Part shown: one piece after another, positions 1-32,552 of the stretch
Numbering within the stretch: position 1 is the first letter of the stretch
Layout of the letters: every line of letters begins with the position of its first letter
Source of the DNA: Candidatus Staskawiczbacteria bacterium
GTDB taxonomy: Bacteria > Patescibacteriota > Minisyncoccia > Minisyncoccales > Staskawiczbacteraceae
Length of the DNA: 32,552 nucleotides
Reading direction: 5' to 3'
Assembly (NCBI GenBank): GCA_903839895.1
Contig: CAIMDW010000004.1
Span: forward strand, 1 to 32,552
The notes under the pieces: model-generated
The model's input: the letters and a program-made list of their open reading frames with translations, nothing else
What the model was told of the DNA's origin: nothing
Databases searched by the model: none
Program-made: the position numbers and the translations under genes

Positions 1-74
1 CCCAATATGTACCAGATAATTTGAATACCCTTGTATATCGGCTTTGTTGTTGGAGAGTTATAAGATGATTCCAT
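1..74 (-). CDS. Partial CDS (5' end only), N-terminus MESSYNSPTTKPIYKGIQIIWYILG; likely small membrane protein (YggT-like?)
   Basis: ATG at 72-74 on the minus strand with an open frame running off the window edge; hydrophobic segment begins at QIIWYILG. Confidence 0.55.
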   Translation of the reverse strand, partial: MESSYNSPTTKPIYKGIQIIWYIL

Positions 75-114
75 ATTACTTTTATAAATTAATTTTTCCA
101 ATTACCGGCCTTAA

Positions 115-168
115 ATTACGAAATGAAAATTTTGATTTAAATTGGTTGTCTCAAAATCATTTCGTAAT
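115..168. repeat. 12-bp perfect inverted repeat (ATTACGAAATGA / TCATTTCGTAAT) with a 30-nt loop
   Basis: Arms at 115-126 and 157-168 read directly; lies between a putative promoter (176-190) and the ATG at 74. Confidence 0.7.
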
Positions 169-175
169 CTAAGGG

Positions 176-219
176 ACCTACTATATATGACAGCCTGCGC
201 GCAGATTTCTTACAACAAA
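176..219 (-). promoter_or_regulatory. Putative promoter/regulatory block shared with 3187-3230
   Basis: Same conserved block, upstream of the partial CDS at 1-74. Confidence 0.5.
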
Positions 220-242
220 AAACCGCCTCAATTAAAAGGCGG
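215..242 (-). terminator. Intrinsic terminator after the Nramp gene
   Basis: Minus strand CCGCCTTTTAATTGAGGCGG followed by TTTTTT. Confidence 0.8.
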
Positions 243-244
243 CC

Positions 245-1621
245 TTAAAAAACCATCGTCACAATTACTGTAATTCCCACTGCCGCCATAAGTATAGTGG
301 TGATCCAGCCGCATGCAGTGATGACTTTATGATTTTTATTGTCACCCATAACCTTTTTATCAGCGCTCATTTTGACAATGAAGAAAAGCACTATTGGAGC
401 AACCAGGCCATTGCCAACCGCCGACCAGATGAGAGCCTTGATGGGATCAAGGTGAAAATAATTTGCAGCAACAGCCACAATCATTGAAATGATTATGATT
501 CCGTAGAAAGCATACGCTTGCTTGAGTTTTAAGTAGAGCCCTTGCTTCCAACCGAAGCTTTCAGCCGTGGCGTACGCAGTTGAACCGGCCATCGTAGGAA
601 TAGCAAGAAGCCCTGTGCCGATAATTCCCAACGCAAAGAAAAAATATGTAAGTTCTCCGCCAAACGGCTTGATTGCCAAAGCGGCTTGATCGGCGGTTGC
701 AATATTTGTTATGCCATGAGCATAAAGAGTCGCAGCGCAAGCGGTGATAATAAAAAACATAATAAGGTTAGAAAAAAACATGCCAGACCACGTGTCTTTG
801 CGCATATCCTTTATTTCTCTTTTTGTCACATTTTCCTTGCGCAATTGAATAGTCTTTTCTCCTTTCAGTATCTGCTCTTCAACTTCCTGGGATGTTTGCC
901 AAAAGAAAAGATAAGGCGAAATGGTCGTGCCTAAAATAGCGCATAACAAGAAAATTTGGTTGCGATTAAAATTAATAGACGGAATAAATGTATATCTTAA
1001 CACTTCTCCCCAGTCCATATGCACTGAAAAAGCAGTAAAAACATATGCAAAAAGCGCAAGCGTCAGATATTTTAAGATTCTTGAATATTGGGCATAAGTG
1101 GTAAAAATTTGCAAAAGCAGGATAATCAGGCCGAATATGGTAACGCACATTACAAAACCGAAGCTGGGGACAAGAAGCCTCGTGGCAGCCGCCATGGCTC
1201 CCAAGTCAGCGGCAATGTTCAGAGTGTTTGCAAAAAAAAGAAGCAATATGACGCCATAAAGAATTTTTTTTGAATAATTGCGCCGGATGTTTGCAGCCAA
1301 TCCCTGCCCCGTCACTATTCCAATGCGAGCGCACATTTCCTGCACCATCGCCATGAAAGGAAATGTAAACAATGACAGCCAAATAAGCTGGAATCCATAC
1401 TGAGCTCCTGTCTGGGAATATGTGGCTATGCCCGAAGGATCATCGTCCGCCGCGCCAGTTACAAGCCCCGGACCCAAAACATCGATATATTCTTCAGTCA
1501 TTTTGAAAGGCTGTCCTTTCAAAAGCGCTTCTTTTTCCTTTAAAATGACATGGATGGTTCTATCCAAAACTTTAGCAGGGGCTTCGGCAATTTTCTCGGC
1601 TATTTTTTCAGCGTCAATCAT
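245..1621 (-). CDS. Nramp-family divalent metal (Mn/Fe) transporter
   Basis: Multi-TM protein with Nramp-like DDDPSGIATYSQTGAQYG and GTTISPYLFFWQTSQE motifs. Start MIDAEKIAEK (1621) preferred; the track start at 1669 overlaps a terminator hairpin. Confidence 0.88.
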   Translation of the reverse strand: MIDAEKIAEKIAEAPAKVLDRTIHVILKEKEALLKGQPFKMTEEYIDVLGPGLVTGAADDDPSGIATYSQTGAQYGFQLIWLSLFTFPFMAMVQEMCARIGIVTGQGLAANIRRNYSKKILYGVILLLFFANTLNIAADLGAMAAATRLLVPSFGFVMCVTIFGLIILLLQIFTTYAQYSRILKYLTLALFAYVFTAFSVHMDWGEVLRYTFIPSINFNRNQIFLLCAILGTTISPYLFFWQTSQEVEEQILKGEKTIQLRKENVTKREIKDMRKDTWSGMFFSNLIMFFIITACAATLYAHGITNIATADQAALAIKPFGGELTYFFFALGIIGTGLLAIPTMAGSTAYATAESFGWKQGLYLKLKQAYAFYGIIIISMIVAVAANYFHLDPIKALIWSAVGNGLVAPIVLFFIVKMSADKKVMGDNKNHKVITACGWITTILMAAVGITVIVTMVF

Positions 1622-1656
1622 ATAATTAACTTTAACATGAAACATAGAAGAAGCAA

Positions 1657-1686
1657 AAAACCACCCCAATTAAAAGGTGGTTTTAA
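1657..1686 (-). terminator. Intrinsic terminator after the DUF2892-like gene
   Basis: Minus strand CCACCTTTTAATTGGGGTGG followed by TTTTTT. Confidence 0.7.
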
Positions 1687-1711
1687 GTTAAATAATGCTG
1701 CGACATATTTG

Positions 1712-1912
1712 CTATTTCCTTATTGTTGAGATATTAAATAGTTTGTATGAAGGACAAAAACCAGAGGCTGCTGTGATAATGGCGATAGCACCTAAAATAT
1801 ATAAAATTATACTCAAAATACCAAATGAGTAGTAAGCGACTACTAACAGTATTAAACCGACTACCGTCCTAATAATTCTATCAACTGAACTCTCATTTTG
1901 ATATTTTTTCAT
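1712..1912 (-). CDS. DUF2892/YgaP-type small membrane protein
   Basis: 66 aa with DRIIRTVVGLILLVVAYY...ITAASGFCPSYKLF, typical of DUF2892. Confidence 0.8.
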   Translation of the reverse strand: MKKYQNESSVDRIIRTVVGLILLVVAYYSFGILSIILYILGAIAIITAASGFCPSYKLFNISTIRK

Positions 1913-1945
1913 ATTTTACGTCTGACTAACCGTGTTAAATATATT

Positions 1946-2227
1946 TTATTCTGTTAATTTTTCAACTTCTTTTTTTCCTGCCTTTAATTCTCCTAACTGT
2001 TCTTTGTCTAACTTAAACAAAATGGCCTCAAATTCCCCAATATGAGTTTTTTCCTCTTTTGCTATATCCAACAAAATTTTTATGATATTTTCATCTTCAG
2101 TTGTTGCCGCTAACTGCTCATAAAGATTAACGGCGTCTAACTCTGCTATAATCCCCAATCTTAATATCTCTTTATTAACATCTTCTTTTTTTAAATTTTT
2201 AAAATTTATTGGTGTTTGCGAAAGCAT
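1946..2227 (-). CDS. Small ferritin-like/rubrerythrin-superfamily protein, resembling the ferritin-like domain associated with encapsulins
   Basis: 93 aa with LGIIAELDAVNLYEQLAATTEDENIIKILLDIAKEEKTHIGEFEAIL (E...E and EExxH metal-ligand pattern). Confidence 0.75.
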   Translation of the reverse strand: MLSQTPINFKNLKKEDVNKEILRLGIIAELDAVNLYEQLAATTEDENIIKILLDIAKEEKTHIGEFEAILFKLDKEQLGELKAGKKEVEKLTE

Positions 2228-2273
2228 ATTTTTATTATTTTAGTTTACATCCTAATCCTTCGGCCTTTATTCT

Positions 2274-2420
2274 TTAGCTAATTTTTTTCCCAGTGACAAA
2301 ATGCCAAATAATCGAGATAAGAGCCACGACTAAAAGTATATGAATTAAACCGCCAAGTGGATAGAACAAGACCCCAAGAAGCCAAAGAACTATTAATATA
2401 ACCGCTATTTCTAAAAACAT
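2274..2420 (-). CDS. lmo0937/DUF5670-like 48-aa membrane protein, absent from the ORF track because of its length
   Basis: Own translation: MFLEIAVILIVLWLLGVLFYPLGGLIHILLVVALISIIWHFVTGKKIS*; GGFIHILLV-like core. Confidence 0.8.
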   Translation of the reverse strand: MFLEIAVILIVLWLLGVLFYPLGGLIHILLVVALISIIWHFVTGKKIS

Positions 2421-2443
2421 AATTTTTTATTATTTTAATTTTA

Positions 2444-2683
2444 TTATTTTTGTGGAGTAGCCGAAGAGCTTGTAGAACTTGTCGGTGCCGAGGAAGTAAC
2501 AGGGTTAGTAACATTTATGTTCGTGGTGCTAGCTGGATTCTGATTTTTCTGAATCATTGGCAAGCCATATACGAAAAAGAGCACAACCGCTGCAATGATT
2601 ACAATTATTATAACAAGAACTGCTACTAAATTTGACCCCGAGTCATCTGTATTGCCTGAAGGAGTATTAATTACTGTTGTCAT
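2444..2683 (-). CDS. Single-TM small hypothetical protein with Ser/Thr/Pro-rich tail
   Basis: TM segment LVAVLVIIIVIIAAVVLFFVYGLPMI followed by a low-complexity STP-rich C-terminus. Confidence 0.6.
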   Translation of the reverse strand: MTTVINTPSGNTDDSGSNLVAVLVIIIVIIAAVVLFFVYGLPMIQKNQNPASTTNINVTNPVTSSAPTSSTSSSATPQK

Positions 2684-2728
2684 ATTTTTTTATTTTTATT
2701 TAAATTTTTATTATTTTGTCGACCCTGC

Positions 2729-3175
2729 TCATAAACTAGTAGATAACTTAATCAGCCAATCGTGAAACTGCTGTAAAATATTGCCAAAAGGCAAATCGCT
2801 CACTTTAATGTTTACCGGAATGGTTGTTTTTACCGGCACTTGTATCGTCATATCTATGGGCACACTTGCATCTATTGGAATTGCAATATTCACCGGTTGG
2901 CCCGTAACTGGATTTGTCACCGACACATTTACGGTAGTTTTAATTGGAATGGTGGTTTTAATAGGAACACTAAAGGTATTGTCAATTGCCACATTCGCAG
3001 CGAATGGAGTAACGGCAGATTGAGATTGCATTTGCTTGACCATGCCAGCCACCTGCACAGCCTCAGCAGAAATTTGGTTTTTGATATTAAACAAAAAAAC
3101 AAATAATATAACATTTATAACTGACAAAATTAAAATCGCGCCCATAAAAAAATATTTTATTATTTTTGTTTCCAT
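2729..3175 (-). CDS. Membrane-anchored hypothetical protein with repeated I/V-P-V/I-x-T-T/x-I units
   Basis: N-terminal TM helix, then PIKTTIPIKTTVNVSV...IPIDASVPIDMTIQVPVKTTIPVNIKV. Confidence 0.65.
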   Translation of the reverse strand: METKIIKYFFMGAILILSVINVILFVFLFNIKNQISAEAVQVAGMVKQMQSQSAVTPFAANVAIDNTFSVPIKTTIPIKTTVNVSVTNPVTGQPVNIAIPIDASVPIDMTIQVPVKTTIPVNIKVSDLPFGNILQQFHDWLIKLSTSL

Positions 3176-3186
3176 ATTTTTAATCG

Positions 3187-3230
3187 GTTTATACTATATA
3201 TGACAGTCTATGCATCGATTCCTTACAAAC
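3187..3230 (-). promoter_or_regulatory. Putative promoter/regulatory block shared with 176-219
   Basis: Minus strand GTTTGTAAGGAATCGATGCATAGACTGTCATATATAGTA matches GTTGTAAGAAATCTGCGCGCAGGCTGTCATATATAGTA at 176-219. Confidence 0.5.
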
Positions 3231-3260
3231 AAAAAACCGGCAAGACATCGTCGGTTTTTT
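3231..3260 (-). terminator. Intrinsic terminator downstream of tRNA-Leu
   Basis: AAAAAACCG...CGGTTTTTT hairpin. Confidence 0.65.
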
Positions 3261-3268
3261 GTTGTTTG

Positions 3269-3351
3269 TGCCCAGGGCGGGAGTCGAACCCGCATGAACT
3301 TTCGCTCAAAGGATTTTAAGTCCTTCGTGTATACCATTCCACCACCTGGGC
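3269..3351 (-). tRNA. tRNA-Leu(TAA)
   Basis: Acceptor stem GCCCAGG/CCTGGGC, long variable arm, anticodon loop of GGACTTAAAATCC, GGTTCGACTCC T-arm. Confidence 0.93.
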
Positions 3352-3362
3352 ATATTTGGATG

Positions 3363-3434
3363 AGGCACGGGCGGGAATTGAACCCACGTATAAGGGATTT
3401 GCAGTCCCTTGCATTACCACTTTGCTACCGTGCC
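3363..3434 (-). tRNA. tRNA-Cys(GCA)
   Basis: Acceptor GGCACGG/CCGTGCC, anticodon arm GGGACTGCAAATCCC, T-arm GGTTCAATTCC. Confidence 0.93.
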
Positions 3435-3456
3435 GTTTTTTTATTCTACCAGTTTT

Positions 3457-3813
3457 TTACTCTTTTTCAATCTCGCCTTCGCTTTTTGCCTCGTGCAGCA
3501 ATTTTTCAATTCGGTCGGCCTTGCTGACGGAATTATCCTTTACAAACTTTATTTTTGGAATTGGGCGCATTTTTAAAGTCCTGTTTATCTGGTACTGGAC
3601 GTCATAAACAGATTTATTCAATGCATTTAAAACTCCTTCAGACCTGTTTTCAGGAAACACAGAAATATATGTTTTAGCCTCAATCAAGTTTCCTGTGGCT
3701 TCCACGTGAGTCAAGGTGACCAAAACTTCTGGAGAAAAAGCAAAATCCTTCAGTAATATTTTGCTTATTTCGTGCTCCAATAATGAATTTATTTTTTCAA
3801 TTCTTAGCGCCAT
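3457..3813 (-). CDS. rbfA: Ribosome-binding factor A
   Basis: RbfA-like fold pattern (EISKILLKDFAF...VTLTHVEATGNLIEAKTYISVFP...RPIPKIKFVKDNS); adjacent to infB. Confidence 0.88.
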   Translation of the reverse strand: MALRIEKINSLLEHEISKILLKDFAFSPEVLVTLTHVEATGNLIEAKTYISVFPENRSEGVLNALNKSVYDVQYQINRTLKMRPIPKIKFVKDNSVSKADRIEKLLHEAKSEGEIEKE

Positions 3814-3815
3814 AT

Positions 3816-5327
3816 TTATAATTCGCCTTTTTTACGGCCTTCCACATAAGCCACGATTATGTCTCCTTTTTCTATTTTTATATTTCCCTCGAAAAGTATG
3901 CCTGCTTCGTCGCCTTTTTTAAGCTCGGCAATGTCTTTTTTATCCCTTTGCAGATTTATAATCCTGCCCGTGCCAACTTTTCGGTCATCCCGGAAAACCT
4001 CAAGCTTCAAGCCTTTTTTCATCTGGCCTTCGGTAATTTTTCCGCCCACAATCTGCCTGTTTTTCTCGCCCCAGAAAACCAGCAAAGTCTTCAGTTTTCC
4101 AATGTCGTCGCGAGTCGTTTCAGGCTCCAATATTTTCTCCAAGCTATTCCTGACGTCCTGTATCAATTCATAAATTATGGTAAAAGTTTTTATCCTCAGC
4201 CGCTTATCCAAATCATTCCTCATATATTGCAAAACTGTATTGCCAATTTTTACGCGGAATCCCACAATTATAGCTTTTGACATTTCAGCCAGCTTGGCAT
4301 CGGTTTCATTTATTTCCCCGACTTCAGACTTTAAAATGCGCAAGGTAACCTTGTCTTGCGGCAAATTCTTCAGCATGGCTTCAATGGCTTCCAATGATCC
4401 GTAAACGTCGCCCTTCAAAATAATGTTCAAAGTTTTTTTGCTTGGATCTGAATCTATGACAGTTGAACCAACTTCCCTTTTTGGAATTTCTTTTTTTATT
4501 TCCGCCATCGCTTCTTCGGCCGTTGCATAACTCTTAAATCTTTCGCCCACAGCAGGCACCTTGTCAAAACCCAAAATAATTACGGGCTGAGAAGGGGAGG
4601 CCTCTTTTATCGGCATGCCCTTAAAATCTTCCAAATGCCTTATTTTTGCCAGGGCAATATCTGTGGCGATTATGTCTTTATTCTGCAAAATTCCCTTTTT
4701 AACAATAGCTGTAGCTATTGGGCCTTTTCCGCCGTCCATATATGATTCTATTATCAAGCCTTCGGCAGGCACGCCAAGTTCCGGCTTTAACTCCTGCAAA
4801 TCTGCCACCAATAAAATTACATCCAGTAATTCGTCTATGCCTGTTTTTTCTTTGGCTGAAACCTCCACAGAAGGAATTTCTCCTCCGAAAGATTCCACGA
4901 CAACATCCGATTTAGCCAACTCTCCTTTTATTTTTTCAGGATTTGCATTTGGCAAATCAATTTTATTCAAGACCACGATCATTGGAATTTCTGCCCGTTT
5001 TATAGCCATTATGGCTTCTTTGGTCTGTGGCTGGACTGATTGAGCAGCATCTACTACCAGCAGAGCAATATCAGCCACTTCAGCTCCTCTGGCGCGCATC
5101 GCAGAAAACGCCTCGTGTCCGGGCGTATCAATAAAAGTTATTTTCTTTCCTTTTTCTTCCACTTCGTAGGCCCCAATATGCTGAGTAATTCCGCCCGATT
5201 CTTTGGCTGTAATTTTAAAATCGCGGATGGCTTCCAAAAGCGAAGACTTTCCATGATCTACATGTCCCAAAACCACCACCACCGGCGGCCTGTTTGCAAT
5301 TTCAGTTTTTATATCTTTTTTCATCAT
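3816..5327 (-). CDS. infB: Translation initiation factor IF-2 (short form)
   Basis: [54 protein letters not shown]-motifs. Confidence 0.97.
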
Positions 5328-5797
5328 GATTTTATCGCTTTCGCTATTGCTTGTTTTTCTTCTTCAGACAAGGTTTGCTCTGCCTTCCCGGCTTTTAAAG
5401 CCTTAGCATAAACCCTGTTTCCTTCCTTTACAAAAAGGCTGGAGAGCACGAACCCATTGTTCTTGTCGTCTAGCATGGCAATCACAAAACTCTGGTTTCC
5501 TCCCATTTCTTTAAAGGGATTGTATCTTATGATTCCTGTTTTTCTTATGGTTGTCAGGGAAATTTCTTCCAAATTTTTGATTTTAGCAAAAGCGTTTTTT
5601 ATCTGCTCGTCCAAATCACTGTTCTTTTCTTTCTGCCGAAGCAAAACTTCCTTAAAATCCTTTGTCTTGGAACCTTTAAAAAACTCATCGGTCTTGCGGT
5701 TTATCTGCCAAAAGCGCCAAACCAAAAAAGAATTAGCCGCAGCCAATAACACAACAATTACACCTAAAAACAAAAAAATTGTTGTCTGTTCCGACAT
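5324..5797 (-). CDS. DUF4446-like membrane-anchored protein
   Basis: N-terminal TM, coiled region, GIIRYNPFKEMGGNQSFVIAMLDDKNNGFVLSSLF motif; ATGA overlap with infB. Confidence 0.8.
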   Translation of the reverse strand: MSEQTTIFLFLGVIVVLLAAANSFLVWRFWQINRKTDEFFKGSKTKDFKEVLLRQKEKNSDLDEQIKNAFAKIKNLEEISLTTIRKTGIIRYNPFKEMGGNQSFVIAMLDDKNNGFVLSSLFVKEGNRVYAKALKAGKAEQTLSEEEKQAIAKAIKS

Positions 5798-5828
5798 ACA
5801 ATTATATTACAACTAATTTGACAAAACT

Positions 5829-6896
5829 TCAATGATTCTTGTCTAATATGCTCCAAATGGCGGGATCCTCCCAGCCCAGTTGCCAGGCCGAAAATCCGCG
5901 AAAATTATTGGCTTTTGCGATATTCAGCTTAGCCTGAAAACTGTCTTTGTTTTCAAACCAAATCTTATAGTTTTTTGGGCCTGCAAAATAGGTAAGCGAT
6001 GAAACCCCAATTGCCGGGTCAAAATTTAATAAATACTTAAAATTTGCCATTACGCTAGCCACATGCTGATAAGTTCCGTAAGACACTTTTTTACCGGTAT
6101 CCGTATCCCATTTCCAAAAATAAAGGGGAGTACCCAGTGACAATTTTTCTGGCGGAATTTTGCCTTTCACATAGTCTAAAGTTGCATTTACATAGTCTAA
6201 AGACGAAGACGGTCCTTTAGATTTTTGGTTGTCATAAGTCATAAAACTCACAAAATCAGTAGCATTTGCAATCTTCTGGTAGTCATAAGCTCCACTCCAA
6301 TTTTTAAAGTCATCTGAATCTTCAAAATCTACTGTTCTTGGCACCACCGCCACGCTAAAAGTCAGGTTATTCTTTTTAAAAACTAAAGACGTTTTTTGCA
6401 CAAAAGCTGTAAACAAATCCTTGTCCAAATAGCTTATATTTTCAAAATCAAACTGCCAGCCAATAAATTTATTGGCTTTGGCGCTTTTTACCAAATAATT
6501 TATGACTTTGTCCTGACCAGCGGGCGACAAAAGCAAATTATGCATTATTTTCTGGCTAAAATCCGCGTTTATCACCAAAGGCATCACTTTCATCTGGTGG
6601 TCTTTTATGGCTTTAGCCAGTTTCGGCCCAAAAGCTCCGGAAACCGCAAAACCAGAATTCACCGAAAAATACTGCGGAGCCAAAATATCAATTTTATCCC
6701 AATTCTTATTTATGCTCGAGACCGCGCTTTCTGCATTTTTAGGCTCTAAATAAAAAACGCCTTCGGGTTTATAAGTTTTAGAAACTGCTATAGCATTATT
6801 AACAGGCGCTAGTTTTTTTGCAGGCAATTTGTACAAAAAAAATGCTCCAACGCAAGCGAGCAAAAAGGATAACAATAAATATTTTTTAGCGCTCAT
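5829..6896 (-). CDS. Glycoside hydrolase family 18-like protein (YaaH/chitinase-like fold), secreted or membrane-anchored
   Basis: Signal/TM helix then GWQFDFENIS (DxE active-site-like), FVSFMTYDNQ, SLGTPLYFWKW, GFSAWQLGWEDPAIW. Confidence 0.82.
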   Translation of the reverse strand: MSAKKYLLLSFLLACVGAFFLYKLPAKKLAPVNNAIAVSKTYKPEGVFYLEPKNAESAVSSINKNWDKIDILAPQYFSVNSGFAVSGAFGPKLAKAIKDHQMKVMPLVINADFSQKIMHNLLLSPAGQDKVINYLVKSAKANKFIGWQFDFENISYLDKDLFTAFVQKTSLVFKKNNLTFSVAVVPRTVDFEDSDDFKNWSGAYDYQKIANATDFVSFMTYDNQKSKGPSSSLDYVNATLDYVKGKIPPEKLSLGTPLYFWKWDTDTGKKVSYGTYQHVASVMANFKYLLNFDPAIGVSSLTYFAGPKNYKIWFENKDSFQAKLNIAKANNFRGFSAWQLGWEDPAIWSILDKNH

Positions 6897-7848
6897 ATTT
6901 ATATCCTACCATAAAATTTTGTATTACCTTCTTTGTTTCTTTTGCATTTTTGACTTTCATCAGGTTTTCGCGGAGTTCTCTTGCACCTTCGAAATTTTTG
7001 GCGTAGGCATGGAAGTGTTTTTTCATGCTTTCAAAATGCTTGCTGGGACAATTTTTCTCGAATATTTTGGCGTGCTCGGCAATTGCGTTTAACCGTTCTG
7101 ACAGAGTAGGGGAATAGTCGGCGAAAAACCACGGGTCTCCTACAATTGCCCTGCCAATCATTATGCCATCCACGCCCGTTTCTTTTATCAATTTTTTAGC
7201 TTCTGCTAAAGTTTTTACGTCACCATTTCCAATAATCAAAGTTTCTGGCGCAATTTTGTCTCGAAGCTTTACAATCTCCTTTGCCAACTCCCAATGGGCT
7301 TGGCCGGTATAAGCTTCTTTTTTAGTGCGAAAATGCACAGTTAAAGCCGAAATATTTTCTTCTAAAATTGCGGGAATCCATTTGGAAATTTCATTTTTGT
7401 TGTACCCGATGCGAGTTTTTACAGAAACTGGAATTTTACCCGCACCTTTTTTAGCGGCCCTAATTATTTCTTTTGCCAAAGCCGGATTTTTTATCAGCGC
7501 AGCTCCTCCGCCTTTTTTCTCAATATTTGTATCGGGACATCCCATATTTATGTCTATTCCGTCAAAGCCAAGCTCGGCAACCAAAGCCGCCGCTTTTTCA
7601 AATTGCTCAGCCGTACCGCCAAAAAGTTGGGCGACTATTGGGCGCTCTTTTTTATTGAATTTCAAAAGTTCCATATAATACGGTTTTCCGCGCGAAAACA
7701 ATCCTTCAGCTGAAACAAATTCAGTCCAAAAAACGCTGGGCTTGCCGTATTTTAAAAACATCTGGCGAAATGCGTCGTCAGTCACCCCAGACATTGGGGC
7801 AGCAACCATAATCGGTTTTTTTAATTTTTTCCAAAATCCTTCTGCCAT
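6886..7848 (-). CDS. dus: tRNA-dihydrouridine synthase
   Basis: APMSGVTDDAFR, GFDGIDINMGCPDTNIEKKGGGAALIKNP, VSVKTRIGY, GNGDVKTLAEA, GIMIGRAIVGDPW. Confidence 0.92.
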   Translation of the reverse strand: MAEGFWKKLKKPIMVAAPMSGVTDDAFRQMFLKYGKPSVFWTEFVSAEGLFSRGKPYYMELLKFNKKERPIVAQLFGGTAEQFEKAAALVAELGFDGIDINMGCPDTNIEKKGGGAALIKNPALAKEIIRAAKKGAGKIPVSVKTRIGYNKNEISKWIPAILEENISALTVHFRTKKEAYTGQAHWELAKEIVKLRDKIAPETLIIGNGDVKTLAEAKKLIKETGVDGIMIGRAIVGDPWFFADYSPTLSERLNAIAEHAKIFEKNCPSKHFESMKKHFHAYAKNFEGARELRENLMKVKNAKETKKVIQNFMVGYKYER

Positions 7849-7870
7849 TGCTTGTATTTATAGCCTAAAT

Positions 7871-7900
7871 TTGGATATTTTGCAAAATAACAGGTACAAT
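7871..7900 (+). promoter_or_regulatory. Putative promoter for recQ (TTGGAT-N18-TACAAT), possibly leaderless
   Basis: -10 ends 5 nt before the recQ ATG at 7906. Confidence 0.4.
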
Positions 7901-7905
7901 ATGTT

Positions 7906-9390
7906 ATGGAGAATTTATTAAAAAAACATTTCGGGTACAATGCCTTTCGACCGCTCCAAAAAGAAGTCATTGAAAGGGTTTTGCTTGGAGAGGATTCTGT
8001 GGTTTTAATGCCTACAGGAGGAGGCAAGTCGCTATGTTTTCAACTGCCAGCCCTTATCCTTGAAGGCATGGCAATTGTCATTTCTCCGCTTATTTCATTA
8101 ATGAAAGACCAAGTGGATTCGCTTTGTGCAAATGGCATTGCGGCAGATTATATAAACAGCAGCCTTACCCAGTCAGATATTGCAGAAGTTATGGAACGGA
8201 TTAGCGCCGGGAAATTAAAAATTCTTTATATCGCCCCTGAAAGGCTTAGCGTACCGGGTTTTGAAGATTTTTTGCATACTCTATGCATTAGCGTTATTGC
8301 AATTGATGAGGCCCATTGCATTTCCCAGTGGGGACACGACTTCAGGCCAGACTACCGCAATTTGAAAGTGCTGCGCAGAAATTTTCCCAAAATTCCAATT
8401 ATTGCGCTAACAGCCACGGCCACCGAAGAGGTTCGCGAAGATATTGTAAGACAGCTTTCTCTGCAAGACCACAAAATGTTCATTTCCAGCTTTAATCGTC
8501 CCAATTTAAGCTATGAAGTTCTTCCAAAAAAAGATTCTTTCTCTTCAATTCTTAGCCTTGTAAACAGCGATAAAAACGCCAGCGCAATCATTTACTGTTT
8601 TTCGCGCAACGACACCCAAACAATGGTTGATAAATTGAATATGCACGGCTTAAAAGCAGTTGCTTATCACGCGGGATTAAATGCCAAAACTAGGAAAGAA
8701 AACCAGGAAAAATTCATCAAAGACGAAGCCAACATCATGGTGGCCACTATTGCTTTTGGAATGGGAATTGACAAGCCCGATGTGAGGCTGGTCATACACC
8801 ACAGTTTGCCAAAATCAATTGAAGGATATTACCAGGAAACCGGGCGCGCAGGAAGAGACGGATTGCCTTCTCGATGCGTGCTCTTTTTTTCATATGCCGA
8901 CAAATTCAAGCAGGATTATTTCATCAATAATATAAGAGACGACGACGAACGTGAAAAGGCGCAAGAAAATCTTGCCCAAGTGTTGCATTACGGCGACCTG
9001 CACAGCTGCCGGCGCAAATTTTTGCTCAACTATTTTAACGAACATTATCCAGAAACAAACTGCGGAAATTGCGACAAGTGCGTAAAGGAACCTTCATTTA
9101 AAATTATTCCGAAATTGTCATCTATGGTTGGGGGAATAAAAATTGAAAATGATTCGTGCGACAAAATATTGCTCGAAAAGTTAAAAGCGCTAAGAACAAA
9201 AGAAGCGCAGCGTTTGCATGTGCCCCCTTACGTGGTATTTGGCGATAAAACCTTGATTCAAATGGCAAAGCACCTGCCCAAAACAGAAGAAGCCTTCTTA
9301 GAAATCCACGGCGTTGCCAGCAAAAAACTGGAACAATTCGGCGAACAGTTCATGCAACTTATCCGCGAATACATCGACGAAAATATGTAA
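7906..9390 (+). CDS. recQ: ATP-dependent DNA helicase RecQ with Zn-binding and HRDC regions
   Basis: MPTGGGKSLCFQLPAL, DEAHCISQWGHDFRPDY, TATATEEVREDI, YYQETGRAGRDG, CxxCxxC, C-terminal HRDC-like segment. Confidence 0.94.
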   Translation: MENLLKKHFGYNAFRPLQKEVIERVLLGEDSVVLMPTGGGKSLCFQLPALILEGMAIVISPLISLMKDQVDSLCANGIAADYINSSLTQSDIAEVMERISAGKLKILYIAPERLSVPGFEDFLHTLCISVIAIDEAHCISQWGHDFRPDYRNLKVLRRNFPKIPIIALTATATEEVREDIVRQLSLQDHKMFISSFNRPNLSYEVLPKKDSFSSILSLVNSDKNASAIIYCFSRNDTQTMVDKLNMHGLKAVAYHAGLNAKTRKENQEKFIKDEANIMVATIAFGMGIDKPDVRLVIHHSLPKSIEGYYQETGRAGRDGLPSRCVLFFSYADKFKQDYFINNIRDDDEREKAQENLAQVLHYGDLHSCRRKFLLNYFNEHYPETNCGNCDKCVKEPSFKIIPKLSSMVGGIKIENDSCDKILLEKLKALRTKEAQRLHVPPYVVFGDKTLIQMAKHLPKTEEAFLEIHGVASKKLEQFGEQFMQLIREYIDENM

Positions 9391-9391
9391 G

Positions 9392-9474
9392 CGGAGGGTG
9401 CAGGACTCGAACCTGCAAGGGGATTTCTCCCTCTGGTTTTCGAAACCAGTGCCTTACCATTAGACTAACCCTCC
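9392..9474 (-). tRNA. tRNA-Ser(CGA)
   Basis: Acceptor GGAGGGT/ACCCTCC, long variable arm, anticodon stem-loop CTGGTTTCGAAAACCAG. Confidence 0.92.
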
Positions 9475-9503
9475 ATAAAATTATATTAGCACACTTTTAC
9501 CAA

Positions 9504-9526
9504 AAATGCGGCTTTTAGCCGCATTT
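9504..9526. terminator. Terminator-like hairpin
   Basis: AAATGCGGC-TTTTA-GCCGCATTT, 9-bp perfect stem downstream of the 9544-9963 gene. Confidence 0.55.
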
Positions 9527-9543
9527 ATTGCGATTTATTTAAC

Positions 9544-9963
9544 TTATTTTGTTTCGTTTTTTATCAGAACTTTATGCCAATCATTATAATCATAAATATC
9601 ATGAGCGATAATTCCTGCCACAACTCCCACGAAAATGCTTGGCAAATAAAAATAATCTATAAACCATACCACTGCCAGGAATATAGCTCCTGTTATCCAA
9701 TGATGCAAATGGATTTTGTAATTCTGCCCGATATTTATATATATGCAATCAACTTTTCCTGATTCTACAAAATATTTTGCAAAAAGTTTGGCGCCCAAAT
9801 ACCCAAGTACCAGGCCCACTCCTAAAAGCAAAGAGTAATACATAGAAGCCATCAATACGAAGGCTGGAAGGAATTTTCTTACTTTTGTTTTATTGTCGCT
9901 TTTTGCTAATTCTAAGTCTATTAACTTGTTGTTTATCTCGTTTAATTCAGCGTTATTTGTCAT
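9544..9963 (-). CDS. Hypothetical multi-TM protein with HLHHWITG motif
   Basis: 139 aa, several hydrophobic helices; IHLHHWITGAIFLAVVWFIDYFY...IIAHDIYDYNDWH. Confidence 0.65.
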   Translation of the reverse strand: MTNNAELNEINNKLIDLELAKSDNKTKVRKFLPAFVLMASMYYSLLLGVGLVLGYLGAKLFAKYFVESGKVDCIYINIGQNYKIHLHHWITGAIFLAVVWFIDYFYLPSIFVGVVAGIIAHDIYDYNDWHKVLIKNETK

Positions 9964-10090
9964 AAAAGAATGCCGATTTCCTGATAGAAACCGTTTAGTT
10001 TTACCCCTAACGTTAAATCTAATAATTTAATCTATTTTAGCATTCAAATGCCTCCCTGTCCAGCGTTAGCACCCAAACTTATCCCCACCT

Positions 10091-10122
10091 AAAAAACCGC
10101 CTTTTGAAGCGGTTTTTTAGGT
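10091..10122 (-). terminator. Terminator downstream of tRNA-Arg(CCT)
   Basis: AAAAAACCGC-CTTTTGAA-GCGGTTTTTT. Confidence 0.75.
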
Positions 10123-10130
10123 AAATTTTG

Positions 10131-10202
10131 TGCCCTCGGGAGGAATCGAACCTCCATTTAAGGTTTAGGAAACCTCCGTCCTATCCGTTGAACGACGAGG
10201 GC
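10131..10202 (-). tRNA. tRNA-Arg(CCT)
   Basis: Acceptor GCCCTCG/CGAGGGC, anticodon arm AGGTTTCCTAAACCT, GGTTCGATTCC T-arm. Confidence 0.92.
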
Positions 10203-10217
10203 AAGTTATGCTATGAT
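10188..10217 (+). promoter_or_regulatory. Putative promoter for the HtrA-like gene (TTGAAC-N18-TATGAT), -35 within the tRNA-Arg gene
   Basis: Sigma70-like hexamers upstream of ATG 10245. Confidence 0.4.
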
Positions 10218-10244
10218 ACCATAATAATCTTAAAAAATAAAGTC

Positions 10245-11249
10245 ATGAAGTCTCCAATTATTGAAATTGCTAAAAAAAGTTGCCCGGCAGTAATTACGGT
10301 AATCGCTTCCAAAGATTTGCCTAGGGCTGAAAATCTTTACGGTTTTCCCTATAGCAAAAAAGAAAAGAAAAGCCAGTTCCAGAAAACTCAAATTGGCGGA
10401 GGATCGGGATTTATTGTTTCTGCCGATGGCTATGTTTTAACTTCAAACCATGTAGTTTCCGACACTATGGCTGACTACACGGTCATTTTAGACTCAAAAC
10501 ACAAATATCCTGCAAAAGTTTTTTCCAGAAACCCAATAAACGACACTGCGGTCTTGAAAATTGATGGTGACAGCTTTCCGTTTTTGGAAATGGCAGACTC
10601 GGACACCATTGAACTCGGCGAAGATGTTTTGGCAATTGGAAACGCTTTGGGCGAGTTTACAGACACTTTGTCAGCGGGCATTGTTTCGGGATTATCCCGA
10701 TTCATTACGGCTTTTGGCGGGCTTGACCACCAGTCTCAAAACCTGCGAGGGCTAATCCAAACCGACGCCGCCATTAACCCTGGAAATTCGGGGGGACCTT
10801 TGGTAAATATGGACGGGAAAGTAATCGGCATAAACACTGCCACAATTTCGGGCGCCCAAAACATCGGCTTTGCAATCCCTATAAATTATGCCTCAAAAGA
10901 TTTGGAAGAAGTCAAAAAATACGGCAAAATTATTATGCCGTTTTTGGGAGTAAAATATGTTTTGATTTCCAAAGAAATGGCCGAAATAAATAAACTTCCG
11001 GTAAACGACGGGGCAGTGGTGGTAAGGGAAGCTTTGGGCGAATCTCCAGTGGTAAAAGGCTCGGCCGCGGACTTGGCGGGAGTGAAAGAATGGGACATAA
11101 TTTTAGAATGCAACAATGAAAAAATCAGCGTCAAAAATCCTCTTGCAGAAATCCTGCAAAAATGCAAAATCGGAGAACAAACAACTCTCAAAATCCTGCG
11201 CGACAAAAAAGAAATAACCCTAAAAATAAAACTGGAAGAGAAAATTTAA
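10245..11249 (+). CDS. HtrA/DegP-like trypsin-fold serine protease with C-terminal PDZ domain
   Basis: GGGSGFIVSADGYVLTSNHVV (His), NDTAVLKID (Asp), INPGNSGGPLVN (Ser), PDZ-like ...SPVVKGSAADLAGVKEWDIILECNNEKI. Track start 10128 rejected because it reads antisense through tRNA-Arg. Confidence 0.92.
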   Translation: MKSPIIEIAKKSCPAVITVIASKDLPRAENLYGFPYSKKEKKSQFQKTQIGGGSGFIVSADGYVLTSNHVVSDTMADYTVILDSKHKYPAKVFSRNPINDTAVLKIDGDSFPFLEMADSDTIELGEDVLAIGNALGEFTDTLSAGIVSGLSRFITAFGGLDHQSQNLRGLIQTDAAINPGNSGGPLVNMDGKVIGINTATISGAQNIGFAIPINYASKDLEEVKKYGKIIMPFLGVKYVLISKEMAEINKLPVNDGAVVVREALGESPVVKGSAADLAGVKEWDIILECNNEKISVKNPLAEILQKCKIGEQTTLKILRDKKEITLKIKLEEKI

Positions 11250-11264
11250 TAATTTAATTTAAAC

Positions 11265-11339
11265 AAAAAAACAAGTAAAGTTTTTCTTTTCGGGCTGGCC
11301 GTGGGTTTGGCGGGCGTGAAAAACTTTACTTGTTTTTTT
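11265..11339. terminator. Perfect 21-bp inverted repeat with 33-nt GC-rich loop between convergent genes; likely bidirectional terminator
   Basis: AAAAAAACAAGTAAAGTTTTT (11265-11285) and AAAAACTTTACTTGTTTTTTT (11319-11339). Confidence 0.75.
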
Positions 11340-11341
11340 AG

Positions 11342-12088
11342 TTAAACCTGTATCTTGGAAAAAAGATAACTGCCCGCTCCAATCAAAACCAAAACTATCA
11401 CCGCTAAAACCGTAAAATCGGTCATTAAGCCAAATTGTGCAACATTCCCAAGGGTACCGCGCAATCCGTCCACTCCATAAGCCAAAGGATCTAGCCTGAC
11501 AATCATTTCAAGGGCTTTTGGCAAGCCGGTCAAAGGAAAAAGAGAGCCCGAAAGGAAAAATATCGGCATCACCAAAAAATTCATAATCAATTGAAACCCG
11601 TGCATGTCTTCCAAAATTGAGGCGATGGCTGTTCCCAAAGCCGTAAAAATCAAGGCAATAAGAACCATGTAAATGAAAGCAATCGGCAGAAGCGCAAAGC
11701 TTGCAAGTTTGAATCCTGCTAAAAAAGAAATTGCAAAAACTATCAAACCCTGCAAAACGGCCACAGTTGCTCCTCCTAAAGTCCGTCCCAGCATTATCTG
11801 CCAGCGAGGAACAGGAGCCACTAAAGTCTCTTTCAAAAACCCAAATTGCCTGTCCCAAATCACGCTTATTCCTGAAAAAATCGCCAAAAACAAAATGCTC
11901 ATGGAAATGATTCCCGGCACCAAAAACTGGATGTAATTTCCTTGGCCGGCTTTTTGGAAAATCGGGCCCAAGCCGAATCCCAAGGCAAGCAAAAACAAAA
12001 TCGGCTGGCCAAGCGACCCGATTATTCTGGACTTCGACCTGAAATATTTGATTATTTCTCTTTTCCAAAGAGTGTAAATTGCGATCAT
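11342..12088 (-). CDS. ABC-2 type transporter permease (DrrB-like)
   Basis: Six-TM ABC-2 pattern with LVPGIISMSILFLAIFSGISVIWDRQFGFLKETLVAPVPRW. Confidence 0.92.
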   Translation of the reverse strand: MIAIYTLWKREIIKYFRSKSRIIGSLGQPILFLLALGFGLGPIFQKAGQGNYIQFLVPGIISMSILFLAIFSGISVIWDRQFGFLKETLVAPVPRWQIMLGRTLGGATVAVLQGLIVFAISFLAGFKLASFALLPIAFIYMVLIALIFTALGTAIASILEDMHGFQLIMNFLVMPIFFLSGSLFPLTGLPKALEMIVRLDPLAYGVDGLRGTLGNVAQFGLMTDFTVLAVIVLVLIGAGSYLFSKIQV

Positions 12089-12203
12089 AAATGTGGTTTA
12101 TTATTAAAGCGAGGCAATGAACTTTTCGTAGGCTCTGGTCCACTTGCCCGTAGAGGCAAAGGGGGTCACCAGCTCCGGAGAAAAGTTTGTTGCCGAGCGA
12201 AAT

Positions 12204-12995
12204 TTATCTGCGCCAGGCTCTTGCTCGCCCTGACATTGCCTGGTTTTTTACTGTTTCTTCGCGGATTTCGCTTCCTGTAAGCGCCAAAAACGCATCTTCC
12301 AAAGAATCTTTTTTTGTTTGGGCTTTCAATTCGTCAGCAGTTCCCTGGGCAATAATTTTTCCATGGTCAATTATGGCAATACGGTCGGAAACCTTGTCGG
12401 CTTCTTCCATATAATGCGTTGTCAGAAAAACCGTAATCCCTTCTTCCTGGTTCATTTTTTTCAAATATTCCCAAATATGGTTCCTTGTCTGCGGATCTAG
12501 CCCTATTGTCGGCTCATCCAAAAATAAAACCTTCGGGTGATGCAAAAATCCACGGGCAATTTCGAGGCGTCGTTTCATTCCTCCCGAAAAGTGCTTTACC
12601 AAGTCATCCTTCCTGTCCCAAAGTTCCACAAAAGTCATTAATTGCTTGATTCTTTCTTTACGGATTTTCACGGGAACTTTGTAAAGCATCCCATGCATGT
12701 CCATATTTTCGTAGGCTGTAAGATCGTCATCGAGGCTTGGATCCTGAAAAACAATTCCAAAAGAAGCCCGCGCTTGTTCTTGCTGTTTTGTCGGGTCAAA
12801 ACCATTTATCAGTATTGTTCCAGCTGTTGGGGCAGCTAATGTAGTCAACATTTTTATGGTTGTAGTTTTGCCGGCGCCATTCGGACCTAAAAAGGCGAAA
12901 ATTTCGCCCTTTTTTACGTTAAAGCTTATATTGTCTACCGCAGTAAAATCTTTAAACCTTTTTGTAAGGTTTTTTATTTCTATAATATTCTCCAT
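12204..12995 (-). CDS. ABC transporter ATP-binding protein (DrrA-like)
   Basis: Walker A GPNGAGKTTT, signature HFSGGMKRRLEIARG, Walker B VLFLDEPTIGLDP, TTHYMEEAD. Confidence 0.95.
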   Translation of the reverse strand: MENIIEIKNLTKRFKDFTAVDNISFNVKKGEIFAFLGPNGAGKTTTIKMLTTLAAPTAGTILINGFDPTKQQEQARASFGIVFQDPSLDDDLTAYENMDMHGMLYKVPVKIRKERIKQLMTFVELWDRKDDLVKHFSGGMKRRLEIARGFLHHPKVLFLDEPTIGLDPQTRNHIWEYLKKMNQEEGITVFLTTHYMEEADKVSDRIAIIDHGKIIAQGTADELKAQTKKDSLEDAFLALTGSEIREETVKNQAMSGRARAWRR

Positions 12996-13018
12996 TTTAT
13001 CAATACGAGATAAAATTA

Positions 13019-13423
13019 TTATTCGGTTGTCTTGCCGTCGAATTCTTCTTCATTTGCAGGATCTTCGGCTTCAGCTTTTGTCGCCCTTACAACTCCGTCT
13101 TGATGATGAGCAGGGGAGTAAATGGTATAAAGCTTCAAATCTTCAGAATCTGAAGTATTTATGACGTTGTGTTGGGCGCCTGCTGGAACAATAACTGCAA
13201 ACCCGTCTTTCACTTCATACTCGTTTCCATCAATAATTACTTTTCCTTGGCCTTTTTCAAAGCGGAAAAACTGGTCGTTGTCTTCGTGAACCTCCATCCC
13301 AATTTCTTCTTTTGGCAGAAGGCTCATCAAAACCAGCTGGCTGTGCTTGCCAGTGTACAAAACTTTCCTAAAATTTTCATTGTTACTTGTATCACTTTCT
13401 ATATTAGAACAAAATCCTTTCAT
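13019..13423 (-). CDS. Cupin-domain protein
   Basis: MEVHEDNDQFFRFEKGQGKVIIDGNEYEVKDGFAVIVPAGAQHNVINTSD cupin motifs. Confidence 0.9.
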   Translation of the reverse strand: MKGFCSNIESDTSNNENFRKVLYTGKHSQLVLMSLLPKEEIGMEVHEDNDQFFRFEKGQGKVIIDGNEYEVKDGFAVIVPAGAQHNVINTSDSEDLKLYTIYSPAHHQDGVVRATKAEAEDPANEEEFDGKTTE

Positions 13424-13458
13424 GTTTTTATTTTTTAATTATTATATTTTATTCTACC

Positions 13459-13490
13459 AAAAAACCGCCTTGATTGAAAGCGGTTTTTTG
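13459..13490 (-). terminator. Terminator downstream of the His/Arg tRNA pair
   Basis: AAAAAACCGC...GCGGTTTTTT. Confidence 0.7.
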
Positions 13491-13496
13491 AAAATG

Positions 13497-13568
13497 GGCG
13501 GCTAACGGGATTTGCACCCGTGATGACGCTGCCACAGAGCGTTGTGTTACTGCTACACCATAGCCGCC
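13497..13568 (-). tRNA. tRNA-His(GTG)
   Basis: G-1:C73 pair present, acceptor GCGGCTA/TAGCCGC, anticodon stem-loop ACGCTCTGTGGCAGCGT. Confidence 0.9.
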
Positions 13569-13571
13569 ATG

Positions 13572-13643
13572 TGCCCCCGGTTGGAATCGAACCAACAACC
13601 AGAACTTAGAAGGTTCTTATTATATCCATTTAACTACGGGGGC
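13572..13643 (-). tRNA. tRNA-Arg(TCT)
   Basis: Acceptor GCCCCCG/CGGGGGC, anticodon stem-loop AGAACCTTCTAAGTTCT, GGTTCGATTCC. Confidence 0.9.
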
Positions 13644-13676
13644 TTATGTATCAGATATTATCACAAAATTTCCCCT

Positions 13677-13705
13677 TTGACAATATGAAGTTTGTCGGTT
13701 AGAAT
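13677..13705 (+). promoter_or_regulatory. Sigma70-type promoter for the Pro-Gly tRNAs
   Basis: TTGACA (13677-13682)-N17-TAGAAT (13700-13705), 12 nt before tRNA-Pro. Confidence 0.65.
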
Positions 13706-13717
13706 AATCCTATAAAA

Positions 13718-13788
13718 CGGGGCGTCGTATAGTGGTAGTATAAACGCTTTGGGAGCGTTTGGTCTGAGTTCGATTCTCAGCGCCCCGA
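13718..13788 (+). tRNA. tRNA-Pro(TGG)
   Basis: Acceptor CGGGGCG/CGCCCCG + A, anticodon stem-loop AACGCTTTGGGAGCGTT, GTTCGATTC. Confidence 0.92.
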
Positions 13789-13800
13789 CAAAAAAATAAT

Positions 13801-13871
13801 GCGGGTATCGTATATCGGTATTACCTTAGCTTTCCAAGCTAATGAGAGGGGTTCGACTCCCCTTACCCGCT
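13801..13871 (+). tRNA. tRNA-Gly(TCC)
   Basis: Acceptor GCGGGTA/TACCCGC, anticodon stem-loop TTAGCTTTCCAAGCTAA, GGTTCGACTCC. Confidence 0.92.
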
Positions 13872-13880
13872 CACTCAAAA

Positions 13881-14609
13881 ATGCTGACTATAATTTTACT
13901 CTCAATTGCAACATTCATATCCACCTTGCTGGGCGGGCTTTTTGCAGTTAAATACAAAAACAAGCTCCACTATATAATGGCTTTTGCGGCCGGCGTTTTG
14001 CTGGGCGTGGTGGCATTTGATATTTTCCCGGAAATTATTGAGCAAGTTAATTTTTACAAGCTCAGCTCCTTATCTGCCATGATAGCTTTGGTGCTGGGAT
14101 TCTTGATTTTTCATATTTTAGAAAAAAGCATCTTGATTTACCATTGCCACGAAGAAAATTGCGACATCCACAAGCACCCTCAAATTGGCGTAGCTTCAGC
14201 TCTAGCGCTGGCAGGGCACAGCTTTATGGACGGAGTGGGCATTGGCCTAGGTTTTCAAGTCAGCCCCGCAATTGGCATATTAGTGGCCATTGCAGTCATC
14301 TCCCACGACTTTACCGATGGCATGAACACAATAAGCTTAATGCTCACAAACAAAAATACCGACAGAAAATCCAAAATATTCCTGCTTTTAGACGCCGCCG
14401 CCCCAGTCTTGGGAGCAGCCTCAACATTATTTTTCAAAGTTCCTCCCCAATTCTTAGTTCTATACCTAGGATTCTTCGCAGGATTCCTGCTTTACATCGG
14501 CGCCTCCGACATTCTCCCCGAAGCCCACGCCGAACACAGCTCTTACAAACTGATGGGTCTCACCATCTTAGGCACATTATTTATCTTCATCATCACTCGC
14601 TTTATCTAG
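13881..14609 (+). CDS. ZIP-family metal transporter
   Basis: Multi-TM with LAGHSFMDGVGIGLGF, ISHDFTDGMNTISLM, GASDILPEAHAEH. Start MLTIILLSIATF at 13881; the track start lies in tRNA-Gly. Confidence 0.88.
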   Translation: MLTIILLSIATFISTLLGGLFAVKYKNKLHYIMAFAAGVLLGVVAFDIFPEIIEQVNFYKLSSLSAMIALVLGFLIFHILEKSILIYHCHEENCDIHKHPQIGVASALALAGHSFMDGVGIGLGFQVSPAIGILVAIAVISHDFTDGMNTISLMLTNKNTDRKSKIFLLLDAAAPVLGAASTLFFKVPPQFLVLYLGFFAGFLLYIGASDILPEAHAEHSSYKLMGLTILGTLFIFIITRFI

Positions 14610-14612
14610 TTT

Positions 14613-14634
14613 TCTTATCTTGATTAAGATAAGA
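14613..14634. repeat. 9-bp palindrome TCTTATCTT-GATT-AAGATAAGA overlapping a putative -35
   Basis: Direct reading; TTGATT (14620-14625)-N16-TAAAAT (14642-14647), ATG at 14654. Confidence 0.6.
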
Positions 14635-14653
14635 TTTAGGATAAAATAGAGAT

Positions 14654-15172
14654 ATGAATACTTTAGAAGATTTATACACGTTTGTAGACTTGGCAAAAGC
14701 GAATAGGAAATATCCTGAAAGCACGGCCAATAATTTAAAATCGGCGCTTAAAATATTTGAGAAAGATTTGAATGCTGGGGAAATAAAGTCTTTGCATTTA
14801 ATAGAAACAAATATAGATGGAATATTCCGCACTGTGGTGATAAATAACAAAGACAAAAGCATCGGGTCTTTAAACACTTACAAAGCCCGGCTAATCAGGG
14901 TTATAAATGATTTTAAAAGATACGGCCAAGATCCCGCCAAAATCCAGAACTGGACCGCAAAACCTAGGAATTCCACACCCCTGTCAATTAAAAAAGATAA
15001 ACAGGATAAAGAAAAGATAAACTTATCCGATTCCCACCACACCCCTGTGCATAAAATAGAACTGGCCTTAAACAAAGATTCCATAGCCACGATTATTGTG
15101 CCAAAGGGCATAAATAGGGAAGACATCAAGGCTATAAAAAGCGTTCTCGATTCACTAGTCAGTGACAAATAA
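14654..15172 (+). CDS. Hypothetical protein; N-terminal half resembles a SAM-like core-binding domain of tyrosine recombinases
   Basis: KYPESTANNLKSALKIFEKDL...SIGSLNTYKARLIRVINDFKRYGQDP; no catalytic recombinase domain; C-term HKIELALNKDSIATIIVPKGINREDIKAIKSVLDSL. Confidence 0.6.
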   Translation: MNTLEDLYTFVDLAKANRKYPESTANNLKSALKIFEKDLNAGEIKSLHLIETNIDGIFRTVVINNKDKSIGSLNTYKARLIRVINDFKRYGQDPAKIQNWTAKPRNSTPLSIKKDKQDKEKINLSDSHHTPVHKIELALNKDSIATIIVPKGINREDIKAIKSVLDSLVSDK

Positions 15173-15180
15173 TTATATCA

Positions 15181-15211
15181 ACAAAAAACCGCCACTTGGG
15201 CGGTTTTTTGT
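15181..15211. terminator. Bidirectional intrinsic terminator
   Basis: ACAAAAAACCGCC-ACTTG-GGCGGTTTTTTGT, 13-bp perfect stem between convergent genes. Confidence 0.85.
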
Positions 15212-15213
15212 TC

Positions 15214-16746
15214 TTACCTTGCGTATTCGATAACGCGGTTTTCGCGGATTACTACCACTTTGATTTCGCCGGGATATTTGAGTTCTTCTTCAATTTCAGC
15301 AGCAATGGATTTTGCCATTTTAATGGCTTGCAAATCGTCCACTCTGTCAGATTTTACGAAAACTCTTATTTCTCTGCCAGCCTGGATGGCGTAAGTTTTC
15401 TCCACGCCTTCAAACTTATTAGCAATGTCTTCTAAGTCCTTCAACCTTTGCAGGTAGTTTTCCATGCTGTCCTTCCTGGCGCCGGGCCTGGAGCTTGATA
15501 TTGCGTCAGCCACAGTGACAATCGTAGCTTCCAGAGTATCAGCAGGGTAATCGCCATGGTGGGCTCTCATAGCCTTTACAATGGCTTCAGACTCGCCGAA
15601 TTTCTCTAAAATCTTAATTCCAATTTCTATGTGCGAACCCTGTATTTGCTGGTCGATAGCTTTTCCAATATCGTGCAAAAGGCCGGCTCTTTTTGCCGCC
15701 TGCGGATTGGCGCCAATTTCTTCAGCAATTGTTTCAGCAATCAAAGCCACTTCCATTGAGTGCAAAAGCACATTTTGGCCATAGCTGGTCCTGTAATAAA
15801 GCCTTCCCAAAATTTGGATCAGTTTTTCGTTCAGCCCAATCACTCCCACATCGTAAGCTGCCTTGTCGCCAGCTTCTTTTATTTTAACCGAAATTTCAGC
15901 CTTTGCCTCTTCATATTTTTCTTCAATTTTTGCAGGCTGAATTCTGCCGTCGGCAATCAATTTATCCAAAGTCACTTTGGCAATTTGCCTTCTGATCGGG
16001 TTAAATCCCGAAATCACTACCGATTCTGGAGTTTCGTCTACAATAAGCTCAACTCCCGTGAGTTTTTCAAATGTCCTGATGTTTCGGCCTTCTTTTCCAA
16101 TTATCCTGCCTTTCAAATCTTCGTTGGCAAGAATAACAGTTGTAGTTGTCAGCTCCTGGCTTTGGGGAACTGCGCATTTTTGAATTGCCAAAGCCACAAT
16201 TTCTTTTGCCCTGCCTTGAAACTTTTCCTGGTTTCCTTCCTCCAATTTTTTCATTCGGTCTAAAATTTCTTTTTCGCTTTGCAATTCCACCAAAGCCAGC
16301 AATTCTTTCTTGGCGTCTTCGCGGGATAGGGAAGACACTTTTTCCAATTTTGTTTCGGCCTGATTCCTCAGCTCCTCCAAATTTTCCTTTATAGTTTTCA
16401 GCTTTTCTCCTTTTACCTGAAGCTCTTTGTCTTTTTCTTCAAAAGAAGTGATTCTCGAAGCCAGCAAGCTTTCCCTTTCCAGCAAAAGCTGCTGCGCTTT
16501 CAAAAACTCTTTTCTTCTTTCATCAACGTCCTTTTGGGTCTTCTCCAAAATTTCTGCAGACTTCTTTTCTGCATTTTTAACCAGCTCTGAAGTCTCTTGT
16601 TTCACATCTACTACTCTTTTTTGCAGCTTAGCCTCCAGCGTGCCAGCCCTTTTCTTGGCTATGCCTTGCCTGATGTAGTACCCCACAACTACGCCGGCCG
16701 ACAAAGACAAAACGGCAAAAATTCCTGCTATTAATGTTTGATCCAT
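15214..16746 (-). CDS. rny: Ribonuclease Y
   Basis: N-terminal TM, coiled coil, KH (GRIIGKEGRNIRTFEKLTGVELIVDETPESVVISGFNPIRR), HD (AGLLHDIGKAID). Start MDQTLIAG at 16746 preferred. Confidence 0.96.
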   Translation of the reverse strand: MDQTLIAGIFAVLSLSAGVVVGYYIRQGIAKKRAGTLEAKLQKRVVDVKQETSELVKNAEKKSAEILEKTQKDVDERRKEFLKAQQLLLERESLLASRITSFEEKDKELQVKGEKLKTIKENLEELRNQAETKLEKVSSLSREDAKKELLALVELQSEKEILDRMKKLEEGNQEKFQGRAKEIVALAIQKCAVPQSQELTTTTVILANEDLKGRIIGKEGRNIRTFEKLTGVELIVDETPESVVISGFNPIRRQIAKVTLDKLIADGRIQPAKIEEKYEEAKAEISVKIKEAGDKAAYDVGVIGLNEKLIQILGRLYYRTSYGQNVLLHSMEVALIAETIAEEIGANPQAAKRAGLLHDIGKAIDQQIQGSHIEIGIKILEKFGESEAIVKAMRAHHGDYPADTLEATIVTVADAISSSRPGARKDSMENYLQRLKDLEDIANKFEGVEKTYAIQAGREIRVFVKSDRVDDLQAIKMAKSIAAEIEEELKYPGEIKVVVIRENRVIEYAR

Positions 16747-16818
16747 AAGTTTTATTTTAATACCAAATAAACTCACCGCTCAGTGAGTACGCATAAGATA
16801 TATTTATTTTCTTTGAGG

Positions 16819-17400
16819 TTACTTTCCGCCGATAACTTCGTCAATCAAGCCGTATTTTTTAGCTTCTTCTGCAGTCAAATAAAAATCCCGGTCGGTATCT
16901 TTTACCACCTTAGCCAAGGGCTGTCCTGTGTGGGAAGAGATAATTTTATTCAACTTTTCTTTCATATGCAAAATCTGCTTTGCAGTGATTTCAATGTCTG
17001 TGGCTTGCCCCTGCATGCCTCCTGCAACCTGGTGCAAAAGTATTTCAGCATTTGGCAAGGAAAACCGCTTTCCTTTGCTTCCTGCCGTCAAAATAACGGC
17101 CGCCATTGAGGCTGTAAGGCCTATACAAATGGTGGAAACGGGGCACTTTAAAAACTGCATTGTGTCATAAATGGCTAATCCGGCTGTAACTGAACCTCCT
17201 GGGCTGTTTATATAAAGCTTTATATCCCTTTTTGAGTCTTTGGAAGCCAGATAAAGCATCTGGGCGATTACCACGTTGGCGTTCATATCTGTAACCGGAC
17301 CCGCAAGAAAAATAATGCGCTCTTCTAAAAGCCTTGAAAATATATCGTATGCGCGCTCACCGCGCTGCGAACGTTCTACAATAGTTGGCACTATTGGCAT
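16819..17400 (-). CDS. clpP: ATP-dependent Clp protease proteolytic subunit
   Basis: [22 protein letters not shown] equivalent, [13 protein letters not shown] (Ser), [18 protein letters not shown] (His). Confidence 0.97.
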
Positions 17401-17446
17401 TTACTTGTGTAATTTTTAATTTCTAATTACTAATACGCGTAACTTA

Positions 17447-18724
17447 TTAAGAAAGATTTTCCAGCAATTGGAAGATTTTTTCATTATGAATTACACCTTT
17501 AGTATACTCTTTCAGCTGATTTATGTCAATTTGGGCCAGCTGGTCTTTGGAATAGTTTTTTATCGATTTTTCCACTTCTTCCTGCACTTCTTTGTCGGAA
17601 ACCTCCACCTTTTCCTGCTTGCCTATTTCCCTCAAAACTAAAAAACCTCTCAGCCTCTTTTCGGCTTCTTTCTGGTAGGTTTCTTTCATTTCTTCTTCGG
17701 TCTTTTTAATGGAAGCCAAATACTGCTCGAAGCTTATTTTCAAATTCTGATTTATTCTGTTCTTCAAATCTGCCAGCAAGTTTTCCTTTTCATATTCCAC
17801 CATGGCTTCGGGCGTTTCAAACTTGGCGGACTCTGACACTTTATCCAAAATTTCGCTCCTTACTTTCTGTTTTTCAGCTTCCTTTTTTTCCATTGTTATG
17901 CCTTCTTTCATATTTTCTTTCAAGGCCAGCAAAGTATCGAAAGCTCCCAATTCTTTGGCAAACTCGTCATTTATCTCTGGCAACTCCATTTTTTGCACAG
18001 AAACCATTTTCACTTTGAAAATCCCTTCTTTGCCCGCCAAATCTTTCCTTGGGGAATTGTCCGGGAATTTCACGGCAATTTCTTTTTCGTCGCCCGCCTT
18101 CATGCCCGCAACTCCGTCTTCAAATCCTTGCATGAATCCTCCTTCCCCTAAAATGAATTTATCATCCACGTCTTTGCCTTCGTTTATGTCTTTATTCTGA
18201 TATTTTATTTCCACAAAGTCTTTTTTATCGGCCGCATCATTTTTCAAGGTGAATTTTGCCCTGGTTTTCTGCAAATAATTTATGGAATCTTGCACTTCTT
18301 CTTCGGTAACCGAAATGTCGGGGTACCCTTCGGGTCGTTTGATTTTTTTGACAATTTCCTTGTAATCTGGCAATTCAACTTCAGGCAAAACTGTTATGAC
18401 AGCTTTAAAGACAAAAGGATTTCCTTTGGCAATTTTAACAATGGAAACCTCCGGTTGCCCGACAGCTTCCAATTTGCTTTCACGGATATAATCTGTATAA
18501 ACGTGCTGGACGGCGTGGTCTCCAGCCTCCATAAGCAACGCTTCGGGCTTTATTTTGTCTTCCACCATTTTGGCCGGAGCTTTTCCTTCGCGGAATCCGT
18601 CAACTTTCACATGGTGCTTTAAATGCTCCAAAGCATGCTCTGAATGCTCAGCAAATTCCTCGGCTGTAAGCTCAAAAGTTATTTCTATTTGGCTCTTTGG
18701 CAATTTTTTTTGTTCTGCTTTCAT
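17447..18724 (-). CDS. tig: Trigger factor
   Basis: VDGFREGKAPAKMVEDKI, FKBP-like region FMQGFEDGVAGMKAGDEKEIAVKFP, helical C-domain; upstream of clpP. Confidence 0.94.
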   Translation of the reverse strand: MKAEQKKLPKSQIEITFELTAEEFAEHSEHALEHLKHHVKVDGFREGKAPAKMVEDKIKPEALLMEAGDHAVQHVYTDYIRESKLEAVGQPEVSIVKIAKGNPFVFKAVITVLPEVELPDYKEIVKKIKRPEGYPDISVTEEEVQDSINYLQKTRAKFTLKNDAADKKDFVEIKYQNKDINEGKDVDDKFILGEGGFMQGFEDGVAGMKAGDEKEIAVKFPDNSPRKDLAGKEGIFKVKMVSVQKMELPEINDEFAKELGAFDTLLALKENMKEGITMEKKEAEKQKVRSEILDKVSESAKFETPEAMVEYEKENLLADLKNRINQNLKISFEQYLASIKKTEEEMKETYQKEAEKRLRGFLVLREIGKQEKVEVSDKEVQEEVEKSIKNYSKDQLAQIDINQLKEYTKGVIHNEKIFQLLENLS

Positions 18725-18781
18725 ATATTTTACTTAATAAAAAACTGCATTCAGTTTAGCAGAATTTAACCAAAACTTCAA

Positions 18782-19969
18782 CTATTTAACGGGAAAAATA
18801 ATCATATAATTAGGGATTACCCCTCCTGTGTTCCTGATTTGCTCCCATTTGATTTGCTGAGGACCTAATTTATTTTCATCATTTGGCGTGGGGAATTCCT
18901 GGCAAGAAGTCCACAATCCCTCAGGATCATCTTTTTGCGGATTAAAATAAATTAGTAAAACCACATAATTTCCGTTTATTATTATTGAAGAAATATTTTC
19001 GCCGGCCAGAGACTGCTCTGTTCTGCTGGTGCAATTTCCATCTTTATCATATTTAACGCACTGCTTTTCGCTTTCTGGAACGTTTGTAAATTTTAAATCT
19101 CCAAGCGCTCGTATATAAAATGATTTGCCAAATCCTGTTTTAATTTCAGAATTTCCAACCTTTAAATATCCTCCGCTGGACTTATTGCATTGCGCAACCA
19201 AATCGTTAACATTACTGCTCAATATATTGTCAAAACATGATTTTCGATAAAAATAAACTCCGTCTCCATTTGGCTCTGGATTAAATTTATAAATTGAGGC
19301 AGAACTGGCAAATGGCGTAATATCTTGGCAATTTGCGTTCGGGTTAATATATTGGCATTTGCCCCAAAAATTCGTTTGTTCAAATAAAGTTGATATGTAA
19401 TAAGTATTATTTTCGACATCTGGTACAATATTAACAGAGTTTATTTGATTTCTTAAATCCTTTCCAAAATCGGCAACGCTGGATGTATAAGGATATGTGT
19501 TTGTCCCAGGGCAAGCATCTTTATAAAAATAAACTCCAGGTGAGCCTATTTTCACGGTCAATGATGTCGGAGGCGGCAGTTTTTCAAGCTTAAAAACATT
19601 CAATTGGGGATTTATCGTAGTTGCAATCAAATAAGTCAAAGTCAAAATCAGAAGTCCGGATATAGCGCTTACGACTCTTTCTTTCGCTTCAGATAAATAA
19701 CTGGAGTTTATCGGTGACAAAAGATATAAAACGCCAGCCCAAGCCAGCCCGATAAAAATCGCAAAGCTTCCCACAATCCAACCAACGTTTAAAATATATG
19801 TGACGAACGCGGGTAATTCTGTGGACGCTGTTACGCTATGCCCTGCGATTTCCGGATACACAGCTTCAAGAGTTACGGCTAAAACTTTATTTATTGCCAA
19901 AAACAAAATTAACAAAGCTGTCAAGCCCGTCTCCAATAAAATATTTTTTCCTTTTTTATTAAGCATCAC
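18782..19969 (-). CDS. VirB2/T4SS-pilin-like membrane module fused to ~270-aa ectodomain (protein 1)
   Basis: Signal-like helix, YPEIAGHSV...LPAFVTYILNVG, two TM helices separated by a short charged loop (SEAKERVVSAISGLL), TINPQLNVFKL; then GVYFYKDACPG... domains. Confidence 0.7.
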   Translation of the reverse strand: MMLNKKGKNILLETGLTALLILFLAINKVLAVTLEAVYPEIAGHSVTASTELPAFVTYILNVGWIVGSFAIFIGLAWAGVLYLLSPINSSYLSEAKERVVSAISGLLILTLTYLIATTINPQLNVFKLEKLPPPTSLTVKIGSPGVYFYKDACPGTNTYPYTSSVADFGKDLRNQINSVNIVPDVENNTYYISTLFEQTNFWGKCQYINPNANCQDITPFASSASIYKFNPEPNGDGVYFYRKSCFDNILSSNVNDLVAQCNKSSGGYLKVGNSEIKTGFGKSFYIRALGDLKFTNVPESEKQCVKYDKDGNCTSRTEQSLAGENISSIIINGNYVVLLIYFNPQKDDPEGLWTSCQEFPTPNDENKLGPQQIKWEQIRNTGGVIPNYMIIFPVK

Positions 19970-21540
19970 TATTGCTCTGGATACACATAAACCCAGTTTA
20001 ATTTGTCATTTCCGTTTGCAACGAAAGAGCTTACGCCCAACCTTGGCACAGATCCATTTGTTGCCGAATAATCAGCATAGTCAAATGTCTGGCAATATAC
20101 CACGGGCCCGTTTGCTCTTGCGCACATATGATTCTCAACATCGCAAGTATAATCAGTTTGACCTGAATACCAATGACCCATCTGACAATCGCTATTCGTA
20201 TTACAGGTTACTAAAGAATAAAGCGCAACCAAATATTTTCCATTCAACCGCATAGATCCTGGACAATCCTGAAAATTTTCACAACCGTTTACAGAACAAA
20301 GATGAGTAATTGAATTGTATGGTTGGCCGGCAGCAGTATCAGTTTCCACGCATGTGCCTCTATCCATGCAGCTTTGGCCCCAATCCTTATAGCAATTTGA
20401 ATCATCGTTAGCTTCACATCCATAGCCGCGACAAAGTCCAACATATGGGTCGCAAGTTTCACTATGATAGAACAAGCTGGAACGGCAATCAGCATTGGTT
20501 TTACAAGAAGTACTATTATAACATGTGTAATTATTTTCGCATCTCCTATATTGCGCTTTCGACGGATCTAATCCTTTTTGGCATTTCGCATCGGTTGAGC
20601 ATGTATAATCAATGGTTTTGTTTTCTTTGCAAAAAGTCGGCGGGCAAGTAGCCCGTAATTCTTGCGCAACACCCGTTCCATTATAGTCATAACACATTTG
20701 TTCAGCTTTCATAATGTATGATCTATTGTTTGGCATATCTAGAGTTTTCACTATAAGCTCATTTGAAATATTCACTTTTCCGTTATTGAAATTCATATCC
20801 TTCACATTATCCCATGGACCGCTATAAAGGGTAACACCATTTCCAGATGAGGTTTTATTCGAAACGTTCAATCGGATAATAGTGAGTGACGCGCCAGCCG
20901 ATGGCTGACCTTCATAAAATGCGTTACAGCCTTCTTTAATTTGCGGCAGAATGCATTCTCCTCCATTTTGGTAACCCGCATTCCTGTGATAGATAACCCC
21001 ATAATAAATATCATTTGCCGGATCGTTTACGATCTTATAAGAAACCATTTTGCCAGGATATTGCGAAGGCAAATCGCCAGATGAAATAATTGGAGCAGAA
21101 GCATCGCCCTGGCAATTTTCCTGAAGATAAATATAAACACCCGATTTTGCTGACGGCGCAACAATTGATGGAGGATTTGTCAAAGCTTCAAATGGTAATT
21201 TTAATAAATTCGGGTCAATTGTTTTTATGATTGCAAAAGAAGCTAAAGTCAAAACCAGTCCCAAAACAGCGCTTTTCATCCTATCTTTTGCATCATTATG
21301 CGATTCAATATTCGGACTGATAAGCCCTACGGCCCCAATTACGAATGATATCAACGATAAAGCTCCGGCGACAGAAATGGCAAAACCGAAAATATAACTT
21401 ACATATTGGCCCAATGTCGGATTATCAGACAAGCCTGGCAATTTTACTTCCAAAGCCGCTAAAGCCATGCCTCCGCTTAATGATAAAAAGGCCACGCAAA
21501 ATAAAAACAGCAAATATTTCTTTTTATTTTTTTTAATCAT
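19969..21540 (-). CDS. VirB2/T4SS-pilin-like membrane module fused to ~400-aa Cys-rich ectodomain (protein 2)
   Basis: LPGLSDNPTLGQYVSYIFGF, DAKDRMKSAVLGLVLTLASFAIIKTIDPNLLKL, then GVYIYLQENCQG and a stretch of CxxxxxC/CC-type repeats. Confidence 0.7.
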   Translation of the reverse strand: MIKKNKKKYLLFLFCVAFLSLSGGMALAALEVKLPGLSDNPTLGQYVSYIFGFAISVAGALSLISFVIGAVGLISPNIESHNDAKDRMKSAVLGLVLTLASFAIIKTIDPNLLKLPFEALTNPPSIVAPSAKSGVYIYLQENCQGDASAPIISSGDLPSQYPGKMVSYKIVNDPANDIYYGVIYHRNAGYQNGGECILPQIKEGCNAFYEGQPSAGASLTIIRLNVSNKTSSGNGVTLYSGPWDNVKDMNFNNGKVNISNELIVKTLDMPNNRSYIMKAEQMCYDYNGTGVAQELRATCPPTFCKENKTIDYTCSTDAKCQKGLDPSKAQYRRCENNYTCYNSTSCKTNADCRSSLFYHSETCDPYVGLCRGYGCEANDDSNCYKDWGQSCMDRGTCVETDTAAGQPYNSITHLCSVNGCENFQDCPGSMRLNGKYLVALYSLVTCNTNSDCQMGHWYSGQTDYTCDVENHMCARANGPVVYCQTFDYADYSATNGSVPRLGVSSFVANGNDKLNWVYVYPEQ

Positions 21541-21571
21541 ATTTTTGATTCTATTGTTTTATTTTACCTTA

Positions 21572-24115
21572 TTATTTCGTTACAGTCTCTTTTTGGCAAC
21601 AAAACCAATTATCTGTAAGATATAAACCAGAAACATTTCCCAGTTTTTGCCCATAGCATCCCGTATAATCCTTGCCATTGAATTTTATTTTCCTTGTGTT
21701 AATCGGAGGCATCAATTCATATAAAACCTTACTGCAACTAGATAGCGTTGTTTCAATTCCATAAATATTATTTTGTAAGCTGCAGCTATTTGTCTGTTTT
21801 CTAGAATAAGTCAGTTCCGCTAAGATTCCAGCAACCGTTTTCTTTATTTCTGCGCCGTTTATACTTGCGCTTGCCCGTATTAGCTGTTGTAAGTAAGTTA
21901 TAATTTGCTGGCATGAATTCTGCTGGTTTGGAATTAATGTGCAACTACACTTCTGCTGGCTATATTGGCAATTAGTAGTGCAAATTAATTGTTCTTTTTC
22001 GTCTAATGCATCCGATTTGCAATAATCCAAAATGACAGGATTATACACTGCATTCCCAATTTTTTTCATTAAGGCAATCAGCGAGTCAATACCATTAGAG
22101 CTGTTTATTGACTGCTCTGCCCAATTAATGGAATCGTCAACTGCTTGACCGAGTGGAATTTCCCTATTTGCAGGGCAATTATAGTTGGCCCCTAGAGGCG
22201 TAGAAGGAAGAGACCCCACGCTTGTACTATTATTCGCCCACCAATTGTCTTCGCAATAAAAAGTCAAAGGATCGTCATTGTATGAATATTGGTTACATTG
22301 AGTTCCAGCCGGGCAACTACAATTAGGGCAGTTTGAGCCTATTACTGTTCCTGTCTGATACGGCTGGCCTCTGTTTGAATAGTTATCAGATCCATTTTTG
22401 CATAGGTAAGAATTATTAAGGCAATAATTTGCATTCCCAGATTCATAATTAGGATCTGCGCTTTGGACACCGCAATATGCAAAAGCTTGCGCCTTTTGGG
22501 TGTTAAATAAGCAATTTGCAGGCTTATCTAACAGGCACTGTGAATCGCTATCGCATTGCTTTGCGCAAGAATCGTATTGTTCCGAGCATTTTGTAGGATC
22601 TAATTTTTCGCAATTTGTTTTGCAATCAGTCTGGCAAGAACTAATGCAATTGCCGAAATTTTGCGAAGCACCCGAACCGTTTACACAAGGCCGGTTGCTA
22701 TAAGCTGTTTGGATGCACTTTTCTTGATTTTCTAAACAAGCCTTGTCCTCTGGCTGGCAAAAACAACTTTTATAAACCTGCATAGCCTGATCTGAAGAAT
22801 CCGGACATGCATCGCTGCATTTTTTAAAGCAAGTAGAATTATCATAATTAAATCCAACGCAATATTTCGATGAATCTATGGGGGATTTGCTTATCGGATT
22901 TATAAATGGCTCCTTTAAAATGATTTTTTGTTCTTTTTTGGTTTGCTGGTAATTTTTTGTAAGATCTATATATGAAGCCGCCAATTTGCATTTATTTAAA
23001 GCGTTTACCGCCTGATTCAACATAAACTCATCTTCGTTGACAGATTTCTTTATCTCGCTTATTTTTATATTAAAATACATCATTTGCTGCAAAAGATTCA
23101 ATTTATTCCAATTGTCTTTATTTATTGTGTTTCCACTTTGAACAAAATTCTCAATATCATCACAGTTTGAATGGCCTCCTGAAATGGGGTTTGGGCACCT
23201 GAATTCATCCAATCCATGATATGTCACGGGTTTTGCATTGCAATTTGCATTTCCGTTGCTATTTTCAAATGTAACATCAACTGGTCCGTGTTCAATTTTA
23301 TCTTTTACTCCTTCAGGGCAACAATCTTTTGGGGTTGTATTAGAACAACCTGGTCCTGTACACGTACTGGTGCATTGATAATTTACATCATTAGAACAGT
23401 TATCTTTTGTAGGCTGATTGCAAATAATTTTTTTGTCGGAACCATTGGCATTCTCGCAAGAACATTGACTCATTAAATTATTTATTTCTTTTGATAAAGC
23501 GGAAACCGCTTTTGCTTTATTTTCGGCTCCCACGACTAATTGAGAAAGACAATCCGACCTGTCGTGATTGGCATATGCAGGACTGATAGGATTTCCTGAT
23601 GCGTCAAAACCGAAACAATAATCCATTGATTTAATCAGAAGGTTTTCTGTTAAAGTCCCAATAGGAATTTCCTTATACGTGGAAATTGGTATGCCATTAT
23701 AAGATGGCTGGCCGCCCAAAGAACCAAAATTTATAAAAGTTAAAATTCCAAATTTGCAGGAGGTAAGGCTGGAATTTATTGTAATTGCAATCAAAGAGGC
23801 TAAAAAACAAAGCAAAAATCCCGAGATACCAGCTTTAACCCATTCTTTAGCATCACTAGTGAATTTACCCCCAAGATAAGCAAGCAAATATTTGATTCCT
23901 CCATATGCAATGACAATCCCGGCAACCACATAAGCTGCATTCACAATGAATCCATAAATATAGCACACATAATCTCCAACATTGGAAGTCTCATTTACAG
24001 AATACCCTAAGATAGTGGGGTATTTAAGTTCTAAAGCTAAAACAAAACTGGCCTTCATTAAAAAGGCAAAAATAATTCCTAAAAAAATGAATATTTTTCG
24101 GGTTTTTTTTGCCAT
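21572..24115 (-). CDS. VirB2/T4SS-pilin-like membrane module fused to ~720-aa highly Cys-rich ectodomain (protein 3)
   Basis: YPTILGYSVNETSNVGDYVCYIYGF, SDAKEWVKAGISGFLLCFLASLIAITINSSL, then long Cys-rich region. Confidence 0.7.
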   Translation of the reverse strand: MAKKTRKIFIFLGIIFAFLMKASFVLALELKYPTILGYSVNETSNVGDYVCYIYGFIVNAAYVVAGIVIAYGGIKYLLAYLGGKFTSDAKEWVKAGISGFLLCFLASLIAITINSSLTSCKFGILTFINFGSLGGQPSYNGIPISTYKEIPIGTLTENLLIKSMDYCFGFDASGNPISPAYANHDRSDCLSQLVVGAENKAKAVSALSKEINNLMSQCSCENANGSDKKIICNQPTKDNCSNDVNYQCTSTCTGPGCSNTTPKDCCPEGVKDKIEHGPVDVTFENSNGNANCNAKPVTYHGLDEFRCPNPISGGHSNCDDIENFVQSGNTINKDNWNKLNLLQQMMYFNIKISEIKKSVNEDEFMLNQAVNALNKCKLAASYIDLTKNYQQTKKEQKIILKEPFINPISKSPIDSSKYCVGFNYDNSTCFKKCSDACPDSSDQAMQVYKSCFCQPEDKACLENQEKCIQTAYSNRPCVNGSGASQNFGNCISSCQTDCKTNCEKLDPTKCSEQYDSCAKQCDSDSQCLLDKPANCLFNTQKAQAFAYCGVQSADPNYESGNANYCLNNSYLCKNGSDNYSNRGQPYQTGTVIGSNCPNCSCPAGTQCNQYSYNDDPLTFYCEDNWWANNSTSVGSLPSTPLGANYNCPANREIPLGQAVDDSINWAEQSINSSNGIDSLIALMKKIGNAVYNPVILDYCKSDALDEKEQLICTTNCQYSQQKCSCTLIPNQQNSCQQIITYLQQLIRASASINGAEIKKTVAGILAELTYSRKQTNSCSLQNNIYGIETTLSSCSKVLYELMPPINTRKIKFNGKDYTGCYGQKLGNVSGLYLTDNWFCCQKETVTK

Positions 24116-24131
24116 TGGCCAGCCAATGAAA

Positions 24132-25940
24132 TTAATTTTGCGCTTGTTCTATTTTCCTTTTCGCTTCGCGTTTTATCGCCACTTCCTGAGGATTTGTCGT
24201 GATAATATTGCTTTCCGTCGGACTGGCGACTACCGCCAGATACACGTGCTTTCTGCCTGCAAAAAATAATCCTTCGCCAACTGCCGCATCAATCAATAAA
24301 TACTTTTCCTGCTCGGTCAGATTAAAAGTTTGCTGGACAGCTTCAATATCAGCAGTAGACTGCTTCATTAAAAATTGCAAAGACGAGTTAGTAATAATTG
24401 CTTTCCCATAAGCTGATCCTGCAAAATCAGCCACGTTCTGGGTGATAGTTGTCACTCCCAGCCAATATTTTCTGCCTCTTTTTGCCAATCCAAAAAGAAA
24501 AGATGCTCCGTCTTCTGTCTGCATCAGCCACCAAGCTTCATCAATAACCAAAATTCTTTTCTTTAAATTAGACCTGACAATATTCCATATATATCGCATA
24601 ATTATATACAAAGCAATCGGCCTCAACGAATCTTCCATATCCCTTATTCCAAAAACCACAAAGCTTTTATCCATTTTAATATTGGACTGCTGGTTGAAAA
24701 AATCCGAAAAAGTTCCTTTGGTGAATTTGCCGATTCTTTTTACCAATGATTCCGTGCCAGTCATACTTTCCAAAACTTCCTGAAAATCCGACATTAAAGG
24801 CGTGTTTTGCGCCCAGGTGGCAGGATCCGATTGCGGAGTAATGTCTCTTATGGCATAAGTCTGCGTAAGCGCTTCGTCTAAAACGCTGTCTTCTTCTGCG
24901 CTTAATCCGCCAAGCATAATGCGCAAAAGCCCAACCAGGTTTATAACGTTAGATCTCAAAACGTCTTCAGGATTGTCATCTGGCCCGGGAAGCGGCAAAT
25001 CAAAAGGGTTCAAATGGTTTGGACTAGTCAAAGAAATTTTCAAAAATGCTCCACCTACGGCATCTGCCAAATATTCATATTCGTTTTCAGGGTCGACAAT
25101 TATACAGTCTACTCCCTGCATCAAATACCTTAAAATTTCCAGCTTGATGGCAAAAGATTTTCCGGCTCCAGATTTGGCAAACACTACCATGTTTGCATTT
25201 TCCAAACTGAACCGGTCAAACAAAACCAAAGAATTATTATGCCTGTTTACGCCGTACAAAATTCCTTCGTTTGAACTCAAGTCAAAACAAATAAATGGAA
25301 AGCAAGTGGAAAGGGGGGCCGTATCCATTGGCGTATGCACTTCAATCAAATCCATTCCATAAGGGCTGGTGGAAATAAATCCTTCCTTCTGCTTGAACAA
25401 AGCCGGTTTTATATAAATTAATCTCGATTCAAAGATAGATCTTAAGGTTAATTCTGTGTCGCGCAATTCTTTTTCGGAATTTTCGTAAACCGTAATATAA
25501 AGCCCCAGGCGGAACATTTTTTCCTGGGCCGTCATTAAATTATCTCGCAAAGTTTCAATGTCTTTGTAGGCTGTTTCCAGTGCAGGATCACGGATTAATC
25601 CTTTTTCTTCCCTTTCCAAAATTTCAGAAGAAACTTCGGTGACTTTTTTCCTTAATTTTTTTAAAATCAGTTCCGAGCTGACAGGATGTATGAAAAACGA
25701 GATATCCATTGGGGTCGACAAATCAATCACGGGAGAAAACCAGCCTGTATTCAAATACCTGGGATATGAAAAAACAAAAAAAGATTTAGCAAATCTTTCC
25801 CCCAGTTTTATATGGTCTTGCAAGACTCCAATATACGGGGGCGCAATTATGTCTTTTACGTCAAAAGACTCTTCCTGGAAAATTTTGTCTGTCAGGTCTT
25901 CTTCCTTTTTTTTACCGAAAATGCTGTTTAAAAATGCCAT
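24132..25940 (-). CDS. virB4: VirB4/TraC-family T4SS ATPase
   Basis: Walker A VFAKSGAGKSFAIKLEILRYL, VDPENEYEYLADAVGG, Walker B RILVIDEAWWLMQ, RKYWLGVTTITQNVADF, LMKQS. Confidence 0.93.
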   Translation of the reverse strand: MAFLNSIFGKKKEEDLTDKIFQEESFDVKDIIAPPYIGVLQDHIKLGERFAKSFFVFSYPRYLNTGWFSPVIDLSTPMDISFFIHPVSSELILKKLRKKVTEVSSEILEREEKGLIRDPALETAYKDIETLRDNLMTAQEKMFRLGLYITVYENSEKELRDTELTLRSIFESRLIYIKPALFKQKEGFISTSPYGMDLIEVHTPMDTAPLSTCFPFICFDLSSNEGILYGVNRHNNSLVLFDRFSLENANMVVFAKSGAGKSFAIKLEILRYLMQGVDCIIVDPENEYEYLADAVGGAFLKISLTSPNHLNPFDLPLPGPDDNPEDVLRSNVINLVGLLRIMLGGLSAEEDSVLDEALTQTYAIRDITPQSDPATWAQNTPLMSDFQEVLESMTGTESLVKRIGKFTKGTFSDFFNQQSNIKMDKSFVVFGIRDMEDSLRPIALYIIMRYIWNIVRSNLKKRILVIDEAWWLMQTEDGASFLFGLAKRGRKYWLGVTTITQNVADFAGSAYGKAIITNSSLQFLMKQSTADIEAVQQTFNLTEQEKYLLIDAAVGEGLFFAGRKHVYLAVVASPTESNIITTNPQEVAIKREAKRKIEQAQN

Positions 25941-25944
25941 AATG

Positions 25945-26598
25945 TTATTTTAAGAGTTCGGGCAGAATTTCAGGGTAATATCCCACTTCTGCCTGATCTG
26001 GGTGATGTATAGACCAGAAAAGCTCAATCAATTCGGGCGTGGTCAAAGGAATTGCTTCCAGCCCGCATCTTCGTAATCCGGTTGCCACATATTCCATTCT
26101 CTGCCAAAGCTGGGTTTTGCATCTTTCAAAATCTTCATCTTTCATTGCTTCTTGATTTGCGCCTTTATTGAAAGGATTCAGCTGTTTTCCAGCTCCCTTC
26201 ATTCCTAGCGCTTCTATAATATTGTAAGGGACCACTACATAAAAGCTTTTTGTCATTACCACGTCGCCCACAACCATATTTTTTATGAATTCGCGATAAG
26301 AAGCAGTCTGTTCCCGAAGCAAAGGGTTTGTCTGTTTGTCTTCCAAATCTTTTAAGCTGTCCAAATACGGAGTAATGTTTATATTCCTGGATTGGATTAC
26401 AATCTGGCAGAAGAAATCCAAAGAATTCAAAAAGCTTTGGAAGGCATAAATTACCGCTGTCTGTTCCTCTTCGGATTTCAACGCAAAATTTATGGAAGAA
26501 ACCATTAAAATTCCGCGGACGGAATTGTTTTTCAAAAGCAAAACTCCCTCCCTTATGTCTTTTACTTCCAAAAATTCTTGTGTTGCTGATTCTGGCAT
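25945..26598 (-). CDS. TraC N-terminal-like protein, stand-alone, directly upstream of virB4
   Basis: FLEVKDIREGVLLLKNNSVRGILMVSSINFALKSEEEQTAVIYAFQSFLNSLDFFCQIVIQSR; located between PrgI and VirB4. Confidence 0.75.
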   Translation of the reverse strand: MPESATQEFLEVKDIREGVLLLKNNSVRGILMVSSINFALKSEEEQTAVIYAFQSFLNSLDFFCQIVIQSRNINITPYLDSLKDLEDKQTNPLLREQTASYREFIKNMVVGDVVMTKSFYVVVPYNIIEALGMKGAGKQLNPFNKGANQEAMKDEDFERCKTQLWQRMEYVATGLRRCGLEAIPLTTPELIELFWSIHHPDQAEVGYYPEILPELLK

Positions 26599-26606
26599 AT
26601 TTAAAA

Positions 26607-27008
26607 TTATTTTGTGTCTATTGCTGTTTTAGTCCTTTTTAAATGGCTTGTCTGCGCCTGCAAGACCGGAGCAGTTTCAATTTTTTTAATTTGCGTGCGG
26701 GATATCGGCTTGAAAGGGTAGGGCGATTCTTTTTTCTTCCAAGTGTAATCTTTGCCATGCAATGAAAATCCTATTGCCCCCAAAATCATATCCAAAATTG
26801 GAGTCCCATTAACTGTTCCAAAAGCTAAAATTGCGGCCCCAATAAAAATTGTCCCGCCGAGTATGAAAAACAGAAACCGGGGGAGTATGAAATACAGAAA
26901 AAAGCAGGCCACTCCTGCTCCCACCAAATAGAAAAATTGCCTAAAGGAAATAAAGAAAGCTATCTTGCTTTCTGATTCGATAAATTGCGGAATAGGGTAT
27001 TGTTCCAT
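26607..27008 (-). CDS. PrgI-family T4SS membrane protein (VirB3-like position)
   Basis: MEQYPIPQFIESESKIAFFISFRQFFYLVGAGVACFFLYFILPRFLFFILGG...GTPILDMILGAIGF. Confidence 0.85.
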   Translation of the reverse strand: MEQYPIPQFIESESKIAFFISFRQFFYLVGAGVACFFLYFILPRFLFFILGGTIFIGAAILAFGTVNGTPILDMILGAIGFSLHGKDYTWKKKESPYPFKPISRTQIKKIETAPVLQAQTSHLKRTKTAIDTK

Positions 27009-27065
27009 ATTTTTATTTATTATATCACGTATAAAAAAGCACAAGCAAGAACACTTCTCAACATA

Positions 27066-27094
27066 TTGACAAGTAGTTTATAATATGGTATATT
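27066..27094 (+). promoter_or_regulatory. Sigma70-type promoter for the SPFH-like gene
   Basis: TTGACA (27066-27071)-N17-TATATT (27089-27094). Confidence 0.65.
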
Positions 27095-27163
27095 AAAAGA
27101 ATAAGAACATTAACATACACAGCTCATAGAGCTGTAATAATTTCTGATTCGGGAGATACGACA

Positions 27164-28354
27164 ATGGAATATCTGCTTTACGGATTGCTGTGGCTTGTGG
27201 GAATCATCGCCACGCCATTCGCGGTTTTTTTGGCAGGAAAGTACATTATTTTCTTGTTAGCCAAAGCTAATATCCTCTGGACAACCGTAGAACAAGGATG
27301 GTGCAAAATCGTCCTGAAATACGGCAAATACAGCAAGATAATCAACCCCGGCTTAAGGTGGCTTGGGCTTCCGGGGATAAACTCTCTTTATGCACGCAAA
27401 ATGAAGTTTTTGAAAAGCGTCATTAAAGAAGACGGCACTATTGCGGTGGAAATTCACAAGGATGAGAAAATTACGAGCTTTAAAACCACCAAATACCCCT
27501 ATGCTCTCCCTTTCAAGGACGAAGAGGATTGCCGAGGGTTGCCGCTTTCTGGCGTGCTGACGATTAACGGAAGCATGGCAGATGGCTTCAAGATGTTTTT
27601 CGTTGCCAGCGATTGGTATGCTACTATTGTCCTTTTGGCTCTGAGCTGCTTTCGCGATATCATCACTACAATTTCCTATGAGGAAATTACTGGGCAGTAT
27701 TCAAACCAAAAAGCGGCTACAAATGTTGTTAGGGAAAAGATTGCCGAACTTTTGTGGAAGAAAATGAATTCTCCACGCGAAGGCGACAAACTTTCGGTGG
27801 TTGACGAACTGCTGGAAATCTACGGATTCGAAGTGGATTCTGTGGAATTGGCAAGCATCGACCCGCCCGCCGAGTGGAGAGCCATCACTCTTGCGCCCTA
27901 TAAGGCTCAAAAGGAAAAAGAAGCGGCCGAAGAACAAGCCAAGGCCAGCGCTGCTCTTTTTGGTGACACCAATCTGGCCTTAAAAGACTGGATAATAGAC
28001 CATCCCGATGCTACCCAAGGCCAAATTGAGAACAGGCAAGCAGAATTGGCCCAAAGGGCGTACCTTAAAGCTGGGGGTCAGTACCAGCGAATCGAAGGCC
28101 TAGAGAATGCGCAATATGTCGGTTTCGGCGGCGGAAGAGGCGGCATGGGGTTTCTTGCCGGTGGCAAACAAGGCGGTTCCCGCAAAAGCAAAAGCGGCGA
28201 AAGAGGTTCTGCCAACGACGATCCGAAAGGCTTATTGAAAAAATCTCCAACTGAGCTTTCGGCCGAAGATCTCGCTGAACGTGACGAAATTGTGCGGAAA
28301 AGAGGCCAAAAGAACAAAGGGAAGTGGCGGCAAGAAGACGACGAAGAGGAGTAA
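27164..28354 (+). CDS. SPFH/band-7-like membrane protein with Gly-rich, charged C-terminal tail
   Basis: N-terminal hydrophobic helices; WTTVEQGWCKIVLKYGKYSKIINPGLRWLGLPGIN...SVELASIDPPAEWRAITLAPYKAQKEKEAAEEQAKA; tail GFGGGRGGMGFLAGGKQGG. Confidence 0.75.
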   Translation: MEYLLYGLLWLVGIIATPFAVFLAGKYIIFLLAKANILWTTVEQGWCKIVLKYGKYSKIINPGLRWLGLPGINSLYARKMKFLKSVIKEDGTIAVEIHKDEKITSFKTTKYPYALPFKDEEDCRGLPLSGVLTINGSMADGFKMFFVASDWYATIVLLALSCFRDIITTISYEEITGQYSNQKAATNVVREKIAELLWKKMNSPREGDKLSVVDELLEIYGFEVDSVELASIDPPAEWRAITLAPYKAQKEKEAAEEQAKASAALFGDTNLALKDWIIDHPDATQGQIENRQAELAQRAYLKAGGQYQRIEGLENAQYVGFGGGRGGMGFLAGGKQGGSRKSKSGERGSANDDPKGLLKKSPTELSAEDLAERDEIVRKRGQKNKGKWRQEDDEEE

Positions 28355-28360
28355 ACAAAA

Positions 28361-28400
28361 GGGCGGCATCGCTAATTGCGATGCCGCCCCATTTTTTTTG
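28361..28400 (+). terminator. Strong intrinsic terminator
   Basis: GGGCGGCATCGC-TAATT-GCGATGCCGCCC, 12-bp perfect stem, followed by T8. Confidence 0.92.
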
Positions 28401-28401
28401 C

Positions 28402-28860
28402 TTATCCTATTGGTTCTCTATATCTGTCAGATTTTGATGCTGGAGAAAGTGAAAAATCTTTTTCGGGCAATTTTCTTTTTGGTTTAGGTGTTTCAATTTT
28501 TTTAATTTGATCTTCATTTATTATATCTGGCAATTTATGTACGCCCGGAGATTCTATCTTAACTGCATTATTTTCTTTAAAATTTATCTCTTTTGCGAAC
28601 GGCAAAAACTTTTCTTTTAACTCTGATAAAATTATTTTCGCGTTTTCTTCGTTTGTTTCAAGATATTTTTCCAGCAAAGCCACAAAGCTATCCTCCGCTA
28701 TTTTTTTTGCATAAAGATCTTTGCAGGCGTTTACGACTGTTGTCAGTTTAGATTTTTCTGCAGAACTGTCGTTTTTAATTCCAAATCTTTTAAAAAGATC
28801 CAAAAAGATAGTTGCTCCGCTCGCGCCCTCAGGCAGGTCAAAAATTATTCTTTTTTCCAT
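28402..28860 (-). CDS. Hypothetical protein in the T4SS-like locus
   Basis: 152-aa ORF, soluble, charged C-terminus; 17 bp downstream of the VirB6-like gene. Confidence 0.6.
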   Translation of the reverse strand: MEKRIIFDLPEGASGATIFLDLFKRFGIKNDSSAEKSKLTTVVNACKDLYAKKIAEDSFVALLEKYLETNEENAKIILSELKEKFLPFAKEINFKENNAVKIESPGVHKLPDIINEDQIKKIETPKPKRKLPEKDFSLSPASKSDRYREPIG

Positions 28861-28876
28861 AATTAAAAATTTAATT

Positions 28877-30910
28877 TTATAATCCTGCGGCTATCATTTC
28901 GTTCCTCTTTTCATCCAGTTTATTATATTCTTCAATCGCTTCCATCGGCGTGCCCACTCCAGCATCAGAGGGGTCTAATAATCTCGGATATTTTGTTTTA
29001 AGCTTATTCATTTCATTCATTAATGTGTCCTTGCTAGTAGATATAGCATCAGCTTTAGCTCCCGACGTCATTTCCATTGCCTTTGTCATTTTTTTGACAG
29101 GAGTATATTTTGCAAAATTGCCGGATTTAAGCGTAGGAATGCTGTAATCCCTGATATCTTGGACACTGGCCCTTTCATATCCGTCTTTGGTAACTTCTTC
29201 TTTGGCTGTGTTTAATTGCGTTGAAGTTGCATTTTTTATGCCAACATTAAATTTGCCCCTAAGCTTTTCATTGACTAGATAATCGTTATCGGCGCGCTTG
29301 TTCGGGTCTTTCTTTTCCTCTTGGGACCTGACGCCAGTGGCTCCCAACACTTCCCCGAATTTAATCCTTCCCATCATCCTTTGATTTATTTGGGCCTGCT
29401 CATTTTCAGTCACATTTGTCATGTCAGCTATTTTTACTCCGCCAAATTTCTTTGCGGCATCGGTCAAATCATTATTATCTGAAACAGCTTTTATAGCAGC
29501 GCCGCCACGCAAACCTCGCCCAATCATAGCTTCTTTTTGTATCCTATCTACCGTGTTTATATCGCCTGAAGCTTTAGCTGCAGAATATTGCGTTGATATG
29601 TCTTTTGCCGCTTTATCCACACGCTGGGATTTTGCGGCGGCTGTTGAGCCTTCCTGCTTCCAGCCCATAACTTCTGAAAATCCGCCCAGCCGGTCTTTTG
29701 AAGCCTGAACCGCGTTTGAAACCTTGTTTCCTGTCCATTTATCTGCTGTCTTCAATGCTGCGCTGCTTCCTGCGGCTGCCGCTCCCATGGCAAATCCAAC
29801 TCCGCCGGTCACAGCTCCTCTTACGGCTCCCGCCGCAATGTCGGCGATTCCGCCGGTTTTGCGAATCATTTTATAACCGACTATAAGGAAAATGAATGAA
29901 ACAAACAGGAGAAAAATATTTACGTCACCGGTTGTGTTTCCCGCCACAATTGTTTGAGTAGCTAAATAAATGAAAAACGAACCGAAAACTCCTACAAAAC
30001 TCCATTTCAAAAAATTATCCCACCATTCCGACTGATATTTTTTCAGACGGGAAGAAGGGAACATCCAAAAAGCAAAAGCAATAGGCGAAAGTATATAAAG
30101 TACTGCAAGTATGGCATATCTGGCCGCAAATAAAATGGCCATAATTGCAAAAGTATAAGCCGCATATAATAGAATAACCATGAACATTGCACAGGCAAAT
30201 AAAAATTTACCAGGATCGTTTACAATATTTTCGTTGGCTACCTTCACAGAATCTGGATTATTCCCCGTGCTATTTAGCGAATTTTCCACATAAATATTAA
30301 TAGCGTTAGACAATGAATCAACATTTTGGCTGGTTTTTTCGTTTCCTAACAACCCATTCATGGTTATATTTGAAGCGTCTATGATAACTCCGCAAAATAA
30401 TCCTGAAAAATTGATTAAAAGAGCAACAACAATTATCCTTCCCAGGATTTTTTTTGCGGCATACTCCTGGATCCTTAAAGCTGTGGCAATTCCCACAATC
30501 ACAAAACCCAAAACAACAATCATGTCAGCAAGATCTCTGACTCTTCCCCAAACCAATGAAAAAGTCGGGTCATTGGTAATTGTGCGCTTTACAAAATCAG
30601 AGCTTAATACATATACCAGAGATTTTGAAGCTAGCCAAAAAGCAGCTTGACCGATGCTCATAAGGAAATATCCAAGCCCTAAAACTAAACTGGTTTTAAA
30701 ATCTGCTTGAGCGCCAGACACTGTTTGCCCAACTTTATGCGCTCCCCATAATACCCCACCCAAAGCGACTACCGCCCCCACTAAAAGATAAGTTCCAGAA
30801 ATTGTCAGAGCCAATCCCTTTTCCTTTTTTTCAGGGTCAAAAATCGGCGAGAAAAAATCTTTGATTTTTTCTTTAAACACGTAATATTTTGTGAATAAAT
30901 TTTTGACCAT
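28877..30910 (-). CDS. VirB6/TrbL-like polytopic membrane protein with long soluble C-terminal region
   Basis: Multiple TM helices (about 30-350), AARYAILAVLYILSPIAFAFWMFPSSRLKKYQSEWWDNFLKWSFVGVFGSFFIYLATQ, then Ala/Gly-rich and charged C-terminus. Confidence 0.78.
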   Translation of the reverse strand: MVKNLFTKYYVFKEKIKDFFSPIFDPEKKEKGLALTISGTYLLVGAVVALGGVLWGAHKVGQTVSGAQADFKTSLVLGLGYFLMSIGQAAFWLASKSLVYVLSSDFVKRTITNDPTFSLVWGRVRDLADMIVVLGFVIVGIATALRIQEYAAKKILGRIIVVALLINFSGLFCGVIIDASNITMNGLLGNEKTSQNVDSLSNAINIYVENSLNSTGNNPDSVKVANENIVNDPGKFLFACAMFMVILLYAAYTFAIMAILFAARYAILAVLYILSPIAFAFWMFPSSRLKKYQSEWWDNFLKWSFVGVFGSFFIYLATQTIVAGNTTGDVNIFLLFVSFIFLIVGYKMIRKTGGIADIAAGAVRGAVTGGVGFAMGAAAAGSSAALKTADKWTGNKVSNAVQASKDRLGGFSEVMGWKQEGSTAAAKSQRVDKAAKDISTQYSAAKASGDINTVDRIQKEAMIGRGLRGGAAIKAVSDNNDLTDAAKKFGGVKIADMTNVTENEQAQINQRMMGRIKFGEVLGATGVRSQEEKKDPNKRADNDYLVNEKLRGKFNVGIKNATSTQLNTAKEEVTKDGYERASVQDIRDYSIPTLKSGNFAKYTPVKKMTKAMEMTSGAKADAISTSKDTLMNEMNKLKTKYPRLLDPSDAGVGTPMEAIEEYNKLDEKRNEMIAAGL

Positions 30911-30922
30911 AAATACTTGTAA

Positions 30923-31501
30923 TTATATTTTTAAAAAATTCGGCAAAAACCGGTTGCTTTTTTTAAGATAACTGTCATAGTCTGAATTTGTTTTCCTAAT
31001 CTGATTTTCTTCAATCATGTAATGGAAATAAAGGCAAATATGGTTTAGACAGGCGAAAAAGAATAACGACGGGCTCAGCAAGCATAGGGCGCTTCCGAAT
31101 GTTATTGAAAAAAATATGTAATATGAAGGATGCCTGACGTATTTATATATGCTATCAAGGCTCTTGTTGTTTTTCGTCGCTATGCAGCTCGGAAAAGATT
31201 CCTCGAAAAAATTCACATAAATATAAAAAATAATGGAAAACAGGCAAAAGAATACTCCTATAAAAACAAAGAATGTGCTTAATGCTGGCAAGTTGCCAGC
31301 ATTATTTTCTATCAGCCTTTCAACTGTAAAAAAAATTGTCAGATAAAAGAAAATATAAAAAGGAATCGTAAGCGGCCACGCTTTATCGTGCTTATCCGGT
31401 ATGGCTTTTTTGATTTTTTTATTTGAGCTGTAAGAATTAAAAATGTAAAATACCCAGGCGATTGAAACAAATAAATATAAATAAGAATTGCTATCCAGCA
31501 T
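30923..31501 (-). CDS. Isoprenylcysteine carboxylmethyltransferase (ICMT/PEMT)-family membrane protein
   Basis: YKYVRHPSYYIFFSITFGSALCLLSP and IEENQIRKTNSDYDSYLKKSNRFLPNF signature arrangement. Confidence 0.75.
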   Translation of the reverse strand: MLDSNSYLYLFVSIAWVFYIFNSYSSNKKIKKAIPDKHDKAWPLTIPFYIFFYLTIFFTVERLIENNAGNLPALSTFFVFIGVFFCLFSIIFYIYVNFFEESFPSCIATKNNKSLDSIYKYVRHPSYYIFFSITFGSALCLLSPSLFFFACLNHICLYFHYMIEENQIRKTNSDYDSYLKKSNRFLPNFLKI

Positions 31502-31621
31502 ATTTATTCATTATAACACGAATTTAGAAACAAGAGTCAATGGATTAACTAACAATAAAAAAGCTCCGAAGGAATTACCCTTATAGAGCATTTGATCTAA
31601 CTAATATTCTATTCGATTAAG

Positions 31622-31930
31622 TCAATGGCTAGCTGGCGTCTTTTTATCATTTGGATTCGCGATTTTTATCGGGATTTTGGCACTCATTATTCGATCGACC
31701 ATTTTTCCCGGTTCATCTGAACCCATCCAGCGCAATGATTGGTCTTGGCTTGTGGCAGATTGTTGTCGCCGCAGAATGGTATCAGGAAATACGAAAGCGA
31801 ATAAAGCAAAGATGATAAGCAGAAGCACCAAAATAAAAAATGGGCCGTTTATCCGTTTTTTTTCCGCCATTTCCTTGAATAATGATTCTTTATCTTTTTC
31901 GGACAATTCTGACAGGGTGATGGTCGACAT
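31622..31930 (-). CDS. Hypothetical single-TM protein
   Basis: 102 aa with TM GPFFILVLLLIIFALFAFVF; strong SD AAGGAGGA 8-9 nt before the ATG. Confidence 0.65.
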   Translation of the reverse strand: MSTITLSELSEKDKESLFKEMAEKKRINGPFFILVLLLIIFALFAFVFPDTILRRQQSATSQDQSLRWMGSDEPGKMVDRIMSAKIPIKIANPNDKKTPASH

Positions 31931-31993
31931 GTTTTTTATCCTCCTTGGATAATAGGTTTTAAAATATTAGGAAATAAACAGTTCCCAATATGT

Positions 31994-32552
31994 CTAATTT
32001 AACAATACCACTGTAAAATTGGCTGTCAAGGAAATCCAGTCTGAAATGGTTAATGTTTCAGCTCTCTGAGTTGGCTGAATATTGTTTTTTGAAAGCCACG
32101 AGCTGACGGATTTTTTATCCAGACTTAAAGATTTGGCAAGGTTTCCCGCCAGCTGTTTTCGTGGTTGGACAAATCCGGCTTTTACGATTTTAAAAAACAA
32201 ATCTGGCTTAACCTCCGGCTTTTCTTTTTTTGGAATTATTTTTATTATGGCTGAATCAATTTTTGGCGAAGGCCAAAAGCTATTTTTTGAAACGTAGGAA
32301 ATAATTTTTGGGTCTGCATAAAATTGTACAGAAACGGCCAGCAAATTCATATCGGGAACTTTCGAACAGATTCTTTGCGCCACTTCTTTTTGCAGCATCA
32401 AGACAATTTCTTCAGGCTGATTTTTTTCCTCCAAGAATTTTCTGATTAGCGGGGAAGTCAGGTAATAAGGGATATTGGCAACCAGCTTATATTTTTCGGG
32501 AATGTCTTTAAATTTTAAAATATCGCCATTTATCACCTCTATATTATTTAAG
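31994..32552 (-). CDS. rsmA: 16S rRNA (adenine(1518)-N(6)/adenine(1519)-N(6))-dimethyltransferase, partial (5' end outside window)
   Basis: IEVINGDILKF, LVANIPYYLTSPLIRKFLE, VLMLQKEVAQRI, FWPSPKIDSAIIKI, FVQPRKQLAGNL; frame open to the window edge. Confidence 0.94.
   Translation of the reverse strand, partial: LNNIEVINGDILKFKDIPEKYKLVANIPYYLTSPLIRKFLEEKNQPEEIVLMLQKEVAQRICSKVPDMNLLAVSVQFYADPKIISYVSKNSFWPSPKIDSAIIKIIPKKEKPEVKPDLFFKIVKAGFVQPRKQLAGNLAKSLSLDKKSVSSWLSKNNIQPTQRAETLTISDWISLTANFTVVLLN

Follow-up and report, generated by a model that had tools for sequence, protein, structure and literature searches.

Three large open reading frames beside a VirB4 ATPase gene begin like T4SS pilins and then continue for hundreds of residues. 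This locus led us to ask whether these proteins belong to a pilin family, where their large C-terminal regions lie, and what they might do. The window (the whole stretch of DNA analyzed, 32,552 nucleotides) belongs to a 0.59-Mb draft genome, 86% complete, of Candidatus Staskawiczbacteria (Paceibacteria/Parcubacteria), an ultrasmall bacterium.

Three giant genes follow a conserved T4SS operon

The three open reading frames were found where a preliminary description had placed them, between positions 18,782 and 24,115 and all on the minus strand (Table 1). We call them giants 1 to 3, or P847, P523, and P395. On this strand, the gene order is VirB6-like, a 152-aa open reading frame, PrgI, VirB4N, VirB4C, and then the giants of 847, 523, and 395 aa. 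VirB4, TrsD, and PrgI are thus encoded together, as in the MPF-FATA-like T4SS of Patescibacteria. The VirB6-like protein had no Pfam match and no significant match in the profile library. We rejected a frameshift as the cause of the split ATPase because the split is conserved in relatives; PMC12102498 describes the split ATPase as TrsD plus VirB4. A Band-7 protein gene on the opposite strand is interposed in the T4SS gene run. Comparison with PHROGs showed no phage relation for the three giants.

Table 1. Coordinates of the T4SS genes, the giants, and the parts of the giants
Feature	Position	Strand	Description or basis
VirB6-like polytopic membrane protein	28877..30910	-	Position, hydrophobicity, syntenic homologues
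PrgI (VirB3-like)	26607..27008	-	PF12666, 5.4e-8
VirB4N (VirB4 N-terminal part/TrsD-like)	25945..26598	-	NF041427 TrsD, 1.7e-7
VirB4C (VirB4 ATPase, C-terminal part)	24132..25940	-	NF045971, 1.6e-106
Giant 1 (P847)	21572..24115	-	847 aa; signal peptide, T4SS-pilin hairpin, Cys-rich tail; open reading frame list
Pilin hairpin module of P847, residues about 29-121	23753..24031	-	Module alignment, hhalign; model helices 46-81, 87-113
P847 tail part N1 (EIPIG-T motif, long helices, Cys-rich insert)	22856..23698	-	Profile N1; AF2 model
P847 tail part C1 (EIPLG-AVD motif)	21575..22198	-	Profile C1; separate secreted protein in other Paceibacteria
Giant 2 (P523)	19969..21540	-	523 aa; signal peptide, T4SS-pilin hairpin, crystallin-like tail with Cys-rich insertion
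Pilin hairpin module of P523, residues about 29-115	21196..21456	-	Module alignment, hhalign
Cys-rich insertion in P523 tail (approximate limits)	20287..20667	-	Family alignment; gap in hhalign
Giant 3 (P395)	18782..19969	-	395 aa; signal peptide, T4SS-pilin hairpin, predicted tandem beta/gamma-crystallin tail
Pilin hairpin module of P395, residues about 33-124	19598..19873	-	Module alignment, hhalign; model helices 52-83, 89-119
Predicted beta/gamma-crystallin domains of P395, residues about 141-395	18785..19549	-	Foldseek, PF08964, 3hzb

The order VirB6, PrgI, VirB4N, VirB4C, giant 1, giant 2, giant 3 is syntenic in relatives with long enough contigs. Where the contig sufficed and VirB4 was in the locus, VirB4C lay immediately upstream of giant 1 or was separated from it only by small open reading frames. 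Giant 1 measures 745-1240 aa in most relatives. One relative (L048) has four giants, and most genomes of one genus of the family have a single giant by the query used. In three further loci (L055, L057, and L059), the giants adjoin VirB6, with no VirB4 within the examined stretch. Median identity in the best local alignment was 34%, 37%, and 44% for the three giants versus 85% for VirB4C; by this measure, the tails evolve faster than the ATPase.

Profile comparisons assign the hairpins to the T4SS_pilin family

The preliminary description had reported a common motif in the three proteins ([L/V]E-x-YP-x-I-x-G, two helices around a short loop, T-I-[N/D]-P/S). This motif is real, with profile E values of 1e-29 to 1e-34. 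An alignment of 33 sequences gave the order LE-x-YP-x-I-x-G, helix 1, a short AK-containing loop, helix 2, and TINP; the E, P, Y, and G columns were invariant, and I-N-P-x-L was nearly so. Compared by hhalign, the three modules matched each other at E values of 2e-34, 1e-29, and 4e-31 and matched the small pilins of the same genome at 9.6e-10, 5.6e-13, and 1e-8. A profile seeded with the three N-termini recovered 88 proteins in the loci examined, the small pilins of this genome among them, and the opposite search, with a profile made from small pilins only, found giants at E values down to 2e-17. By these comparisons, the hairpins of the three giants are homologous to one another and to the small T4SS pilins, the two similarities on which the preliminary description had made its reading depend. 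The LE-x-YP collar segment is specific to the giants and missing in the small pilins.

We then asked which pilin family the hairpins belong to. By hmmscan, all window giants scored below the curated cut-off of PF18895 (T4SS_pilin), which is 26.6 bits: two reached 15.5 and 14.2 bits, and P395 reached 8.5 bits. The match of P847 was weak (E of 0.047; 1.9e-4 in the genome search). P395 itself matched only at an E of 2.9; thus, its family membership rests on profile-profile comparison. PF18895 was matched by 19 of the 20 members of the P523 family (best E, 1.1e-10) and by 10/20 members of the P395 family, and many giants from other genomes exceeded the cut-off. PF04956 (TrbC/VirB2) gave no significant direct match for the giants, hitting a single member of the P523 family (1/20; E of 0.68). 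In this genome, it matched solely the small pilin on contig C23, which matches PF18895 as well. The family of the hairpins is, on profile evidence, T4SS_pilin and not directly TrbC/VirB2. The idea of a VirB2-like module therefore held as homology to T4SS pilins but not as a direct match to PF04956.

The giants have a signal peptide, two membrane helices, and a charged loop, as pilins do. At 395, 523, and 847 aa, they are too long for the pilin size class of about 70-120 aa, and "pilin-domain protein" is thus a better term for them than pilin. Ordinary small pilins are present in the genome as well, at least six of them: contig C45 has a tandem run of four behind gyrA (about 100-111 aa), and C23 and C37 have one each. 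Therefore, the giants are additional to the small pilins and do not replace them.

Could the resemblance between hairpin and pilin reflect shared hydrophobicity only? A two-helix hairpin is a simple structure that carries little information, and no solved conjugative pilin or VirB2 structure was matched by sequence. However, reversed-sequence controls gave E values of 0.05 to 0.23 for pairs of giant modules and 0.05-0.5 for giants against small pilins, and comparison with PrgI, VirB6, and a small membrane open reading frame, which represent unrelated membrane families encoded in this operon, gave 0.05 to 0.36. Controls thus fell at 0.05-0.5 and true comparisons at 1e-8 to 1e-34. The many giants of other genomes that score above the PF18895 cut-off also argue against this explanation. 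We rejected chance hydrophobic similarity on the reversed-sequence and unrelated-family controls and regard it as highly improbable.

The large tails are very probably extracellular

Of 82 giants, 78 have an AxA-like site just where cleavage would leave LE..YP at the mature start, and the hairpin loop carries K or R in all rows of the module alignment (33/33). The segment preceding helix 1 has a net charge of -1.9, and no further membrane segment follows the module in any of the 82 giants. Elsewhere in the phylum, the same hairpin is fused N- or C-terminally to secreted enzyme domains (see below). That such enzymes can be attached to either terminus agrees with a hairpin whose two ends face outward. 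A separate line of topology evidence comes from P847: a segment of its tail exists alone as a signal-peptide protein, so this segment is most likely located outside the membrane. From the signal peptide, the charged loop, the absence of a later membrane segment, and the fusions to secreted enzymes, the large C-terminal tails are very probably extracellular. The preliminary description had also put them outside the cell, and we found no indication of a cytoplasmic placement.

Cysteine makes up 4.1% of residues beyond the module versus 0.9% inside it, and 0.3-1.4% in neighboring T4SS proteins, a contrast that we counted in favor of the capped-pilin role proposed below. We found no disulfide-forming VKOR or Thioredoxin_4 oxidases in this genome (86% complete), and VKOR occurred in only 4 of 33 family members. 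We counted this scarcity of oxidases for the many cysteines against the same role.

Two tails are paralogous and one is distinct

The tail lengths given in the preliminary description (~270, ~400, and ~720 aa) were correct. Its claim that the proteins diverge beyond the module applies to P847 but not to the other two: the tails of P395 and P523 matched over 208 columns by hhalign (E of 6e-31; reversed control, 0.003). By this comparison, they are paralogous and represent the same crystallin-like domain pair, with a Cys-rich insertion in P523 that varies between relatives.

The family analyses drew on alignments of 17-20 sequences, one structure model per family, and draft genomes. Two of the 20 P395 family members matched PF08964 (Crystall_3; best E, 0.0075), and the sole PDB sequence match of the family was 3hzb, a bacterial crystallin domain, at an E of 0.019. 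In the AlphaFold (AF2) model, the tail is mostly at 77-94 pLDDT. The best eight PDB matches of this model by Foldseek were all beta/gamma-crystallins (best E, 3.6e-4; probability, 0.85-1.00), two-domain lens proteins among them. The Pfam, PDB sequence, and model results are each weak alone and jointly convincing, and they predict that the P395 tail consists of two beta/gamma-crystallin domains. The P523 profile had no crystallin match in the PDB. The calcium motif N/D-N/D-x-x-S/T-S appeared in only 2/20 and 1/20 rows of the two families, not at a conserved position. Beta/gamma-crystallins that do not bind calcium likewise lack this motif.

P847 contains 56 Cys residues, 53 of them in the tail. 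Its model has long predicted helices (confidence, 65). We rejected a known fold for this tail: Foldseek gave nothing below an E of 4, and sequence comparison with the PDB gave nothing below 0.2. An internal duplication of its two EIP-G parts, N1 and C1, was unsupported (profile comparison E of 0.014). Profile N1 matched pilin-bearing proteins of two other loci, L056 (2e-18) and L057 (1e-21). In other Paceibacteria, P847 is split: one protein has the hairpin and N1, and the next gene encodes a secreted Cys-rich protein resembling C1. C1 matched this separate secreted family at an E of 1.4e-9 over 49 columns (hhalign; reversed, 0.03), with an L056 match of 5e-6.

Another reading is that the giants are secretion substrates or processed pro-proteins that lose the hairpin, after which the T4SS releases or delivers the tail. 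In its favor, the tails are separate units, and one part of P847 is a stand-alone secreted protein in relatives. However, no conserved cleavage site was seen between hairpin and tail, where the conserved TINPxL runs on into varied linkers, and the three paralogues are kept as fusions across the family. We therefore consider this explanation improbable.

Pilin-hairpin fusions occur across the phylum

We surveyed 117 genomes, sampled evenly across the phylum, for the co-occurrence of module and VirB4, a check suggested in the preliminary description. The module was present in 111 genomes, VirB4 in 109, and both in 106 (Fisher p of 0.004, with related genomes not independent). Five genomes had the module without detected VirB4; one of these (G081), rated 100% complete, carries a giant, and thus a giant may not need VirB4. 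Among the matches listed, the module fell in an open frame (stop to stop) of at least 300 codons in at least about 33 of the 117 genomes.

Twenty loci with such long-frame matches were examined, over 10-20 kb each. GH5 cellulase-like fusions with the hairpin at the extreme C-terminus were found in L126 and L127. Other loci had the hairpin fused to GH18 (L121), Peptidase_C39 (L129), an M15-like piece below its cut-off (L130), a DUF459/SGNH domain (L131), PKD repeats (L120, L135, and L136), or carboxypeptidase-regulatory-like domains (L134). The hairpins fused to GH5, GH18, and PKD repeats scored above the PF18895 cut-off. As judged from these sequences, pilin-hairpin fusions are phylum-wide and not a local oddity. 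VirB4 lay within the examined stretch in only three of the 20 loci (L123, L132, and L134).

These distances bear on the possibility that the hairpin is a mere membrane anchor and that the giants are ordinary surface proteins around the T4SS base, substituting for PrgB or VirB5/VirB8-type parts and never entering a filament. In many members of the phylum, giants are distant from VirB4, which is outside the 10-20 kb in most distant loci, and the five genomes with the module and no detectable VirB4 also suit an anchor. Hairpin-borne GH5, GH18, and C39 could act as plain surface enzymes, and small pilins have no LE-x-YP collar segment. However, similarity to small pilins (1e-8 to 6e-13) and a constant place beside VirB4-PrgI-VirB6 throughout the family are not what a plain anchor would lead one to expect. 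We regard this as a serious contender whose chances fall somewhat below even.

A proposed role for the giants at the T4SS

We propose that the three genes encode "capped" pilins of a chromosomal T4SS. Sec would export each giant, and signal peptidase would cleave it. The membrane-embedded hairpin would then expose both of its ends and keep its charged loop on the inner side, which would place the large tail outside the cell. Small pilins of the same genome could form the pilus shaft. Conjugative pili are 74-87 Å wide (PMC9905601), and a tail of 27 to 80 kDa would be too bulky for every subunit of such a pilus. Thus, the giants would be sparse and found at the tip, in a collar, or outside filaments. 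We favor a low-copy role, in which they would join a hetero-oligomeric tip or collar on the VirB6-PrgI-VirB4 apparatus and there contact a partner cell or its wall. VirB4 is thought to lift VirB2 pilins out of the membrane, and by analogy it might extract or position the giants. Our data show the homology of the hairpins, the sequence signals of topology, the predicted crystallin fold, the synteny, and the fusion and fission of domains; from these we infer polymerization, tip position, binding, and VirB4 dependence, and we put the chance that the giants are tip or collar subunits at about even.

The giants share features with several known systems. Like the small PF18895/VirB2-like pilins of Patescibacteria (PMC12102498; PMC10633639), they have a signal peptide, a two-helix hairpin, homologous sequence, and the machinery of VirB4, PrgI, and VirB6, but they add 260 to 1500 residues of extracellular domain. 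With the VirB2/TrbC pilins (PF04956; F-pilin and T-pilin), they would share outside termini and a charged inner loop, and the small pilin that matches both families links them; they differ in size and in having no direct significant PF04956 match. The extended VirB6 paralogues of Rickettsiales (PMC7648143, PMC2653234) likewise stand in tandem, and in them too a membrane component of the T4SS carries large additional domains; however, their core is polytopic VirB6 and that of the giants is a pilin, and no homology is implied. A possible role in partner-cell contact is shared with the cell-wall adhesins known from Gram-positive conjugation, such as PrgB (PMC12857230), but those are LPxTG anchored and have a polymer adhesin domain, neither of which was seen in the giants. 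Microbial beta/gamma-crystallins (3hzb, Flavobacterium johnsoniae) share the predicted fold and core sequence motif of the P395 and P523 tails, whereas these tails lack the calcium motif in nearly all members and are fused to a pilin hairpin.

Previous work reported VirB2-like pilins and pilin arrays in Patescibacteria; according to its main text, pilins were sought as small proteins, no PrgB-type adhesins were found, and no function was assigned to the system (PMC12102498). That main text makes no mention of pilin-large-domain fusions. In the main texts of the open-access literature searched, we found no other mention of PF18895 and no description of large domains joined to a T4SS pilin. In the Saccharibacterium Southlakia epibionticum, the T4SS and a small pilin array are essential for epibiotic growth (PMC10633639). 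The T4SS is thus essential in the one Patescibacteria species tested, and the literature found assigns no host-contact protein to it. Conserved pilin-anchored extracellular domains beside VirB4 are named candidates for host contact.

Our results suggest that in Patescibacteria pilus subunits serve to present tools for contact with other cells. A broader and rather doubtful extension is that the T4SS-pilin hairpin is a general chassis across Patescibacteria. It would carry interchangeable binding domains (crystallin-like, PKD) and enzymes that cut glycans or walls (GH5, GH18, C39, M15-like, SGNH) on pili or pilus bases, with one and the same machine both attaching to the host envelope and opening it. 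Fusing a conjugative-type pilin to enzymes would put the pilin fold to a new use, and enzyme-bearing pilins could help explain how these systems do without VirB1-type wall hydrolases.

Genes around the giants in the T4SS locus

In many relatives, a small conserved membrane ORF with the consensus PEGVLML...GGW...IP...W lies between VirB4C and giant 1, the first of the three tandem giants (examples are tabulated; there are others). The window lacks this ORF, and a profile run against the genome that contains the window, without a positive control, gave no match to it. A Band-7/SPFH protein, encoded on the strand opposite to the operon, lies between VirB6 and PrgI in most relatives as well as in the window. 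Two other loci encode a secreted-looking, Cys-containing protein without the T4SS-pilin hairpin, flanked by two pilin giants. A LAGLIDADG-containing intein interrupts VirB4C in two relatives. Elsewhere, the window also encodes a small rubrerythrin/encapsulated-ferritin-like protein (PF22277, 7e-7).

Pilin hairpins outside the VirB4 operon

The window's own genome encodes an array of small T4SS pilins separate from the VirB4 operon. Giant PKD-bearing pilin-domain proteins are also encoded in two genomes of the phylum sample, G081 (L136) and G074 (L120), and VirB4 was not found in either. In other genomes, the hairpin is fused to enzymes; it sits at the extreme C terminus of two secreted GH5 cellulase-like proteins.

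Coordinates of features in the window and in other loci (L numbers)
Feature	Location	Remark
Small membrane ORF	L045:9173-9529	
Small membrane ORF	L049:7963-8460	
Small membrane ORF	L056:7312-7719	
Small membrane ORF	L058:8271-8693	
Band-7/SPFH protein	window 27164-28354	+ strand
Cys-containing protein	L055:10603-13503	870-970 aa
Cys-containing protein	L059:10795-13404	870-970 aa
Rubrerythrin/encapsulated-ferritin-like protein	window 1946-2227	- strand
Four small pilins	L060:6772-8210	contig C45, directly after gyrA, contig end
GH5-hairpin	L126:9543-13295	1250 aa
GH5-hairpin	L127:7218-10220	1000 aa
GH18-hairpin	L121:9544-11112	
DUF459/SGNH-hairpin	L131:8794-10689	
C39-like peptidase-hairpin	L129:7281-9890	
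Intein-interrupted VirB4C	L054:9342-13139	Intein_splicing 8e-19
Intein-interrupted VirB4C	L077:1036-4002	Intein_splicing 4e-20
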